From: Paenibacillus mangrovi
Lineage (GTDB): Bacteria > Bacillota > Bacilli > Paenibacillales > Paenibacillaceae
Direction of reading: 5' to 3'
Length of the DNA stretch: 64,000 nt
NCBI RefSeq assembly: GCF_022898935.1
Contig: NZ_JALIRP010000001.1
Span: 620,001-684,000 of the forward strand
Numbering within the stretch: position 1 is the first letter of the stretch; each line of letters begins with the position of its first letter. The notes beneath the pieces were generated by a model, which made no database searches, had not been told where the DNA came from, and saw only the letters and a list, made by a program, of their open reading frames with translations. Shown here piece after piece: positions 1 to 64,000 of the stretch. A program made the translations under genes and the position numbers.

Positions 1-107
1 ATTTTAACAGGGTTCAAGTTATTCGGCTGCTGGATGGGCCACTGGATAGCTATCTGAATTCTGCCTTTGCTCCAGGACAAATTATTCAGTATGTTCCCGC
101 ACCATAA
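1..107 (+). CDS. ylzJ: YlzJ-like protein, C-terminal end (partial)
   Basis: An open frame (codons from base 3) runs from the window edge to TAA at 105-107. Its last 34 residues include VIRLLDGPLDSYLNSAF and end in PGQIIQYVPAP. This resembles the C-terminus of the small YlzJ family, which I know from memory as a short protein of unknown function encoded just before spoIIIE in Bacillus. Its position directly upstream of spoIIIE supports the call. The start lies outside the window. Confidence 0.6.
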   Translation, partial: FNRVQVIRLLDGPLDSYLNSAFAPGQIIQYVPAP

Positions 108-185
108 AAACAGATCTGAATTAAAAAAGAGAACATAGGTGCCCACGGTATTATATGGTATAATGGGAATCCGGGGGTGACATTC

Positions 186-2840
186 TTGGCCAAACGCAAA
201 AAAAGGAAAAAGGCTTTGTTGACCAATGTTCTAAAATACGAAATTTACGGTATTATTCTGATCACCCTTTCTGTCATCGCCTTATCCGGTGAAGCGACGG
301 TAGGGTGGTCATTATCCAAAATGTTCGGGCTTTTGCTTGGACGATTCTATTTTGTGATTCCATTGATAGGTATCTACTTCGGACTCAGCGTGATGATTGG
401 GCGGAAATGGCCGAATCGGTGGAGTACGCGAAAAAGTGGGATTGTCCTGCTGGTGCTGGCCTTAACGTTGATGAGCAGCGTTTCATCTTTGGAAAAGAAG
501 CTATCGCATGTGCCGGGCCTGAGCGCCGGACATATCATATCACAAGTACATAATGATTTGGAGGGAGCACTGCTTTCACCAGCGGCTTCCAAAGACCATT
601 CTATGATGAATAAGGATATCAGCGGCGGTTATGCGGGTGCTCTTCAGTACGCCGTATTGTTCTGGCTGTTCGGAAATCCTGGAACCAAGCTGATGATGAT
701 TGTGATGTTTATTATCAGCTTTATGCTAATTACCAATCTGTCTTATGTCGATCTGATGCGGATTATACGAAAACGAGTAGTTCAAGCGGGAAGCAACATG
801 CAAAAAAGAATGGCGACCCAAAAGCAGCAGGCTGTCGCTTCCGCTCCGAAATCTTCTTCCCGCAAAAGACAGCCGTTACAGCTACCCGATGAAGATGAAG
901 AGGACGAATTGGATGACTTTGTGGCACCAAGGGCCAAACGTTCAACACCCGTATTTTTTCAACTGTTCGGGAGCAAGTTTGCGAAGACTGCACAGGATCA
1001 GGTTTCTGATGCAGATGATGAGCTGGACGGAAGCGATATTCTGGAGCCGGTCAGCAAGCACTCTGGCAATGCTGCAGCTCATGCTCCGGTATACAACTCT
1101 GAGGCAGAGCAGATCGCTGGATCTCATCCGCAGGAGCAATGGGATCAGCATGAAGCGAATGAACATCCACCATCTCCGATTATCCGTGATTTCTTTGAAC
1201 AGGTGAAATCCGAAGGGAATGCTGAGGATGAAGATTGGGATGAGAACGAACCCATGACGGAACTGCCTCCAGATGGTCTTGATCATGGCGTTCAGGATGA
1301 ATCGGCTCTACAATCCGCTGCAGATAGCATGGGAGACATAGCTGCCGGAGAGCCTGCAGAAGGTGATGGGGCGGTAGAAAACCTGGAAATGAAACCGCCG
1401 GCTCCTCCTCCTAAGCCTTATAAGCTGCCTCCTTTCCGTCTGCTTGCGAAGCCGCAAAACGGCGGTAAAGCAGGAGATCAGAACGATTATATGCAGACGG
1501 CACGCAAGCTGGAGGCGACGCTGGAGAGCTTTGGCGTCCGTGCTAAGGTGCTGGAGGTTGTTCGTGGACCTGCGGTAACACGGTATGAAATACAGCCAGA
1601 TATCGGTGTTAAGGTTAGCCGGATTGTCAGCTTGACCGATGACATCGCGCTTGCGCTTGCAGCAAAGGATATCCGTATGGAAGCGCCGATTCCAGGAAAG
1701 TCAGCGATCGGGATCGAGGTTCCGAACAACGAGGTGTCTCTGGTTACGATGCGTGAAGTTATGGAAACTCCCATTTTTCAGGATGCCCAGTCCAAGCTGT
1801 CTATTGCTTTCGGCAGAGATATTTCCGGGCAGACGATCGTCGGCAATTTGGCCAAAATGCCCCATTTGCTTGTAGCTGGAGCTACCGGCTCAGGTAAATC
1901 CGTATGTATTAACGGGATCATTACGAGTATTTTGTACAAAGCCAAGCCGGATGAGGTTAAGTTCCTGATGGTCGATCCGAAGATGGTAGAGCTTAATGTA
2001 TATAATGGCATTCCACATCTGATGGCACCTGTGGTAACTGACCCGAAAAGGGCATCCCTTGCACTGAAGAAAATCGTTGTTGAAATGGAAAAACGATACG
2101 AGCTGTTCTCCAAGTCAGGTACGCGTAATATCGAAGGCTACAATAATTTGATGAAGGATAACCTGCCGGCAGTGCTGCCTTATATTGTTGTTATCGTGGA
2201 CGAGCTTGCCGATCTGATGATGGTTGCCGCCCATGATGTGGAGGAAGCCATCACCCGTCTTGCGCAAATGGCGCGTGCGGCTGGTATCCATTTGATTATC
2301 GCAACCCAGCGGCCTTCTGTAGACGTTATTACCGGAGTTATCAAGGCCAACATTCCTTCACGGATTGCCTTTGGCGTATCTTCTCAGGTGGACTCCAGAA
2401 CCATTTTGGACATGGCGGGTGCGGAGAAGCTTCTGGGACGAGGTGATATGCTCTTTATGCCAATGGGCTCCTCCAAGCCAATTCGTGTACAGGGTGCGTT
2501 TATGACCGATCAAGAAGTAGAAACGATCGTTAATTATGTACGAGAACAAGGTGAGGCGAAGTACGACGAGACGCTTGTTCCTGAAATTGATGAAAGTCAT
2601 CCAAGTGATGAAGAAGAACTTGATGAGCTGTATGATCAGGCCGTACAGATTGTTCTAGAAGCCAAGCAGGCATCGGTATCGCTGCTGCAGCGGAGAATGA
2701 GAGTAGGATACACGCGTGCCGCACGCCTGATTGACTCGTTGGAGGCTAGAGGCATTATCGGTCCATATGAAGGCAGTAAGCCGCGCGAAGTGCTTGTCAC
2801 GATCGAGCAGTATCAGCAGCAGAATCGCATCAGTTCATGA
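186..2840 (+). CDS. spoIIIE: DNA translocase FtsK/SpoIIIE
   Basis: Septum-bound, ATP-driven double-stranded DNA pump that moves the chromosome into the forespore and clears DNA from division septa. The first ~190 residues form about four membrane helices. A long acidic, low-complexity linker (about residues 215-410) makes the protein roughly 100 residues longer than the ~790-residue Bacillus protein. The motor carries Walker [10 protein letters not shown] near residue 567 and Walker [14 protein letters not shown] near residue 670. The C-terminal ~65 residues are the winged-helix gamma domain that reads DNA orientation sequences. TTG at 186 is preferred over GTG at 177 because the GGGGGTGA ribosome binding site (173-180) overlaps that GTG and lies 8 bases before the TTG. 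A terminator follows at 2852. Confidence 0.95.
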
Positions 2841-2851
2841 GCATAGCAAAA

Positions 2852-2888
2852 AGCAGCCAAGAGTTGGTTCTTGGCCGCTTTTTTTTTG
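2852..2888 (+). terminator. spoIIIE terminator
   Basis: Ten-base arms GCAGCCAAGA and TCTTGGCCGC (one mismatch) close a six-base loop and are followed by a long T run. It separates spoIIIE from the convergent ytbE gene. Confidence 0.8.
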
Positions 2889-2929
2889 TGCTTCGTTTTT
2901 GTTCTTTGCAACAGATGGTAGAATATCCG

Positions 2930-3775
2930 TTAAAAATCGAAATTGTCGGGATCCGGACCTACACGGCGGTTTTGATTCAAGACATCGATGCGTTTCATCT
3001 CGTCGTTCGTTAGCTCAAAATCGAACACCGACGCGTTCTCGATAATGCGATGCTCCTTGGTCGACTTCGGAATCGTAACGACGCCGTTTTGAAGATCCCA
3101 GCGCAAAATGACTTGGGCGACGGATTTGCCGTGCTTGGCGGCAATCTCCTTCAGTAGCGGTTGGTTGAGCAGCTCGCCCTGCATCAAAGGAGACCAGGCT
3201 TCCAGCTGGATTCCGTGCTCGCGGGTGAACCGAAGTAAATCCCGCTGCGTCAGGTAAGGATGGTATTCGACCTGGTTTACGGCAGGCTCTACACGGGCGT
3301 CCTTAAGCAAATCCTCCAAATGGTGAACCTGGAAGTTGCTGACGCCGATGGCTTTGACGCGGCCTTCTTCGTAAAGCTTTTCCATCGCTCTCCAGGTGTC
3401 TTTGTATTTGCCCGCGACCGGCCAATGGATCAGATACAGGTCCAGGTAATCCAGTCCCAGCTTGGAAAGGCTGGCGTCATAAGCCGCCAAGGTTTCTTCG
3501 TACCCCTGATCGCTGTTCCATACTTTCGACGTCACGAAAAGATCTTCTCTGCGCAGGCCGTTTGCCTCCATCGCTTCGCGGATGCCTTGCCCGACGCCGC
3601 TCTCGTTGCCGTAGATGGCCGCGGTGTCGATGCTGCGGTATCCATGCTTGATCGCTGCTTTAACGGCTTCCACAAGCTCGGAGCCCTCCTCGACCTTGAA
3701 TACGCCGAGGCCCAGCCACGGCATGTCCATGCCGTTGTTCAATTTGGTCGTACTTTGCAGTTGTAAATTCATCAT
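2930..3775 (-). CDS. ytbE: Aldo/keto reductase, YtbE-like
   Basis: NADPH-dependent aldo/keto reductase of 281 residues acting on carbonyl substrates in the cytoplasm; the physiological substrate is unknown. The AKR signature is clear: IDTAAIYGNE (catalytic Asp and Tyr), TSKVWN (catalytic Lys), YLIHWPV (His) and the IPKSTKEHRI cofactor loop. The C-terminus GPDPDNFDF matches my recollection of B. subtilis YtbE. An AAGGAGG site lies just before the ATG. It is the second gene after the MFS gene (16-base gap), in the ytbD-ytbE order known from Bacillus, and is probably controlled by the divergent HxlR regulator. Confidence 0.9.
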   Translation of the reverse strand: MMNLQLQSTTKLNNGMDMPWLGLGVFKVEEGSELVEAVKAAIKHGYRSIDTAAIYGNESGVGQGIREAMEANGLRREDLFVTSKVWNSDQGYEETLAAYDASLSKLGLDYLDLYLIHWPVAGKYKDTWRAMEKLYEEGRVKAIGVSNFQVHHLEDLLKDARVEPAVNQVEYHPYLTQRDLLRFTREHGIQLEAWSPLMQGELLNQPLLKEIAAKHGKSVAQVILRWDLQNGVVTIPKSTKEHRIIENASVFDFELTNDEMKRIDVLNQNRRVGPDPDNFDF

Positions 3776-3791
3776 CGTTTCCTCCTTAAGG

Positions 3792-4997
3792 CTACATGTT
3801 ATTTTGTGCTGCCGATGCAGCGTCCTTTCTTTCCAATCGTTGGCTTATGCCGGTAAGCAGCGCGGCTGCAGCCACCATGGCGGAGCCGACCAGGCCGGTG
3901 TATCGAAGCCCGATCAGGTTCGCAACGATACCGCCCAAATACGCGCCCAAGGCGATCCCCGCATTGAACGCGGCAATATTGACGGCCGAAGCGACGTCGA
4001 CGGCTTTAGGGGCAAAGCGCTGCGCGAGCATAACCACATAAGCTTGCAATCCCGGTACGTTCATGAATGCCAGCAGGCCCAGTAGAAAGACGGAGATCAA
4101 GGCCACCGTCTTGTACGGCGCCGTCCAAGCCATCAGCGCCAACGCCGCGGCCTGCAGGATAAACATGACAAGCAGGGCGGAGAGCGGGTTGCGGTTGGCC
4201 ACCCTGCCTCCGATTCCGTTTCCGATGGCGATGGCAATGCCGTACAGGAACAAAATGAAAGCGACAGTCGACGCTTTGAATCCTGTTATTTCATGAAGCA
4301 ATGGGGATAAATAAGTGAAGACGACGAACGTTCCGCCATAACCGAGCGCCGTGATCAAAAACGCGAACAGCAGCCGGCCGTTCGTGACAAGTTTGACCTG
4401 CTCCCGCACTGGCGTCTTCGCTCCCTTGTGAAGATGACCGGGGATCCATATCGCGTTGGCAGCCAAGGCAACGATGCCGACGACGGTGATCGCTAAGAAC
4501 GCTGTGCGCCATCCGAAATGCTGGCCGATCAAGGTACCAAGCGGCACACCGGTCACCGTGGCGATGGTCAGTCCGCTGAAAAGGGTGGCGATTGCGCCGG
4601 CCTTGCGGTTCTCCGGCACCATATCGGCGGCGATCGTCGTCCCAACGGACATAAACACGCCGTGAGCCAGCGCCGAAATGATCCGTCCCGCAAGCAGCAT
4701 TGCGATGCCGCTCGCCGAAGCGGCCATGCCGTTTCCAACAATGAAAACAAGCATGACTGCGATGAGCAGCGTTTTGCGCGACATGCCCATCGTGAGCGAG
4801 GTCAGCACGGGAGCTCCAAAGGTAACGCCCAAGGCATACAGCGTAACCGTCAGCCCCGAAAGAGTCACGGATATATTCAAATCCCCCGCAATGAGGGGAA
4901 GCAGTCCAACACTGATGAATTCGGTCGTTCCGATGGCGTAGGCACTGATGGCCAATGCCAGCAGGGCGAAGATGCTTTTTTTGTTTTCTTGCTGCAA
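3792..4997 (-). CDS. ytbD: MFS efflux transporter, DHA1 family, YtbD-like
   Basis: A 401-residue, twelve-helix major facilitator transporter, probably a proton-driven exporter of small organic compounds. The N-terminus carries the TEFISVGLLP motif usual in AraJ/YtbD-type carriers, and GMSRKTLLI stands at the loop between helices 2 and 3. The second half is preceded by a charged cytoplasmic loop near residue 200. It shares a transcription unit with the aldo/keto reductase and diverges from the HxlR-type regulator. By eye the cassette looks more GC-rich than the flanking core genes. Substrate unknown. Confidence 0.9.
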   Translation of the reverse strand: MQQENKKSIFALLALAISAYAIGTTEFISVGLLPLIAGDLNISVTLSGLTVTLYALGVTFGAPVLTSLTMGMSRKTLLIAVMLVFIVGNGMAASASGIAMLLAGRIISALAHGVFMSVGTTIAADMVPENRKAGAIATLFSGLTIATVTGVPLGTLIGQHFGWRTAFLAITVVGIVALAANAIWIPGHLHKGAKTPVREQVKLVTNGRLLFAFLITALGYGGTFVVFTYLSPLLHEITGFKASTVAFILFLYGIAIAIGNGIGGRVANRNPLSALLVMFILQAAALALMAWTAPYKTVALISVFLLGLLAFMNVPGLQAYVVMLAQRFAPKAVDVASAVNIAAFNAGIALGAYLGGIVANLIGLRYTGLVGSAMVAAAALLTGISQRLERKDAASAAQNNM

Positions 4998-5081
4998 TTG
5001 GCGTTCACTCCTATCTGTTCAAACCGGCCGGTGAGTGCTATTATGAAGGCCGTCGACCCAAAAGAACAGTACGCACTTAAA

Positions 5082-5096
5082 AGTACCATAGGTACT
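5082..5096. promoter_or_regulatory. Candidate HxlR (YtcD) operator
   Basis: A perfect inverted repeat, AGTACC-ATA-GGTACT, lies in the divergent gap between ytbD and ytcD, 38 bases before the ytcD start. A further AGTAC half-site lies just upstream at 5069-5073. HxlR-family regulators bind short GTAC/TACT-type palindromes, so this is the obvious candidate operator. Binding is inferred. Confidence 0.5.
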
Positions 5097-5133
5097 GGAA
5101 AGTTCCCATCAATCGTTAACGGAGGCATGCAGA

Positions 5134-5508
5134 ATGAAAAAATACAACATTTCCGTGGAAGCGACCCTTGAAGTCATCGGAGGCAAATGGAAGTGCGTCA
5201 TCTTGTGCCATTTGACGCACGGGAAGAAACGGACCAGCGATTTGCGCCGGCTCATGCCGGGCATTACCCAAAAAATGCTGACCCAACAGCTGCGGGAATT
5301 GGAGAATGACGGGATCGTGAACCGGATCGTATACAACCAGGTGCCGCCAAAGGTGGAATATGAGCTGAGTGAATACGGCTGGAGCCTGAAATCCATACTG
5401 GATTCCCTGTGCGCATGGGGGGATCAACATATTGTCCGCAATTATGGAGATAAATTTCTCGTTCTGGAGGATAACATTTTGAACAAGCCTGGAGAGCCGG
5501 ATTCATAA
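5134..5508 (+). CDS. ytcD: HxlR-family transcriptional regulator, YtcD-like
   Basis: A 124-residue winged-helix regulator. GGKWKCVIL opens the HxlR domain, and the recognition region contains GITQKMLTQQLRELE followed by the wing PPKVEYELSEYG. Two cysteines (residues 21 and 25, KCVILC) sit early in the domain. Some family members sense electrophiles through an N-terminal Cys, but these are not at the usual position before the GGKW motif, so a redox role is uncertain. It diverges from ytbD-ytbE with a palindrome between them, which fits control of that operon. A strong terminator follows. Confidence 0.9.
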   Translation: MKKYNISVEATLEVIGGKWKCVILCHLTHGKKRTSDLRRLMPGITQKMLTQQLRELENDGIVNRIVYNQVPPKVEYELSEYGWSLKSILDSLCAWGDQHIVRNYGDKFLVLEDNILNKPGEPDS

Positions 5509-5572
5509 ACCGCGAACTTAGAAAGGAAATCTCCATAGCGATAACTTCAACAGGTAAATAACATGAATAATC

Positions 5573-5614
5573 AAGACCTGCTGTACACCCCGATGGTGCG
5601 GCAGGTCTTTTTTT
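5573..5614 (+). terminator. ytcD terminator
   Basis: Perfect nine-base arms AAGACCTGC and GCAGGTCTT around a 19-base loop, followed by a T run. Confidence 0.85.
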
Positions 5615-5620
5615 GCATTG

Positions 5621-5651
5621 TGCATAGTTAATGGTGGCTCTTGTCATAATA
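5621..5651 (+). promoter_or_regulatory. Candidate sigma-G promoter of sleB
   Basis: TGCATA (5621-5626), 18 bases, then CATAATA (5645-5651). Sigma-G promoters have TGAATA-type -35 and CATACTA-type -10 boxes, and sleB of Bacillus is known to be forespore-expressed. The site ends 48 bases before the sleB ATG. Confidence 0.55.
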
Positions 5652-5699
5652 ACCGTAGCCATCCTAGTCAAACTCACAAGAGAAAGGTAGAGCTGCCAT

Positions 5700-6515
5700 A
5701 TGAAAAAAGCGAAATTATGGATGACATTTGGACTACTGGTCCTTTTGTCAGTTTCGGTATTTGCAGGTCTTCAGCCAAGCCCAGAGGATAAGGCCCGATC
5801 CGATAAACAGCCTGTTACAGATGAATCCGTTCCGACATTCGGGACAACGACCCTGAAGTATGGTTCCTCCGGACAGGACATCTATGAACTGCAGGGACGC
5901 TTGAAATTTCTCGGATTCTATAACGGCAAGATTGATGGTCAATTTGGGGACTCTACATTAAAGTCGGTCAAATGGTTCCAGTCGGAATTCGGCATGAAAG
6001 TAGACGGTACGGTAGGTGCAAAGACCAAGTTGAAGCTTTATAACGCTACGAAGAACTGGAAGCCATCCGAGTCTGCTGCAGGCAAAGGTCAAGCGCCTTC
6101 GAACAAAAATGGCGGAGGCGACAAAGGTGAACACATGGCTTCCGCCAATTCGATGGGATTATCGGAAAATGATCTGAAGATCATGGCTAACGCTGTTTAT
6201 GGGGAATCAAGGGGCGAGCCTTTTGAGGGCCAAGTGGCGGTGGCTGCCGTTATTCTAAACCGTGTCAATTCGCCAAACTTCCCGAATACGGTTCACGGCG
6301 TTATTTTTCAGCCGGGGGCGTTTACGGCAGTAGCAGACGGTCAAATCTGGCTTGAACCAAATGACACCGCACGAAAAGCAGTCCAGCAGGCTTTAAACGG
6401 ATGGGATCCAACAGGAGGCTGCCTGTATTACTTCAACCCGAAAACGGCAACCTCGAAGTGGATCTGGTCCCGGCCGCAGGTCAAAACCATCGGGAACCAT
6501 ATCTTTTGTATGTAA
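5700..6515 (+). CDS. sleB: Spore cortex-lytic enzyme SleB
   Basis: Germination-specific lytic transglycosylase that cuts the muramic-delta-lactam cortex peptidoglycan. The 271 residues comprise an N-terminal signal/anchor (residues 7-23), a peptidoglycan-binding domain (about 50-116, LKYGSSGQDIYELQGRL), a Gly/Lys-rich linker, and a C-terminal Hydrolase_2 domain starting near residue 155. The motif AVYGESRGEPFEGQ holds the likely catalytic Glu169. It is slightly shorter than the ~305-residue Bacillus enzyme. The usual downstream partner ypeB is absent, since ymfF follows. A sigma-G-type promoter lies upstream. Confidence 0.93.
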   Translation: MKKAKLWMTFGLLVLLSVSVFAGLQPSPEDKARSDKQPVTDESVPTFGTTTLKYGSSGQDIYELQGRLKFLGFYNGKIDGQFGDSTLKSVKWFQSEFGMKVDGTVGAKTKLKLYNATKNWKPSESAAGKGQAPSNKNGGGDKGEHMASANSMGLSENDLKIMANAVYGESRGEPFEGQVAVAAVILNRVNSPNFPNTVHGVIFQPGAFTAVADGQIWLEPNDTARKAVQQALNGWDPTGGCLYYFNPKTATSKWIWSRPQVKTIGNHIFCM

Positions 6516-6536
6516 GGTTTTTCTGGCCGCAAAAAC

Positions 6537-6570
6537 AGCAACCGGAGAGTTTGTCTTCGGTTGCTTCTTG
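6537..6570 (+). terminator. Probable sleB terminator
   Basis: Perfect eight-base arms AGCAACCG and CGGTTGCT around 13 bases. The T tract after the stem is weak, so efficiency is uncertain. Confidence 0.5.
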
Positions 6571-6648
6571 ACTTTGTAATGGTATAGAATGGAACATATT
6601 CACACGGGTAAGCGATAGACAAATTCATGGCTAAAGGAGTTTTGGACC

Positions 6649-7932
6649 TTGAATAAAACAGCATTTCAACATGGTAACGCGGGGCGTATGCGGATACACG
6701 TACTGCCTACGAAACGCTTTAAAACATTTGCCATATCGCTTTATGCAGGCATTCCGCTTGCAGAGGATACGGTTACGGCAACGGCTCTGACTCCATTTGT
6801 GTTGCGGCGCGGAACGGAATCCTTTCCTGAAACGAGACAATTCCGTGAGCAACTGGAGCAAATGTACGGAGCGGGTTTTGGCTTTGATGTATATAAACGC
6901 GGCAACTACCAGATGGTACAATTCCGCATGGATACCATTAATGATTCTTTTGTTAAAAATGAGGGCAGTTTGCTTGAGGCTTCCTTTGCATTCCTTGGTG
7001 AAGTGGTTACGCGCCCTGCGCTGGAAAACGGTCATTTCCGCAGTAGCTATGTGCAGGCCGAGAAGGAAAATGTGCGCAAAAAGCTGGATGCCATCGTGAA
7101 CGATAAAATCAGATACGCTTCGGAGCGCTGTATCGAGGAAATGTGCCGGAATGAGCCTTACCGTCTGCATCCGCTCGGACAGCGCAAGGATCTTGACGGC
7201 ATTACACCGGAAAGCCTGTATAGTTCTTACCAGAAGTGGCTGGATACGGCGAGCATGGACTTGTATGTTGCCGGTGATACGACGCTGGAAGAAGTGGAGA
7301 AGCTCGTCAATAAGCATTTTTCGTTTGGCTCTGGTTCGAATGAGGTATCATACAAGCAGGAAGTATCTACTCGCAAGGCGGATGAGGTACGAACTGTGGT
7401 TGAAAAGATGGAAGTCAGCCAGGGCAAGCTCAATCTGGGACTCCGCACATCCCTTACATATGCCGATGAGCAGTATGCCGCCGTGCTTATGTATAACGGA
7501 ATATTGGGAGGCTATCCGCACTCCAAGCTCTTTATGAATGTACGTGAAAAGGAAAGTCTGGCCTATTATGCCTCCTCCCGTTATGACGGACATAAAGGCA
7601 TCGGTACGATTCAGTCGGGTATCGAGATTCAGAACTACGAGAAAGCGCTTGAGATTATTAAGAAGCAGCTGGACGATATGCGTGCAGGTAACATTACCGA
7701 TCTTGAAATGTCGCAAACCAAGGCGATGATCCGGAATCTGCTGCTCGAGATCGATGATTCAGCCTTTGAAATGATTGCGTATGATTTTAACCGTCAATTC
7801 TCAGGGAAGGACCGCCCGCGCGCAGAGCTGCTGCAGCAGGTGGAAGCGATTCGGATTGAGGACGTGAAGGCGGCTGCGGCTACCTTTGAGCTGGATACGA
7901 TCTATTTCCTGAAGGGGCAAAAGGAGGAATAA
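6649..7932 (+). CDS. ymfF: M16-family protein YmfF, probably catalytically inactive
   Basis: A 427-residue member of the M16 (pitrilysin/processing peptidase) fold. Where an active enzyme has HxxEH, this protein has TPFVLRRGTE, so it has no zinc-binding site. The R/Y-bearing C-terminal half (near GGYPHSKLF and YYASSRYDGHKG) is kept. This fits the non-catalytic subunit of a two-protein protease, as with mitochondrial processing peptidase. The partner YmfH, which has the zinc motif, starts three bases after the stop. TTG start, with AAGGAG nine bases upstream. In Bacillus the pair sits in the same ymf operon. Confidence 0.88.
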   Translation: MNKTAFQHGNAGRMRIHVLPTKRFKTFAISLYAGIPLAEDTVTATALTPFVLRRGTESFPETRQFREQLEQMYGAGFGFDVYKRGNYQMVQFRMDTINDSFVKNEGSLLEASFAFLGEVVTRPALENGHFRSSYVQAEKENVRKKLDAIVNDKIRYASERCIEEMCRNEPYRLHPLGQRKDLDGITPESLYSSYQKWLDTASMDLYVAGDTTLEEVEKLVNKHFSFGSGSNEVSYKQEVSTRKADEVRTVVEKMEVSQGKLNLGLRTSLTYADEQYAAVLMYNGILGGYPHSKLFMNVREKESLAYYASSRYDGHKGIGTIQSGIEIQNYEKALEIIKKQLDDMRAGNITDLEMSQTKAMIRNLLLEIDDSAFEMIAYDFNRQFSGKDRPRAELLQQVEAIRIEDVKAAAATFELDTIYFLKGQKEE

Positions 7933-7935
7933 TCG

Positions 7936-9216
7936 GTGGAAAAACTTCAGTTCGATAACTTGCAGGAAACGCTATACAAGGAAGTTATGGACAATGGACT
8001 TCATGTGTATGTGCTGCCTAAACCGGGCTTCCAAAAGATGTATGCAACTTTTGCAACAAAATACGGCTCAGTAGATAACCATTTCCGCGTGGAAGGACAG
8101 GAAGAGATATCCGTTCCGGACGGAATCGCGCATTTCCTGGAGCATAAGATGTTCGAGGAACCGGAAGGCGATATCTTTGCGACGTTTGCCTCCAATGGGG
8201 CGTCAGCCAATGCTTTTACAAGCTTTGATCAAACGGTCTATCTGTTCTCGGCTACAGAAAATATCGAGAAAAACCTGGAGACCCTGATAAACTTTGTTCA
8301 GAATCCTTATTTTACGGATCAAAATGTGGAAAAGGAAAAAGGGATCATCGGACAGGAAATCAATATGTATCTGGATAATGCCGACTGGCGGGTGTACTTC
8401 GGTCTCATCGAAGCGATGTACAAAATTCATCCGGTTCATATTGACATTGCAGGTACGGTAGAATCGATCGGCACCATTACAAAAGAAACCCTTTATACTT
8501 GCTATAATGCGTTTTACCATCCAAGCAACATGCTGCTGTTTGTCGTAGGCGGCGTTAACCCGGAGGAGATTTTCAAGCTTGTACGATCCAATCAGGCAGC
8601 GAAGGACTATAAGCCGCAGGGCGATATCGAGCGCATTTTCGATCCGGAAAAGGTGGAAGTGGCAGAGAAACGCCGCATAGCCAAACTGGCCGTATCCATG
8701 CCCAAATGCCTTTTTGGCTTTAAGGAAAAGACTGTAGGAGCCACCGGTAGTGATCTGCTTCGCCGCGATCTGACGAGCAAGCTCATGCTTGATCTGCTAT
8801 TTGGTTCGAGTACGGAGCTGTATCAAAAGCTGTATGATGAGGATCTGATCTCCGACAGCTTCTCACACGAATATAACAGTTCCGCTCAGTATGCTTTCTC
8901 GGCCGTCGGTGGCGACACTCCAGATACAGATAAACTGCTGGCGAGAGTACGTGAAGAAGTCGACAAGATCCTGCAAAACGGTTTTAAAGAAGATGATTTT
9001 GAACGGGCCCGGAAAAAGAAAATCGGCGGATATCTGCGCACGCTCAACTCGCCTGAAAATATTGCTCACGAGTTTACTCGATATCAGTTCCGCGACAGCG
9101 ATTTCTTCTCCGTGATTCAGGTTTACGAATCGATTACATTAAAAGACGTCAATGACCGTTTGCAGGAACACGTAGACTGGAATCAGTTGGCGGTTTCGAT
9201 CGTGGTGAATCCGTAA
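7936..9216 (+). CDS. ymfH: M16-family zinc metallopeptidase YmfH
   Basis: A 426-residue M16 peptidase with an intact zinc site HFLEHKMFEE (HxxEH, near residue 67) and the downstream third ligand in EKGIIGQEINMY. It is the likely catalytic partner of YmfF; a peptide substrate is not known from the sequence. GTG start after GGAGGAA. The stop codon overlaps the start of ymfI by one base, so translation is probably coupled. No signal peptide is visible, so it should act in the cytoplasm. Confidence 0.9.
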   Translation: MEKLQFDNLQETLYKEVMDNGLHVYVLPKPGFQKMYATFATKYGSVDNHFRVEGQEEISVPDGIAHFLEHKMFEEPEGDIFATFASNGASANAFTSFDQTVYLFSATENIEKNLETLINFVQNPYFTDQNVEKEKGIIGQEINMYLDNADWRVYFGLIEAMYKIHPVHIDIAGTVESIGTITKETLYTCYNAFYHPSNMLLFVVGGVNPEEIFKLVRSNQAAKDYKPQGDIERIFDPEKVEVAEKRRIAKLAVSMPKCLFGFKEKTVGATGSDLLRRDLTSKLMLDLLFGSSTELYQKLYDEDLISDSFSHEYNSSAQYAFSAVGGDTPDTDKLLARVREEVDKILQNGFKEDDFERARKKKIGGYLRTLNSPENIAHEFTRYQFRDSDFFSVIQVYESITLKDVNDRLQEHVDWNQLAVSIVVNP

Positions 9217-9989
9217 TGGGTAGCATGGGAGAGGGAGGTTTTACAAAAGCCTTAAGCGATACAACGGTTCTGGTCACAGGCGCGAGCAGGGGAATAGGCG
9301 CTGCGATTGCCGAGCGCTTTGCACAGGCCGGAATGAATGTTGTTATCCATTACGGAGCTTCGCATGAAGCGGCTAATGATGTGGCCCGTCGCTGCATGCA
9401 GCATGGAGCGAAGGTATTGACGGTATCAGCGGATTTGAAAGACCATCAGCAAATCCTGCGAATGCGGGATAAGCTTGAGAGTCACGGCCTTTTGCCAGAT
9501 ATCCTGATCAATAACGCTGGCATCTCGCATTACGGGATGCTGGCGGATGTGACGGAGGAGAAGTGGGATGAGGTCATGTCAGTGAATTTAAAAGGATTGT
9601 TTCTCTGCACGCAGGTGTTTATGCCTTACATGATTTCGCAGCGATATGGACGGATCATTAATATGTCTTCCGTATGGGGAATATCAGGTGCTTCTTGTGA
9701 AGTACTGTATTCCACAACCAAAGGCGGAATCAATGCCTTTACCAAAGCATTAGCCAAGGAATTGGCTCCTTCGGGAGTAACGGTAAATGCGGTTGCGCCG
9801 GGCGCCGTTAATACGGAAATGCTCGGACATCTCGATGCGGATGAGAAGCGGATGCTGGAGGAGGAAATACCTGCAGGCAGGTTAGCCACGCCAGATGAGA
9901 TTTCATCCTTGGTGTATTTTCTGGCACTCCCTGAATCCGGGTATATCAACGGTCAGGTGATCAGTCCCAACGGGGGCTGGGTCACCTGA
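9216..9989 (+). CDS. ymfI: Short-chain dehydrogenase/reductase, YmfI-like (FabG family)
   Basis: A 257-residue classical SDR with a Rossmann fold. It has the NAD(P)-binding TGASRGIG near residue 21, the structural NNAG, the active site serine in MSSVWG and the catalytic YSTTK, and ends with the usual PNGGWVT. It probably reduces a 3-oxoacyl or similar carbonyl substrate. The ATG at 9216 shares its A with the ymfH stop; a second ATG at 9225 is possible. It is part of the ymfF-ymfH-ymfI operon. Confidence 0.9.
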   Translation: MGSMGEGGFTKALSDTTVLVTGASRGIGAAIAERFAQAGMNVVIHYGASHEAANDVARRCMQHGAKVLTVSADLKDHQQILRMRDKLESHGLLPDILINNAGISHYGMLADVTEEKWDEVMSVNLKGLFLCTQVFMPYMISQRYGRIINMSSVWGISGASCEVLYSTTKGGINAFTKALAKELAPSGVTVNAVAPGAVNTEMLGHLDADEKRMLEEEIPAGRLATPDEISSLVYFLALPESGYINGQVISPNGGWVT

Positions 9990-10112
9990 TTGCCTTGTAT
10001 TTCGCACTGGGTACGGCTGGATGATTCCGCCTTGTATAGGTATAGGCCATTGAGGTTATATTACAATTGTTGATTTTAAATCTCATGCGCCAAGCCAAGG
10101 GAGGACTTATCA

Positions 10113-10364
10113 ATGACTGTAATCAAAAATTTTGATTCCTGGAAAAAATTTCTGGGTGAGCGCGTTCTGCAAGCCGAGAAAATGGGAATGAGCGAAGATA
10201 CCATCGCCAGACTCGCTTTTGAAATTGGTGACTTCTTGGAACAGAAAGTGGATCCGCAAAACTCCTCTAACCGCGCACTGAAGGAGTTATGGGAAGTCGG
10301 CAACAAAGAAGAGCGTCATACCATTGCGCACCTGATGGTCAAGCTCGCGAAGAAAAACGTTTAG
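10113..10364 (+). CDS. ymfJ: DUF3243 protein YmfJ
   Basis: An 83-residue soluble protein, largely helical, with the family pattern FDSWKKFLGERVLQAEKMG near the start and HLMVKLAKKNV at the end. The function is unknown in all relatives I recall. AGGGAGG precedes the ATG. It lies in the usual place between ymfI and ymfK, and a terminator follows it. Confidence 0.85.
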   Translation: MTVIKNFDSWKKFLGERVLQAEKMGMSEDTIARLAFEIGDFLEQKVDPQNSSNRALKELWEVGNKEERHTIAHLMVKLAKKNV

Positions 10365-10407
10365 TCATCTGGATTGAATAGAAGACAAGCTAGTTCATAC
10401 TTTTAGG

Positions 10408-10436
10408 AAAAAGCTCCCGGGTAGGGGGCTTTTCTC
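10408..10436 (+). terminator. ymfJ terminator
   Basis: Arms AAAAGCTCCC and GGGGGCTTTT (one G-U pair) with a short loop, followed by TCTCT. The T run partly belongs to the stem. Confidence 0.6.
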
Positions 10437-10589
10437 TAATGGTTACAGTATTGAACTTGTTTTTCACTATTATTTTTTATATCATTAACGTGACCCAACA
10501 TTATGGCAGTGAAATTTTTAAGCCTCTCCCGCAAGGGCAGCAGGTTTATTTTGTCGAAATCATGGGAAAAGTTCAGATGAGGTGTCAAG

Positions 10590-11375
10590 GTGGAAGCTAA
10601 TCAAACGAAGCAAATGAAACAATGGTACATGGAATACAGGATACATAAAAACCGTCCAGGTCTACTGGGTGATATTGCATCCTTGCTCGGTATGCTGGAG
10701 GTTAATATATTAACGATTAACGGGGTAGAAGGTAAGACACGGGGAATGCTTCTTGAAACGGATGACGATGAGAAGGTCAACCTGATGGGCGCGATGCTTA
10801 AAAAGGTGGACAACATTACAGTTTGTGCGCTTCGGGAACCTAAGCTGGTGGATATTCTTGCTGTACGGCACGGGCGTTATATCGACCGGGATTCGGATGA
10901 CCGCAAGACATTCCGTTTTACCCGGGACGAACTCGGATTACTTGTCGACTTTTTGGGTGAATTATTTAAGAAGAACGGAAATCAGGTCATCGGTCTTCGT
11001 GGAATGCCGCGTGTCGGAAAAACCGAGTCGATTATTGCCGGTAGTGTATGCGCAATGAAGCGCTGGACTTTTGTATCCTCGACCCTGCTTCGTCAAACGG
11101 TCAGAAGTCAGCTCTCCGAAGATGAAATGAATCCGGGCAACGTATTTATCATCGACGGCATTGTAAGTACGATCCGCTCCAATGAACGCCATTATAATTT
11201 GCTGCAGGATATTATGGGGATGCCTTGTACCAAAGTCATTGAGCATCCGGATGTGTTCGTACAGGAATCGGAATATACGTATGATGATTTTGATATTATT
11301 GTCGAGCTTCGTAACAATCCGTCTGAAGAAATCATTTATGATACTTTTACCAGTTCCTACAATGACGACATTTAA
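10590..11375 (+). CDS. ymfK: DUF3388 protein YmfK, ACT-like plus P-loop
   Basis: A 261-residue protein. Residues 12-85 look like an ACT ligand-binding fold (EYRIHKNRPGLLGDIASLLG). The second part carries a P-loop-like GMPRVGKTES at 138-147 and acidic segments (NVFIIDGIVS) that could serve as Walker B. The family is conserved in Bacillus at this place. Function is unknown, but regulatory ligand sensing coupled to nucleotide binding is a reasonable inference. GTG start behind GAGGTG. Confidence 0.8.
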   Translation: MEANQTKQMKQWYMEYRIHKNRPGLLGDIASLLGMLEVNILTINGVEGKTRGMLLETDDDEKVNLMGAMLKKVDNITVCALREPKLVDILAVRHGRYIDRDSDDRKTFRFTRDELGLLVDFLGELFKKNGNQVIGLRGMPRVGKTESIIAGSVCAMKRWTFVSSTLLRQTVRSQLSEDEMNPGNVFIIDGIVSTIRSNERHYNLLQDIMGMPCTKVIEHPDVFVQESEYTYDDFDIIVELRNNPSEEIIYDTFTSSYNDDI

Positions 11376-11403
11376 ATAATACTTACTATGAGGAGGTGAT
11401 GGT

Positions 11404-12459
11404 ATGTCTGAACTGGGACAACAGTTAAAAGAAGCCAGACTGCAGAAAGGCATGAGTCTGGATGATGTACAGGAAATGACAAAAATACGAAAAAGATATC
11501 TGGAGGCCATCGAAGCTGGAGATTATAAGGTGCTTCCCGGAAGCTTTTACGTGCGGGCTTTTATTAAAACATACGCTGAAACGGTAGGTTTGGATCCCGA
11601 TTTACTGCTCGAAGGTCATAAGCAGGAGGCTCCGTCCGAGCCGGAACCAACGATGGAGCCGGTCATTCAAAAACGCAGCAGCACCCGTTCTTCAGAGCGT
11701 AACGTCAAATGGCTGTCCACGACACTGATGTGGATTTTTCCAATTTTGATCATCGCTGTTATTTATTTGTATGCAAGCCATTCGATCAATACAAAATCGG
11801 TGAATGTCGACCAATCGAAGGTTACCGATAATCAGCAGGATCCAACCAAAACTCCGGCTGATACGACTCCGCCGGCAACCACTGATCCAGGTCAAACAGC
11901 TGAAGGTACCGGAACGACGACTCCTGGTGATACCCCTAGCGGAGGAACGGCGGGCGGCGATCAAACCACTACAACGCCTCCAGACAATGGCACGAATACA
12001 GACGGCACTACGACGGATAACGGCACAACCACGCCGTCAGGCGAACAGACCGTTTCGGTTCAGCAGACAGGTAAGAAGGGCAAGGATACAATTTTCACAG
12101 TATCTGCTCCTCAAGGTACTACGGTTTCCGTTGAAATCAAAGCTACCGGCAAGAGCTGGCTGGAAGTATACAAGGGTGAAAATAGCCATGGAGAAAAGCT
12201 CTCGTACGGCAGTACAAAAGATGGAGATGTTTTAAACTTTCCAATCGACTCTTCCGGTTTGTATATTAAATCCGGTTATTCGCCGGCTACCACCATTACT
12301 GTGGGCGGCCAGACGATTACAGATGGCAAGTCGACTTCCCGGATTGAGCTGAAATTGGCTGATCCAAACAGCCAGGCCACAACCGGAGACCAGTCTAACA
12401 GTACCGGAACAAACAGTACGGATACGAACAGTTCATCTGTCAGCAACAACAACGGCTAA
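11404..12459 (+). CDS. ymfM: RodZ-like membrane protein YmfM
   Basis: A 351-residue single-pass protein linked to cell shape. Residues 1-70 form a Cro-like helix-turn-helix (LGQQLKEARLQKGMSLDDV) that in RodZ contacts MreB. A membrane helix spans about 104-124, followed by a long Thr/Gly/Asp/Pro-rich linker (about 140-215) and a C-terminal DUF4115 beta domain (about 218-318) outside the cell. An Asn/Ser/Thr-rich tail ends the protein. GGAGGTGATGGT lies just before the ATG. The ymfM-pgsA-cinA-recA order matches Bacillus. Confidence 0.9.
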   Translation: MSELGQQLKEARLQKGMSLDDVQEMTKIRKRYLEAIEAGDYKVLPGSFYVRAFIKTYAETVGLDPDLLLEGHKQEAPSEPEPTMEPVIQKRSSTRSSERNVKWLSTTLMWIFPILIIAVIYLYASHSINTKSVNVDQSKVTDNQQDPTKTPADTTPPATTDPGQTAEGTGTTTPGDTPSGGTAGGDQTTTTPPDNGTNTDGTTTDNGTTTPSGEQTVSVQQTGKKGKDTIFTVSAPQGTTVSVEIKATGKSWLEVYKGENSHGEKLSYGSTKDGDVLNFPIDSSGLYIKSGYSPATTITVGGQTITDGKSTSRIELKLADPNSQATTGDQSNSTGTNSTDTNSSSVSNNNG

Positions 12460-12573
12460 TTCAGCACGAGGCTGAAGAGCGAATATGCCGGCGCCTTTAT
12501 GGAGACAATAAGGACTGGCTTCAAATTGAATCCAGTCTTATATCTCTGGCAGATGAAATGAGGTGTATCGATT

Positions 12574-12735
12574 ATGGTAGTCAACTGGATCGTGGTCGGT
12601 CTTGGTATCATTGTCAGTCTCCTCGGTTATTATCTGACTCCCAATGCATGGGGGTACGGCATATTGGGCTTTGGACTTGCGCACATTGTGCTCGGAATTC
12701 TGGGCATGTTCAGACAACCAGAACGCAGCCGCTAA
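12574..12735 (+). CDS. Small two-helix membrane protein, 53 residues
   Basis: A short ORF encoding two hydrophobic helices, about residues 3-22 and 26-46 (MVVNWIVVGLGIIVSLLGYY, then a TPNAW turn and a Gly-rich second helix), ending in a basic tail, FRQPERSR. ATGAGGTG (about 12557-12564) could serve as its ribosome binding site, and a strong terminator follows its stop codon. Function unknown. It was judged real because of the coherent helix pattern, ribosome binding site and terminator in an otherwise unexplained gap. Confidence 0.65.
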   Translation: MVVNWIVVGLGIIVSLLGYYLTPNAWGYGILGFGLAHIVLGILGMFRQPERSR

Positions 12736-12759
12736 TGTGGCCGGGTTCTTGCCCATAAG

Positions 12760-12803
12760 AGACATTCCTAAGATCGGATTTATCCGCCCGGGAATGTCTT
12801 TTT
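12760..12803 (+). terminator. Terminator after the small membrane-protein gene
   Basis: Perfect nine-base arms AGACATTCC and GGAATGTCT around 22 bases, then a T run. Confidence 0.8.
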
Positions 12804-12835
12804 GGTGTGTTAGCAGCATTTTGTGAAGTTTCGAT

Positions 12836-12864
12836 TAGACTTGTACGCAACATTTTCATATAAT
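12836..12864 (+). promoter_or_regulatory. Candidate sigma-A promoter of yajQ
   Basis: TAGACT, 17 bases, TATAAT; the -10 box is perfect and lies 33 bases before the yajQ ATG, after a terminator. Confidence 0.5.
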
Positions 12865-12897
12865 ATGACATGGAGTTTTAAGAAAGGACGTGTATAC

Positions 12898-13389
12898 ATG
12901 AGTTCAGAAAGTTCATTCGATATCATTTCCAAGTTTGATTTGCAGGAAATGAACAATGCCATCAATCAGGCGGAGAGAGAGATTGAGACCCGTTTTGATT
13001 TTAAAGGCAGCAAAAGCAGCCTGAAGCTGGAAAAGGAAGCGCTGGTCATCGTTTCGGACGATGAATACAAGCTGAAATCCGTCATTGATATTCTTCAAAC
13101 CAAAATGATCAAACGAGGGCTTTCGCTTAAAAATGTAGATTACAGCAAAATCGAACCAGCTTCGATGGGAACGGTTCGTCAGCGCATTACTTTAAAGCAG
13201 GGGATTGATCAGGAGAATGCGAAGAAAATCAATGTGCTGATCCGCGATTCCAAACTGAAGGTCAAAAGTCAGATCCAGGGTGATCAGATTCGTGTAACTG
13301 GCAAGAGCAAGGACGATCTTCAGGCTGTTATGCAGCTTTTGCGCAAGGCGGATTTGCCGCTTGATCTGCAGTTTACGAATTTCAAATAA
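12898..13389 (+). CDS. yajQ: YajQ-family nucleotide-binding protein
   Basis: A 163-residue protein of the UPF0234/YajQ family: two RNP-like alpha/beta domains that bind nucleotides or nucleic acid, with some proteobacterial members reported as cyclic-di-GMP effectors. The start [17 protein letters not shown] and the end LDLQFTNFK are typical. The ATG at 12898 is chosen over an earlier in-frame start because AAGGACG precedes it and the family begins here. It is monocistronic between a promoter and a terminator. Confidence 0.92.
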
Positions 13390-13390
13390 A

Positions 13391-13451
13391 ACGCATCTAG
13401 ACGCGGGGTTCTGAACGGGAGATTCCTGTTAACCGCTCCATGCGTGTTTTT
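13391..13451 (+). terminator. yajQ terminator
   Basis: Outer arms ACGCAT and ATGCGT enclose an inner GCGG/CCGC pairing, followed by a T run that merges with the -35 box of pgsA. Confidence 0.55.
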
Positions 13452-13479
13452 GACAGGTGATAAAACGTTATATTATACT
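13450..13479 (+). promoter_or_regulatory. Candidate sigma-A promoter of pgsA
   Basis: A perfect TTGACA (13450-13455), 18 bases, then TATACT (13474-13479). It leaves a leader of about 70 bases before the pgsA start. Confidence 0.65.
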
Positions 13480-13554
13480 TGTGAAGATAAGTGTAGTAAG
13501 GGACGTTTTTACATATTTTACTTCAAGATTTGTTTTATCCGGGGAGGGTGTACA

Positions 13555-14142
13555 TTGAATTTGCCCAACCGTATTACCATTGCAAGAATTTGTCTGATTC
13601 CGATTATGATGGTCTTTCTTCTGGTAGACTTTAGCTTCTACCCCGATCCTCTAGTCTGGAATTCTTACGAGCTGCCCATGAATCAGTTGATTGCGGCAAT
13701 TGTTTTTATTGTGGCAGCCAGCACGGACGGTATAGACGGTTATTTGGCACGCAAGAACAACATGGTTACAAATCTGGGCAAGCTGCTTGATCCTTTGGCG
13801 GATAAGCTGCTTGTGGCGGCGGTGCTGATATCTCTCGTCGAGATGGGCAAATGCGATTCATGGATCGCGGTTGTCATCATCAGCCGCGAATTTGCAGTGA
13901 CCGGGCTTCGGCAGATCGCGCTTCTGGACGGCTCTGTTGTTGCGGCGAGTAAATGGGGGAAAGCCAAGACAGTGGTGCAGATCATCGCCATTGTATTGAT
14001 GCTTCTCAACAACTTCCCATTTGAAATGATTGGAGTACCGCTCGATACGATCGCCACATGGGCGGCTGCTTTGATTACCATTTACTCAGGAATCGATTAT
14101 TTTGTGAAAAACAAACATTTGCTGCGGTTAAACAACGCATAA
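13555..14142 (+). CDS. pgsA: Phosphatidylglycerophosphate synthase
   Basis: CDP-diacylglycerol--glycerol-3-phosphate 3-phosphatidyltransferase, the committed step to phosphatidylglycerol in the membrane. It has 195 residues and several membrane helices. The CDP-alcohol phosphotransferase motif is complete: DGYLAR, then GKLLDPLADK with the two catalytic aspartates. TTG at 13555 is preferred because GGGGAGGGTG lies just upstream and the protein then begins MNLPNRITIARI as in relatives; an upstream in-frame start would fall in the promoter leader. Confidence 0.94.
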   Translation: MNLPNRITIARICLIPIMMVFLLVDFSFYPDPLVWNSYELPMNQLIAAIVFIVAASTDGIDGYLARKNNMVTNLGKLLDPLADKLLVAAVLISLVEMGKCDSWIAVVIISREFAVTGLRQIALLDGSVVAASKWGKAKTVVQIIAIVLMLLNNFPFEMIGVPLDTIATWAAALITIYSGIDYFVKNKHLLRLNNA

Positions 14143-14145
14143 ACG

Positions 14146-14172
14146 GCAATAGGGCTATCCTATTGCTTTTTC
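14146..14172 (+). terminator. pgsA terminator
   Basis: Eight-base arms GCAATAGG and CCTATTGC around GCTAT, then TTTTTCTTTC. Confidence 0.75.
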
Positions 14173-14260
14173 TTTCTTCGGTTCTTTGATTGTACCCGGC
14201 CTGAATTGTGTTAATGATAGCTTGATCTGAAAATGCGCATCATTTAGGAGGAATAACACC

Positions 14261-15535
14261 ATGAAAGCGGAAATTATTGCAGTGGGAACCGAGCTGCTGC
14301 TTGGGCAAATTTTGAATACGAATGCACAGTATTTGTCCCAGGAACTTGCGGGAATGGGAATTAACGTCTATTACCAAACGGTTGTCGGCGATAATATGCA
14401 GCGTTTGCAGCATGCCATCGAACATGCCGCCCAGCGCGCGGATATCCTGCTCCTGACTGGCGGCATAGGACCCACACAGGATGATCTGACGAAGGACGCA
14501 CTAGCAGCTGTTCTGGGCCGTTCTCTTCACATTGACCGTCCGGCCATGGATCAGGTGGAGAAGTTCTTTGTCAACCGCGGAATAAGCATGACCGAAAATA
14601 ACCGGCGCCAGGCGCTTGTTATCGATGGAAGCACGCCGCTTCCGAATGAAACAGGTTTGGCTGTAGGCATTGCGATCGCACAGGATGAGAAATTCTATAT
14701 CGTGCTACCGGGTCCACCGAAGGAAATGAAGCCGATGTTTGACGGTCAGGCTAAACCTTGGCTCTTGCAGCATGCGTTGACGAATGAAATGCCGATCTAT
14801 TCTAAAATGCTGAAGTTTGCGGGGATCGGGGAATCTTTACTCGAGGATAAGCTACTGGATTTAATCCAGGCTCAGAGCGACCCGACCATCGCCCCTTATG
14901 CCAAGGAAGGCGAGGTATCTGTCCGCATCTCGACAAAAGCGGGCAGCGAGCTTGAAGCCATGAAGAAGCTGGAGGCTCTGGAAGCCCAAATCCAAAAACG
15001 ACTGCCTAAGCATATGTATGCGAACACGGATGTTCCGATTGAGAACATGATTGTGAACATCATGGCGGATCGTGGACTTACCCTTAGTGCGGCCGAGAGC
15101 TGCACAGGTGGACTGCTGATGGAGAGCATTACGGCGGTTCCTGGCAGCTCAGCGATGTTTCAGGGAGGAATCGTATGCTACTCCAATCAAATGAAGGAGA
15201 GGCTTCTGCATGTGCCTCATGCGCTGCTTGAAGGCGAAGATGCCCCGGGTGCCGTGAGCCATGAAGTGGCTGAAGTGCTTGCGGAGCAAGTCAGAAACAT
15301 TACGGACAGCGATTTCGGCCTTTCGGTCACTGGGGTTGCCGGACCTGCCTATTCTGAACGCAAGCCTGTTGGTCTGGTTTATATCGGACTCGCGGAACGC
15401 GGGAAGAAAACAGAGGTGTTCGAGCTCCGTCTCAGTGGAAACCGCGAGACGATCCGCATTCGTTCGGTCAAGACTCTGCTTCATCATCTGTGGCTGAGAT
15501 TGATTACGCATGAGGCGGATTCCGCATCGGTCTAA
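14261..15535 (+). CDS. cinA: Competence/damage-inducible protein CinA
   Basis: A 424-residue, two-domain protein. The N-terminal MoCF-like domain (EIIAVGTELLLGQI, TGGIGPTQDDLT) is linked to ADP-ribose/NAD pyrophosphatase activity. The C-terminal domain, about residues 265-415, resembles NMN deamidase (LSAAESCTGG, SVTGVAGP). It probably repairs or recycles pyridine nucleotides. AGGAGGAA precedes the ATG. It sits just upstream of recA as in Bacillus, but a terminator and a recA promoter separate them. Confidence 0.94.
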   Translation: MKAEIIAVGTELLLGQILNTNAQYLSQELAGMGINVYYQTVVGDNMQRLQHAIEHAAQRADILLLTGGIGPTQDDLTKDALAAVLGRSLHIDRPAMDQVEKFFVNRGISMTENNRRQALVIDGSTPLPNETGLAVGIAIAQDEKFYIVLPGPPKEMKPMFDGQAKPWLLQHALTNEMPIYSKMLKFAGIGESLLEDKLLDLIQAQSDPTIAPYAKEGEVSVRISTKAGSELEAMKKLEALEAQIQKRLPKHMYANTDVPIENMIVNIMADRGLTLSAAESCTGGLLMESITAVPGSSAMFQGGIVCYSNQMKERLLHVPHALLEGEDAPGAVSHEVAEVLAEQVRNITDSDFGLSVTGVAGPAYSERKPVGLVYIGLAERGKKTEVFELRLSGNRETIRIRSVKTLLHHLWLRLITHEADSASV

Positions 15536-15584
15536 GACGAAGTTGTACAATAGCTCTTCCAAGAGGTATAATATAGATATACGG

Positions 15585-15626
15585 AAGAACCGTGCAAATA
15601 TAAATTTTGCTGCGGTTCTTTTCTTT
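15585..15626 (+). terminator. cinA terminator
   Basis: Eight-base arms AAGAACCG and CGGTTCTT with a 20-base loop, then TTCTTTT. Confidence 0.7.
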
Positions 15627-15675
15627 TCCGGGAGCTGCGGCGAATGCCGGAAGGAGAATGGTCGGGATAAAAAAA

Positions 15676-15689
15676 CGAATGTATGTTCG
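15676..15689 (+). promoter_or_regulatory. LexA (SOS) box of recA
   Basis: CGAATGTATGTTCG differs at one position from the Bacillus SOS consensus CGAACATATGTTCG once the variable centre is ignored. It ends nine bases before the recA -35 box, where LexA binding could block RNA polymerase. Confidence 0.85.
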
Positions 15690-15698
15690 AAAAAATGC

Positions 15699-15727
15699 TT
15701 GGCAAACGTTTCAAAACAAGGTATGAT
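15699..15727 (+). promoter_or_regulatory. recA promoter
   Basis: TTGGCA, exactly 17 bases, TATGAT, lying between the SOS box and the recA ribosome binding site. Confidence 0.75.
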
Positions 15728-15758
15728 ATGAGTATAAACGGTGAAGGATGTGAGTTTA

Positions 15759-16820
15759 TTGTCAGATCGTCGTGCTGCGCTGGAAATGGCGCTTCGTCAG
15801 ATAGAGAAACAATTCGGTAAAGGTTCAATTATGAAGCTGGGTGAGTCAACTCACATGCAGGTGGAAGTCGTTCCCAGCGGTTCCTTGGCTTTAGATATAG
15901 CGTTAGGTATTGGCGGTCTCCCGAGAGGCCGTGTAATAGAAGTATACGGACCGGAATCTTCCGGTAAGACGACAGTGGCTCTCCATGCCATTGCTGAGGT
16001 TCAAAAGGCGGGTGGACAAGCCGCATTTATTGATGCGGAGCATGCGCTAGATCCTCTTTATGCAAGCAAGCTTGGTGTCAACATTGATGAACTGCTGCTT
16101 TCCCAGCCGGATACGGGTGAACAGGCGCTGGAAATTGCTGAAGCGCTTGTACGCAGTGGAGCAGTAGACATTATCGTTGTGGACTCGGTAGCTGCTCTCG
16201 TGCCGAAAGCCGAGATTGAAGGCGAAATGGGTGATTCCCACGTAGGTCTTCAAGCTCGTCTGATGTCTCAGGCGCTCCGTAAGCTGTCCGGTGCGATTGC
16301 TAAGTCCAAGACCATTGCCATCTTCATTAACCAGCTTCGTGAGAAGGTTGGTGTGATGTTCGGTAACCCTGAAACAACGCCCGGCGGTCGTGCCCTGAAA
16401 TTCTATTCCTCCGTGCGTCTGGATGTTCGCCGGATTGAAAGCATCAAGATGGGTAATGATGTTGTAGGTAACCGTACACGGATCAAAGTTGTGAAGAATA
16501 AGGTAGCCCCTCCTTTCAAACAGGCTGAAATTGATATCATGTATGGAGAAGGCATTTCTAAAGAGGGCAGCATTATTGACATCGGAACGGAACTTGATAT
16601 CGTGAACAAGAGCGGTGCCTGGTATTCGTACGAAGGCGAACGGCTGGGTCAAGGCCGTGAGAATGCCAAGCAGTTTTTGAAAGAACACACGCAGATTTCC
16701 GAAGTGATTGAAAACAAGATTCGGGAAGCTAGTAATCTTACGACCCTGGTTCCTGCTCCTACATCCAGTGAACTGGAAAAAGAGCAAAAGGAAGAAGAGG
16801 AATTGCTAGAGCTTGAATAA
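15759..16820 (+). CDS. recA: Recombinase RecA
   Basis: ATP-dependent strand-exchange protein and co-protease for LexA. The 353 residues hold Walker A GPESSGKT at 64-71, the DNA-binding loops ([14 protein letters not shown] and [15 protein letters not shown]) and an acidic C-terminal tail. TTG at 15759 gives [20 protein letters not shown], the start normal for Bacilli, with AAGGAT nine bases upstream; the GTG at 15741 would add six residues with no site before it. Expression is predicted to be SOS-controlled. Confidence 0.97.
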
Positions 16821-16834
16821 ACGTTAACCTATAT

Positions 16835-16872
16835 AAAGGCGCCCTGGTGAAACCTGACTAGGGTGCCTTTTC
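16835..16872 (+). terminator. recA terminator
   Basis: Eleven-base arms AAAGGCGCCCT and AGGGTGCCTTT (one G-U pair) with a 14-base loop and a short T tail. recX lies beyond, so some readthrough is likely. Confidence 0.7.
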
Positions 16873-16898
16873 CATTAGATATAAAAGGGGTTGAATCC

Positions 16899-17627
16899 AT
16901 GCAAATGGAAGAACTACATAGGCAGCAGGAGATGACGGATATAAATCATTTTCCTGACGGTATGGATTTGGAGATTACGGCTATAGAGAGACAGCCGAAG
17001 CAGAAAGGGCGTTATCTGATTTCATTTGGTGAATATACGCTGTCCATTCATGAAGATGTCATGATTAAATACCGCATGCTGAAAGGGAATCTCTTCACCA
17101 AGCAGGAGCTTGAGGAAATCATTCTGGCTGATGAGAAGCAGCGCGCCTATGTGCAGGCTCTGAAGTTTCTGGAACGAAAGCAGCGTACGCGGAAGGAGCT
17201 CGCGGACCGGTTGCGTGAGAAAGAGCATGCCCAAACGGTGATCGAGCATGCCCTTGAGCGCTTGGAGAAGGAAGGGCTCATCAATGACGAGCTGTATGCG
17301 AAGCAGTGGGCTGAGCAGCGGATTTCAAGCCAGCGGAAGGGTAGAGCATGGGTTAAGCAGGAGCTTCGCCAGAAGGGCGTAGACAAGACGGTGATCAGCG
17401 AGGCGCTTGCAGAAGTGAGTCAGGAGCAGGAATATGAAAGCTGCCTGGTAGTCGGAAGGAAGAAATGGAACCAGACACACGGAGAAGTCATGGACAGAAA
17501 GCGGAAAACGGGTGCCTTTTTAATGAGAAGAGGGTTTTCCGGCGAACAGGTTCGACAAGTAATTAATCAGCTGATCCGCGAAACAGGCGAGTCAGAAGAA
17601 GATATGGAGCATTTTTCATTCGAATGA
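16899..17627 (+). CDS. recX: Regulatory protein RecX
   Basis: Inhibitor and modulator of RecA filaments. The 242 residues contain the three-helix RecX repeats: ALKFLERKQRTRKELADRL, then INDELYAKQWAEQRIS, and a third repeat with FLMRRGFSGEQVRQV. The N-terminal ~70 residues form an extra beta-rich extension common in Firmicutes. ATG at 16899 is favoured because AAAAGGGG lies eight bases upstream. It directly follows recA, as in many bacteria, and may depend on readthrough of the recA terminator. Confidence 0.9.
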   Translation: MQMEELHRQQEMTDINHFPDGMDLEITAIERQPKQKGRYLISFGEYTLSIHEDVMIKYRMLKGNLFTKQELEEIILADEKQRAYVQALKFLERKQRTRKELADRLREKEHAQTVIEHALERLEKEGLINDELYAKQWAEQRISSQRKGRAWVKQELRQKGVDKTVISEALAEVSQEQEYESCLVVGRKKWNQTHGEVMDRKRKTGAFLMRRGFSGEQVRQVINQLIRETGESEEDMEHFSFE

Positions 17628-17660
17628 GGGAAAAGTTAACATATTATGAAACGCACTCTC

Positions 17661-17690
17661 TTGACAATATCTTTTCACAAATACTAAAAT
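17661..17690 (+). promoter_or_regulatory. Candidate promoter of rny
   Basis: A perfect TTGACA (17661-17666), 18 bases, then TAAAAT (17685-17690), starting a leader of about 210 bases. Just downstream, at about 17713-17739, a hairpin forms from AGCCCTTTTT and AAAAAAGGCT with no T run. Nothing else is recognised in this 278-base gap. Confidence 0.55.
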
Positions 17691-17905
17691 GAATATGAAT
17701 CTTGTACCGAAAAGCCCTTTTTCCTTCCAAAAAAGGCTCGTTTCTGTAAGATTCAGAAGCGCCAATTCATATGGATAATGCCCGTATTTCACGGGAGATA
17801 AGAATCGTTGACTTACGATTTGTGTATGATGATGAACGTGTTGATTGAACGACTGTACAAAAATCCCAAGGAATACCTTGGAGGAACCAACGAGGGGGTG
17901 AAACT

Positions 17906-19450
17906 ATGATACCTTTATGGCTATCGATCATTCTCGTTGTTGCCGGATTGTTCTTGGGGTTCGTGATTGGATATTTTATTCGCAAATCTCTTGCAGAAGC
18001 TAAAATTTCTAGTGCTGAAGAAGCTGCATTGAACATTGTTGAAAATGCGAAGAAAGAAGCTGAAGCACTGAAAAAAGAAACGGTATTGGAAGCCAAGGAT
18101 GAAGTCCACAAAATCCGTACCGAAGCTGAAAAAGACACTCGTGAGCGTCGGAATGAAATTCAACGGCAGGAAAGACGATTGTTGCAGAAAGAAGAGTCGC
18201 TGGATAAAAAGATTGAATCGCTGGAACGTAAAGAAGAACAAGTGGCTAACAAAGAGAAGCGTATTGAAGAGACGCAACAGCAGATTGATCTGATTTATAA
18301 AAGCCAGGTCACTGAATTGGAACGCATTTCCAATCTGACGATGGAGGATGCAAGAAGCATCATTTTGAGCAATGTGGAACAGGAAGTACGGCATGAAACC
18401 GCTCAAATGATCAAGGACATTGAGCAGCAGGCCAAGGAAGAGGCAGATAAGAAGGCACGCGAAATCGTAACACTTGCCATTCAGCGCTGCGCTGCCGACC
18501 ATGTGGCTGAGACTACGGTATCTGTAGTGACATTGCCGAACGAGGAAATGAAAGGACGGATTATCGGTCGTGAAGGCCGTAATATCCGTGCACTGGAAAC
18601 CCTTACTGGTATTGATCTCATTATTGATGATACGCCTGAAGCTGTTATTCTGTCAGGATTTGATCCGATCCGCCGCGAAATCGCCCGTACCGCTTTGGAG
18701 AAGCTGGTATCTGATGGCCGAATTCATCCGGCCCGGATCGAGGAAATGGTGGAAAAATCACGCAAAGAGGTCGACGAACGCATTCGAGAATACGGCGAAC
18801 AGGCGACCTTCGAGGTGGGAGTTCACGGACTGCATCCGGATCTTATCAAGATCCTGGGCCGTCTGAAATTCCGTACCAGCTATGGTCAAAATGTGCTGAA
18901 ACACTCCATGGAGGTTGCTTATCTCACAGGCCTGATGGCTGGAGAGCTTGGAGAGGACATCGTTCTCGCCAAACGTGCTGGTTTGTTGCATGACATCGGT
19001 AAAGCGCTGGATCATGAAGTGGAAGGATCACACGTTGAAATTGGCGTGGAACTGGCGAAGAAATACAAGGAACATCCGGTGGTTATCAACAGTATCGCAT
19101 CCCACCATGGCGATGTAGAGGCAACTTCAGTTATCGCTATGCTGGTTGGCGCGGCGGATGCACTTTCCGCAGCAAGACCAGGAGCACGTCGTGAAACGCT
19201 CGAAACGTATATCAAACGTCTAGAAAAGCTGGAGGAGATCTCCGAATCCTTCGAAGGTGTCGAAAAATCGTTCGCGATTCAAGCCGGACGCGAGGTTCGC
19301 GTCATGGTGCAGCCTGAGAAGATTGACGATGCGGAAGCTTTCCGTCTGGCAAGGGATATCACGAAAACGATCGAAAATGAACTGGATTATCCGGGGCATA
19401 TTAAAGTTACCGTTATTCGGGAAACCCGAGCGGTTGAATACGCTAAATAA
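17906..19450 (+). CDS. rny: Ribonuclease Y
   Basis: Membrane-anchored endoribonuclease that starts mRNA decay in Firmicutes. The 514 residues comprise an N-terminal membrane helix (3-25), a long charged coiled coil (about 30-200), a KH RNA-binding domain ([15 protein letters not shown]) and an HD phosphohydrolase domain with [26 protein letters not shown] is the ribosome binding site. Its partners YmdB (next gene) and RicA (27.3 kb) are encoded in the same window. Confidence 0.97.
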
Positions 19451-19457
19451 TAGTTTG

Positions 19458-19485
19458 AAAAGTGGCCGCGCAAGGGGCCACTTTT
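19458..19485 (+). terminator. rny terminator
   Basis: Perfect ten-base arms AAAAGTGGCC and GGCCACTTTT around an eight-base loop. The only canonical upstream start codon for ymdB (GTG, 19462) lies inside this hairpin. Confidence 0.75.
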
Positions 19486-19515
19486 CATATTTTTCCGTAC
19501 AAGGAGGGGAACGTT

Positions 19516-20310
19516 ATTAACGTTTTATTTATTGGAGACATCGTGGGAAGTGTAGGCAGAAAAGCGTTAAAGGATACGCTGCCTTCCCTGAAATCAAAGT
19601 ATAACCCGCATATTATTATTGTGAACGGGGAGAATGCCGCATCTGGCAGAGGCATCACCGAATCGATCGCCAAAGAATTTTTTGAGTGGGGTGTTCATGG
19701 CATTACGATGGGCAACCATACGTGGGATAACAAAGAAATTTTCGATTTTATCGATGATGAGCCGCGCATGATCCGTCCTGCCAACTTTCCTCCGGGCACG
19801 CCTGGACTTGGGCACACGATTATCAAAGCAAACGGCAAAGAGCTCGCGATCGTCAATCTGCAGGGCCGAACATTTCTGCCCCCTATTGACTGTCCTTTCC
19901 GCAAAAGCGATGAAATTATCGACCAGCTGCGCAAGAAGCATAAGCATATCCTGGTTGACTTTCACGCGGAAGCTACGTCCGAGAAGATCGCCATGGGCTG
20001 GCACCTGGATGGACGTGCATCGATCGTTGTAGGTACGCATACTCATGTGCAGAGCAATGACGATACGATTCTGCCCGGCGGAACGGCCTATCTGACGGAT
20101 GCAGGTATGGTAGGGCCCAAAGAAGGGATTCTGGGTATGGAACGTGAAGCGGTGCTTCGTAAGTTCAAGACCCAGCTGCCGGTCCGGTTTCAGGTGGATA
20201 AAGGGAAGTGGCAATTTCACGGCCTGTTTGTACAGCTGGATGATGCCACAGGCATGGCGAAGAAGATGGAGAAAATCCGCTTGCTTGAAGACGACTGGAT
20301 TATGGACTAA
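19516..20310 (+). CDS. ymdB: Metallophosphoesterase YmdB, apparent ATT start
   Basis: Calcineurin-like phosphodiesterase (about 264 residues) reported in Bacillus to hydrolyse 2',3'-cyclic nucleotides and to affect RNase Y, biofilm and motility decisions. Metal ligands are visible in VLFIGDIVG, NGENAA, GNHTW, DFHAEA and GTHTHVQS. The start is unusual: AAGGAGGGG at 19501-19509 is six bases from ATT at 19516. The only canonical upstream codon is a GTG inside the preceding terminator, without a binding site. The next internal GTG (after LFIGDI) would remove the metal-binding Asp. Identity is certain; the start codon is inferred. Confidence 0.92.
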   Translation: MNVLFIGDIVGSVGRKALKDTLPSLKSKYNPHIIIVNGENAASGRGITESIAKEFFEWGVHGITMGNHTWDNKEIFDFIDDEPRMIRPANFPPGTPGLGHTIIKANGKELAIVNLQGRTFLPPIDCPFRKSDEIIDQLRKKHKHILVDFHAEATSEKIAMGWHLDGRASIVVGTHTHVQSNDDTILPGGTAYLTDAGMVGPKEGILGMEREAVLRKFKTQLPVRFQVDKGKWQFHGLFVQLDDATGMAKKMEKIRLLEDDWIMD

Positions 20311-20386
20311 GTATCTTTTCGTATAGGGAATGAGCAATGGAAGCCTAAGACTATTGATGTATTTTTATAGGCAAAATTGACAAAAA

Positions 20387-20413
20387 GAAGGAATTATTTT
20401 GCCATTCACGAAT
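20387..20413 (+). promoter_or_regulatory. Candidate sigma-H promoter of spoVS
   Basis: GAAGGAATT (20387-20395), 14 bases, then GAAT (20410-20413), close to the sigma-H pattern RnAGGAwww-N11-12-RnnGAAT, with one mismatch in the R position. spoVS of B. subtilis is known to be sigma-H dependent. Confidence 0.55.
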
Positions 20414-20466
20414 AACATCTAGTATGTGGAAGCTAACCATCATCATTCCCACGGGAGGTACTTACC

Positions 20467-20727
20467 ATGGAAGTATTAAAAGTTTCAGCAAAGTCCAATC
20501 CAAATTCTGTTGCCGGTGCTCTAGCTGGCGTGCTTCGTGAACGTGGTGCTGCTGAACTGCAGGCGATCGGAGCGGGTGCACTTAATCAAGCCATTAAAGC
20601 AGTTGCCATTGCCCGGGGATTTGTCGCACCAAGTGGAGTTGATCTGATCTGTATTCCAGCTTTTACGGATATTGTAATTGATGGGGAAGACCGGACTGCA
20701 ATCAAGTTGATCGTGGAACCTAGATGA
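20467..20727 (+). CDS. spoVS: Stage V sporulation protein S
   Basis: An 86-residue Alba-like protein needed for normal sporulation timing and coat/cortex completion. The sequence is nearly invariant in the family (MEVLKVSAKSNPNSVAGAL, AIKAVAIARGF). GGGAGGT precedes the ATG. It lies after ymdB as in Bacillus, with its own likely sigma-H promoter. Confidence 0.97.
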   Translation: MEVLKVSAKSNPNSVAGALAGVLRERGAAELQAIGAGALNQAIKAVAIARGFVAPSGVDLICIPAFTDIVIDGEDRTAIKLIVEPR

Positions 20728-20767
20728 GTTGATGGATGTTCAATGTTGTTGAAACCTGTTTATTGAT

Positions 20768-20830
20768 ATAAGCTGAATAAAGCCGGCGATATTGAGGGAG
20801 CTGTTTTCCTCGGGCTTGCATTCAGTTTAT
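20768..20830 (+). terminator. Long hairpin after spoVS
   Basis: Eleven-base outer arms ATAAGCTGAAT and ATTCAGTTTAT (one G-U pair), with an inner AAGCC/GGCTT pairing and a further GAGGGA/TCCTC stem. It has no clear T run, so it could be a weak terminator or an RNA-stabilising structure. Confidence 0.45.
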
Positions 20831-20905
20831 ATGGGATAGACAGGTTTTTTGCATCTAAGGGGTGTCATGGCCCGTTTATAATATACCAGATGGGAGAAAT
20901 GAAAC

Positions 20906-21904
20906 ATGAGAATTCCCGTTATTGATTTTCACTGCGATGTACTGAGTAAGATGAGGGAGAACGTGGGTATATCCTTTCTTGACGATCCTAAACTTGATGT
21001 CACCTATGACCGCATGCGGCAGGGAGAAGTTCAGCTGCAGTGTTTTGCTATATATTTGTCCGAACGGTGGGGAATCCCGCGTTATGAATATATTTTGGAT
21101 CAGATTGATGCGTTCAAGTCCAGAGTCATGACAACCGCTGAGGGGATGCGCTGGCTGCGGTGGAAAGAGGATGCTGCAGAGCTGGAACAGGCGATCCAGG
21201 GATCAGTTCAGGCCTTGAAAAGCGCCCGCCAGCTTCCTTGGGGACTTCTCTCGGTCGAAGGGGCAGACGGATTTGAGGGCAGTTTGTTTTATGTAAAGAT
21301 GTGTTATGAGCTTGGTGTCCGCTTCCTGGGCATTACCTGGAATTACGCGAACTGGGCGGCAGATGGTGTGTTGGAGAAGCGGAATGGAGGATTTACCGAA
21401 AAAGGGAGAAAGCTTATTCAGCTGAGTAATGAGATCGGTCTGCTGCTCGATGTGTCGCATTTGTCTCAGGCCGGATTTTGGGAACTGACAGAACGAACGG
21501 TGAGACCGTTTATCGCCTCTCATTCCAATGCCAAATCCATCTGCCCGCATCCTCGGAATCTGACCGACGAGCAAATCCGGGCGATCATTGCCATGGACGG
21601 ACGTATTGGAATGACCTTTGTTCCGTGGTTTGTACGGGAAGGCGGAGAAGGGCCGGTTCGTCCAGAGGAGCTGCTACCTCATATCGAACACTTCTGCACG
21701 CTGGGTGGGGAGAACAACCTGATGATCGGATCGGATTTTGACGGAATCGACTCATGGATTCAAGGCCTGGAGCATCCGGGAAGGTATCCTGAGTTCGCCG
21801 AGCTGCTGTGCAAGCATTATTCGGAGGAACTGGTACGGAAGTGGTTTTCAGGCAATGCGTTGTCCTATCTGAACAGCCATCTGCCTGAAAAAGGGGCTTG
21901 CTAG
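20906..21904 (+). CDS. Membrane-dipeptidase-like zinc peptidase (M19)
   Basis: A 332-residue amidohydrolase-fold dipeptidase of the M19 (renal dipeptidase) family. Zinc ligands are visible in VIDFHCDVLSK (HxD), LSVEGADGF (bridging Glu), the SHLSQAGF and IASHSNAK histidines, and IGSDFDGID. No signal peptide is seen, so it is cytosolic. It takes the place held by tdh-kbl in B. subtilis. A role in peptidoglycan-derived or nutrient dipeptides is possible but not shown. Confidence 0.9.
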   Translation: MRIPVIDFHCDVLSKMRENVGISFLDDPKLDVTYDRMRQGEVQLQCFAIYLSERWGIPRYEYILDQIDAFKSRVMTTAEGMRWLRWKEDAAELEQAIQGSVQALKSARQLPWGLLSVEGADGFEGSLFYVKMCYELGVRFLGITWNYANWAADGVLEKRNGGFTEKGRKLIQLSNEIGLLLDVSHLSQAGFWELTERTVRPFIASHSNAKSICPHPRNLTDEQIRAIIAMDGRIGMTFVPWFVREGGEGPVRPEELLPHIEHFCTLGGENNLMIGSDFDGIDSWIQGLEHPGRYPEFAELLCKHYSEELVRKWFSGNALSYLNSHLPEKGAC

Positions 21905-22006
21905 CAGCAAGTAGATAGTCCTCTGCTTGGTATTCCATAAAAAATGTCACACAAAAAAACCTTGCTATTTGTCCCTGTTGCTCATAAACTTTTACATAAT
22001 TATTAA

Positions 22007-22062
22007 GACTCGTCATGGTAAGCCTGAACTAGGTGTAATGGGCACGCCGTGACGAGCCGTTT
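22007..22062 (+). terminator. Possible dipeptidase terminator
   Basis: Seven-base arms CTCGTCA and TGACGAG separated by 34 bases, followed by CCGTTTTATT. The loop is long, so this is tentative. Confidence 0.35.
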
Positions 22063-22136
22063 TATTGCAAAATAGTGCCATGGTGAATGGGGAATTTGGC
22101 GCTAGCACTATGAGCGGGAAAGAAGGAGTGGGCTTT

Positions 22137-23891
22137 TTGATCAGTCAATTGTCATGGAAAATAGGTGGACAGCAAGGGGAAGGCGTAGAGAGCACGGACC
22201 GGATTTTTTCGACGGCTCTGAACCGACTTGGCTATTATCTGTACGGTTACCGGCATTTTTCGTCACGAATTAAAGGTGGACACACCAATAATAAAATTCG
22301 CATTAGTACGCAGCCGATTCGCGCCATTGCGGATGATTTGGATATTCTGGTTGCATTCGACCAGGAAAGCATTGATTTGAACGCACATGAGCTGCGTCCG
22401 GGAGGCGTCGTGATTGCGGATGCCAAGTTCGTGCCAACGCTGCCTGAGGGGGCTGACGCCCGTTTGTTTCCTGTGCCGATCACGGCCATTGCAGAGGAAC
22501 TAGGCACATCCTTGATGAAAAACATGGTTGCTTCCGGTGCGTCGTGGGCGCTCCTGGGCTTACCTATGGATGTTTTCAATAAAGCGGTTCAAGAAGAGTT
22601 CGGGCGTAAGGGTGCAGCTGTCGTTGAAAAGAATATCGAAGCGGTGAAGCGCGGAGCTGATTATGTGCTGGAACTGGCGGGAGGTCCGCTTGAGGACTTC
22701 AGACTTGAGCCGGCAGACGGCAAGCAGAAGCTGTTTATGATCGGCAATGATGCCATCGGGCTTGGGGCACTGGCAGCAGGCTGCCGGATCATGAGTGCTT
22801 ATCCGATTACGCCGGCTTCGGAAATTATGGAATATCTCATTAAGAAGCTGCCGAAGTTTGGCGGTACCGTCGTGCAGACTGAAGATGAAATTGCGGCCAT
22901 CACAATGGCTATTGGCTCGAGCTATGCCGGAGTTCGCTCTATGACGGCCTCAGCAGGCCCTGGATTGTCGCTCATGATGGAAGCCATAGGTTTATCGGGG
23001 ATGACTGAAACACCGGTGGTTATCGTCGATACACAGCGCGGTGGACCAAGTACGGGGCTGCCAACCAAGCAGGAGCAAAGTGACATCAATGCGCTGATTC
23101 ACGGGACGCATGGGGAGATTCCTAAAGTCGTGCTGGCGCCAAGCTCTATTGAGGAATGCTTTTACGATATGATCGAAGCATTTAATCTGGCGGACAAGTA
23201 CCAGCTGCCTGTTATTGTGGTGACGGATCTTCAGCTGTCTCTTGGCAAGCAGTCCTGTGAGCTGCTGGATTATGGAAAGGTCAACATTAACCGCGGCAAG
23301 CTGGTACAGGAGGCACCGGAACTGGAAGCCGGCGGATTGTTCAAGCGTTATGAACTGACAGAAGACGGCGTATCACCAAGAGTGCTGCCTGGCCAAAAGC
23401 ATGGTATCCACCACGTTACAGGAGTGGAGCATGATGAAAGCGGCCGCCCGTCAGAAAGCGCTGTTAACCGGAAGCAGATGATGGATAAGCGTCTTGGTAA
23501 AATGGAGCGGATTACGGTAGAAAACCCGATCCATACGGATGCACCTTATGAAAATCCTGATCTGCTGATCATCGGTATGGGGTCAACCGGGGGAACTATC
23601 CAGCAGGCAAGAGAAATCCTTGGAAATGAAGGAATCACTACGAATCAGATGATGATCAGACTGCTGCATCCATTCCCGGCAGAAGCCGTGAAGCCATATG
23701 TGGAGCAGGCGAAGCAGGTGATCGTCCTTGAACATAATGCTACAGGCCAGCTGGCTGATCTGATCAAGCTTCATGTCGGAAGCAGGGAGAAAATCACAAG
23801 CGTGCTGAAATACGATGGGAACCCATTCCTGCCATCCATTGTGGCTGAAGAATGCAGAAAAGCCTGTCAGGCAAGTAAGGAGCTGGTATAG
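22137..23891 (+). CDS. korA: 2-oxoacid:ferredoxin oxidoreductase, alpha/gamma subunit
   Basis: A 584-residue fused gamma-alpha subunit of a thiamine-dependent 2-oxoacid (probably 2-oxoglutarate) ferredoxin oxidoreductase, which yields acyl-CoA, CO2 and reduced ferredoxin. The N-terminal ~190 residues are the gamma domain (GGQQGEGVESTDRIF, RIKGGHTNNKIRIS). The pyrophosphate-site region SAYPITPASEIMEYL opens the alpha domain, and the C-terminal domain II follows. TTG at 22137 has AAGGAG well placed and gives the family start MISQLSWKIGGQQGEG; the upstream TTG at 22065 adds 24 unrelated residues. korB follows after two bases. Confidence 0.92.
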   Translation: MISQLSWKIGGQQGEGVESTDRIFSTALNRLGYYLYGYRHFSSRIKGGHTNNKIRISTQPIRAIADDLDILVAFDQESIDLNAHELRPGGVVIADAKFVPTLPEGADARLFPVPITAIAEELGTSLMKNMVASGASWALLGLPMDVFNKAVQEEFGRKGAAVVEKNIEAVKRGADYVLELAGGPLEDFRLEPADGKQKLFMIGNDAIGLGALAAGCRIMSAYPITPASEIMEYLIKKLPKFGGTVVQTEDEIAAITMAIGSSYAGVRSMTASAGPGLSLMMEAIGLSGMTETPVVIVDTQRGGPSTGLPTKQEQSDINALIHGTHGEIPKVVLAPSSIEECFYDMIEAFNLADKYQLPVIVVTDLQLSLGKQSCELLDYGKVNINRGKLVQEAPELEAGGLFKRYELTEDGVSPRVLPGQKHGIHHVTGVEHDESGRPSESAVNRKQMMDKRLGKMERITVENPIHTDAPYENPDLLIIGMGSTGGTIQQAREILGNEGITTNQMMIRLLHPFPAEAVKPYVEQAKQVIVLEHNATGQLADLIKLHVGSREKITSVLKYDGNPFLPSIVAEECRKACQASKELV

Positions 23892-23893
23892 TC

Positions 23894-24760
23894 ATGGCTA
23901 CATTCAAAGAGTTTCGCAATAACGTCAAACCCAACTGGTGTCCGGGCTGTGGAGACTTTTCCATTCAAGCGGCCATTCAGCGGGCAGCCGCGAATTCCGG
24001 TCTGGAGCCGGAACAACTCGCCGTCATATCTGGGATCGGCTGCTCTGGACGGATTTCTGGATATATTCATGCTTACGGATTCCACGGAATTCACGGCCGT
24101 TCACTTCCCATCGCGCAGGGGGTAAAGCTGGCCAACCGGGATCTTACGGTCATTGCTACCGGTGGTGATGGGGATGGCTTCGCCATCGGGATGGGTCATA
24201 CGATCCATGCCATCCGCCGCAACGTTAACATCACATATATCGTCATGGATAACCAAATTTACGGGCTTACGAAAGGCCAAACTTCGCCGCGCAGTGCAGA
24301 AGGGTTCGTGACCAAAAGCACGCCGCAAGGCTCTGTCGAGACTACACTCTCACCGCTGGAGCTTGCCTTGTCGGCAGGCGCAACCTTTGTGGCGCAGTCC
24401 TTCTCAAGTGATATCAAGCAGCTGACGGCGCTGGTAGAGGAAGCGATCAAACATGAAGGTTTTTCCTTCATCAACGTGTTTAGTCCTTGCGTAACATTCA
24501 ATAAGATCAATACGTACGAGTGGTTCAAAGACAATATCGTTCCACTGGATTCGATTCCGGATTATGATCCGTCCAATCGGATTGCGGCCATGACAACACT
24601 GATGGAGACAAATGGAATGGTGACCGGACTGATCTATCAGGACAAAAACAAGAAGAGCTATGAGAACCTCGTTCCCGGTTTCCGCGAGGAGCCGCTTGTT
24701 CAGCAGGAGCCACTCCTGTCGCGCGAACAATTTGACAATCTTGTAGCGGAATTCAAATAA
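23894..24760 (+). CDS. korB: 2-oxoacid:ferredoxin oxidoreductase, beta subunit
   Basis: A 288-residue thiamine-diphosphate-binding beta subunit, partner of korA. It has NWCPGCGDFS and GIGCSGR (Cys ligands of a [4Fe-4S] cluster), GDGDGFAIG (ThDP/Mg motif GDG) and VMDNQIYGLTKGQTSP. The two genes form an operon with a two-base gap, ended by a terminator. A pduL phosphotransacylase gene follows. Confidence 0.93.
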   Translation: MATFKEFRNNVKPNWCPGCGDFSIQAAIQRAAANSGLEPEQLAVISGIGCSGRISGYIHAYGFHGIHGRSLPIAQGVKLANRDLTVIATGGDGDGFAIGMGHTIHAIRRNVNITYIVMDNQIYGLTKGQTSPRSAEGFVTKSTPQGSVETTLSPLELALSAGATFVAQSFSSDIKQLTALVEEAIKHEGFSFINVFSPCVTFNKINTYEWFKDNIVPLDSIPDYDPSNRIAAMTTLMETNGMVTGLIYQDKNKKSYENLVPGFREEPLVQQEPLLSREQFDNLVAEFK

Positions 24761-24766
24761 AAAACG

Positions 24767-24806
24767 GAAAAGGTGCCCGCATTTGCGGTTGCGCCTTTTT
24801 ATTTTT
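24767..24806 (+). terminator. korAB terminator
   Basis: A stem from AAAAGGTGC/GCGCCTTTT with an inner CCGCA/TGCGG pairing, then TTTATTTTT. Confidence 0.75.
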
Positions 24807-24870
24807 GGGTAAAAGGATGTATAATGAGTTGGCGTACAGATCATAGAGAAAAAAATAAGGAGTGATCCAC

Positions 24871-25443
24871 GTGAGTAAAACTGTACCTGTAGGAGTATCC
24901 GCAAGACATATTCATCTAACGCAAGAACATATTGAGGCTTTGTTTGGAGAAGGCTATCAATTGACTGAGTTTAAACCTCTGTCCCAGCCGGGCCAGTTTG
25001 CCGCCAACGAGACGGTAGCTGTCATTGGTCCGAAGGGTCAATTCGATAAGGTGAGAATTCTGGGTCCTGCGCGCAAAGCGAGCCAAGTGGAAATTTCCCG
25101 TACCGATTCCTTTTCGATCGGCGTGAAAGCACCGGTTCGTGAATCCGGTAAAATTGAGGGAACCCCAGGAGTCAAAGTAAAGGGTCCGAAGGGCGAAATT
25201 GAATTGGAGCAGGGCGTTATCGTTGCTGCACGCCATATTCATTTTCATACCTCCGATGCTCAAAAATGGGGAGTTGCTGATCAACAAATGCTGAAAGTGC
25301 GTGTTGGGGGCGAACGCGGCGTCGTATTCGAAAATGTCATCGCACGCGTGTCGGATTCCTTTGCACTGGACATGCATATCGATACCGATGAAGGAAATGC
25401 TGCCGGAGTCAAAACCGGTGACATGGCTGAAATCATCGACTAG
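24871..25443 (+). CDS. pduL: Phosphate propanoyltransferase PduL
   Basis: A 190-residue PduL-type phosphotransacylase that exchanges phosphate and CoA on acetyl or propionyl groups. Two beta-barrel domains each carry a zinc-binding His motif: SARHIHL near the start and AARHIHFHTSD near residue 115. GTG at 24871 is chosen because AAGGAG (24857-24862) overlaps the alternative GTG at 24862. No microcompartment shell genes are nearby, so it is a free-standing housekeeping version. Next to korAB it could convert the acyl-CoA product to acyl phosphate; this link is inferred. Confidence 0.92.
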   Translation: MSKTVPVGVSARHIHLTQEHIEALFGEGYQLTEFKPLSQPGQFAANETVAVIGPKGQFDKVRILGPARKASQVEISRTDSFSIGVKAPVRESGKIEGTPGVKVKGPKGEIELEQGVIVAARHIHFHTSDAQKWGVADQQMLKVRVGGERGVVFENVIARVSDSFALDMHIDTDEGNAAGVKTGDMAEIID

Positions 25444-25459
25444 TATGCTTTTTTGTGGC

Positions 25460-25514
25460 AAAGTAAAGAAGGATGGAGAAGGCTTAGATGGCCTTTTCCA
25501 TCCTTCTTTACTTT
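25460..25514 (+). terminator. Long hairpin after pduL
   Basis: Very long arms, AAAGTAAAGAAGGATGGA and TCCATCCTTCTTTACTTT, extended inward by AAGGC/GGCCTT around TTAGAT. The T run is weak (TTTA CTTTATTTA), so it may act as a bidirectional terminator or RNA stabiliser. Confidence 0.65.
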
Positions 25515-25516
25515 AT

Positions 25517-25562
25517 TTAGAATTTATAATTTTCGGGGTCCCCACTTTGTGGGGTTATTTTG
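25517..25562. repeat. Short copy of an intergenic repeat
   Basis: A 46-base element, TTAGAATTTATAAT through GGGGTCCCC to ACTTTGTGGGGTTATTTTG, shared with a longer copy at 27755-27837. The short form equals the long form with the segment between two GTCCCC repeats removed. It carries the palindrome GGGGTCCCC and a CCCCACTTTGTGGGG hairpin. Confidence 0.7.
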
Positions 25563-25661
25563 AGATATAGATAACCCTGAAAGTTCATGTTATAATTTAT
25601 TGTAATGCCTTTTTAGGCATGATGTGCTGTCCCCAAGGGAATTGAAGGAGTGATCAACAGC

Positions 25662-27224
25662 ATGACCAAGGAAACAAAGGATTACTCCAAATATTTTGAT
25701 TTTTCCGACGCTAAGGTCCTGTCCGAGGATGAACACGGCAAGACCGTTCGAATCAAAGGCCGGGAAATTCATATTATTTCGGAGCCTAACCATAGACAAA
25801 GCAAGAAGCGCCGCCGGGAAGACGTGGAGGTGCTGTATGATACCGCGATACCGGCAGAGCTTCGGGAGATTGGAAAAGGAAAGCATTATATCGTATATAC
25901 CTTCGGATGCCAGATGAACGAGCATGATTCGGAAACGATTAAGGGCATGCTGGAGGAAATGGGTTACACGTCAACGGAAGACCGGAAGGAAGCGGACATT
26001 ATTCTGCTGAACACCTGCGCGATCCGTGAGAACGCTGAGGACAAGGTGTTTGGCGAGCTCGGCCATCTATCCCACTTGAAGAAGGAAAAGCCCGGTATGC
26101 TGCTAGGTGTGTGCGGCTGTATGTCCCAGGAAGAAAACGTGGTTAGCCGCATCATGCAAAAGCATGGCTTCGTGGATCTGATCTTCGGCACCCACAACGT
26201 GCACAGACTTCCGCATCTGATCAAGGAAGCTTTGTTCAGTAAGGAAATGGTGGTAGAGGTGTGGTCCAAAGAGGGCGACATCATCGAGAATCTGCCGAAG
26301 AAGCGGGAAGGACTGCGCGCCTGGGTGAACATCATGTATGGCTGCGACAAGTTCTGCACCTATTGCATCGTTCCCATGACCCGCGGTAAAGAACGGAGCC
26401 GACGTCCGGAGGACGTGATTGCTGAAGTGCGTGAGCTGGCCCGCCAGGGCTTTAAGGAAGTGACACTGCTCGGGCAGAACGTCAATGCTTACGGCAAGGA
26501 TTTTACAGACATCACATACAGCTTTGGCGATTTGATGGATGATATCCGGAAAATTGATATTCCTCGCATCCGCTTTACAACGTCCCATCCGCGGGATTTC
26601 GATGACCGGTTGGTCGAAGTTCTTGGCAAAGGCGGCAATCTGGTGGAACATATCCATCTGCCGGTTCAGTCAGGAAGCAGCGAAGTTCTTAAAATCATGG
26701 GACGGAAGTACACAAGAGAAGTTTACTTGGAGCTTGTCGGTAAAATTAAAGCCGCAGTTCCCGGTGCCGTTTTGACTACAGATATTATCGTCGGCTTCCC
26801 GGGTGAGACGGAAGAGCAATTCGAAGAAACGCTGTCGCTGGTTCATGAGGTTGGCTTCGATTCCGCGTACACCTTTATTTATTCGCCGCGTGAAGGCACA
26901 CCTGCAGCAAGCATGGAAGACAATGTGCCGATGGAGGTCAAAAAAGAGCGCCTGCAGCGTTTGAACCGCGCCATCGAGGTGCACAGCCGCAAGAGCCACG
27001 AGAACCTCTGTGGAGAGATTGTCGAAGTACTGATCGAGGGTGAGAGCAAGAATAACGCCTCCGTACTGGCAGGACGTACCCGTACCAATAAGCTGGTCCA
27101 TTTTGAAGGCGATAAAGAGCTGATTGGCAGCTTCGTCCATGTCAAAATTACGGATGCGATGACCTGGTATATCAAGGGCGAGATCGTAACCGAAACTAAT
27201 GCAGCTTCAGCAATAACCATGTAG
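25662..27224 (+). CDS. miaB: tRNA-2-methylthio-N6-dimethylallyladenosine synthase MiaB
   Basis: Radical SAM methylthiotransferase modifying A37 of tRNAs that read UNN codons. The 520 residues comprise an N-terminal extension (~75 residues, as in Bacillus), a UPF0004 domain with cluster cysteines in [21 protein letters not shown] and GVCGCMSQ, the radical SAM core [10 protein letters not shown], and a C-terminal TRAM domain. ATG at 25662 follows AAGGAG at some distance. It forms an operon with ricA, which in Bacillus modulates its Fe-S handling. Confidence 0.96.
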
Positions 27225-27255
27225 AATCAATTAATCGGAATAGGGGTAATGTAAG

Positions 27256-27702
27256 ATGATAGAAAAAGGCCACCTTAACAGTTTGGGCATGATGTCTTAC
27301 GATACGAAAGATTTGATTATCCGCGATGATATTATGGCAAAGGCCAAGGAATTGGCAGAGCTGATCTCTAGCAGCGAAGAGGTTCAGCAGTATCAAAAGG
27401 CGGAAGAAAAAATCCGCAACCATGAGCATGTGCAAAGCCTGATTACTACGCTGAAGAAACGCCAAAAAGAAATTGTAGCCTTTGAATCCTTCCAAAATCC
27501 GCAAATGGTCGCGAAAATTGAGAAGGAAATGGAATCGCTCCAGGATGAAATAGATGCTATTCCGCTCGTGGTTGAATTCCAGCAGAGCCAAAGCGATATC
27601 AATTATCTTCTGCAGCTGGTCATGTCGGTTATTCGTGATACCGTATCCGAGAAGATCGATGTGGAAGCGGGAACGGACGCCCCACCTTCAAACTGTGGTT
27701 AA
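27256..27702 (+). CDS. ricA: YlbF-family regulator RicA (YmcA)
   Basis: A 148-residue helical protein of the YlbF/YmcA family, subunit of the RicA-RicF-RicT complex that works with RNase Y and promotes sporulation, competence and biofilm formation. The core IMAKAKELAELISSSEEV and EFQQSQSDINYLLQLV is characteristic. A cysteine sits next to last (SNCG); C-terminal cysteines of Ric proteins have been linked to Fe-S binding. The ATG at 27256 has only a weak site; ATG at 27289 is an alternative. Position after miaB matches Bacillus. Confidence 0.88.
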   Translation: MIEKGHLNSLGMMSYDTKDLIIRDDIMAKAKELAELISSSEEVQQYQKAEEKIRNHEHVQSLITTLKKRQKEIVAFESFQNPQMVAKIEKEMESLQDEIDAIPLVVEFQQSQSDINYLLQLVMSVIRDTVSEKIDVEAGTDAPPSNCG

Positions 27703-27715
27703 GATCTAAAGAATT

Positions 27716-27748
27716 AAGGCTGTGGATCATGTATCCGCGCCTTTTTTT
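27716..27748 (+). terminator. ricA terminator
   Basis: Arms AAGGC..GGAT and ATCC..GCCTT with small mismatches, loop CATGT, then seven T. Confidence 0.75.
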
Positions 27749-27754
27749 GATCTA

Positions 27755-27837
27755 TTAGAATTTATAATTTCCGGGGGTCCCCGCAAAGTACCTGAATCAG
27801 CTTTGAAGCAAAGTCCCCACTTTGTGGGGTTATTTTG
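27755..27837. repeat. Long copy of an intergenic repeat
   Basis: An 83-base element that starts like the short copy (TTAGAATTTATAATTT), has GGGGGTCCCC, then 36 extra bases ending in GTCCCC, then the shared ACTTTGTGGGGTTATTTTG. It lies between ricA and the GNAT gene, where Bacillus-type gene order ends. The palindromic GGTCCCC parts and hairpin ends suggest a REP-like or MITE-like element. Confidence 0.7.
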
Positions 27838-27862
27838 TGGAGACTTCAAAGGAGGCTTGCTT

Positions 27863-28336
27863 GTGAGCGCCCAAGTGTTAATGAGAAGAAGGAAGCCGGA
27901 AGAATTCCTTCCGAAAGAATTGCTGATGCTGGCAGACCCGGAATGGTCGCAAGTAGAGAAATATCTGGATCAATCGAGCTGGATGGTTGCTGAATGCGAA
28001 GGCCGGATTATCGGTGTCTGCGGGTTCATGGCTGTGGATTCCTCCGCAGGGGAGATCATGAACGCAGCGGTTGATCCGGCTTATCAGGGGAAAGGCTTTG
28101 GTAAAAAATTAATACTGCTTACGCTGGAGCAAGCCCAAAATGACGGTTATAAGAAGGTAATCGTCCGAACGGGTAATTCGAGTCTGGATCAGCTGGCTCT
28201 GTATCAAAAATGCGGATTCCGGATGGTCCGGATAGAGCAGGACTATTTTGTGAACAACTATCCTGAACCAATTTATGAAAATGGCATTCAGTGCCGGGAT
28301 CAGGTCATCTTGGAAATGTACACTCGAGAGAGATAA
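27863..28336 (+). CDS. GNAT-family N-acetyltransferase
   Basis: A 157-residue acetyl-CoA-dependent acetyltransferase; acceptor unknown. The acetyl-CoA motif A region reads VDPAYQGKGFGKKLI (Q/RxxGxG/A-type), preceded by GVCGFMAVD and followed by LYQKCGFRMV. GTG at 27863 has AAAGGAGG seven bases upstream; earlier in-frame codons would run into the intergenic repeat. It may form a short unit with the thioesterase 40 bases downstream. Confidence 0.85.
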   Translation: MSAQVLMRRRKPEEFLPKELLMLADPEWSQVEKYLDQSSWMVAECEGRIIGVCGFMAVDSSAGEIMNAAVDPAYQGKGFGKKLILLTLEQAQNDGYKKVIVRTGNSSLDQLALYQKCGFRMVRIEQDYFVNNYPEPIYENGIQCRDQVILEMYTRER

Positions 28337-28375
28337 TCAACACTATATTCAAAAGACAGCATTGGGGGAAGCAGA

Positions 28376-28777
28376 ATGAATGCATTGGAAGAAATGATAT
28401 CACGCGGCGAGAATACGTTTTGGTCTTATTTGGGCTGTGAATTTGTATCGGCGGATGAAGAGAAGATCATTATTGCCCTAGATGCTAAGGAGCACCATAC
28501 TAATTCCTTGGGAATCATCCACGGCGGTGTGCTGACCTCGCTTATGGACCAGGCTATGGGGATGGCGGCAACGGCTGCCAAGAATTCGGACAACTGCGTA
28601 ACGACCAATATCAACGTTCATTTCATGTCCGCCATGACTACCGGAAGATTGATCGTAACAGCCCGCGTGATTCATATGGCAGGACGTTCCATGACGACGG
28701 AAGCGCGCATCCATAACAGTGAAGGAACGCTTGGATGCTTGGCTACCGCTACATTCCGTGTTGTACATCGCAAATAG
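28376..28777 (+). CDS. PaaI-family hotdog thioesterase
   Basis: A 133-residue hotdog-fold protein likely to hydrolyse acyl- or aryl-CoA thioesters. The signature NSLGIIHGGVLTSLMDQAMG has the conserved His-Gly-Gly and the catalytic acidic residue, and VTTNINVHFMSAM is the central strand. GGGGGAAGCAGA lies before the ATG. It follows the GNAT gene on the same strand. Substrate unknown. Confidence 0.88.
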   Translation: MNALEEMISRGENTFWSYLGCEFVSADEEKIIIALDAKEHHTNSLGIIHGGVLTSLMDQAMGMAATAAKNSDNCVTTNINVHFMSAMTTGRLIVTARVIHMAGRSMTTEARIHNSEGTLGCLATATFRVVHRK

Positions 28778-28865
28778 CGAAGATACCTGCCTGATTTTAT
28801 AGGAAAAACGTCTATCGACGTTCTTTCACAGAAGACAGACCGCTTTTAGCAGAAGTTTTTCTTGC

Positions 28866-28953
28866 GATATCAGGATACTTTTCCTGAAGTTTATACTTTC
28901 TGATATCTTAAAAATACTTGACTTTTTTTGTTAATAATTCATAATGAAAGTAT
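28866..28953. promoter_or_regulatory. Promoter and inverted repeats before the Nudix-pncB operon
   Basis: A -35 TTGACT (28918-28923), 16 bases, then CATAAT (28940-28945). It is flanked by ATACTTTC (28893-28900) and its exact complement GAAAGTAT (28946-28953). A second perfect pair, GATATCAG (28866-28873) and CTGATATC (28900-28907), lies upstream. These arms are candidate operators for a regulator of NAD metabolism. Confidence 0.5.
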
Positions 28954-28978
28954 CAAAAAGAAGTTATGTGGTGATGAG

Positions 28979-29773
28979 ATGAACGAACATGGTAAACAAG
29001 GTGATTCCTCACCTGAAGCACAAGCTTATTCGGCTAAAAAATACCGAACGCCGGACGGTGTGCCGGCGGATATCGTCATGTTTACGCTGACCAAAAGAGA
29101 AAGAAAGACCGTGACCAAAACGTTACCGATCCGCGAGCTTAAGGTCATGCTCATTCGGCGCAAATCCTGGCCATGTGCTGGCATGTGGGCGCTGCCTGGG
29201 GGCTTTTGTCAGGAAAGCGAATCAATATATGATGCCGCGACCCGTGAGCTTAAAGAAGAAACGGGAGTCGATGGTGGACATTTGGAATATTTGGGTGTGT
29301 ACAGCACACCTGGAAGAGATCCGCGCGGCTGGATTATCAGCCATGCTTTTTTTGCCCTGGTAGAGGAATGGATGCTGGAAAGCAGACAGGCGGCGGATGA
29401 TGCCGGCGAGGTCGGATTGTTTGGCATCGAAGAGGTCTTGAACGGACTGGAGCTGGCGTTTGACCACCGTGAGATCATACAGGATGCCTATCTCCGGATT
29501 CAGCAGCAGATGCTGCATTCCACGATCGCACGCCAGTTTTTGCCGGAGCAGTTTACGCTCAGCGAGCTGTACCAGGTCATTCAAACCGTTGTTCCGGAAT
29601 TCAGCGAGCCCAATTTTATTCGTAAAATCACATCCACTCGCAGCAGACAGGGGATTTTGGAAGAAGTCAGAGACGAGACAGGCAAACCGCTCAGCTCCAA
29701 CCAGTACTCCCAGCGCCCGGCTCAATTGTATAAGTTCACGGACTATGTGCCGCTGTTTTCCATCTACACTTAG
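28979..29773 (+). CDS. Nudix hydrolase with C-terminal winged helix (NrtR-like)
   Basis: A 264-residue protein with a complete Nudix box (Gly, then E, REL, EE, G) in the region GFCQESESIYDAATRELKEE near residue 80. The C-terminal ~90 residues (FTLSELYQVIQ, FIRKITSTRSRQG) look like the winged helix of NrtR-type regulators. It is 53 bases upstream of pncB, so it is either an ADP-ribose-responsive repressor of NAD salvage or a pyrophosphatase of the same pathway. The intact Nudix box leaves catalysis possible. ATG 28979 is chosen because the earlier TTG lies in the promoter. Confidence 0.82.
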   Translation: MNEHGKQGDSSPEAQAYSAKKYRTPDGVPADIVMFTLTKRERKTVTKTLPIRELKVMLIRRKSWPCAGMWALPGGFCQESESIYDAATRELKEETGVDGGHLEYLGVYSTPGRDPRGWIISHAFFALVEEWMLESRQAADDAGEVGLFGIEEVLNGLELAFDHREIIQDAYLRIQQQMLHSTIARQFLPEQFTLSELYQVIQTVVPEFSEPNFIRKITSTRSRQGILEEVRDETGKPLSSNQYSQRPAQLYKFTDYVPLFSIYT

Positions 29774-29826
29774 AGTTGGAGGAAAGAAACGGCCCAAGGC
29801 TTAAGGTACAAAGGAGGAAGCCCGCC

Positions 29827-31278
29827 ATGCAGACAGCAGGACTGGCATTACATACCGATAAATATCAAATTAACATGATGTATGCGCATTGGGTTAACCG
29901 TTCGCATCAGCAGAAGGCCGTATTTGAAGCGTATTTCCGCAAGCTTCCATTCGGGAACGGTTTTGCTGTATTTGCAGGTCTTGAACGGATTGTTCATTAT
30001 ATCGCCAACCTGCGATTTACGGATGAAGACATCCGGTATCTATCTGCTCAAGAAGAGAATTATGATTCCGCATTTCTGGAGGAACTGAAGCAGTTCCGCT
30101 TCTGCGGAAACCTCTACTCCATGAAGGAAGGGGCGCTTGTGTTCCCTAACGAGCCTCTTATCCGTGTGGAGGGAACCATCATGGAAACGCAGCTGGTGGA
30201 GACGGCGATGCTTAACTTCATGAACTTCCAGACCTTGATTGCCACCAAAGCATCGCGTGTGAAACAGGTAGCCACAGGCGATATCCTGCTGGAATTCGGA
30301 ACCCGGCGCGCTCAGGAAGAGGATGCTGCCGTTTGGGGCGCACGCGCTGCTTATGTTGCGGGCTTTGACGCCACTTCCAACATGCTGGCGGGTCAGAAGT
30401 TCGGAATCCCTACCAAAGGTACACATGCGCATTCTTGGGTTCAAAGCTTTCCTTCGGAACAAGAAGCATTTGATACCTATGCCAGAGTCATGCCTGATGA
30501 CGTGACGCTGCTGGTGGATACATTCGATACGCTGAAAAGCGGGGTGCCTCATGCGATCGAGACCGCGAAGAAGCTCGAGGCAGCAGGCAAGAAAATGTCT
30601 GCGATCCGCCTCGACAGCGGCGACTTGGCTTACTTGTCCATAAAGGCCAGGGAAATGCTTGATAATGCAGGCTTTTCCTATGTTAAAATCGTTGCCTCGA
30701 ATGATTTGGATGAGAACACGATTTTCAACTTGAAGGCTCAGGGGGCACGTATAGACACGTGGGGTGTAGGTACGCAATTAATCACGGCTGCGGATCAGCC
30801 GGCTCTTGGAGGCGTATATAAGCTCGTCGAGCGTGAAGTCAACGGCGAAATGATTCCGACGATCAAGATTTCAGGCAATCCGGAAAAGGTATCCACACCT
30901 GGTAAAAAAGATGTATTTCGCATTGTGGACCGCGTCAGCGGCAAAGCGATTGCAGATTACATTATGTTTCCGGATGAAGAGAAGCCGCATGACGGCATGC
31001 GCCTAAAGCTGTTTAACCCACAGCATCCTTATCTGCAGAAATTTGTGAAGAATTATGATGCCATACCGATGCTGGAACAGATATTCAAAAATGGGCTGCA
31101 GGTATATACTCTGCCATCGCTGGATGAAATCCGGCAGTATCATCGTGAGCAGATGGATCTCTTCTGGCCCGAGTATCTGCGCAAGATGAACCCAGAAATC
31201 TACCGCATCAATATTAGCGAAAAAGTCTGGAACCTGAAGCAGAAACTGATGGCGGAATACATGCAGGTCGAAGAATAA
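29827..31278 (+). CDS. pncB: Nicotinate phosphoribosyltransferase
   Basis: Makes nicotinate mononucleotide from nicotinate and PRPP, the entry step of NAD salvage. The 483 residues begin ALHTDKYQINMMYA; the core includes GTRRAQEEDAA, GTHAHSWVQ (family GT.AH motif) and AIRLDSGDL. AAAGGAGG lies nine bases before ATG 29827; an earlier in-frame start would overlap the Nudix gene. It is the second gene of the Nudix-pncB unit, ended by a terminator. Confidence 0.95.
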   Translation: MQTAGLALHTDKYQINMMYAHWVNRSHQQKAVFEAYFRKLPFGNGFAVFAGLERIVHYIANLRFTDEDIRYLSAQEENYDSAFLEELKQFRFCGNLYSMKEGALVFPNEPLIRVEGTIMETQLVETAMLNFMNFQTLIATKASRVKQVATGDILLEFGTRRAQEEDAAVWGARAAYVAGFDATSNMLAGQKFGIPTKGTHAHSWVQSFPSEQEAFDTYARVMPDDVTLLVDTFDTLKSGVPHAIETAKKLEAAGKKMSAIRLDSGDLAYLSIKAREMLDNAGFSYVKIVASNDLDENTIFNLKAQGARIDTWGVGTQLITAADQPALGGVYKLVEREVNGEMIPTIKISGNPEKVSTPGKKDVFRIVDRVSGKAIADYIMFPDEEKPHDGMRLKLFNPQHPYLQKFVKNYDAIPMLEQIFKNGLQVYTLPSLDEIRQYHREQMDLFWPEYLRKMNPEIYRINISEKVWNLKQKLMAEYMQVEE

Positions 31279-31284
31279 ACAGTC

Positions 31285-31319
31285 AAGAGATTCAGTATGA
31301 ATAGCTGGATCTCTTTTTT
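31285..31319 (+). terminator. pncB terminator
   Basis: Arms AGAGATTCAG and CTGGATCTCT (one G-U pair), nine-base loop, then six T. Confidence 0.8.
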
Positions 31320-31367
31320 ATATAACCGTATAATGAACATGAATTCATACCAAGGGAGGGGAACCTC

Positions 31368-32366
31368 ATGATGGACCCGTTTCAAGCGTTTATGATTCGT
31401 CAAGAAGGGGAAGAACTCAAGAGTCAGGTGGAGGAGTTGACGCTTGATCAGCTGCCTGAGGGTGATGTGCTGGTCAAAGTTCATTTTTCAGGAGTGAATT
31501 ATAAGGATGGACTGGCGAGTACGCCTTATGGCAAAGTCGTACCGAAATATCCCATGATCCCCGGCATTGATCTCGCTGGAGAGGTAGTGCACTCAGAGCA
31601 TCCTGACTTTCATGAAGGGGACCGCGTACTGTGTACCGGTTATGGTCTGGGTACATCACATTACGGAGGCTTCAGCCAATTTGCGCGACTTTCTGGTGAA
31701 TGGCTTCTGCATCTTCCTGACGGGCTGACTCTACGGGAAGCAATGGGAATCGGAACAGCCGGATTTACCGCAGCGTTGTCTGTCGATCGATTGCTTCACT
31801 GCAATGTTACACCTGATATGGGACCTGTACTCGTAACGGGGGCTACTGGCGGGGTTGGCAGCTTTGCAGTTGATATTCTGGCTCGGGCAGGGTTTGATGT
31901 AACGGCAAGCACGGGGAAAATAAATGAGCAAAAAGAATGGTTGAAAGGCTTGGGCGCCGCCCATGTGATCGGAAGGGATGACATTGAAGCTGCCCCAGCA
32001 GGTCCGCTTTCCAAGCAGATCTGGGCAGGAGTTGTTGACCCGGTCGGAGGACCTCATCTCCAGAACATGTTAAAAAGCATCTGTTACGGCGGTGCTGTAG
32101 CGCTGTCGGGTCTAACGGGAGGAACTGCCTTTGAGAGTACCGTTCTTCCATTTATATTGAGGGGTGTTCAGCTGATCGGCATTGATTCGGTGTTCTGCCC
32201 CAAGGAATGGAGAACAGGCATTTGGAGCAAGCTGAGCCAGGATTGGAAGCCGGAGAGAGCACTGGGGCAAGGAATCAAAGAATGTTCGCTTCAGAAGCTG
32301 CCTGAGGTGCTTGAGGATATTTTACAAGGGAAAGCCGTCGGAAGAACGATTGTTCGTATGGAATAA
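31368..32366 (+). CDS. YhdH/AcuI-family quinone oxidoreductase (acryloyl-CoA reductase-like)
   Basis: A 332-residue zinc-free medium-chain dehydrogenase. The N-terminal GroES-like part has GVNYKDGLA and MIPGIDLAGEV; the Rossmann part has VTGATGGVGSFAVDIL and the late VGRTIVRME. Relatives (E. coli YhdH/AcuI, B. subtilis YhfP) reduce acryloyl-CoA or quinones with NADPH. A TATAAT lies just upstream, overlapping the pncB terminator region, so it is probably a separate unit. The true substrate cannot be told from sequence. Confidence 0.9.
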   Translation: MMDPFQAFMIRQEGEELKSQVEELTLDQLPEGDVLVKVHFSGVNYKDGLASTPYGKVVPKYPMIPGIDLAGEVVHSEHPDFHEGDRVLCTGYGLGTSHYGGFSQFARLSGEWLLHLPDGLTLREAMGIGTAGFTAALSVDRLLHCNVTPDMGPVLVTGATGGVGSFAVDILARAGFDVTASTGKINEQKEWLKGLGAAHVIGRDDIEAAPAGPLSKQIWAGVVDPVGGPHLQNMLKSICYGGAVALSGLTGGTAFESTVLPFILRGVQLIGIDSVFCPKEWRTGIWSKLSQDWKPERALGQGIKECSLQKLPEVLEDILQGKAVGRTIVRME

Positions 32367-32481
32367 AGAGTCAGAAGGCGGCTGTACTGCATAAAGCGTT
32401 TGAAATGTTGGCATTCTAACCCCATAACAGGCTGTCTTCCGCCTTGGCGGCAGCAGGGAAATCTGGAAGGGATGAGCCGAC

Positions 32482-32997
32482 ATGTACAAATCGTTAGCAT
32501 TGCTGCTGGCCTGTGTGCTGCTAATCGCCGCGGTTGGCTGTAATAAGCATACCGTTATTAAGAAAGAAACCAAATTGTATAATTTCGATTCTTATTCTGA
32601 AGGTAATATCAGGGCACAATCACAGGGAAAAGGACTCAACGGCCAATTGCTGAATGAGCTTAAGCTGGCTTTTGAAGCCAAAAATATACCGCTCACTCAT
32701 GAAACGTATGCCGAGGATGGACGGGGAAATATCAGCTACATGTTCCACATTAGGGGTAACCCGCAGCAGTACATCAATTTGCATGTGTTTACGGATGAAC
32801 AGGAACGGATCAAACGGATTCATAACTGGTATGGAGACCAGCACCAAATCGATACGCAGAACATGCACACAGTAATATACAGTCATAACAGAGCCTCATT
32901 GATTTATACTTCATCCGGGAAAGACAAGGGTATCTATGACAAACAGGTTCATGAGATTTTTAATTCGCTGATAAGCCGTATGAATTTTCAACCATAG
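32482..32997 (+). CDS. Putative lipoprotein of unknown function
   Basis: A 171-residue protein with a signal peptide ending IAAVGC, so Cys20 is the probable lipidated residue; the -3 position is Ala rather than Leu, a weak lipobox. The mature part is hydrophilic with no motif I recognise (KLYNFDSYSEGNIRAQSQGK, IHNWYGDQHQID). A terminator follows, shared with the convergent moaB gene. Function unknown. Confidence 0.75.
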   Translation: MYKSLALLLACVLLIAAVGCNKHTVIKKETKLYNFDSYSEGNIRAQSQGKGLNGQLLNELKLAFEAKNIPLTHETYAEDGRGNISYMFHIRGNPQQYINLHVFTDEQERIKRIHNWYGDQHQIDTQNMHTVIYSHNRASLIYTSSGKDKGIYDKQVHEIFNSLISRMNFQP

Positions 32998-33003
32998 TAT
33001 ACC

Positions 33004-33042
33004 AAATGCCGGAGCAGCATTATAAGCTTCCCGGCATTTTTT
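33004..33042. terminator. Terminator between lipoprotein and moaB genes
   Basis: Perfect nine-base arms AAATGCCGG and CCGGCATTT, 17-base loop, T run on the + side. The moaB stop lies just beyond, so it serves the lipoprotein gene and perhaps moaB in reverse. Confidence 0.8.
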
Positions 33043-33047
33043 TGTAA

Positions 33048-33563
33048 CTATTCTTTTTTATATATCTCTCTCATCACATGTCCGAGCTCTGGGACGATGA
33101 TCCGTTCCAACGCAAGCTTGACTGCTCCCTTGGAGCCCGGAATCGAAAAGACAGCAGTGCTGCCGGAAACACCCGCAATAGCCCTGCTCAGAATGGCTGC
33201 CGCTCCGATATCTTCGGTGAAGCTGAGATACCGGAAAATCTCTCCGAATCCGGGCAGCTGTTTATCAAGCAATGAAGAAACGGCCTCGTACGTTGTATCA
33301 CGCGGTGAAATGCCCGTACCTCCGGTTAAGATGACAGCCTCCACCTCGGGATTGCTAGAAGCTTCGTGAATCAGCTCTCTTATGCCCTCGTAATCATCCT
33401 TAACAATCTCATACGCGACAATCCGGTAACCGGCCTTTTCCAAAAGGGATTTCATTAATTGGCCTCCGGTGTCGGTCTCCGGAGTACGTGTATCGGACAC
33501 GGTCACGATCATGCAGGATACGGTATCCGGCGCCTCGTTGCGATGTTGGTCTACTGATCTCAT
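33048..33563 (-). CDS. moaB: Molybdenum cofactor protein MoaB
   Basis: A 171-residue MPT-binding protein (MoaB/Mog family) that adenylates molybdopterin before molybdenum insertion. The motif LTGGTGISPRDTTYEA and the late SIPGSKGAVKLALE are typical. No other moa/moe gene is nearby, so it is an isolated member here. GGGAGGAGAG precedes the ATG. The family call is firm; a role in Mo cofactor supply in this strain is inferred. Confidence 0.92.
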   Translation of the reverse strand: MRSVDQHRNEAPDTVSCMIVTVSDTRTPETDTGGQLMKSLLEKAGYRIVAYEIVKDDYEGIRELIHEASSNPEVEAVILTGGTGISPRDTTYEAVSSLLDKQLPGFGEIFRYLSFTEDIGAAAILSRAIAGVSGSTAVFSIPGSKGAVKLALERIIVPELGHVMREIYKKE

Positions 33564-33744
33564 CGTTCTAATCTCTCCTCCCTTTTAGAGTGTCTTTATA
33601 GGATAGTCCTTTGTGGGCCAACTTGCAAATCCTTGCTTAGTCTGGAATTATGGATCATCCAGCACAGTTGTGATACTGTTAGGGGTGTAGTACACTTTGC
33701 TAAAAACGGCTTGAACAGAGCAAGGAATGAAGAGGAGAAGAATG

Positions 33745-34758
33745 ATGACGACACAAAAGGTAACACCTATTTACATACTATCCGGTTTTCTAGGAAGCGG
33801 AAAAACGACTTTGCTTCAGCGGTTGGTGAATTACTGGCAATCGCAAGGACTGCTTCCGGCCGTTATTATGAATGAGATTGGCGATGTAAATCTGGATGGG
33901 CTGCTGGTAGAGGAGCGGGTACCGATGACGGAGATGCTGAGCGGCTGCATTTGCTGCTCGATCCGGGGGGATTTGAGCATGGAGATCGCCGGACTGATCC
34001 AGAGAGAAGCCCCAGATGTCATCGTCGTTGAAGCAACGGGGATTGCGAACCCCTTGGAGATATTGGACGGGGTCACGGAAGCCGCTTTGTATATCAAAAT
34101 TGATCTCAAGGGTGTCATCACGGTTGTCGATTCCGCCCATTTACTTGAACTATACCGGAATCAAAAAGGAAAGACATTTAGGCTGATGCAGGAACAAATT
34201 CGGGCAGCTTCCTGCCTGATCCTGAATAAGACGGATCGGGTTGATCATGATGAGCAGGAACTGCTGGCTGGCGTCATTTCACGCTGGAATGCTTATGCCC
34301 CTGTGCTTTCTACAGTCCGGTGCGATGTTGAAATCCCAGATGTGCTGGAGTCGCTTGGGAACGATTCACGTTTGTCTGCTGTTCTGCAGGCATCATCTCA
34401 AGAGGAGGAGGAAGTCGGTGGTAATAATCCCCATGCTCATCAACATTCACATGAACATGGCCATACGCATACGCATCATGATCATGTCATGGTCTATACG
34501 CATTATTTGAGCGGCCCTGTGGACAGCGGGGAATTCGAAAGCTTCATCGCGAATCTGCCGCGTGAGGTTTATCGTGCGAAGGGGGTCCTGACCTTCAGCG
34601 ATACGGCAAGCCGGTTTCTGTTCCAGTATGCTTTCCGGGAGCCCGATTTTCTGCGAATTACGCCTCAGGGAGAGGTTCCTGATGTCGTCGTTTTTATCGG
34701 AGAGCATTTCTCGAAATCCACTCTTGAACAAGGCATGCGGGCGCTGGAGAAGGCATAG
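33745..34758 (+). CDS. CobW/COG0523 GTPase, zinc-metallochaperone type
   Basis: A 337-residue G3E GTPase. It has Walker A GFLGSGKT (14-21), the metal-binding CxCC motif (SGCICCS, Cys 68, 70, 71), EATGIANP and the guanine motif NKTD. A His-rich stretch near residue 230 has about a dozen histidines over some 25 residues, ending before the CobW C-terminal domain. CxCC plus a His loop points to a zinc (or other transition-metal) chaperone rather than cobalamin synthesis. ATG 33745 has GAGGAG seven bases upstream. No Zur-box-like palindrome was seen. Confidence 0.9.
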   Translation: MTTQKVTPIYILSGFLGSGKTTLLQRLVNYWQSQGLLPAVIMNEIGDVNLDGLLVEERVPMTEMLSGCICCSIRGDLSMEIAGLIQREAPDVIVVEATGIANPLEILDGVTEAALYIKIDLKGVITVVDSAHLLELYRNQKGKTFRLMQEQIRAASCLILNKTDRVDHDEQELLAGVISRWNAYAPVLSTVRCDVEIPDVLESLGNDSRLSAVLQASSQEEEEVGGNNPHAHQHSHEHGHTHTHHDHVMVYTHYLSGPVDSGEFESFIANLPREVYRAKGVLTFSDTASRFLFQYAFREPDFLRITPQGEVPDVVVFIGEHFSKSTLEQGMRALEKA

Positions 34759-34780
34759 CCACTCATAAATACTCAAGATC

Positions 34781-34825
34781 AAGCCTGAACGCTTCTTGGC
34801 TTCCAAGAGGCTCAGGCTTTTTTTT
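34781..34825 (+). terminator. CobW-gene terminator
   Basis: Arms AAGCCTGA and TCAGGCTT, with an inner CTTCTTGG/CCAAGAGG stem, then a T run. Confidence 0.85.
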
Positions 34826-34928
34826 GTTCTGCAAGCCGGAGCGCGTCCTTTAGTTTGAATTCCATTGGAATGGGGTACTATATGGTTGTTTACCATGAGC
34901 CTCAGACATAATGGAAGGAGAGACGCTA

Positions 34929-36845
34929 GTGAAAACACAAGAACACAAAGAAGCAGCTGACTCATTTGTACCGTACATACCAGCATCGAAATCGCTGCCC
35001 GAATTGACGCTGCTGTCCATCATCCTGGGGGTCATACTTGCAGTGGTGTTTGCAGCTGCAAACGCATATCTGGGACTGAAAATCGGCTTAACCGTCAGCG
35101 CTTCTATTCCTGCAGCCGTCATTTCACTGGGCGTGCTTCGCGGAATATTCAAACGCAAATCCATTCTGGAGAACAATATCGTCCAGACGATGACCACTGC
35201 GGGAGAAGCGGTCGCTGCGGGGGCCATTTTTACAATTCCTGCACTGTATATGTGGCATGAGATACCTTCAATGGGTACCGTCAGTTTCATTGTTTTGGTA
35301 GGCGGATTTCTGGGCGTGGCAATGATGATTCCGCTTCGGAGACTGCTGATTGTAAATGAGCATGAAACCCTGCCATACCCTGAAGGAACGGCCTGTGCGG
35401 AGGTGTTGATCTCCGGTGAAACCGGCGGGAAAAGCGCCAAAATGGTTGTGTTCGGCTTTCTGGCCGGTGGCTTGGTGAAAGCTCTAGGAGACGGATTTAA
35501 ATTATTCAAGACGGAAATTGAGACAGGCATCTATAAGTTTAAAAATTCACTGATTGGTATGGATACGTATCCAGCGCTGCTGGGTGTCGGATATATTATT
35601 GGACCCCGCATCTCGGGACAAATGCTTGCCGGGGGGATTTTGGCTTGGCTCGTCCTGATTCCCATGATCGGATTTTTTGGTGCAGGAGAAACTTCTGTGC
35701 TTCCCCCAGGAACTATACCAATTCCGAGACTCGATCCTTGGGGAATCTGGGAGGGATATATCCGGTATATCGGCGCAGGAGCTGTTGCAGCAGGAGGGAT
35801 CATCACCTTGGTCAAATCGCTTCCTATGCTGTACAGTTCGCTCGCTGCTACACTCTCGGGGCTGAGAAAAAAAGATTATGCGAAGGTCACCCTTGAGCGA
35901 ACGAATATCGATATTCCGGGATTTTGGGTGACGGTCATGATTGCCCTGCTTATCGTTATCATTGCTTTTTCCCCTTTAACGGATGTTGGGATTGTCGGGG
36001 CTATCGCCATTACGATCTTTGGTTTTCTATTCGTTACCGTGGCTTCACGGATCGTCGGACTGGTTGGCAGTTCATCTTCGCCGGTATCCGGAATGACGAT
36101 TGCGACGCTGCTTATCGTAACGATTATTTTTAAGCAGACGGGGTTCACCGGAATGAACGGGATGATCGCCGCACTGACCGTCGGAGCAATCGTATGTGTG
36201 GCTCTTGCGGTTGCGGGAGACATTTCCCAGGATTTGAAAACAGGCTATCTTGTAGGCGGAACACCGTGGAAGCAGCAGGTGGCGATGATGATCGGAGTGC
36301 TGGTAAGCGGACTTGTCATCGGGTTTATTCTGTCCGTGCTGAATGAGAGCTATGGTCTGGGCTCCGAAGCTCTACCAGCTCCGAAAGCCGTGCTTATGAA
36401 GTTAATCGTCGAAGGGATTATGTCCGGCAATCTGCCATGGGATCTCATTTATATCGGCGTTGCATCAGCTGTTGCTTTTGAATTTTTGGGTTTGAATTCC
36501 TTGACGATTGCGGTAGGCATTTACCTTCCGATTCATGTCAGCACACCGATTATGGTTGGCGGAATTGTACGATGGTTTATCGAATGGCGTTCACGCAAAA
36601 ATGAATTCCTGCTGAAAAGTCGGTTGGAAACGGGAGTCTTGCTCGCATCTGGTTTGATTGCCGGAGAGTCATTGATCGGCGTTATCATTGCCATTCTCAT
36701 CTGGATGAATGTGCCAATTCCAGGAAAGGTTTTAATCGAGAATAACTGGCTGCCGCTCATCATTTTCATGCTTGTCGTGATCATGCTAACCTGGATGTCC
36801 ATGGGCCGGAAAGACAGGTCCGTTGTAACCAAACGGGAGGTGTAG
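34929..36845 (+). CDS. OPT-family oligopeptide transporter
   Basis: A 638-residue polytopic carrier, about 14-16 membrane helices, of the OPT (oligopeptide/metal-chelate) family. Early motifs LGLKIGLTVSASIPAAVIS and ENNIVQTMTTAGEAVAAG are characteristic of prokaryotic OPTs, as are PYPEGTACAEVL and GDISQDLKTGYLVGGTP. GTG 34929 is chosen because AAGGAG lies eight bases upstream; the ATG at 34911 overlaps that site. A PqqD-like gene starts six bases after its stop, suggesting joint work on a peptide or peptide-derived compound. Confidence 0.92.
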   Translation: MKTQEHKEAADSFVPYIPASKSLPELTLLSIILGVILAVVFAAANAYLGLKIGLTVSASIPAAVISLGVLRGIFKRKSILENNIVQTMTTAGEAVAAGAIFTIPALYMWHEIPSMGTVSFIVLVGGFLGVAMMIPLRRLLIVNEHETLPYPEGTACAEVLISGETGGKSAKMVVFGFLAGGLVKALGDGFKLFKTEIETGIYKFKNSLIGMDTYPALLGVGYIIGPRISGQMLAGGILAWLVLIPMIGFFGAGETSVLPPGTIPIPRLDPWGIWEGYIRYIGAGAVAAGGIITLVKSLPMLYSSLAATLSGLRKKDYAKVTLERTNIDIPGFWVTVMIALLIVIIAFSPLTDVGIVGAIAITIFGFLFVTVASRIVGLVGSSSSPVSGMTIATLLIVTIIFKQTGFTGMNGMIAALTVGAIVCVALAVAGDISQDLKTGYLVGGTPWKQQVAMMIGVLVSGLVIGFILSVLNESYGLGSEALPAPKAVLMKLIVEGIMSGNLPWDLIYIGVASAVAFEFLGLNSLTIAVGIYLPIHVSTPIMVGGIVRWFIEWRSRKNEFLLKSRLETGVLLASGLIAGESLIGVIIAILIWMNVPIPGKVLIENNWLPLIIFMLVVIMLTWMSMGRKDRSVVTKREV

Positions 36846-36851
36846 AAACGA

Positions 36852-37259
36852 ATGCTAGGATCCAAGTTCAGAAAAAAACGGCCTGCCGCCGAACCTCGGA
36901 ATTTGCTTGATATGGTCCCGATATTAACCGACCGCATTGCGTCAGTAGAAAAAAACGAAGAAAGGGTCACGCTGCTGCTACCCAGACGAAGCTGGCTCGA
37001 GCGCCAATCCGTCCAATGGCTGAAGCAGCCCGCCACCATTCAAATTCATTTAGATGTTCTAGGAAGTGCAGTGGTGTGCCGCTGCAGAGGGAATCATACC
37101 GTCGAAGAAATTGCGGATGAGATTCACAGGCGTTTTGGCGAAGCGGCCGAGCCTTTGCTTCCACGCTTGGCTAAGTTTATGGAGGTTCTAGAGGCCAATG
37201 GGCTGTTGACTTGGCTGCCGGAAATAGAAAGAAAAAATGACGGCTTAGCGTCACAATAA
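36852..37259 (+). CDS. PqqD-like peptide-binding protein
   Basis: A 135-residue protein whose C-terminal ~90 residues follow the PqqD/RRE winged-helix pattern: LDVLGSAVVCRCRGNHTVEE IADEIHRRFGE, then a final helix ending LEANGLLTWLPE. PqqD folds usually present a precursor peptide to a modifying enzyme. No radical SAM enzyme or precursor gene is seen nearby; the only partner is the OPT transporter six bases upstream, so a role in substrate recognition for transport is inferred. The N-terminal ~45 residues are basic. Confidence 0.75.
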   Translation: MLGSKFRKKRPAAEPRNLLDMVPILTDRIASVEKNEERVTLLLPRRSWLERQSVQWLKQPATIQIHLDVLGSAVVCRCRGNHTVEEIADEIHRRFGEAAEPLLPRLAKFMEVLEANGLLTWLPEIERKNDGLASQ

Positions 37260-37271
37260 ACGAATCAGCCC

Positions 37272-37300
37272 TTGCTTCTCGGTCAAACGGTGTGTATAAT
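37272..37300 (+). promoter_or_regulatory. Promoter of the argS T-box transcript
   Basis: TTGCTT, 17 bases, perfect TATAAT at 37295-37300, just upstream of the T-box leader. Confidence 0.7.
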
Positions 37301-37306
37301 GTTAAA

Positions 37307-37583
37307 AAATTGAACGTCAGAGATCGGGAGAGTAAGGAAGGGAGAACATGGACAGCGAGCCGGAGATGGTGAAAGCCGGTACATGTTCCTTCGTGAAGCG
37401 CACCCGTGAGATGGCTGATCCAACGTTTATCCGCCCGCGATAGCAAGTAGATCAGTCCGGTTGGCCCCGTTAAAGGTTTTGAAGAGAAATGACAAGATGG
37501 CTGTGAACGCCTCTTTTCATTTACTTAGAGTGGTACCGCGGGAAGTTCAGCTCTCGTCTCTATATAGAGACGGGGGCTTTTTT
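37307..37583 (+). promoter_or_regulatory. T-box leader of argS, Arg (CGC) specific
   Basis: A classic tRNA-sensing leader. Stem I holds the AG-bulge and loop region near 37350-37375 and the specifier loop GAAGCGCACC, placing the codon CGC (Arg) at 37399-37401. The conserved T-box AGAGTGGTACCGCGG is at 37527-37541. The terminator is at 37549-37583, with arms AGCTCTCGTCTC and GAGACGGGGGCT and a T run. Uncharged tRNA-Arg should stabilise the antiterminator and raise argS expression. Codon, T-box and downstream gene agree. Confidence 0.93.
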
Positions 37584-37611
37584 GTTTTCCAATGTGAAGG
37601 AGAGGTTGAGA

Positions 37612-39306
37612 ATGATGTTATACCAATGGGCAGCAGAAGTGCTCAAGGCTTATGTTCCGCTGGAAGTAGAGCAATTGATGGAGCTGCTGGAGATTCCGCC
37701 TTCAGCCAGCATGGGGGATATGGCTTTCCCTTGTTTTATTCTGGCTAAACAGTTCAAAAAGGCGCCGCAGGCAGCGGCCAAGGATATTGCTGATGCATTC
37801 AGTCATCCATATGTTCAAGCGGAAGCCGCGGGTCCATATATCAATTTAAAATTTGACAGACAACATTACGGCAGCTTGATGATGAACGAGCTCACGACGG
37901 GCAATGTACCAGAGACAGGGAATGGAATCAAGGTCGTGATCGATATGTCCTCACCGAATATCGCGAAGCCTTTTGGCATCGGACATCTTCGTTCCACCAT
38001 GATTGGTGCCGCTCTGTACAACATGTATAAACTGGCGGGCTACGACGTGCTGAGTGTCAATCATCTCGGCGACTGGGGAACGCAGTTCGGCAAGCAGATC
38101 GCGGCTTATAAGCGCTGGGGGAATGATCAGGCCCTCTCCGAGAACCCAATTCAGGAATCCCTGCAGCTGTATGTACGTTTTCATGACGAGGCTGTGCAGG
38201 ATAACACTCTTGAACAAGAAGCCAGAGATTGGTTCCGCAAGCTAGAGGAGGGTGATGAAGAAGCACGGAAGCTGTGGGCATATTTTGTGGAAGTGAGCAT
38301 GAAGGAGTTCGACCGGATGTATGAGCGTCTCGGCGTCCATTTTGACTATACGCTCGGAGAGAGCTTTTATAATGACAAGATGCAGGCAGTCGTCGATACT
38401 TTGAAGGAACAAGGTCTGCTTGAGGAAAGCGACGGGGCGCTCGTCGTCCGTCTGGATGAAGAAGGGATGCCGCCATGTCTGATCATCAAGAAGGATGGAA
38501 CGACCATTTATCCGACTCGGGATTTGGCGACGGCTATTTACAGACATGATGTGATGCAAGCGGACCGTCTTCTATATGTGGTGGGAAGCGAGCAAAGGCT
38601 GCATTTCGGGCAGGTATTTACCGTGCTTCGCCGGATGGGCATGGCATGGGCAGATAGCTGCACCCATGTGCCGTTTGGACTCATGAAATTTGAAGGCAAA
38701 AAAATGTCTACGCGCCGCGGCAAAATTGTCGTTCTAGAGGATGTGCTGGACGAGGCGGTAGCCCGGGCTATGGATATTATTAATGAAAAGAATCCGGAGC
38801 TGGATAACAAGCAGCAGGTTGCAAATGCGGTAGGGATCGGCGCGATCATATTCGGAGATCTCAAGAACAACCGTGTGAATGAAGTAGATTTTTCGCTGGA
38901 GGATGCGCTGAATTTTGACGGGGAGACGGGTCCATATATTCAATACACCTATGCCAGAACGCAAAGCGTGCTCGCGAAGGGAGACGCGCTCCAAGCAGAG
39001 AATGACAAGGCTGCGGATATGCTCGCGAGTGGCGACGTTCTTGGGGATTCAGGCTGGGAGCTTCTGAAGCTGCTGACGAAATTCCCCGAGCAATTGCAGC
39101 GTGGTATCCGTAATAATGAGCCTTCGGCACTGGCGCGTTATGCACTCGATGTGGCACAATCCTTCAATCAATTTTATAATAAGGAAAGAATTGTCACGGA
39201 TGAGTCGTCGACGCGGCATGCAAGACTGCGGTTGACACGTCTGGCAGGGCTGTCCTTAACCCGGACCATGCACCTGCTTGGACTTCAAACACCAGATCGA
39301 ATGTAA
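37612..39306 (+). CDS. argS: Arginyl-tRNA synthetase
   Basis: Class I synthetase charging tRNA-Arg; 564 residues. It has the HIGH-like SPNIAKPFGIGHLRST, the KMSKS-like GKKMSTRRGK, and the C-terminal DALR anticodon-binding domain (FNQFYNKERIV). The IAKPF..GHLRST form belongs to the ArgRS subclass common in Bacilli. ATG 37612 follows AAGGAGAGG by six bases, and the upstream TTG lies in the T-box terminator. Controlled by the T-box leader. Confidence 0.95.
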   Translation: MMLYQWAAEVLKAYVPLEVEQLMELLEIPPSASMGDMAFPCFILAKQFKKAPQAAAKDIADAFSHPYVQAEAAGPYINLKFDRQHYGSLMMNELTTGNVPETGNGIKVVIDMSSPNIAKPFGIGHLRSTMIGAALYNMYKLAGYDVLSVNHLGDWGTQFGKQIAAYKRWGNDQALSENPIQESLQLYVRFHDEAVQDNTLEQEARDWFRKLEEGDEEARKLWAYFVEVSMKEFDRMYERLGVHFDYTLGESFYNDKMQAVVDTLKEQGLLEESDGALVVRLDEEGMPPCLIIKKDGTTIYPTRDLATAIYRHDVMQADRLLYVVGSEQRLHFGQVFTVLRRMGMAWADSCTHVPFGLMKFEGKKMSTRRGKIVVLEDVLDEAVARAMDIINEKNPELDNKQQVANAVGIGAIIFGDLKNNRVNEVDFSLEDALNFDGETGPYIQYTYARTQSVLAKGDALQAENDKAADMLASGDVLGDSGWELLKLLTKFPEQLQRGIRNNEPSALARYALDVAQSFNQFYNKERIVTDESSTRHARLRLTRLAGLSLTRTMHLLGLQTPDRM

Positions 39307-39345
39307 ACATAATGGTTGCAATAATCCGGAGAGGGGAAACCAGGC

Positions 39346-40293
39346 TTGGCTATAGAAGATTTAACCGGGGAAGAAGCCTGCGAGTTGGTAGCTTTGTATG
39401 ATGCTGACAAAATATATGGCAAGCGCAAGGTTCTACAGAACCTTACGCTTGCCGTTGTGGCGGGGCAATGCACTGCACTGGTAGGCAAGAACGGATCAGG
39501 CAAAAGCACGCTGCTGCGGATGCTGGCGGGGCTAACTCGCCCGACATCCGGAAGGCGTTGGGTGAGAAGCGAAAAGCTGGTTACCGGATATGTCCCGGAG
39601 CGCTTCCCGCCTTTTTCTTTTACTCCAGCGGAGTTTTTGCTCAGCGCGGCAGAGGTCCGCGGGATAGATAAAGCTGCTGCCGAGAAGGAAATGAACGGCT
39701 TTCTGGAACAGCTGGGGATGGATCGTTTTGTGCATGTCCGGATGACTCAGTTCTCCAAGGGGATGCTTCAAAAAATCAATTTGATCCAGGCCATGATGGG
39801 TGGTCCGGAGCTGCTTTTGCTGGACGAGCCGTTGTCAGGACTTGACGTTAAGGCACAGGAGGACCTGCTTCGGGTACTCGTTTCCTTGAAGCGAGACGGA
39901 ACAGCGATTGTGATGTCGGTCCATGAATCCACGTTGATCGAACAGATTGCAGACCGTGTGCTTCTAATGAAGAACGGACAGGTCGTTCAGGAAACGCGTG
40001 GAGACCGCTTGGCGGCACCAGCCGTTACCCGGATTGTCCTTCGCGGACTTGATCCCGCCGCTGTCAGAGAAATTTCCGCACATTCGGGAGTTGCTAACTA
40101 TGAAATAAGGATGGACGTTTGTGAGATGGAAGCTTGGTCCGATTCGACTGACTTAATAATACGAGAAATCCTGGACAGCGGCGGTTCGATTGTATCGGTG
40201 ATTCCGCAAGAGGGAATGGGCATTCACCTGCGTGAATGGCTGCAGCCCTCTGAACTGCTAACGGAAGGAGATCTATATAAGTGTTTGCCTTAG
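39346..40293 (+). CDS. ABC transporter ATP-binding protein
   Basis: A 315-residue cytoplasmic ATPase. Walker A VGKNGSGKST, signature QFSKGMLQKI, Walker B LLLLDEPLSGLD and the switch His in MSVHEST are all present. About 100 residues follow the ATPase core. TTG start behind GGAGAGGGG. It overlaps the permease gene by 13 bases, so the two form one exporter of the ABC-2 type. Substrate unknown; such pairs often handle drugs, peptides or envelope compounds. Confidence 0.9.
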   Translation: MAIEDLTGEEACELVALYDADKIYGKRKVLQNLTLAVVAGQCTALVGKNGSGKSTLLRMLAGLTRPTSGRRWVRSEKLVTGYVPERFPPFSFTPAEFLLSAAEVRGIDKAAAEKEMNGFLEQLGMDRFVHVRMTQFSKGMLQKINLIQAMMGGPELLLLDEPLSGLDVKAQEDLLRVLVSLKRDGTAIVMSVHESTLIEQIADRVLLMKNGQVVQETRGDRLAAPAVTRIVLRGLDPAAVREISAHSGVANYEIRMDVCEMEAWSDSTDLIIREILDSGGSIVSVIPQEGMGIHLREWLQPSELLTEGDLYKCLP

Positions 40294-40994
40294 CCCGTTT
40301 TTTACTGAGAAGCTATACCCGTAAGCACGCATACTTCGCGCCGCTTGCGGCCAGCTTGATCGCGATGTTCCTACTGTATTCCTATAAACCGAATCCTGTT
40401 ATGGACAGCTACGCTGTGACTTCGGTATTTTTGTTTATCGGCGCGGCCTGGATGGGGAAGACTTTTCTGAATCATGGAAGCCCCCAGCAGGAGCAGCTGC
40501 ATATCATACATATCGGGAGCATGAAGAAGTACTTGCTCAGCCAGCTTCTGGCGCTGATTCTGCCTGTTGTATTTTGTACGGTTATTTTTATCCTTTTTCC
40601 GATTCTGACACATATGTTTGCGGAACCGGTGAGTTTTCATATGCTTCTATTGGCTATTTCCGGGCATTTGATCATGGGGCTGCTCGGGATCATGCTGTCC
40701 CTCTTTTTTCAAACGGCCTGGATGCCAAACGGAGCTCGGGCTACGGCGGTTCTGCTGATTGTGGTCATTATTTCGATCGGGGCAAAATCCATCATCACTT
40801 TGCTTCCGTCATGGCTTGCATGGCTTCGCTGGATCCTGCCCCCGGTATCGCCGATCATGGATGGTCTTCTAAATACGAACAAAACCTTTACTTTCCTGGA
40901 AGTCTGGGGATTTCTGGGATATGGACTGATGTATTTCTTGGCGGCAGGCGCTTTGTACATGTATCTATCAGCCCGTAGAGATGCCCGAACCTAA
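40281..40994 (+). CDS. ABC transporter membrane subunit
   Basis: A 237-residue integral membrane protein with six predicted helices (for example VVFCTVIFILFPILTHMFA and ATAVLLIVVIISIGAKSII). No catalytic motif, as expected for an ABC-2-type permease. GTG start with AAGGAGAT upstream inside the ATPase gene. Paired by overlap with the ATPase. Confidence 0.82.
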   Translation: MFALARFLLRSYTRKHAYFAPLAASLIAMFLLYSYKPNPVMDSYAVTSVFLFIGAAWMGKTFLNHGSPQQEQLHIIHIGSMKKYLLSQLLALILPVVFCTVIFILFPILTHMFAEPVSFHMLLLAISGHLIMGLLGIMLSLFFQTAWMPNGARATAVLLIVVIISIGAKSIITLLPSWLAWLRWILPPVSPIMDGLLNTNKTFTFLEVWGFLGYGLMYFLAAGALYMYLSARRDART

Positions 40995-41084
40995 CCTATG
41001 CGCTTTGTGTTCATGAAGCCGTTGTCGTTTCTGCTATTATTTTACTGGTTGATGATTGGAAGCACATCCTTTAACATGGAACTA

Positions 41085-41128
41085 TATAAAATGAACTAAA
41101 CCAGAAAAGTACTTTAGTTCATTTTATA
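41085..41128. promoter_or_regulatory. Perfect 16-base inverted repeat
   Basis: TATAAAATGAACTAAA (41085-41100) and its exact complement (41113-41128) around a 12-base loop, in the gap between the ABC permease and the HEPN-like gene. No strong T run follows, so it could be an operator for the downstream gene or a weak bidirectional terminator. Confidence 0.6.
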
Positions 41129-41165
41129 CATATAAAGTTATCACGGTTTGAATGGGTAGGAGGGT

Positions 41166-41654
41166 ATGATGAAACAGACACGGCTCTTGGATAGCGAACA
41201 TTCCAAAGAATTATTTGCCTATTTCGGACTCGCGGTATACTATTCACAGGCACTTGAGCAGCAGCTGGTCAACTTGTTAATGCTGATGAAGGTTTCGCAG
41301 GGGAAAGTCCCGACGGAGGAAGATCTTGCCGATCTGTACCACCAGAAACTCAGCAACTCACTTGGACAGCTGGTGAATGAAATTCAGCATCATTTTCCCT
41401 TCACGGAAGAAGAGACAGAGCAATTAAAAGAGGTTTGGAAACAGCGGAACTACATTGTTCATGACTATTTTAAGGAGCGTATTCAGGAAACCTTCAGCCC
41501 GGCAGGCCGGTCGAGAATGATCCGGGAGCTTACGAACTTCAAGCAGCAGGCACAGGATCTGGAACGCAAGCTTCAAAAATATACGAGTGAGCTTTACGAA
41601 AAGCTTGGTTTGGATCAGGAAACGGAAAAGGGCGGAACGCCAACGCAAGTATAA
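41166..41654 (+). CDS. Helical protein with HEPN-like RNxxxH motif
   Basis: A 162-residue all-helical soluble protein of unknown family. KQRNYIVHDYF at 92-102 contains R94-N95-x3-H99, the motif of HEPN-type ribonucleases, near the end of a helical bundle. The C-terminal third is a charged coiled coil (FKQQAQDLERKLQK). No nucleotidyltransferase antitoxin gene lies next to it. It might be a toxin-like RNase or a structural HEPN relative; the motif alone is not proof. GGGTAGGAGGGT precedes the start. Confidence 0.6.
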   Translation: MMKQTRLLDSEHSKELFAYFGLAVYYSQALEQQLVNLLMLMKVSQGKVPTEEDLADLYHQKLSNSLGQLVNEIQHHFPFTEEETEQLKEVWKQRNYIVHDYFKERIQETFSPAGRSRMIRELTNFKQQAQDLERKLQKYTSELYEKLGLDQETEKGGTPTQV

Positions 41655-41745
41655 TGAAGAAACGAGAATGAGATGCTTTTCATTTGCCAATCATATGAAA
41701 CATATATGAAGCCGTCTCCGTTAGAGAGAGTGGAGGTGATCGTTT

Positions 41746-42228
41746 ATGCGAAATAAGAAAAAAATGGCCGCAGCTCTGCTGGCCGCTTGCTGTCTTGCAG
41801 CTACGTCATCGGCGTATGCATTGTCGGCTATTCAAGATTCCGGGCAGGATAAAAACGCTTCGTCCGTGCATCCCCAAGGCCAAAGCAACAGTAACTCGCA
41901 GAATTCTGATGAATCGAACGATGAGGTTTCCATTCAAGTGGAAAAAGTCAATGATGAAGTCAATAAAGTTATCATTTCAAAATCCGGAATGCCGAATCCG
42001 GGATACGGACTCGTGGTAGACCGCATTGAATTTCTTTCGGGACATAAGGCCGTAGCCTACTATCATTTCACAACGCCGGAGCCAGGGAAAATGTATCCTC
42101 AGGTCATCTCGACCGCAAAAGCTTCATTCTTTCTGGACAGCAAATATAAGGTCATCGTCAAAAAGAGCCCGGGACAGAATGGATTAAAAATACCAAATCC
42201 CGGTGGCGATCAAAATTCTCTTAAATGA
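41746..42228 (+). CDS. Secreted protein with PrcB-like C-terminal domain
   Basis: A 160-residue exported protein. The signal peptide runs to about residue 26 (cleavage near AYA-LS). A Ser/Asn/Gln-rich linker (30-60) follows. The last ~90 residues fit the PrcB_C pattern: NPGYGLVVDRIEF, then TTPEPGKMYPQVISTAK. PrcB-like domains have been seen in surface protease complexes and as free secreted proteins. GGAGGTGAT precedes the ATG; a terminator follows. Function unknown. Confidence 0.65.
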   Translation: MRNKKKMAAALLAACCLAATSSAYALSAIQDSGQDKNASSVHPQGQSNSNSQNSDESNDEVSIQVEKVNDEVNKVIISKSGMPNPGYGLVVDRIEFLSGHKAVAYYHFTTPEPGKMYPQVISTAKASFFLDSKYKVIVKKSPGQNGLKIPNPGGDQNSLK

Positions 42229-42246
42229 TGAAATTAACTAATGAAT

Positions 42247-42286
42247 AGAGTCCTTTTCTGGATAACCAGGGGAAGGGCTCTTTTTA
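42247..42286 (+). terminator. Terminator of the PrcB-like gene
   Basis: Imperfect arms AGAGTCCTTTTCTGG and CCAGGGGAAGGGCTCT with several G-U pairs, then five T. Confidence 0.7.
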
Positions 42287-42304
42287 TGTTATCTATGTAA
42301 AGTT

Positions 42305-42332
42305 TTGGCGGACACTGCTAATATGGTACGAT
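42305..42332 (+). promoter_or_regulatory. Candidate promoter of the methyltransferase-TPR gene
   Basis: TTGGCG, 16 bases, TACGAT, 40 bases before the start codon and after the preceding terminator. Confidence 0.45.
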
Positions 42333-42371
42333 ATACTCTAATGAATAGTGGAGAGCAGGTATTAGAATAGA

Positions 42372-43931
42372 ATGACAGAACATAGAGAACAGCGTTTCCG
42401 TTTCAGTGAAGCCCCGATTTGGGAGCTGCAGCGGAAGTATTTTGAAGAGCAGGGGCTCAAAGCATGGAACAACGACCAGGTACCGCAGTATATTACGAGC
42501 AACCCCATGATTGCGACAGCCTATGCCGAGATGATTTTTGGTTTTCTGCAGGACCGGGCAGGCCAAGGTGAAATGACGGAGACTGTGACTATTTTGGAGC
42601 TGGGAGCGGGTGCAGGACGTCTCGCATTCCATGTGCTGCATAAACTGTGCGAGCTGCGTGATTACGCGGGAATTCCGCTGCCCCCTTTCCGGTATGTTAT
42701 GACTGATCTGCCGATCAAAAATGTGAAGAGCTGGGAGCAGCATCCCGCGCTGCAGAGCTATATCGCACAAGGACTGCTGGACTTTGCCAGATTTGATGCC
42801 GTGGAGGATCATGAGCTGAACCTGACCGTATCAGGTACGACGATCCGGCCGGGGGATCTCACTCAGCCGCTGCTTATTGTGGCTAATTATTTCTTTGACA
42901 GCATTCCGCAAGAGCTGATCTATGTGGATGAAGGTCATATTTTTGAATGTGATGTCATCATCAATTTGCCGGACCGGGCGGATACGCTTACCCCTTCTGA
43001 AGCGCTGGAAAGCATGAGCCTAAGTTACATGCACCGCCGGGCTTCTGCCTATGAGGAGGAGACTTTTCCATACCGCAATGTAATTGATCTTTATCGTCAG
43101 GAATTGGAAGACTCGCATATTTTGTTCCCAGCAGCCGGATTGGAATGTCTTGAACGGCTGAACCGCATGTCACAGGCGGGCTTCTTGCTCCTGACTGCGG
43201 ATAAAGGCGATCATCGCCTAGAAAACTGGAAGTTTGCCGAACCGCCGGAGTTGATCTTGCACGGGAGCTTTTCGTTGACAGCCAATTATCATGCCATTCA
43301 GCATGTGTTTGAGCAGAGAGGAGCACAATCTCTTTTCACGACGCATTATTATAAAAATCTGAATGTTGGCTGTATCCTCATGCTGGACGGGCCAACGAAA
43401 TATGCCAATACCCGATTAGCCTATCGGCGGTCGATTGAGCGCTTTGGGCCGGATGAGTTCTTTTCGATGAAGGAATGGGTGGATCGGAATCTGGATACGA
43501 TGGGGCTGCAGCAGCTTCTGGCCTTTTGGCGGCTCGGCGGGTATGATGCGGAATTTTTCATCCATAGTACCAATCGGATCTCAAGCCTGCTGCCAGACGC
43601 GAGCGATGAAGAAATGTTGGATATTCAGCGGGGCATACACAGAATGTGGTCTTCGTTTTATGTCATGGAGCAGCGTTATGATCTGGCTCTGGATGCTGGT
43701 CTGCTGCTGTTCGAGATGGATATGTTCGAGGATGCGAAGTATTTCCTGGAAGCATCTCTGGAGGCGGATGAGGACGAGCCGGTTCCGACGGTTCTCTACT
43801 GCCTTGCGATCTGCAGCTATGAGCTGGGTATGATGGATTCGGCACTCGCATACACACGCGAGGCGCTGGTTCTGGAGCCGGATCACGAGGAAGCGCTGGA
43901 TTTGCTGCATGCGTTGAGCGGCGGAGAGTAG
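42372..43931 (+). CDS. MidA/NDUFAF7-like methyltransferase fused to TPRs
   Basis: A 519-residue protein. Residues 70-350 look like a class I SAM-dependent methyltransferase: motif I LELGAGAGRL at 75-84, acidic post-motif TDLPIK, and NYFFDSIPQE at 172-181, which resembles the NEFFD-P motif of MidA/NDUFAF7 protein arginine methyltransferases. The C-terminal ~100 residues form TPR-like helices (FEDAKYFLEASLEAD, DSALAYTREALVLEPDH). The fusion suggests a protein substrate held by the TPRs; this is inferred. A strong terminator follows. Confidence 0.7.
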   Translation: MTEHREQRFRFSEAPIWELQRKYFEEQGLKAWNNDQVPQYITSNPMIATAYAEMIFGFLQDRAGQGEMTETVTILELGAGAGRLAFHVLHKLCELRDYAGIPLPPFRYVMTDLPIKNVKSWEQHPALQSYIAQGLLDFARFDAVEDHELNLTVSGTTIRPGDLTQPLLIVANYFFDSIPQELIYVDEGHIFECDVIINLPDRADTLTPSEALESMSLSYMHRRASAYEEETFPYRNVIDLYRQELEDSHILFPAAGLECLERLNRMSQAGFLLLTADKGDHRLENWKFAEPPELILHGSFSLTANYHAIQHVFEQRGAQSLFTTHYYKNLNVGCILMLDGPTKYANTRLAYRRSIERFGPDEFFSMKEWVDRNLDTMGLQQLLAFWRLGGYDAEFFIHSTNRISSLLPDASDEEMLDIQRGIHRMWSSFYVMEQRYDLALDAGLLLFEMDMFEDAKYFLEASLEADEDEPVPTVLYCLAICSYELGMMDSALAYTREALVLEPDHEEALDLLHALSGGE

Positions 43932-43933
43932 TT

Positions 43934-43988
43934 AAAAAAAGACCCGTAAGAATTCACTTTTTGACAAGTGATCATCTTACGGGTTTTA
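43934..43988. terminator. Bidirectional terminator
   Basis: Arms ACCCGTAAGA and TCTTACGGGT with inner TTCACTT/AAGTGAT, A run before and T run after. It serves the methyltransferase gene (+) and bmrD (-). Confidence 0.85.
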
Positions 43989-44006
43989 TCATTTGTTCGT
44001 AAAATT

Positions 44007-46070
44007 CTATGCAAGTGAAGGCATAGCAGGCTGTGCTTGACTGTCAGCCGTTTGCGCAGAGCCTTGCTGCAGCTGATACATTTGATAGTAACGTCCGCCA
44101 AGCCGCATGAGCTCATCATGCGTGCCGCGTTCGACAATTTCGCCGCGATGCAGAACGAGAATCTGATCGGCACTGCGAATCGTCGATAGTCGGTGCGCGA
44201 TGATAAACGTCGTACGGCCTTTTTTCAGCACTTCCAGCGCGGATTGGATCAGGCTTTCCGTTTCGGTATCGATATTGGCGGTGGCCTCATCCAGGATGAG
44301 AATCGCCGGATCATAGGCGAGCGCACGCGCGAAGGAGATCAGCTGCCGCTGTCCGGCGGATAGCGTACTGCCCTTTTCGACTACCGGCTCGTCAAAGCCC
44401 TGCGGCAAGTGAGCAAGTATCCGTTCTGCTCCGACATCACGGAGTGCTTTTTCAACCTGCTCACGGGATATTTTCTCGTCGCCAAGACTTACATTTGAAG
44501 CAATGGTACCCGTGAACAGGTAAGGGTCCTGCAGCACGATGCCCATATGATGGCGGATCCACTGCTTCGGCAGATCCTTGACATCCTGGCCGTCGATCGT
44601 AATGGTGCCCTTTTGCGGGTCATAGAAACGGAACAAGAGATTGATAATCGAGCTTTTGCCTGAACCTGTGTGTCCGACCAGCGCGACCGTCTGTCCTTGT
44701 TCGGCTTCAAAGTTAATGTTTTTCAGCACATAGTTTTCTTTTTTATAGGCAAAAGATACGTTCTTGAACTCGACATTTCCTTTGTAACGCGGCATCGTAC
44801 CGTCCGTAACGTCTTCGCCTGGCTCATCCATCAGCGAGAAGACGCGTCCGGCGGATACTATCGAGGAGTCGAGTGCGGCCAGCTGATTCACCATACCGGT
44901 AATCGGCTGGAACAGACGCCCGAGAACGTCGACGAAGGCGTAGAGAACGCCAAGGGAAACAGCCGATCCGCCTGACAGGGTTCCAAAGCCAAAGTAGGCG
45001 AGAATGATTGCAAAAGATAAGCTTCGGAGCACATTAACCAGGTTATGTGATGTAAAAGCATTCAGATTCAGCATTTTGTTCTGATGCTTCATATAATCAT
45101 CATTCAAAGCTTCGAATTCTTCCCGAGTCTGCTTATGCCGGCGGAAAACGCGGATAATCGACATCCCTTGGATGGATTCATTGATGATGGCGTTGATTTC
45201 ACTAAGGCGTGACCGGATGATCGTATTGTATTTGGTAGCGATTTTCCGGTAAAAGATAATCCACACGATCAGCAGCGGGATAACGAACAGGCACACCATA
45301 CCCAGCCTGTAATCCAGCAGGAAGAGCGCGATGTATACACCTGTTATATAGATTACTCCTGAGCTGAAGTTGGCTAGAACAGCCACAAACAGATCCTTGA
45401 CTGCTTCCGTGTCATTGGTAATCCGGGATACGACCTTACCTGCAGGCAGCGTATCAAAGAAATAAACCGGGAGCCGCTGCAAATGTGCATATACATCGTT
45501 ACGAAGCTTCTGTATAACCTTGTTGGCTGAAGACTGAAACCAGTAAGTTTTGCCGAATTCCGTGAAGATGCTGATGAGCAGGAAGAAGCAGTATAGCCCG
45601 ACTAGCTTCAGAATCCCCGGAATTTCCGGCTTGTAAAAGGAATAGAGTTCAGCTGCGGAGAGCTTCTCTGCCGGGTACTGGGACACATTATCGCCGTATT
45701 TGATGGTCATTTGACCACCCTCAACACTGCGTTCGCCTTCCGGTGCAGCAACCGGCTGATTGATGAAGTAAAAGCTGCGGCCGGACTGCAGCAGCCGGAT
45801 CTCGGCGCCTTTGGTCTCACCCGCTTCAAAGCGGTCGCCCCGCTTGTAATAATGCCCTTTATATTCTGCGGCTTGGTCTGCCGATGTCGTTTCATAATAA
45901 GGCCGCTCAATGCCCAGCATATGATCGTCGATCATGCTTTTGGCAATAAAAGGTCCGGCCAGCTCCGCCCCTACGCCGATGGCCAGGGCAATAAAGGCGG
46001 CTATGAATATGCCTTTGGCAGTTAGGGCGTATTGAAATAAACGTTTGGCCGTCCTGGGATTAGGAGTCAT
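44007..46070 (-). CDS. bmrD: Multidrug ABC exporter subunit BmrD-like
   Basis: A 687-residue half exporter: six membrane helices plus a C-terminal ATPase with Walker A GHTGSGKSS, signature STLSAGQRQL and a canonical Walker B LILDEATANID. Between helices 1 and 2, about residues 50-155 form a large extracellular insert, as in B. subtilis BmrD (YheH), which accounts for the extra length. It overlaps bmrC by 11 bases and forms a heterodimer in which this subunit supplies the Glu of the active ATP site. Confidence 0.92.
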   Translation of the reverse strand: MTPNPRTAKRLFQYALTAKGIFIAAFIALAIGVGAELAGPFIAKSMIDDHMLGIERPYYETTSADQAAEYKGHYYKRGDRFEAGETKGAEIRLLQSGRSFYFINQPVAAPEGERSVEGGQMTIKYGDNVSQYPAEKLSAAELYSFYKPEIPGILKLVGLYCFFLLISIFTEFGKTYWFQSSANKVIQKLRNDVYAHLQRLPVYFFDTLPAGKVVSRITNDTEAVKDLFVAVLANFSSGVIYITGVYIALFLLDYRLGMVCLFVIPLLIVWIIFYRKIATKYNTIIRSRLSEINAIINESIQGMSIIRVFRRHKQTREEFEALNDDYMKHQNKMLNLNAFTSHNLVNVLRSLSFAIILAYFGFGTLSGGSAVSLGVLYAFVDVLGRLFQPITGMVNQLAALDSSIVSAGRVFSLMDEPGEDVTDGTMPRYKGNVEFKNVSFAYKKENYVLKNINFEAEQGQTVALVGHTGSGKSSIINLLFRFYDPQKGTITIDGQDVKDLPKQWIRHHMGIVLQDPYLFTGTIASNVSLGDEKISREQVEKALRDVGAERILAHLPQGFDEPVVEKGSTLSAGQRQLISFARALAYDPAILILDEATANIDTETESLIQSALEVLKKGRTTFIIAHRLSTIRSADQILVLHRGEIVERGTHDELMRLGGRYYQMYQLQQGSAQTADSQAQPAMPSLA

Positions 46071-47838
46071 AGGATGATTCCTCCTCGCTTGTCAGATTGT
46101 TTTCGACCTGCTGGCGTTCAAATTGCTCGCGGTACCATCCGCCCAGGTCCAGCAGCTCGGTATGGGTGCCTTCTTCGATGATGCGTCCTTCGTCCAGCAC
46201 CACGATCCAGTCCGCATGTTCGATAGCGGAAAGGCGGTGGGTTGAGATGAGGGTGGTTTTGCCGGAGCGCTGCTCACGGATGTTATCCACGATACGTGCT
46301 TCCGTCCGGGCGTCCACAGCGGAAAGGGCATCGTCCAGGATCAGAATCTCCGGATCGGAAATAAATGCCCGTGCCAGCGATACACGCTGCTTCTGTCCGC
46401 CGGACAGGGATACGCCTTTTTCCCCGACGAGGGTATCAAGTCCGTCGGAAAGCGTATGCAGGTCCTTATCGAACGAAGCCGTTGCGATAGCCTGCATAAT
46501 GATCTCGTCATCAGCCTTGTGCTTGCCGAACTGAATATTTTCGCGGACCGATTTGGAGAAGAGAATTTGCTCTTGCGGTACATACCCGACCCAGCTGTGC
46601 AGCTGGTCCTTGGCGATCAGCTCAATGGGTGTGTTCGAGATCAGAATATCGCCGGTGCCTGTCGGATATTCATGGAGCAGCTGCTTAAGAAGTGTCGATT
46701 TGCCGCTGCCTGTACGTCCTACCACACCCAGTGTTTGCCCGCGGTGCAAGGTCAGATTAATATGCTTCAGATTATCCACCGTAGAGGTTGGATAACGGAA
46801 AGTGACATCTTTCAATGCGATCGTCTCCGGCGAATCTACGTGGGTTGGATTCGGAACATCCTGTACATCGGGAACAACGGACAAAGTTTCATCCACACGG
46901 TCCAGAGATGCGTTGCCGCGCTGCATAACGTTGATCAGTTCACCGATAGCGAACATCGGCCAAATCATCATACCAAGGTACATGTTGAACGATACGAGAT
47001 CCCCGAGGGTAATCTGATTTTTGAATACGAGATAGACGCCAAACGCCAAACCGATTACATAGCTAAGGCCTACGCACAGGCGGATGGTTGGTTCGAACAA
47101 CGCATCCATTTTGGCCACGCGCATATTTTTGCGGTATACATCATCCGCGATTTCCTGAAACCGGCGCTCATCGGAGCGTTCTTGTACATAGGCACGGATA
47201 ACGCGTACGCCGGCTACCGATTCCAGAACCTGATCGTTCATGTCGCCGAAGGCGTCCTGCGCTTCCGTATAGCGTTCATGAACCTTTTTGCCGTAAATTT
47301 TCATGGCTAGCGCTATGAACGGTAGCGGAAGGATGGCTGCCAGCGTCAGCTTCCAGCTAATCAGAAATCCCATGGCGAACAGGATCACGGTCAGGTAGGC
47401 TGTCGAATCGGTCATGACGAGCATGCCGAATCCGGCCGTATTGGCAACGGCACGCAGGTCATTGGTTGCCCGCGCCATCAGGTCGCCGGTACGGTTCCGC
47501 TCGAAGAACGGGGGAGTCATGCGCAGCAGCTGGTTCATGTAGCGGGAGCGAAGGATGCGCTCCACCAGATTCGCTCCGCCAAACAGCTTGTGCATCCAAA
47601 TGTACGTGATAATATAAATCAGAATCAAGGTTATGACCATCAGGACAATGTACTTCGTGAGTGAAGCCCAGGTAATGGAGCCGCGTACGATTTCATCAAT
47701 CGCGCTTCCGAGCAGCCGTGGCGGAAACAGCTCACCAATGCCGCATATAATCAGCATGAACAGGCCGATCAAATAACGTTTCTTTTCCTGGCGGAAGAAC
47801 CAGCCGAGGTTTTTAAGTACGGAAAACAAAACTTTCAC
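46060..47838 (-). CDS. bmrC: Multidrug ABC exporter subunit BmrC-like
   Basis: A 592-residue half exporter with six helices and an ATPase: Walker A GRTGSGKST, signature VSLSGGQKQR, and Walker B LILDDALSAVD, where the catalytic Glu is Asp. This marks the degenerate-site subunit of a heterodimeric exporter, as with B. subtilis BmrC (YheI). GTG start after GAGAGGAA. Upstream lie a promoter, a 26-residue leader ORF and an intrinsic terminator, the same layout as the bmrB leader that induces bmrCD when antibiotics stall ribosomes. Confidence 0.92.
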   Translation of the reverse strand: MKVLFSVLKNLGWFFRQEKKRYLIGLFMLIICGIGELFPPRLLGSAIDEIVRGSITWASLTKYIVLMVITLILIYIITYIWMHKLFGGANLVERILRSRYMNQLLRMTPPFFERNRTGDLMARATNDLRAVANTAGFGMLVMTDSTAYLTVILFAMGFLISWKLTLAAILPLPFIALAMKIYGKKVHERYTEAQDAFGDMNDQVLESVAGVRVIRAYVQERSDERRFQEIADDVYRKNMRVAKMDALFEPTIRLCVGLSYVIGLAFGVYLVFKNQITLGDLVSFNMYLGMMIWPMFAIGELINVMQRGNASLDRVDETLSVVPDVQDVPNPTHVDSPETIALKDVTFRYPTSTVDNLKHINLTLHRGQTLGVVGRTGSGKSTLLKQLLHEYPTGTGDILISNTPIELIAKDQLHSWVGYVPQEQILFSKSVRENIQFGKHKADDEIIMQAIATASFDKDLHTLSDGLDTLVGEKGVSLSGGQKQRVSLARAFISDPEILILDDALSAVDARTEARIVDNIREQRSGKTTLISTHRLSAIEHADWIVVLDEGRIIEEGTHTELLDLGGWYREQFERQQVENNLTSEEESSYDS

Positions 47839-47888
47839 TTCCTCTCTTGTTGGGTAATGCCGGTAAACTTAGGGAGAACAAAGATATT

Positions 47889-47926
47889 AAAAAAGGCATA
47901 CCGCCCGTATACGGACGATATGCCTT
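47889..47926 (-). terminator. Attenuator terminator before bmrC
   Basis: On the minus strand, AAGGCATA..CGTCCG pairs with CGGGCGG..TATGCCTT, followed by six T, and lies 51 bases before the bmrC start. Its left arm can instead pair with the segment at 47936-47946 (see findings). Confidence 0.8.
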
Positions 47927-48025
47927 GTATTCCTGACAAATATCATGCGCACGGTTGATGCGTAAGCAACCGCGCCTGAATGAAAGGTTAATATTCCATG
48001 GCTCCTTGAAATTTGTTCCAAAATC

Positions 48026-48106
48026 TCAAAAGTCAGTTCCACCAGCAGGGCTGCTTAGGTATTCAATTGTTGTTTGGTTATGATTATCGAGAATGAAATT
48101 GAACAC
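48026..48106 (-). CDS. BmrB-like leader peptide, 26 residues
   Basis: A GTG-initiated ORF on the minus strand, peptide MFNFILDNHNQTTIEYLSSP then AGGTDF, with GGAAGGGTGAG just upstream. It lies between a consensus promoter (48160-48189) and the terminator in front of bmrC, so its translation probably governs terminator formation as described for B. subtilis bmrB. The peptide does not visibly match BmrB as I recall it; the call rests on position and layout. Confidence 0.6.
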   Translation of the reverse strand: MFNFILDNHNQTTIEYLSSPAGGTDF

Positions 48107-48159
48107 AATGCTCACCCTTCCTTTGGTAATAATTTGAATTTTGACCTCGTATGCTGAGA

Positions 48160-48189
48160 ATTTTATCACCCCCCTGACAACTCTGTCAA
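48160..48189 (-). promoter_or_regulatory. Promoter of the bmr leader
   Basis: On the minus strand TTGACA (48189-48184), 18 bases, TAAAAT (48165-48160). A leader of about 315 bases follows before bmrC, containing a small ORF, a GCGC..GGTTG/CAACC..GCGC hairpin (47947-47975) and the terminator. Confidence 0.7.
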
Positions 48190-48288
48190 TTTATATTTTC
48201 AGGATTTGGGTCATTAATGTTATGATATATTGTACATAGGCTAATTGTTGATCTTGCCTAAAAATCGCTTTGAAGGGAATGAAGCCTG

Positions 48289-48609
48289 ATGAAACTTCGG
48301 ATCAGTAACGAAGCGGCAAAATGGTACATCAAGGAACTGGGACTGCAAAAAGGCAGCGCGCTGCGCTTCTTTCCCCGTTACAGCTCCGGTGGGGGGCTCC
48401 ATCCCGGTTTTTCGCTCGGCATTTCGGTTGAAGAACCAGATCGTCCGCTTTTGAAGGAGGAACTGGAAGGTATTATCTTTTTTCTGGAGGAGCAGGACGG
48501 CTGGTACTTGAGCGGCTATGACCTGGTCGTTCGTTATCTGGAATCCCAGGACGACATTGAATATATTTATGAAGAGGATCAGAAAAATACGACTTCGAAC
48601 GCCGGGTAA
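48289..48609 (+). CDS. yneR: HesB/IscA-like protein YneR
   Basis: A 106-residue protein of the HesB/YneR branch. The fold pattern (LRISNEAAKWYIKELGL, ALRFFPRYSSGGGL, IIFFLEEQDGWYLSGYDLVV) is that of IscA-like proteins, but the three Fe-S cysteines are absent, as in B. subtilis YneR. So it is unlikely to be a cluster carrier. Function unknown. The Nudix gene follows 33 bases later. Confidence 0.85.
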   Translation: MKLRISNEAAKWYIKELGLQKGSALRFFPRYSSGGGLHPGFSLGISVEEPDRPLLKEELEGIIFFLEEQDGWYLSGYDLVVRYLESQDDIEYIYEEDQKNTTSNAG

Positions 48610-48642
48610 TTAAAAATAGGTTTGCGAAAAGGAGGGAGAAGC

Positions 48643-49092
48643 TTGTCTCATTTGGATCGTGATTACCGCCAATACATTAAAAAAACGTCCAAAATTACCG
48701 TACAGGTAGCCATCCTTGTCAAGAACAGTAACGGGGAAGTGCTGTTGCAGCAGAGGGCGGGGGCTGGGGAATGGGGGCTTCCCCTCGGTTCGATGACACC
48801 CGGAGAATCGCTGGAAGACGCCGCCCGTAGGGAGCTGTGGGAGGAAACCGCGCTGACCGCGCAGGACATGACTTTGCTGAGCATGTTTTCCGGTCCCGAG
48901 TTCAAAAAGACAAGCGGCGCTGGAGACGAAGAGTTTCTGGTCATTGCGCTGTATGAAGCCAAAGGGCTTCAAAGTGAACTGAATTTCGAGGCGGTCGTAA
49001 ACAAAGCACTGCGTTTTTTCGCCGAACCCTGGCCGTCTGTGGATTTGCTCTCCATGGCTCTGTTAGGGTGGTTCCGTCCGCAGAAGGATTAG
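48643..49092 (+). CDS. Nudix hydrolase
   Basis: A 149-residue single-domain Nudix protein. The box reads GSMTPGESLEDAARRELWEE then TAL: the catalytic RE..EE core is intact, but the final conserved Gly is Ala. The substrate is some nucleoside diphosphate derivative and cannot be told further. TTG start at 48643, six bases after AAAAGGAGGG. Ends at a bidirectional terminator. Confidence 0.88.
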   Translation: MSHLDRDYRQYIKKTSKITVQVAILVKNSNGEVLLQQRAGAGEWGLPLGSMTPGESLEDAARRELWEETALTAQDMTLLSMFSGPEFKKTSGAGDEEFLVIALYEAKGLQSELNFEAVVNKALRFFAEPWPSVDLLSMALLGWFRPQKD

Positions 49093-49114
49093 GTTCCATA
49101 GCTGTGAAATGCCG

Positions 49115-49149
49115 CAAAAAACTCCTTTCCAGAAGGGAAAGGAGTTTTT
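49115..49149. terminator. Bidirectional terminator
   Basis: Near-perfect arms AAAAACTCCTTTCC and GGAAAGGAGTTTTT with a five-base loop, between the convergent Nudix gene and the gene at 49177. Confidence 0.9.
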
Positions 49150-49176
49150 GACTGCTTATAGAACCCTAAATCGGGC

Positions 49177-49692
49177 TTAGATATGATGTGTGAAATGGTC
49201 GCCTTCCACAGCGAATTGAAAGTCGTCGATGTCAAATACCTGTATCGATATTGCAGCATCGATAATACGGTGAATTAGCTCTGGCTGATCGGTCAGAAGC
49301 GGAACCTGTTCCCGCTGGGAGACGAGTAGAAGCTCGGTTTCGACCGGGTCAAAAAACTCGCCGTACGGCGCGGTGTCCATGGCATTCACTACCATGATGC
49401 GCGTGCTTTCACCGATTAGGATATAAGGGCTTTTCGCCCACGGCATGCCCAGCGCCTTCTGGATTTTTTTCTTGTTCAGTGGCTCATCGAGATAATCCAG
49501 CAGCTCACGGACCTTTTCTTTGACATGCTTATCATCCTCGTCATTGCTCATTAACGGCTCTTCGCTTGATATAAATTCATAAAGCTCAAGCAAGCTGGTA
49601 TACGGTACCATATATTCAACCGGCACGGGAGTCAGCAGCAGTTCTCCGTATATTGCCAACATGACCGCTTCCGTAACGAATTGTCTTGACAT
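49177..49692 (-). CDS. Conserved protein of unknown function, 171 residues
   Basis: A soluble acidic protein (VTEAVMLAIYGELLL, VEYMVPYTSLLELYEF, VVNAMDTAPYGEFFDPVETE). I recall similar Paenibacillus proteins carrying a database name of ADP-heptose synthase, but there is no nucleotidyltransferase or kinase motif to back it. AGGAGG lies seven bases before the ATG, preceded by a CCCTGC/GCAGGG hairpin in its 5' leader. The two halves may be a helical core and a domain with a conserved VNAMDTA strand. Function not known. Confidence 0.75.
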   Translation of the reverse strand: MSRQFVTEAVMLAIYGELLLTPVPVEYMVPYTSLLELYEFISSEEPLMSNDEDDKHVKEKVRELLDYLDEPLNKKKIQKALGMPWAKSPYILIGESTRIMVVNAMDTAPYGEFFDPVETELLLVSQREQVPLLTDQPELIHRIIDAAISIQVFDIDDFQFAVEGDHFTHHI

Positions 49693-49899
49693 CTAGGGCC
49701 TCCTGAGTTCCCTGCGCGGCGGCAGGGTCTTTGGTTACAACGTTTCGGGTTTTCCGTAAGAACGAGTGTTGCAGCTTAAAAATATATAATCATTGTAAGG
49801 AGGAAATGTCAACCGGGTGAACCTTCAGGTTTACCTGTGTAATATGAATATATGCTTGATAAGGTTTGTGTACAACATAGAAAGGGGAGTCGCTAGTCA

Positions 49900-51648
49900 T
49901 TGAATCACTGGAAAGCTTATTTTCAATTTGTTAAACCCTATACGAAATGGATTGTCCTGACGCTGATCATCGGGATGGTGAAATTCGGGATTCCGCTTAC
50001 GATGCCGATGATTATGAAATATGTCGTGGATGATCTACTCATGAATCCCGCAATGACCATACAGGAGCAGGTGACGCAGCTGTTTCTCATTCTGGGAGGA
50101 GCCTTTATTCTATTCGTTATCATCCGGGGACCGGTCGAGTATTTTAGGCAATATTTTGCACAGCAGATTACCAGCCGGATTCTGTTTGATATGCGGAACA
50201 AGCTGTATGCCCATTTGCAGCGTCTGTCGATGCGTTATTACCAGAATACGAAGGTCGGTGAAGCAATATCACGATTTATCAATGACGTAGAACAGACGAA
50301 AAATATTGTAGAAGTCGGCATGATGAACATATGGCTGGATATGTTTACGCTGCTGTTCGTTCTTGGCGTCATGTTCTATCTCAATCCGGTGCTGACGCTC
50401 GTATCGATCGCTATTTTGCCTTTATACGGCATTGCGGTCAACATGCTGTACAAAAGGCTAAAAAAGCTGACCAAGGACCGTTCTCAGGCACTGGCGGGCA
50501 TTCAGGCATACCTACATGAACGTATACAGGGTATATCCGTTATCCGCAGCTTTACTCTGGAGCGCCATGATCACCAACAGTTTAAAAACATTAACCAGAA
50601 CTTTCTGAACAAGGCGCTTGCACAGACCCGCTGGAATGCGCTGACGTTCTCGATTATTAATACATTAACCGATATTGCTCCGCTGCTCGTGATCGGTTAC
50701 GGCGGATATTGCGTGATTCATCACAATCTGACGCTGGGAACGTTTGTCGCTTTTTTCGGTTATTTGGACAGGCTGTATGCACCTCTCAAAAGGCTGATTA
50801 ACTCTTCGACCGTGCTGACCCAAGCATCCGCTTCCCTGGAACGGGTGATGGAGCTGATGAATGAGCCGTATGATATCGTCGATGCGCCTGATGCCAAGAA
50901 GTTGACTGCGCCGGCGTGCAATATTACCTTTGACGGGGTATGGTTCAAATACAACGATGAAGCGGATTGGGTGCTGAAGGACGTCAATCTCGAAATCAAG
51001 CAGGGACAGACGATTGCTTTTGTCGGCATGAGCGGCGGAGGCAAATCCAGTCTGATCTCGCTCATTCCGCGGTTTTACGATATTCAGCAGGGCAGTGTGC
51101 GCATTAACGGCGAGGATGTGCGTGAGCTGACGATGGAGAGCGTAAGGGGTTCGATCGGAATGGTTCTGCAGGACAACTTCCTTTTCAGCGGTTCCGTACG
51201 GGATAACATTCTGGTCGGCAATCCCCATGCAGACCTTGCTGAGGTAGAGGCGGCTGCAATTGCTGCCAACGCCCATGAATTTATCAAGAATCTGCCGCAA
51301 GGCTATGATACAGAGGTAGGGGAGAGAGGCGTAAAGCTTTCCGGCGGACAGAAGCAGCGGATTGCGATCGCACGCGTATTTCTGAAAAATCCGGATATTC
51401 TCGTTCTGGACGAAGCAACTTCGGCGCTTGATCTGGAGTCCGAGCATTTGATCCAGCAAGCGCTGCAGACTCTGACCGTGAACCGCACGACTTTGATCGT
51501 TGCCCATCGGTTGTCGACCATTACCCATGCGGATCAGATCGTAGTTATGGAACATGGCATGATTACCGAGCAGGGAACCCATGCCGAGCTGATGGCGATC
51601 GAAGGCAGTTATGCCCGGTTGTTTAATGTGCAGCATCTTGAAGTGTAA
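49900..51648 (+). CDS. Homodimeric-type ABC multidrug/lipid exporter
   Basis: A 582-residue half exporter with six helices and an ATPase: Walker A GMSGGGKSS, signature VKLSGGQKQR, Walker B LVLDEATSALD, and H-loop AHRLST. The Walker B Glu is present, so it can act as a homodimer, unlike bmrC. It resembles the B. subtilis YwjA/MsbA-like group that exports drugs or lipids. TTG start behind AAAGGGGAG. It is a single gene ended by a terminator. Confidence 0.92.
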   Translation: MNHWKAYFQFVKPYTKWIVLTLIIGMVKFGIPLTMPMIMKYVVDDLLMNPAMTIQEQVTQLFLILGGAFILFVIIRGPVEYFRQYFAQQITSRILFDMRNKLYAHLQRLSMRYYQNTKVGEAISRFINDVEQTKNIVEVGMMNIWLDMFTLLFVLGVMFYLNPVLTLVSIAILPLYGIAVNMLYKRLKKLTKDRSQALAGIQAYLHERIQGISVIRSFTLERHDHQQFKNINQNFLNKALAQTRWNALTFSIINTLTDIAPLLVIGYGGYCVIHHNLTLGTFVAFFGYLDRLYAPLKRLINSSTVLTQASASLERVMELMNEPYDIVDAPDAKKLTAPACNITFDGVWFKYNDEADWVLKDVNLEIKQGQTIAFVGMSGGGKSSLISLIPRFYDIQQGSVRINGEDVRELTMESVRGSIGMVLQDNFLFSGSVRDNILVGNPHADLAEVEAAAIAANAHEFIKNLPQGYDTEVGERGVKLSGGQKQRIAIARVFLKNPDILVLDEATSALDLESEHLIQQALQTLTVNRTTLIVAHRLSTITHADQIVVMEHGMITEQGTHAELMAIEGSYARLFNVQHLEV

Positions 51649-51669
51649 TCATCTTTCTCATAGCATAAC

Positions 51670-51702
51670 GAAGAGCCCCGGCCGAAATGCCGGGGCTCTT
51701 CA
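51670..51702. terminator. Bidirectional terminator
   Basis: Perfect twelve-base arms AAGAGCCCCGGC and GCCGGGGCTCTT around a six-base loop, between the ABC exporter and the convergent DUF441 gene. Confidence 0.8.
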
Positions 51703-51720
51703 TGTTTTAGAGTATTCGTA

Positions 51721-52164
51721 TTAAGTCCTGCCGATGAGTAGAGACAAAATGCCGGCTGCAATCAATGGACCGACAGGAACGCCCCGGAAAAAGGCAACTC
51801 CAAGTACAGTGCCGACAAGCAGTCCTGCGACAATCGTCGGATTCGACGACATCAAGGCTACCCCGCGGCCTCCGAGATAAGCAACCAGCATTCCCACGGC
51901 AATGGCAAGCAGCGATTTCCAGTTTAAAAATGATTCACCGATGGTTTGAAGGCTCATCTTTCCGCTGGCGATCGGCGTCATCACACCAATCGTCAATATG
52001 ATGATGCCAACAGTTAATCCATACTTCTCAAGCCAAGGAAATACCTGCTGTAGATTGAGCACTCGCAGCAGGAGCAGCACAATCATCGCTACGGTAATCG
52101 GTGTATTGCTGCTGATAACGCCCAGAGCCGCCAGTAGCAGCAGAATCAGTGACGTCATATCCAT
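51721..52164 (-). CDS. DUF441 (UPF0756) membrane protein
   Basis: A 147-residue protein with about four helices. The family pattern is evident in [33 protein letters not shown] and [20 protein letters not shown]. Members are conserved in Firmicutes with unknown function. GGAGGAG lies before the ATG. It is followed by ypdA upstream on the same strand (46-base gap), so the two may be co-transcribed. Confidence 0.88.
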
Positions 52165-52209
52165 CCGGCTTCTCCTCCCGCAATCAAATTCCGTCCTGAC
52201 AATAAATAC

Positions 52210-53196
52210 CTACAATACAGCATTAGAGGCGATAATATGCTCGGCGATCAGAACTCCGTGATTGCGTCCTGTTTCGATGAACACTTCGTTTGCATTCCGT
52301 CCGGAAGCAATAACGCCTGCAACATACAGTCCAGGGACGTTGCTTTCCATCGTTTCAGCGTTGTACAGCGGTTTTTCCATATCGCCATCAAGCTCTACAC
52401 CGCAAGATGTGAGCAGCTTTCGGTCAGGCCGGAAGCCAGTCAGAGCCAGCACAAAATCATTTTCTATACTGCTTGTTGTACCGTCCTTGCCCTGGATGGT
52501 GAAGGAGTCTTCCGTGATTTCCGTGACATGGGACTGGACATGTACCGTGATTTTGCCTTTCTGTACCATGGCTTCGAACACGGGACGGACCCAAGGCTTA
52601 ATATTCTCGGACACCGTTTCACCACGATAGATCATGTCGATTTGGGCGCCGACACGGATCAGCTCCATGGCCGCATCCACCGCGGAATTGCTGCCTCCAA
52701 TGATGGCAACCTTCATGCCGCTGTATGGATGGGCTTCGCGGAAATAGTGTGTGACTTTATCCAGGTCTTCCCCGGGAATGCCGATGAAGTTGGGATGATC
52801 GAAATAACCAGTGGAAATGACCACATTACGGGCTTCATATTGATGATGTTGTCCCGAACGGTCTACGGTTTCAACGATAAACGTCTGATCTTCCTTCCGT
52901 TCCATGGTAAGGGCTTCCTCATACTGGGAGATAGCAAGCCCGTAATGCTCCGCCACCTTTCGGTAATAGGCCAGCGCTTCATAGCGGAATGGCTTATCAT
53001 TGGAAGTCGGGAACGGAATGTCCCCGATTTCCAGCATCTCTGCCGTACTGAAAAATTGCATATGGGTCGGATATAAAAATATGGAATGCACAAGGCAATG
53101 CTTCTCGATAATCCGCGTGGATAAGCCTCTCTTCTGGCATTCAATGGCGGCCGATAGTCCGCAGGGGCCGGCTCCGATAATAATGACGTCTTGCAT
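52210..53196 (-). CDS. ypdA: Bacillithiol disulfide reductase YpdA
   Basis: A 328-residue FAD/NADPH oxidoreductase of the YpdA (Bdr) family, which reduces oxidised bacillithiol and keeps the thiol pool reduced. The FAD motif VIIIGAGPCGLSAAIE includes the conserved Cys12; the NADPH motif is VAIIGGSNSAVDAAMEL; the second FAD motif is VPGLYVAGVIASG. AGGAGGAA precedes the ATG. The presence of this enzyme implies that the strain makes bacillithiol. Confidence 0.92.
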   Translation of the reverse strand: MQDVIIIGAGPCGLSAAIECQKRGLSTRIIEKHCLVHSIFLYPTHMQFFSTAEMLEIGDIPFPTSNDKPFRYEALAYYRKVAEHYGLAISQYEEALTMERKEDQTFIVETVDRSGQHHQYEARNVVISTGYFDHPNFIGIPGEDLDKVTHYFREAHPYSGMKVAIIGGSNSAVDAAMELIRVGAQIDMIYRGETVSENIKPWVRPVFEAMVQKGKITVHVQSHVTEITEDSFTIQGKDGTTSSIENDFVLALTGFRPDRKLLTSCGVELDGDMEKPLYNAETMESNVPGLYVAGVIASGRNANEVFIETGRNHGVLIAEHIIASNAVL

Positions 53197-53302
53197 GTTT
53201 CGTTCCTCCTCTGGCTATAAACAATTCACTTACCATCGTATCGTAATTTACTGACAAAAACCAGCAGCATACCCGGTCCTTTGAGGTTGTCAAAAATGTG
53301 AA

Positions 53303-53332
53303 TTGACAATTCTGATTCGATAAACATATAAT
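53303..53332 (+). promoter_or_regulatory. Promoter of the ArsR-DUF2087 gene
   Basis: TTGACA, 18 bases, TATAAT, both hexamers perfect, ending 73 bases before the start codon. Confidence 0.75.
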
Positions 53333-53345
53333 TAGACAAATATTA

Positions 53346-53365
53346 AATTAGATAATCATCTAATT
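53346..53365. promoter_or_regulatory. Candidate ArsR operator
   Basis: Perfect eight-base inverted repeat AATTAGAT-AATC-ATCTAATT, centred about 15-20 bases after the expected start of transcription. It is well placed for autorepression by the ArsR-type product. Confidence 0.65.
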
Positions 53366-53405
53366 AGTATCCAATTCATTTTTTAAAGCAAAAGGATGTG
53401 ACGAG

Positions 53406-53999
53406 ATGCAGCTTGAGAAAATCGTGAACTACCACAAAGCGCTGGCTGATCCGACACGGCTCCGTATTCTATTGCTGCTGTCGGAGGGTGAGATGAATGG
53501 CCAGGCTCTAGCGGAGAAGCTGAATATCTCCCAGCCAACGGTCACTCACCACGCAGCGAAGCTGAGGGAAGCGGCGCTGATCACGGAACGGCGCGAGAAG
53601 AATACGGTTTATTTTGCCCAAAATCACTATTTTATCCAGCAGCATGCCCAGGCATCACTGAACTTTATTTTCAAGGAAGGAGGAAAAGAGATGTCAGAAC
53701 CTGAGAATGAAAACGTCAAAGCGGCGGTGATCCGCAACTTTTTTGCCAAAGACGGCCGCATGCGCCAAATCCCATCTCAATACAAGAAGAAGCTTATTGC
53801 GCTTGAGCATTTGGTGGAGCAGCTGGAACCGGGCCGAAAGTATTCGGAAAAGGAAATCAATGAGTTCATTAAGCAGTATCATGAGGATTATGCAACGATC
53901 CGGAGAGAGTTTATTATGCATCAGTTTATGTACCGTGAAGACGGAATTTATGAGCTGAATCCACGAGAGCTATGGACGCATTGGGAGAACGTAAAGTAA
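53406..53999 (+). CDS. ArsR-type regulator with DUF2087 domain
   Basis: A 197-residue regulator. Residues 5-85 form an ArsR winged helix (HKALADPTRLRILLLLSEGE, ISQPTVTHHAAKLREAALI). The C-terminal half is DUF2087 (NFFAKDGRMRQIPSQYKKK, IKQYHEDYATIRREFI), often attached to such regulators. No Cys pair for metal binding is visible in the sensor helix, so the ligand is probably not an arsenic-type metal. Its promoter carries a palindrome, indicating autoregulation. The gene it controls may be itself or the divergent ypdA. Confidence 0.88.
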   Translation: MQLEKIVNYHKALADPTRLRILLLLSEGEMNGQALAEKLNISQPTVTHHAAKLREAALITERREKNTVYFAQNHYFIQQHAQASLNFIFKEGGKEMSEPENENVKAAVIRNFFAKDGRMRQIPSQYKKKLIALEHLVEQLEPGRKYSEKEINEFIKQYHEDYATIRREFIMHQFMYREDGIYELNPRELWTHWENVK

Positions 54000-54008
54000 A
54001 AAAAGGGC

Positions 54009-54038
54009 TTGACATTAGTCCGAGTAACTGGTTATGAT
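54009..54038 (+). promoter_or_regulatory. Promoter of the rsgA leader transcript
   Basis: TTGACA, 18 bases, TATGAT, directly after the ArsR gene and 34 bases before the leader-peptide start. Confidence 0.7.
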
Positions 54039-54071
54039 GTCAATATATGACAGGAAAGGAGTCGATAAATC

Positions 54072-54158
54072 ATGAAAAACAAAACATTATTTGTATCCGT
54101 CGTTCGTTATGATCTATCGGTCTCCTTTCATCGGCCTAAGCAGGTTCCCATGTTCTAA
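54072..54158 (+). CDS. Leader peptide, 28 residues
   Basis: ATG start ten bases after AAAGGAG; peptide MKNKTLFVSVVRYDLSVSF, then HRPKQVPMF. Codons near 54119-54135 contain the bases that can pair with the left arm of the terminator at 54188, and the stop codon sits in the loop of a CATGTT/AACATG hairpin (54149-54167). The arrangement is that of a translation-controlled attenuator. The product is probably regulatory rather than functional as a protein. It has no homologue I recall. Confidence 0.7.
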   Translation: MKNKTLFVSVVRYDLSVSFHRPKQVPMF

Positions 54159-54187
54159 TCCAACATGATGGACCCTAGTTTGCACAT

Positions 54188-54220
54188 GCCGCGGAGACCA
54201 CCAGTCTCCGTGGCTTTTTT
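54188..54220 (+). terminator. Leader terminator 1
   Basis: Eleven-base arms GCCGCGGAGAC and GTCTCCGTGGC (one mismatch), loop CACCA, six T. Its left arm can pair instead with 54119-54135. Confidence 0.85.
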
Positions 54221-54242
54221 GTTGCTGCTGTGTGCATGCAAT

Positions 54243-54274
54243 AACCCCGGAGCCTTTTGCTTCGGGGTTTTTTC
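54243..54274 (+). terminator. Leader terminator 2
   Basis: Arms AACCCCGGAGC and GCTTCGGGGTT (one G-U pair), loop CTTTT, six T. Its left arm can pair with the right arm of terminator 1 (7 of 8 bases). Confidence 0.85.
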
Positions 54275-54307
54275 TCCGCTAAACGCGGCCCTAACTGCTG
54301 TGAAAAT

Positions 54308-54325
54308 ACGTCGACAGACGTTTTT
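54308..54325 (+). terminator. Small third terminator-like hairpin
   Basis: Five-base arms ACGTC and GACGT, loop GACA, then a T run; about 50 bases before the rsgA start. The stem is short and likely weak. Confidence 0.4.
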
Positions 54326-54372
54326 CTATATTAAACGATTTAATCAAATACCAATTACTAGGGGGATTTTAT

Positions 54373-55464
54373 TTGAACAAACTGACGCAATATGGCTGGA
54401 ATACAAGCTGGGATCATGAATGGAGCAAAGAAGACCGCAGTCTTCTGAAGCCGGGAAGAATCACCGCTGATTTCGGTCAGATGTACCGGGTGTATACCAG
54501 TGAAGGAGAAGTTTGGGGCGAATTGTCCGGTAAAATGAAGCATACTCTCCAAAGCGGTGATCCATCCCCCGCCGTGGGCGATTGGGTGGAACTGCAGCTG
54601 CTGGAAGGAGAGGGGCGCGGCATTATTCACGGAATTTTGGACCGAAAGACGAGTATTTCAAGACAGAAGGCAGGAGCCAAATCGGCGCAGGAGCAATTGA
54701 TTGCCGCAAACGTCGATATCCTTTTCCTCGTGACTTCGCTCAATGATGATTACAATCCGAGAAGAATGGAAAGGTACCTTATTATGGCGTGGAACAGCGG
54801 CGTAAGTCCGGTCATTTTGCTGAGCAAAGCGGATTTGTGTGATGATGCTGAGGTGAAAGCCGCAGAAATGGAGCTCATTGCCCCAGGCGTTCCTGTCCAT
54901 GCGATTAGCGCGCTGGAGGATCTGGGGAAAGATGCGGTAATCGGCTATTTAAAAGAAGGGGTCACCGTTGCGCTTACAGGCTCTTCCGGCTGCGGCAAAT
55001 CAACGATTGTCAATTGGCTGGCGGGGACAAGCGAGCAGCGGACGCAAGGAATCCGCGAAGATGATAGCCGTGGGCGCCATACGACGACCCATCGCGAGCT
55101 GTTCCTCCTTCCGCAGGGCGGACTTATGGTAGATACGCCAGGGATGCGGGAGCTTCAACTGTATGATGATGACGGAGGAGGCTGGGAGCAGGTATTTGCT
55201 GATATTGAAGCGATTGGTGAAGGCTGCCGGTTTGCAGACTGCCAGCATATAAATGAGGCGGGATGCGCGGTTCGTGTGGCTGTTAATGCCGGCGAGATCG
55301 ATGAAAAAAGATTGCTGAATTACCGCAAAACCCAGCGGGAGCTGCAATTTCAGATGAAAAAAGAAGCGCGGAGCCAAAGGAAAATGAACCGGAAAGACCG
55401 CTCCGTCAAGGAACCGGTTCGCCGTAAATCCTCTTTTTGGAACAGCCGATTGAATGAGGAATAA
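54373..55464 (+). CDS. rsgA: Ribosome small-subunit GTPase RsgA
   Basis: A 363-residue circularly permuted GTPase that checks late 30S subunit maturation. It has an N-terminal OB fold, the G4 motif LLSKADL near residue 156 placed before G1 GSSGCGKST and G3 DTPGM, and a C-terminal zinc site CRFADCQH..C. The tail is rich in Lys/Arg. TTG start behind AGGGGGAT. It stands alone, not with prkC/rpe as in the B. subtilis copy, so this may be a second paralogue. It lies after a leader ORF and tandem terminators that would limit transcription from upstream. Confidence 0.92.
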   Translation: MNKLTQYGWNTSWDHEWSKEDRSLLKPGRITADFGQMYRVYTSEGEVWGELSGKMKHTLQSGDPSPAVGDWVELQLLEGEGRGIIHGILDRKTSISRQKAGAKSAQEQLIAANVDILFLVTSLNDDYNPRRMERYLIMAWNSGVSPVILLSKADLCDDAEVKAAEMELIAPGVPVHAISALEDLGKDAVIGYLKEGVTVALTGSSGCGKSTIVNWLAGTSEQRTQGIREDDSRGRHTTTHRELFLLPQGGLMVDTPGMRELQLYDDDGGGWEQVFADIEAIGEGCRFADCQHINEAGCAVRVAVNAGEIDEKRLLNYRKTQRELQFQMKKEARSQRKMNRKDRSVKEPVRRKSSFWNSRLNEE

Positions 55465-55582
55465 GAGAGGACGTGCTCGAAAAAACAATTGCTGCTGACC
55501 GCATGCAAAGGCTTTCTTTTGAGTTATATTTAGGCTTGCCCTATCAATATATAATAGAAAGAAGCTGCGGGAGGTGGAGGGT

Positions 55583-56110
55583 GTGGGTTTTTTACACTTG
55601 TTTTGGGGATTTCTGTTTCTGATTGACATCCGCATTAACGGCTTTGACATTCTGCCGGATGTGATTGGATATGTGCTCTTCTTTCTCGGTATGGCGAAGC
55701 TAGAAAGCAGGTCCGAGCATTTTCACAGGGGTAGAAATATGTCGGCAGTGATGATTGTTTTATCCTTGGTGTCACTCGTGATACAAGGTGCTTCGCCTCA
55801 ATCATGGTTGTTTTACTTTTTGTTTAACACGCTGATTTATATTCTTGAGTTGTACATTGTGTTCCATATTTGTTATGGTATCAGCGATATGGCAGGAAGA
55901 AGAGGTCTTCATGAGTTCCAGAACAAGGCAATCCAGCGCTGGAGATGGTTTTTCGGCCTTTCCATCGCTTTGTTAATCGTCTTGTTGATTGCTCCGCTCG
56001 TACCGCTGCTGACGATTTTTATGGGCATTGTTCTGATTATCGCTTCGCTCGTCATCTTTGTTTTGATGATGCTTTTGATGCGGGAGGCTGAGCATATGCT
56101 GAGCAGGTAA
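55583..56110 (+). CDS. Polytopic membrane protein of unknown function
   Basis: A 175-residue protein with about five hydrophobic segments (FLHLFWGFLFLIDI, IIASLVIFVLMMLLM). A central soluble loop with RRGLHEFQNKAIQRW separates helices 3 and 4. GTG 55583 is preferred since GGGAGG (55569-55574) overlaps the earlier GTG. I recognise no family. A terminator follows. Confidence 0.75.
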   Translation: MGFLHLFWGFLFLIDIRINGFDILPDVIGYVLFFLGMAKLESRSEHFHRGRNMSAVMIVLSLVSLVIQGASPQSWLFYFLFNTLIYILELYIVFHICYGISDMAGRRGLHEFQNKAIQRWRWFFGLSIALLIVLLIAPLVPLLTIFMGIVLIIASLVIFVLMMLLMREAEHMLSR

Positions 56111-56121
56111 ATGTCATCATG

Positions 56122-56150
56122 GGGAGTCTCCTCTGCAGACTCCTTTTTTG
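56122..56150 (+). terminator. Terminator after the membrane-protein gene
   Basis: Arms GGAGTCT and AGACTCC, seven-base loop, six T. Confidence 0.8.
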
Positions 56151-56151
56151 T

Positions 56152-56182
56152 TGCAAAACAAAGTCCCTCTTAATAGAGGGAC
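56152..56182 (-). terminator. Terminator of the small minus-strand gene
   Basis: On the minus strand GTCCCTCT-ATTA-AGAGGGAC, then TTTGTTTTG. The stop codon of the 79-residue gene lies in the loop, so the end of the ORF forms part of the hairpin. Confidence 0.7.
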
Positions 56183-56409
56183 AGTGCCAATGTGTCGTTT
56201 TCGCTTTTGCTGTGCAGAATGGCTTCAGAGCCTTCGATTTCAATGCTGATTAAGGAGTCCAGACACTTTTTCAATGCTCTTTTACCATTTTGAATCTTAT
56301 TTTCTAAGGTGCCGCTGAGCAGCTTTAATATTTTTTGGACGGATTGTTTGTTTTCGTTTGTGAAGTAGACTGGGACCATTTTGTTTTGGAAACTAATTAG
56401 CATTTTCAT
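56170..56409 (-). CDS. Small protein of unknown function, 79 residues
   Basis: A short basic/helical protein (MKMLISFQNKMVPVYFTNEN, KALKKCLDSLISIEIEG). GAGGTGA lies seven bases before the ATG, and a terminator overlaps the stop codon, which supports a real gene. No family recognised. It diverges from the secretion operon that begins 365 bases away. Confidence 0.65.
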   Translation of the reverse strand: MKMLISFQNKMVPVYFTNENKQSVQKILKLLSGTLENKIQNGKRALKKCLDSLISIEIEGSEAILHSKSENDTLALSLY

Positions 56410-56773
56410 AGAAAAATCACCTCGTTTGTGTTATTCCATATTTGTATTCTAACCGCCGATTATTAAAAAAACCTTAAAGTAATCTTATAAATACTTAAAT
56501 TGCGCACAATTTTTAGAGATTATATAGATTCTTTTCGTCATCCTGATTTGCTGAAAGCTTTATTAAATATTACACGAAAAAGGATATTTTATCATGAATA
56601 GGAATGAAAAACATCTGGAAATGATTCTCTTGGACTATTCTATTTTGAATTTTAATGATTTAAAATAGTTAATTTGTCACAAATTGACATGATTATGAAC
56701 GAGTGATACATTATCATAGAAGTTATTAATTCCTATGAATCATAGATTTACAGAGGATAAGAGGTGTAAAATA
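56410..56773. other. AT-rich gap before the type VII secretion operon
   Basis: About 364 bases, strongly AT-rich, with no convincing gene. It holds the 5' leader of the small minus-strand gene, the secretion-operon promoter at 56684-56712 and a doubtful 24-codon ORF (56594-56668). The region AAATTGCGCACAATTTTT near 56500 is partly palindromic (ATTGCGCACAAT). Nothing else is recognised. Confidence 0.6.
56684..56712 (+). promoter_or_regulatory. Candidate promoter of the type VII secretion operon
   Basis: A perfect TTGACA, 17 bases, TACATT, 61 bases before the yukD-like start. All genes downstream to the window edge run in the same direction with short gaps. Confidence 0.6.
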
Positions 56774-57085
56774 ATGATTCTCACCGTCTTAATATGCCGC
56801 CATGATAGAGACTGGTTTGATATAGACGTCCCGGGTGATTATCCCGTCATTCAATTGAAAGAAATGCTGGGTATGAGGGTATACGGCGAGTCCCCCCGCG
56901 CGGGACAGCAATATATATTGGAAGGAAAATTTCCGGATGGGCTCTGGTTCACGATCCGTGATTCTCAGGACATTGTGGAAGCGGGTCTTCGGGAGGGCTC
57001 CCTTGTAAGGCTTCAACGCGCATTTTCCACAACGGATGAGGAAGCTCCCGTATTTGGGAAAAGGAGCCTGTTTCAAAATGATTAA
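56774..57085 (+). CDS. yukD: YukD/EsaB ubiquitin-like protein of type VII secretion
   Basis: A 103-residue protein. Residues 1-85 fit the ubiquitin-like YukD/EsaB fold (ILTVLICRHDRDWFDIDVP, IQLKEMLGMRV, GLREGSLVRLQ). EsaB-type proteins are cytoplasmic regulators or accessories of type VII secretion. ATG 56774 follows GAGGTG by seven bases; an upstream in-frame ATG has no site. It is the first gene of the operon, 65 bases before essC. Confidence 0.82.
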   Translation: MILTVLICRHDRDWFDIDVPGDYPVIQLKEMLGMRVYGESPRAGQQYILEGKFPDGLWFTIRDSQDIVEAGLREGSLVRLQRAFSTTDEEAPVFGKRSLFQND

Positions 57086-57150
57086 AACGGGATGCACAAA
57101 TACCCAAAATGAATGAATGTTTGGAAAAGTAGAGGAGGAGCTGACGCATC

Positions 57151-60100
57151 ATGAATGTGTTGTATCAACGCTCGCCAAGAATTAAGCCGACGCTGAAGGA
57201 AGAGGACATAGAAATTTTAAGACCGCAGAATGAGCCTAACAAGCCTTCATTCTCTCTGGTCTCGATATTGCTTCCGGCTGTGATGACGATATTCAGTCTT
57301 GGGTTTTATATATATATGAATCTATCCGGAAAAATGGGCAATAGCAATTTAATTATGTTTCAGATGGTTTCCGTTATGATGATGCTGACGTCCTACACGA
57401 TTCCTTTCTTTGTTTATCTTGGCAGCAAGAAGAAATACAAGGAACAGGTGAAGGAGCGCGTCCGTCAGTATCATGCGGAGCTCGACAAACACAGGGAAGA
57501 ACTGACCGTAGGACATAAGGAACAGGTGAATGTGCTTTTTGAAGTTCACGGTGATCCGGATGTCTGTTTTCATGTTGTCAAAAACCGCAGCAGTGTTTTG
57601 TGGGAACGTTCTTTCGAGGATGATGATTTTCTGCATACGCGTATAGGAACCGGGAATCTTCCTTTTTATATGAAAGTGAAGGTGCCCCGATCGGATGGTT
57701 ATGTCAAGGATCCCTTGATTGAAGCGGCGCAGGAGCTGGCGAATGAATTCGAGACGGTTCCAGATGCTCCGGTTGCCTTGCCACTGTTTCAAGCCAAGGT
57801 CATCGGTATCGTGGGAGATCGCGAGTCGGTTATGAATTCGCTGCGCGTCATCATTGCCCAGCTGACGGTAAGACACTCGCCGGACGAAGTGAAGCTGGCT
57901 GCCTTTTACGAGGAAAAGGATGCTAGGGACTGGGACTGGATGCGCTGGTTCCCCCATACATGGGATGAGCACCGCAGTCTTCGTTATTTGTCGGACCGGC
58001 GGAGCAGCGCCCATCTGCTGGCAGATGAGCTCTTCCAACGACTGATGCGCCGTAAAACCTCAAGGCACGAGCATAAGAAAAAGACGGCCGAGCTGCCGGT
58101 TCAGGTTGTACTGTTATCGAACGGGCAATTGATTGAGGAGGAGCCTCTACTGCCGCTGCTGCTCGAGGATGCGGCGGAGATTGATGCCTGCACTATCATT
58201 GTATCCGACCGCAAGGAAACCCTTCCGATGCAATGTCATTTGATCGTGGATGTGAGCCAGAATCAAGGGCATTACTCTTTGAAACAGGAAGACGGAACAT
58301 TCAAACAGATGAGCTTTGTGCCGGACCTGCTTGCACTGGATCGGGCTGAGGCTCTATCACGTTACATGGCCCCAGTCCGGCTGAAACGGTCTTTGGCATC
58401 GGACGTACCGGATATGCTGACGCTGTTTGAAATGATGAACATTAAAACGATAGCAGATCTGGACGTGAAGCAGCGCTGGAGAAACAACCGTTATCCGGAC
58501 AGCCTGCCGGTACCCATTGGCGTACGTGCCGGCGGCAAAAAGATCAATTTGAACATCCATGATAAAATAGAGAGACAAGGGCATGGGCCCCATGGTCTGA
58601 TAGCCGGGACGACCGGTTCAGGCAAAAGCGAGGTTATCCAGTCGATCGTGGCTTCCCTTTCCGCCGAGTTCCATCCGCATGATCTGTCTTTCATGTTGAT
58701 CGATTACAAAGGCGGAGGGATGTCGAATACATTCACCAATCTGCCTCATGTGGTAGGGACGATTACCAATCTAAGCAGCGGCCTGATGGAGAGAGCCAAG
58801 ATATCGCTTAAGGCTGAGCTTGTCAGACGTCAAAAGATATTAAACGATGCCGGAAATCTGCAGCATATCGACGAGTATTACAAGCTGCTGAGACGGGAGG
58901 GCGGAGAACCTCTACCGCATCTGGTCATCATTATTGACGAATTCGCACAGCTCAAAAAAGATCAGCCGGAGTTCATGGATGAATTGATCAGCATCGCGGC
59001 TATAGGCCGTACGCTGGGTGTCCATTTGATTCTTGCGACTCAGAAACCGGCCGGCGTGGTTGACGATAAAATATGGAGTAACGCCCGTTTCCGCATCTGC
59101 CTGCGCGTGCAGGACGAGGGCGACAGCCGGGATATGCTCAAAATACCGAATGCGGCCTGGATCAACAACCCGGGACGGGGATATTTACAGGTGGGCAGCG
59201 ACGAAATTTTTGAAGAAATGCAGTTTGCATGGAGCGGCGCGCCTTATGTGGAGCAAACCGATTCCCCGGGACGTATCGTTCCGACGGAGATTGCATTAAA
59301 CGGAAAGCGTGAGAATTTGCTGACTACCAGCATGTCCGCTGCGAATCTGCAGATGGAACAGCCGCCGAAGCAGCTCCAGGTCTTTATCGACAAGCTTGCC
59401 GAAACGGCAAGAGAAGCCGGAATTCCGGGTCTTCAAGGACCATGGCTGCCTCCGCTTCCAGAAAGACTTGAGCTGGAGGAGTTGGCCGGTTATAAAGAAA
59501 ATACACAGCTGCAGGAGATTGAGGGTATCGTCGGCATTATTGATGATCTGTCTAATCAAAGCCAAAGGCCGCTCCATATCTCCGTACAGCAGGGCCACTG
59601 GGCTGTATATGGGATGCCTGGACTCGGCAAAACAACATTCGTGCAGACTCTGCTGATGTCCTTGGCTGGAAGCTATTCTCCGCTGTCATGGAATGGCTAC
59701 ATCGTGGATATGGGCCGCATGATGCGTGACTTCACAGGACTACCGCATATCGGCGGCGTGATGATGGCTGAAGAGGATGACAGGATCAAACGGCTGTTCC
59801 GTTTTTTGGTGAAAACGGTATCCAGGCGCAAGGAAATGTTTGCCGAGGTGGGTGTAAAAACCGCTGCAGCTTTCCGCCGTTCTCAGACGACCGTTCTACC
59901 GCAAGTTCTCGTTGTCATCGACGGGTATTTGAATTTCCGGAATGCATTTCCGGAAGAAAACGAAATGCTGGAATTTATTTTGCGTGAAGGCGGTAATCTT
60001 GGTATTACGTTTATCATTACATCGAACCGCATCTCTGATATTTTTGAAAAAGTACGCAGCAATATTGTGAATGCAGCAACGTTCGAGCTCGCGGATGCAT

Positions 60101-61140
60101 CGGATTATTATTATGCCGTTGGCAGACCTGCCAGAAATCCGGGTTCCATGCCGCCAGGAAGAGGGCTTGTGAAGGGACATATTCCACCGCTTGAGTTTCA
60201 AGCCGCGATGCCTGCATCCGGTGATGACGAGGCAGAGCGTTCCATAGCGCTCCGTTGCCGGATTCAGAACATTGCTCAGCACTATCCGAACGAATATGTG
60301 CCAAGGATCGAAAAGCTTCCCGAACAGATTCAGCTTCATGAGCTAATGCCGCATGCGGCGAGCTACAAGCCATTCCTTCCGGGGAATTCCTCCTTTAAAG
60401 TACCTGTCGGACTGTATACGGATGATTTGGAGCCTTTTGAGGTCGATTTGCAGGAAGGGCCGCATTTCATTGTTGCCAGCCCGATGGAGGGCGGTAAAAC
60501 CTCTTTTATGCTTGCGTGGATGCTGTCTTTGGCCTATCATTACTCTCCGGAACAGCTGCATATATATACGGTGGATTCCCGTTACGGCAGCCGTGGTTTG
60601 TCCCAATTGAAGGAGCTTCCTCATGTGCAGGGATGTGCCTCAAGAGAGGAAGAGCTGCCGATGCTGATCGGACATGTGCATGAACAGGTTCAGCGGCGTG
60701 GCAGCGGGGAGAATGAAGAGCCTGCGATTTTGTTAGTGATCGATGATGCTGACATATTGGCTAAACAGTTAGTCGACTTTACAATTAAAGAACAGCTGGG
60801 AGCGATTGTGCGCCTAGGACGTGACCGGAATGTTCATGTTCTGTTGTCAGGAGTTCCAGCTGATTTTCCAACCTTTGGGGTTGACTGGTTCAATGATGTG
60901 AAATCTAGCCAAAGCGGGTTTCTTTTCGGGACTTTAGACCCTAATGATTTATCGTTCTTTCGAATTCCTTTTTCGGAATCGAACAATTCCCCTGGCGGCT
61001 TGAAGCTTCTTCCACCAGGACAGGGGTACTACATAAAGCGGAAATATGCCAGGGTGAAAGCTGCAATTCCGTTCAATGACCAATGGAACAGCGATTACTG
61101 GGTCACAGAAATTCGTGACCGATGGCATGTTGTTGTTTGA
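57151..61140 (+). CDS. essC: Type VII secretion ATPase EssC/EccC
   Basis: The 1329-residue membrane-bound motor of ESX/type VII secretion. Two membrane helices lie at about 37-56 and 66-86. Three FtsK/SpoIIIE-type ATPase domains follow: Walker A GTTGSGKS (486-493) with Walker B LVIIIDEF (D596-E597); GMPGLGKT (821-828); and SPMEGGKT (1110-1117). Domains 2 and 3 have VIDGY and VIDDA instead of Asp-Glu, so only domain 1 seems fully catalytic. The protein starts directly with RSPRIKPTLKEEDIEILRP before the helices: the paired FHA domains of S. aureus EssC are missing, so the N-terminus is more like actinobacterial EccC. Confidence 0.93.
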   Translation: MNVLYQRSPRIKPTLKEEDIEILRPQNEPNKPSFSLVSILLPAVMTIFSLGFYIYMNLSGKMGNSNLIMFQMVSVMMMLTSYTIPFFVYLGSKKKYKEQVKERVRQYHAELDKHREELTVGHKEQVNVLFEVHGDPDVCFHVVKNRSSVLWERSFEDDDFLHTRIGTGNLPFYMKVKVPRSDGYVKDPLIEAAQELANEFETVPDAPVALPLFQAKVIGIVGDRESVMNSLRVIIAQLTVRHSPDEVKLAAFYEEKDARDWDWMRWFPHTWDEHRSLRYLSDRRSSAHLLADELFQRLMRRKTSRHEHKKKTAELPVQVVLLSNGQLIEEEPLLPLLLEDAAEIDACTIIVSDRKETLPMQCHLIVDVSQNQGHYSLKQEDGTFKQMSFVPDLLALDRAEALSRYMAPVRLKRSLASDVPDMLTLFEMMNIKTIADLDVKQRWRNNRYPDSLPVPIGVRAGGKKINLNIHDKIERQGHGPHGLIAGTTGSGKSEVIQSIVASLSAEFHPHDLSFMLIDYKGGGMSNTFTNLPHVVGTITNLSSGLMERAKISLKAELVRRQKILNDAGNLQHIDEYYKLLRREGGEPLPHLVIIIDEFAQLKKDQPEFMDELISIAAIGRTLGVHLILATQKPAGVVDDKIWSNARFRICLRVQDEGDSRDMLKIPNAAWINNPGRGYLQVGSDEIFEEMQFAWSGAPYVEQTDSPGRIVPTEIALNGKRENLLTTSMSAANLQMEQPPKQLQVFIDKLAETAREAGIPGLQGPWLPPLPERLELEELAGYKENTQLQEIEGIVGIIDDLSNQSQRPLHISVQQGHWAVYGMPGLGKTTFVQTLLMSLAGSYSPLSWNGYIVDMGRMMRDFTGLPHIGGVMMAEEDDRIKRLFRFLVKTVSRRKEMFAEVGVKTAAAFRRSQTTVLPQVLVVIDGYLNFRNAFPEENEMLEFILREGGNLGITFIITSNRISDIFEKVRSNIVNAATFELADASDYYYAVGRPARNPGSMPPGRGLVKGHIPPLEFQAAMPASGDDEAERSIALRCRIQNIAQHYPNEYVPRIEKLPEQIQLHELMPHAASYKPFLPGNSSFKVPVGLYTDDLEPFEVDLQEGPHFIVASPMEGGKTSFMLAWMLSLAYHYSPEQLHIYTVDSRYGSRGLSQLKELPHVQGCASREEELPMLIGHVHEQVQRRGSGENEEPAILLVIDDADILAKQLVDFTIKEQLGAIVRLGRDRNVHVLLSGVPADFPTFGVDWFNDVKSSQSGFLFGTLDPNDLSFFRIPFSESNNSPGGLKLLPPGQGYYIKRKYARVKAAIPFNDQWNSDYWVTEIRDRWHVVV

Positions 61141-61156
61141 GGGGAGGTGGCTCATA

Positions 61157-61984
61157 ATGTTGACGATTCATGCTTCCAAACAGGATACGATCACACTTGA
61201 TAATAAAGAATTCTTTTTTCTGGCAGGGATATTAGGTTCAGACCGCCTGCTGGGCGTAGAAGACCCTTTTCAGGGATATCTAGCAGAGGAAATTGCCGAA
61301 GAATGGGATGTCGTCAAAGCGTCTCTCCTGAAAAAGGGGTACCTTTTACAGGAAGACAACGGTGTTGAGCTGGCAATGCCTCCTAAGATATTCTCAAGAG
61401 TGGCTATTGCAGGTTTAGCTGAGCGGTCCTGCTGGTTAAGTTATAAGCACAACAATGAAGTATTTGAAGGTTATTTGCATGCAACGAATGAACGTGTCAT
61501 TCAAGTGTGCAAAGCCGAAGAGGATTTCCAGTATAAACTCGATGAACTAGGGACCGTGGATGAAGCATGCGGCAAATTGGTTGAAGAAATGGACCTAAAG
61601 AATTATGCTCCTGACGATACCCCTGCCTTGCTGCTCTCCAAAAAGAAATTCGGTGAAATTTACAGCCGCGTTTCCACACTCTCACTGGATGATCTCAGTG
61701 ATGAGCTGGCTGCAGCTACGAATGATATGGAGGGCTCCATTGCGCTTGCCCGGTGTCTGAAATTCCGGACGGCTGAAGGCGAAATGCGATTTTCAACATG
61801 GACCGGAAGCGGGTGGGAGACGCAAAATGCGGCCTTTATAGTTAATGATTCAATGAACTGGCTTGTCCGCATGAGCATGAGCGGGGATCAAGACTGGTTG
61901 ACCGCAAGTCCTACCAGTAAACAACAATTTCAAGAAATGCTGCTTCTATGGCTGAAGCAGCCCGCAGAATCAGATGGAAGGTGA
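61157..61984 (+). CDS. Secretion-operon protein, possibly EspG-like chaperone
   Basis: A 275-residue soluble protein with an N-terminal alpha/beta part (LDNKEFFFLAGILGSDRLLG) and mixed beta segments (CWLSYKHNNEVFEGYLHATN, MRFSTWTGSGW). I recognise no family with certainty. Its place between the secretion ATPase and the putative secreted protein, plus the size and architecture, recalls EspG, the chaperone of ESX substrates in actinobacteria; this is inference only. GGGGAGGTGG precedes ATG 61157. The putative effector gene starts six bases after its stop. Confidence 0.6.
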   Translation: MLTIHASKQDTITLDNKEFFFLAGILGSDRLLGVEDPFQGYLAEEIAEEWDVVKASLLKKGYLLQEDNGVELAMPPKIFSRVAIAGLAERSCWLSYKHNNEVFEGYLHATNERVIQVCKAEEDFQYKLDELGTVDEACGKLVEEMDLKNYAPDDTPALLLSKKKFGEIYSRVSTLSLDDLSDELAAATNDMEGSIALARCLKFRTAEGEMRFSTWTGSGWETQNAAFIVNDSMNWLVRMSMSGDQDWLTASPTSKQQFQEMLLLWLKQPAESDGR

Positions 61985-61990
61985 TGATCC

Positions 61991-63181
61991 ATGCGTATTT
62001 CTGTAGAACCGGAAGCACTCCGGGCATTAAGTCGTCAGTTGGAACAGAGTGGAGAGCAAATCCGCCAAATGACTGCTTCTTTAAACCAGGCTTTAGGATC
62101 GTTAGTATGGGAAACTTCTATCCGCCAATCTATCTTGAATCAATGGCAGTCCGCTAACCAACAGGGAGAGCGGCTCTATGCTCAGCTGAGCGAATTGGGT
62201 AGAAACGTGCAACAAAAGGCCGGGCAATTCCAGACCGCGGACCAGCAGCATAACTCCATTTTGGACAGTTCAGCATTCTATCATTCTCCGGTTGCCAGCT
62301 TCCGTGCTTCTTGGATCCAGGGCGGCAGTCCGATTCTTCCGGGATACGGTGGGCTCAATGACCCGATCTCAAATCCATCTTCAGCAGTCATGGCCGTTCA
62401 AGGTCAAGGCACAAATGAGAATGGAGTTGACGTCGGTTGGGGCTACCAAGGACCAACCCCTGCAGGCTGGTCTACTCTTGGTTATGGTGCTCTGATGGTG
62501 GGTACGATGGTCAAAAGCGGCTTTAATGTCAATATGAGAAACAACGGCTCAGTTGCGACGATTAAGGGGGCACGTTCACCTTTTGCACTGAATGAAGGCA
62601 TCAGGGGGACGAGATACACTCTGAATAATGCGGCAAATAATCCTCAGGTTTGGAAATTCGTCGATCCGAAAATTGCGGCGAAGGAGTCCCTTTCCATCAA
62701 AGGAATCGGGGGAAAGCTGGGCTACGCCGGGTTGCTGTTTGATACAGGTGTTTCCGGCTATCAGGATTACAAGCAGGGAGGAGCTAGCCGAGCGACCGCT
62801 AGTGTTCTAGTGAACGGTGGCTTGGGACTTGGGACTATGGCCAGCAGTGCCGCCATCGGTGCAGCAGTAGGCTCCGCTGTTCCGGTAGCAGGAACGGCCG
62901 TCGGAGCAGTTGTCGGCTTAGTTTCAGGTGTCGTGATTTCGGCAGTCACGGATATTGAAATTAACGGTAAATCCCTGAAGACCTATGCCGTAGATGGCGT
63001 TGATGCGGCCATTGACGGTACAGTCGAAGGAGCAAAGGTGGCAGCGGAAGGGATCAGTCATGCGGCCCAAGAAACCTTTCACGCCGTATCGGATTCCGTC
63101 AAGGCAGTCTCCCACGGAGCAAGCGAGCTTGCAGACCAGGTGAAAAGTAAAATCGGCAGTTTGGGCAAGATGTTTACCTGA
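61991..63181 (+). CDS. Putative type VII secreted protein with glycine zipper
   Basis: A 396-residue protein. Residues 1-95 form a WXG100-like helical hairpin (W40 in LVWETSIRQS) with FQTAD at 80-84, a variant of the YxxxD/E export signal. A Gly/Asn-rich middle (110-260) includes FDTGVSGYQDYKQGGAS. Residues 275-320 are hydrophobic with GxxxG repeats at G290/294 and G301/305/309/313, a glycine zipper as in membrane-inserting toxins. The tail is a set of amphipathic Ala-rich helices. It is probably a secreted effector, perhaps pore-forming; nothing here shows toxicity. Confidence 0.65.
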   Translation: MRISVEPEALRALSRQLEQSGEQIRQMTASLNQALGSLVWETSIRQSILNQWQSANQQGERLYAQLSELGRNVQQKAGQFQTADQQHNSILDSSAFYHSPVASFRASWIQGGSPILPGYGGLNDPISNPSSAVMAVQGQGTNENGVDVGWGYQGPTPAGWSTLGYGALMVGTMVKSGFNVNMRNNGSVATIKGARSPFALNEGIRGTRYTLNNAANNPQVWKFVDPKIAAKESLSIKGIGGKLGYAGLLFDTGVSGYQDYKQGGASRATASVLVNGGLGLGTMASSAAIGAAVGSAVPVAGTAVGAVVGLVSGVVISAVTDIEINGKSLKTYAVDGVDAAIDGTVEGAKVAAEGISHAAQETFHAVSDSVKAVSHGASELADQVKSKIGSLGKMFT

Positions 63182-63201
63182 AACGAAGGAGTGAGGGATC
63201 G

Positions 63202-63870
63202 ATGAACAGCAGTGTACCCCAGCAAAAGCAAAGTTTCATAGATGATTTTACCGGGGTGTATCCACTCCGTATCATACGGTCACAGACGGTAAGCCTGCTC
63301 CTGCTTCCTAATATACTTCTGCTGATTTTGGCTTTTGCGGATCCTTACCAGCCGTTATGGGCTTGGGTGCTTCTAACCCCACTGGCTGTTCTGGATATCT
63401 TGGGTCTCATGATTGTGCTTTTTCCTGCCAGAATGCAGGCATTTCATTTGTTTTTTCTCGGAGTGCTCGGCATACTGGGATCGGCCGCCTTCACGGCTGC
63501 AGCGAACAAGCTGGCTTACGCAACGCTCGGAATGTCATCTCCTTGGTTTCTGATCGTTACCGGAGCAGGGTACATCATCGTATTCGGACTGCTGTACAGC
63601 ATTCATATCAAACTATTATACGGTGGCTACTATTCACGGGAGGACAATGATATGCCAAGTGAAAATGGCAGCGGGCTTAGAAAATCGCAAGGCATTATTC
63701 TGGCCTTCTCAGGTGCAGGGGTTCTGATTGGGAGCTTGCTGGTCAAAGCCTTTGGAGGCTACAGCATGAAGATCATGCTAATCATACTGCTGCTGCTTAT
63801 TATTGCTCTGGCATACATGATGCTTGCCGGTAATATTCATAAATATATTTTACTGAAAAGAAGACACTAG
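63202..63870 (+). CDS. Six-helix membrane protein, candidate immunity protein
   Basis: A 222-residue integral membrane protein with about six helices (roughly 28-47, 52-74, 78-97, 113-133, 165-185, 190-210) and a hydrophilic loop (SREDNDMPSENGSG) between helices 4 and 5. It starts 20 bases after the putative effector. Membrane immunity proteins commonly sit just downstream of pore-forming type VII toxins, so that role is the leading guess. A structural part of the secretion channel is the alternative. Confidence 0.65.
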   Translation: MNSSVPQQKQSFIDDFTGVYPLRIIRSQTVSLLLLPNILLLILAFADPYQPLWAWVLLTPLAVLDILGLMIVLFPARMQAFHLFFLGVLGILGSAAFTAAANKLAYATLGMSSPWFLIVTGAGYIIVFGLLYSIHIKLLYGGYYSREDNDMPSENGSGLRKSQGIILAFSGAGVLIGSLLVKAFGGYSMKIMLIILLLLIIALAYMMLAGNIHKYILLKRRH

Positions 63871-63933
63871 CTTCCTAATTTTTAACCCAGAAAAGACATA
63901 CATATTGTCAATAGAGAGGATGGTTGAACAACG

Positions 63934-64000
63934 ATGGAAGAACGGGATCACGCGAAATCATTGCTTCCGCTCGGATCGGTAGTTCTGCTCAAAGGCGGCC
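63934..64000 (+). CDS. DUF4176-like protein (partial, cut by window edge)
   Basis: Twenty-two codons are visible: MEERDHAKSLLPLGSVVLLK, then GG. The pattern LPxGSVVxLKGG is the start of the DUF4176 family, small proteins found in type VII effector loci. An in-frame stop lies just upstream, so ATG 63934 is the first possible start; GAGAGGA is 13 bases before it. The gene continues beyond the window. Confidence 0.6.
   Translation, partial: MEERDHAKSLLPLGSVVLLKGG

Follow-up and report, generated by a model that had tools for sequence, protein, structure and literature searches.

A probable ribosome-mediated transcription attenuator upstream of a second rsgA gene in Paenibacillus mangrovi and its relatives

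Background

Amino-acid leader attenuators of the trp type combine a leader open reading frame (ORF) with alternative pairings of RNA segments, namely 1:2, 2:3 and 3:4. The leader described here, which lies upstream of a second rsgA gene (rsgA2) in a 64,000-nucleotide stretch of the Paenibacillus mangrovi genome (the window), would use the same logic together with a leader ORF. It differs from the trp type in having no regulatory codons, a segment 1 that overlaps the Shine-Dalgarno (SD) sequence and a second terminator, and in being ON, as we propose, with ribosomes at the start of the ORF. In the leader peptides of the 31 groups into which we sorted the leaders, positions 2-8, directly after Met, show no conserved residue, which does not fit an amino-acid biosynthesis leader.

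Two described systems sense ribosome-targeting drugs through a short upstream ORF. The accessible part of the report on rli80-hflXr of Listeria monocytogenes describes a 14-aa ORF with an RLR motif, lincomycin and erythromycin as inducers, and a start-codon mutation that prevented induction (PMC6310831). The likeness to the rsgA2 leader, as far as that part of the report goes, lies in the short ORF, the antiterminator, the anti-antiterminator and the target, a ribosome-associated GTPase present as a second copy (PMC6310831). However, rli80-hflXr has RLR, HflX as its target and one terminator, whereas the rsgA2 leader has no RLR (0 of the 31 groups, unlike a macrolide-type resistance leader), RsgA as its target and two cross-complementary terminators; moreover, segment 1 is the SD sequence itself, unlike in rli80-hflXr as that part presents it (PMC6310831). 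For the toiL uORF of topAI in Escherichia coli, the accessible part of the report states that tetracycline and retapamulin hold ribosomes at the uORF start codon and that the SD sequence is needed (PMC12121999). The sensing of several drug classes and the holding of ribosomes at a start codon provide a precedent for our proposal, although the output of toiL, as described there, is translation with Rho termination and its target is unrelated, while the rsgA2 leader has intrinsic terminators (PMC12121999).

Among the part of the matches listed from open-licence papers, we found no description of an rsgA attenuator. The kind of attenuator is known; its target is unexpected and widespread.

Results and discussion

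A second gene of the RsgA family

The gene rsgA2 (54373..55464, forward strand, TTG start) encodes a circularly permuted GTPase of the RsgA family, with TIGR00157 at 148.8 bits (cut-off 100) and the RsgA GTPase domain PF03193 also above its curated cut-off, and the solved chains closest to the protein are RsgA or bear older names of RsgA. RsgA acts on 30S subunits. The only other RsgA-like match in the genome is presumably the canonical gene; it is located on another contig and is 33% identical to rsgA2 over residues 65-333. Judged from its sequence, rsgA2 is a paralog and not the genome's other RsgA; hence the original prediction, which named the downstream gene rsgA, was right about the family but not about the copy. 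While rsgA2 passes the family cut-offs, it differs from the RsgA/YjeQ/YloQ (CpgA) GTPases in being a separate paralog under putative leader control.

At an E-value of at most 1e-60, rsgA2-like proteins were detected in 95 of the 100 genomes searched in the genus and in 338 of the 394 searched in the family, and at an E-value of at most 1e-45 in 187 of 398 Bacilli, counts that include a more distant paralog (~40% identity) in some genomes. Scanning of named genome contigs placed 18 of 23 loci in Paenibacillus, the nearest being that of Paenibacillus dendrobii (90%). Five of these 23 loci were unused (L020 and L022-L025, from other phyla or partial), and L002 is the other RsgA.

Anatomy of the leader

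A sigma-70-type promoter, TTGACA-18-TATGAT (54009..54038, forward strand, as are all features below), matches the consensus at 11 of 12 positions, and transcription would start at about 54045. Segment 1 (54054..54067) comprises the leader SD sequence (AAAGGAG, 54055-54061) and the spacer, and is followed by a leader ORF of 28 codons (54072..54158; MKNKTLFVSVVRYDLSVSFHRPKQVPMF), found in the sequence and by the ORF scan. Segment 2 (54115..54135) can pair either with segment 1, via 54115-54129, or with the left arm of terminator 1, via 54119-54125 and 54132-54135. Terminator 1 (T1; segments 3 and 4; 54188..54220) has a stem at 54188-54214 with six T and a predicted energy of -20.7 kcal/mol, and terminator 2 (T2) with its T-tract (54243..54273) has a stem at 54243-54269 and -18.3 kcal/mol.

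Sequence and scans confirm the promoter, the ORF and both terminators as originally predicted, and the proposed complementarities GGTCTCC (54119-54125) to GGAGACC (54193-54199) and CGGC (54132-54135) to GCCG (54188-54191) are exact. Likewise, CTCCGTGG (54206-54213) and CCCCGGAG (54245-54252) are in place and pair at seven of eight positions. The CATGTT/AACATG hairpin (54149..54167; arms 54149-54154 and 54162-54167), as originally predicted, holds the stop codon and is enclosed by the predicted antiterminator when the structure is folded with the start region masked.

Counts of sites do not single out the region, as two promoter-like and three terminator-like sites in 53400-55000 do not clearly exceed the mean of 2.1 each in shuffled sequences. 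Rfam returned no family match in the leader region at the gathering score, and a permissive search returned sub-threshold matches only, the best being sX11 (30.4 bits vs 70). We also noted a weak third terminator-like hairpin upstream of rsgA2 (54308-54321; ACGTCGACAGACGT-TTTT), of which slightly altered versions occur in L003, L004, L005, L007 and L033, and which was not seen in L006 and L011.

Conservation of the layout

We collected 137 distinct regions upstream of the best listed rsgA2 matches, including the window and with repeats removed, which represent six genera of the family, most being from the window's own genus. Our rule required an ATG ORF of 14-40 codons with an SD sequence, followed by an intrinsic terminator, the layout expected of an attenuator, and 135 of the 137 regions satisfy it; the two that fail (L111 and L124) show a leader by an earlier rule or by eye. 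A second terminator precedes rsgA2 by rule in 123 of the 135 loci, and some of the other 12 show T2 by eye (e.g. L008, L033, L098). A promoter match of at least 10/12 lies upstream of the leader in 130 of the 135 loci (range there 10 to 12). These counts retain wrong rule-based rows, e.g. L005 and L097 (T1 missed, T2 taken as T1), L126 and L127, as well as L114, a more distant paralog that was nevertheless kept among the 137; L155-L174 (the other paralog) and L175-L202 were excluded from every count.

By ORF sequence the leaders fall into 31 groups, one of which has 60 members. The leader peptides are unrelated between groups, and the RNA pairings co-vary between the 31 groups. Thus, in the sampled relatives the layout of the original prediction is kept and its pairings co-vary, although the peptides are unrelated.

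The antiterminator pairing

The common RNA plan is, mostly, a two-part ORF segment (GGTCTCC-like, a bulge, CGG-like) opposite the left arm of T1. The pairing of segments 2 and 3 is predicted at -17.9 kcal/mol in the window and reaches -12 kcal/mol or lower in 128 of the 135 loci (0.64 with shuffled ORFs), with segment 2 entirely within the ORF in 130 of 135. In the window alone this pairing is unremarkable (p=0.17 for dinucleotide and p=0.24 for synonymous-codon shuffles), and the best upstream duplex ranks 8th among the 35 terminator-like hairpins of the window. Tests on single groups are also mostly weak (p<0.05 in 9 of 31 by dinucleotide and 12 of 31 by synonymous shuffles). Since the statistics of the single window do not single out 2:3, the argument rests on the comparison: combined over the 31 groups, the shuffle p is 2e-15, and matched partners pair at -17.1 as opposed to -14.3 for swapped ones, with a permutation p of 5e-5 (the lowest value that 20,000 permutations can give) that overstates independence because the leader groups are related, as do the other permutation p-values given below. 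Prediction and co-variation thus both point to an antiterminator that overlaps the ORF and the left terminator arm and is mutually exclusive with T1. At predicted equilibrium, complete T1 wins over the antiterminator in 31 of 31 groups; antitermination must therefore be kinetic, as control is in trp-type attenuators.

Segment 1 and the predicted response to stalled ribosomes

In the window, pairing of segment 1 (54054-54067) with 54115-54129 is predicted at -19.6 kcal/mol, stronger than 2:3 (-17.9), and in the minimum-energy fold without a ribosome the start codon (54072-54074) is also paired. The 1:2 pairing is at or below -10 in 125 of the 135 loci (0.21 with shuffled partners), its combined shuffle p over the 31 groups is 6e-23, and matched partners (-14.9) exceed swapped ones (-12.1; 31 groups, p=5e-5). 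A coordinated change is seen in L143, where GGAGGCTGATGTG stands opposite CACATCGGTCTTC, while the window has GAAAGGAGTCGATA opposite TATCGGTCTCCTTTC. An anti-antiterminator upstream, with the SD region as segment 1, is thus indicated (p=5e-5), although masking was without clear effect in 10 of 31 groups. The earlier model, which held that an early stall allows antitermination, is well supported by the comparison in that its plan is kept, co-varies and gives the highest predicted 2:3 at P-site codons 1-4; however, it overlooked the pairing of the SD region with the ORF, a fourth segment. With this pairing the expectation for an untranslated leader is the opposite: it should be OFF without a ribosome.

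For the stall predictions we folded the nascent leader up to the T1 loop with the ribosome footprint masked. Masking of the start increased predicted 2:3 by over 0.1 in 21 of the 31 groups and decreased it in none, the other ten showing no clear difference. In a scan of stall positions over 29 groups (L114 and L126 left out), mean predicted 2:3 is 0.66-0.71 with P-site codons 1-4, compared with 0.37 without a ribosome; it is 0.43-0.59 at codons 5-12, 0.29 and 0.18 at codons 13 and 14, and 0.09 and 0.08 at codons 15 and 16. For the window itself the values are 0.35 in the absence of a ribosome and 0.8 for stalls at codons 1-4, yet codons 5, 11 and 14 give 0.7 as well, and in L105, L150 and L154 predicted 2:3 is clearly up again for stalls past segment 2. 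According to these folds, ribosomes held at the start should be the strongest trigger of the leader, though not the only one. The most likely inducers seem to be drugs that stop initiation or early elongation; the lack of any conserved codon position speaks against amino-acid shortage, the other inducer originally considered.

A possible relay to the second terminator

The original prediction also held that the right arm of T1, once freed, could open T2. In the window, the right arm of T1 (54206-54213) pairs with the left arm of T2 (54245-54252) at -10.4 kcal/mol, and among the other 34 terminator-like hairpins T2 provides its best partner, by a narrow margin (the next is -10.0). This pairing is at or below -10 in 117 of 123 loci (0.36 when shuffled), and over 26 groups matched partners (-14.1) exceed swapped ones (-11.4; permutation p=5e-5); single-group tests give p<0.05 in 10 of 26 (dinucleotide) or 19 of 26 (mononucleotide). 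In RNA from the right arm of T1 to the T2 loop, the pairing is predicted at above 0.5 in 25 of 26 groups, while complete T2 wins over it in 18 of 26, the window included. A direct action of segment 2 on T2 found no support in a test, as segment 2 does not co-vary with the left arm of T2 (-7.2 vs -7.3, p=0.64).

The pairing proposed for the relay is thus kept and co-varies. However, that of the left arm of T1 with the right arm of T2 also co-varies (p=1e-4), and an asymmetry between the two cross-pairings, which we considered as proof of a relay, is absent over the 26 groups (13 vs 12, one tie); over all 123 loci it favours the relay by 85 to 37, a count dominated by one clade of 60 leaders. 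A likeness of the two stems by descent would give the same picture as a relay, which from these sequences we regard as plausible but unproven.

The distance from the T2 stem to the rsgA2 start is at most 45 nt by rule in 9 of 121 loci, two of which (L014, L110) are doubtful on re-reading, leaving L006, L009, L010, L011, L021, L030 and L128. In our judgement such a gap leaves no space for a further promoter, so RNA polymerase must be able to get past T2 in these loci, which is the functional case for a relay. In the 123 loci, the best promoter-like match after T2 is 6 to 9 of 12, in searched stretches whose lengths differ from those before the leader.

Proposed mechanism and alternatives

We propose that the leader is probably a ribosome-mediated transcription attenuator which reports ribosomes held at the start of its ORF and then allows RsgA2 to be expressed. 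It would have a four-segment plan, with the SD region as segment 1, about codons 15-22 as segment 2, and the arms of T1 as segments 3 and 4. Without a ribosome, 1:2 and 3:4 (T1) would form and transcription would stop. A normally moving ribosome would cover segment 2 and, once past, let 1:2 form again, so that the leader would stay OFF. A ribosome stuck at codons 1-4 would cover segment 1, leaving segment 2 free to capture segment 3 before segment 4 is made; T1 would fail, and the released segment 4 may then take the left arm of T2, opening the second terminator so that rsgA2 is transcribed. Antibiotics that block initiation or the first peptide bonds would be the natural inducers.

A broader version of this proposal can be put forward only tentatively. 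It supposes that a six-segment cascade (1 covered, 2:3, then 4:5), through which a single ribosome halted at the start codon opens both terminators one after the other, is kept in the sampled Paenibacillaceae and induces RsgA2 as a 30S-acting GTPase for target protection or rescue when drugs or defects freeze initiation, and that other Bacilli connect the same sensor to translation attenuation. Marginally better placed, and a serious possibility, is that the attenuator works as proposed while T2 is an independent back-up, its likeness to T1 being due to duplication or concerted change with no relay. The co-variation of the left arm of T1 with the right arm of T2, the missing asymmetry over the 26 groups and the advantage of complete T2 in 18 of them all fit such a back-up. 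Against it, induction would be blunted unless T2 were disarmed, and the short-gap loci (9 of 121, two doubtful) have no room for a promoter after T2; besides, the right arm of T1 is the only partner found for the left arm of T2, segment 2 showing no co-variation with it, and their pairing is predicted at above 0.5 in 25 of 26 groups in RNA from that arm to the T2 loop.

The other alternatives concern the sensor. A two-state homeostat of translation capacity, the reading nearest to the original prediction, in which there is no anti-antiterminator and any lack of translation, including few working 30S subunits, leads to antitermination, would suit the established action of RsgA on 30S subunits, and in L089, L104, L105, L115, L117, L122, L150 and L154 predicted 2:3 is indeed at least 0.69 without a ribosome; yet we consider it unlikely, as 1:2 co-varies (p=5e-5), is at or below -10 in 125 of 135 loci and sequesters the SD sequence and the start codon in the window, and as changes in the uORF start codon or SD sequence prevented or strongly reduced induction in the two related systems, according to the accessible parts of the reports (PMC6310831, PMC12121999). 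An amino-acid attenuator or a specific arrest peptide, for which the signal would be a stall at certain codons or on a defined nascent peptide, seems improbable. Although stalling of this type is how classical attenuators work, and DTCLPG over the pairing segment is common to most of the largest clade (60 members), the 31 groups lack a conserved position among 2-8 and RLR, only 3 of them have R/K-x-R/K in the first 12 residues, and the recurring VS (20 of 31) and DTCLPG lie mostly on segment 2 and are explicable by RNA pairing. Least credible of all is that ordinary terminators of an upstream transcript happen to stand beside an unrelated short ORF, with no regulation: the weak window-only statistics (p=0.17, rank 8 of 35, site counts not clearly above shuffles) would agree with this, but the unit accompanies rsgA2 even where a different gene lies upstream, a promoter of at least 10/12 precedes the leader in 130 of 135 loci, and the pairings co-vary.

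If the proposed attenuator is real, the widespread second RsgA of Bacilli would be a stress-induced ribosome factor, comparable to HflXr, and not a redundant copy, and would give the search for inducible tolerance of ribosome inhibitors in soil bacteria a new starting point. That sampled relatives in six genera share the layout may hint that a response to ribosome poisoning has gone unrecognised. With a working relay, a single event could open terminators in tandem, and one sensor would achieve low leakage.

Leaders in other families of Bacilli

We collected 59 distinct regions upstream of rsgA2 relatives in other Bacilli families, 8 of which have no candidate leader by rule, and 36 of the remaining 51 entered a strict test for translation attenuation. 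A first, loose rule (25 of 36 vs a control rate of 0.35) had an unequal control and was replaced. Under the strict rule with an equal control, 13 of the 36 regions, from five families, passed, compared with 1.0 expected under shuffling (L203-L206, L210, L215, L217, L223-L225, L228, L231 and L236). In these 13, the ORF pairs with its own SD region and with the spacer, and the spacer pairs with the rsgA2 ribosome-binding site. Outside Paenibacillaceae, the same sensor logic thus looks to be wired to translation attenuation, in an exploratory analysis of sequences. Other loci from outside the family, e.g. L207 and L218, have one terminator by eye, with GCACAGCCC or GCACGGCCC opposite GGGCTGTGC. 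In L222, L243, L244 and L262, the leader ORF ends in a sequence (GGGTTTCCCTCCCTT type) that directly complements the ribosome-binding site of rsgA2.

Upstream neighbourhood and further rsgA paralogs

Just 5' of the leader promoter, the window encodes an ArsR-type HTH protein fused to DUF2087 (53406-53999). By eye, the largest clade has a different gene in its place, which we take to encode a HAD hydrolase. The further rsgA paralog (~40% identical; L155-L172, e.g. L171, L161, L163) apparently has a short leader ORF too, which by eye reads MATTYMVVWS in L171, and several of its loci carry two tandem terminators upstream, with other sequences. Elsewhere in the window, 37311-37564 is a T-box leader (RF00230, 103.6 bits).
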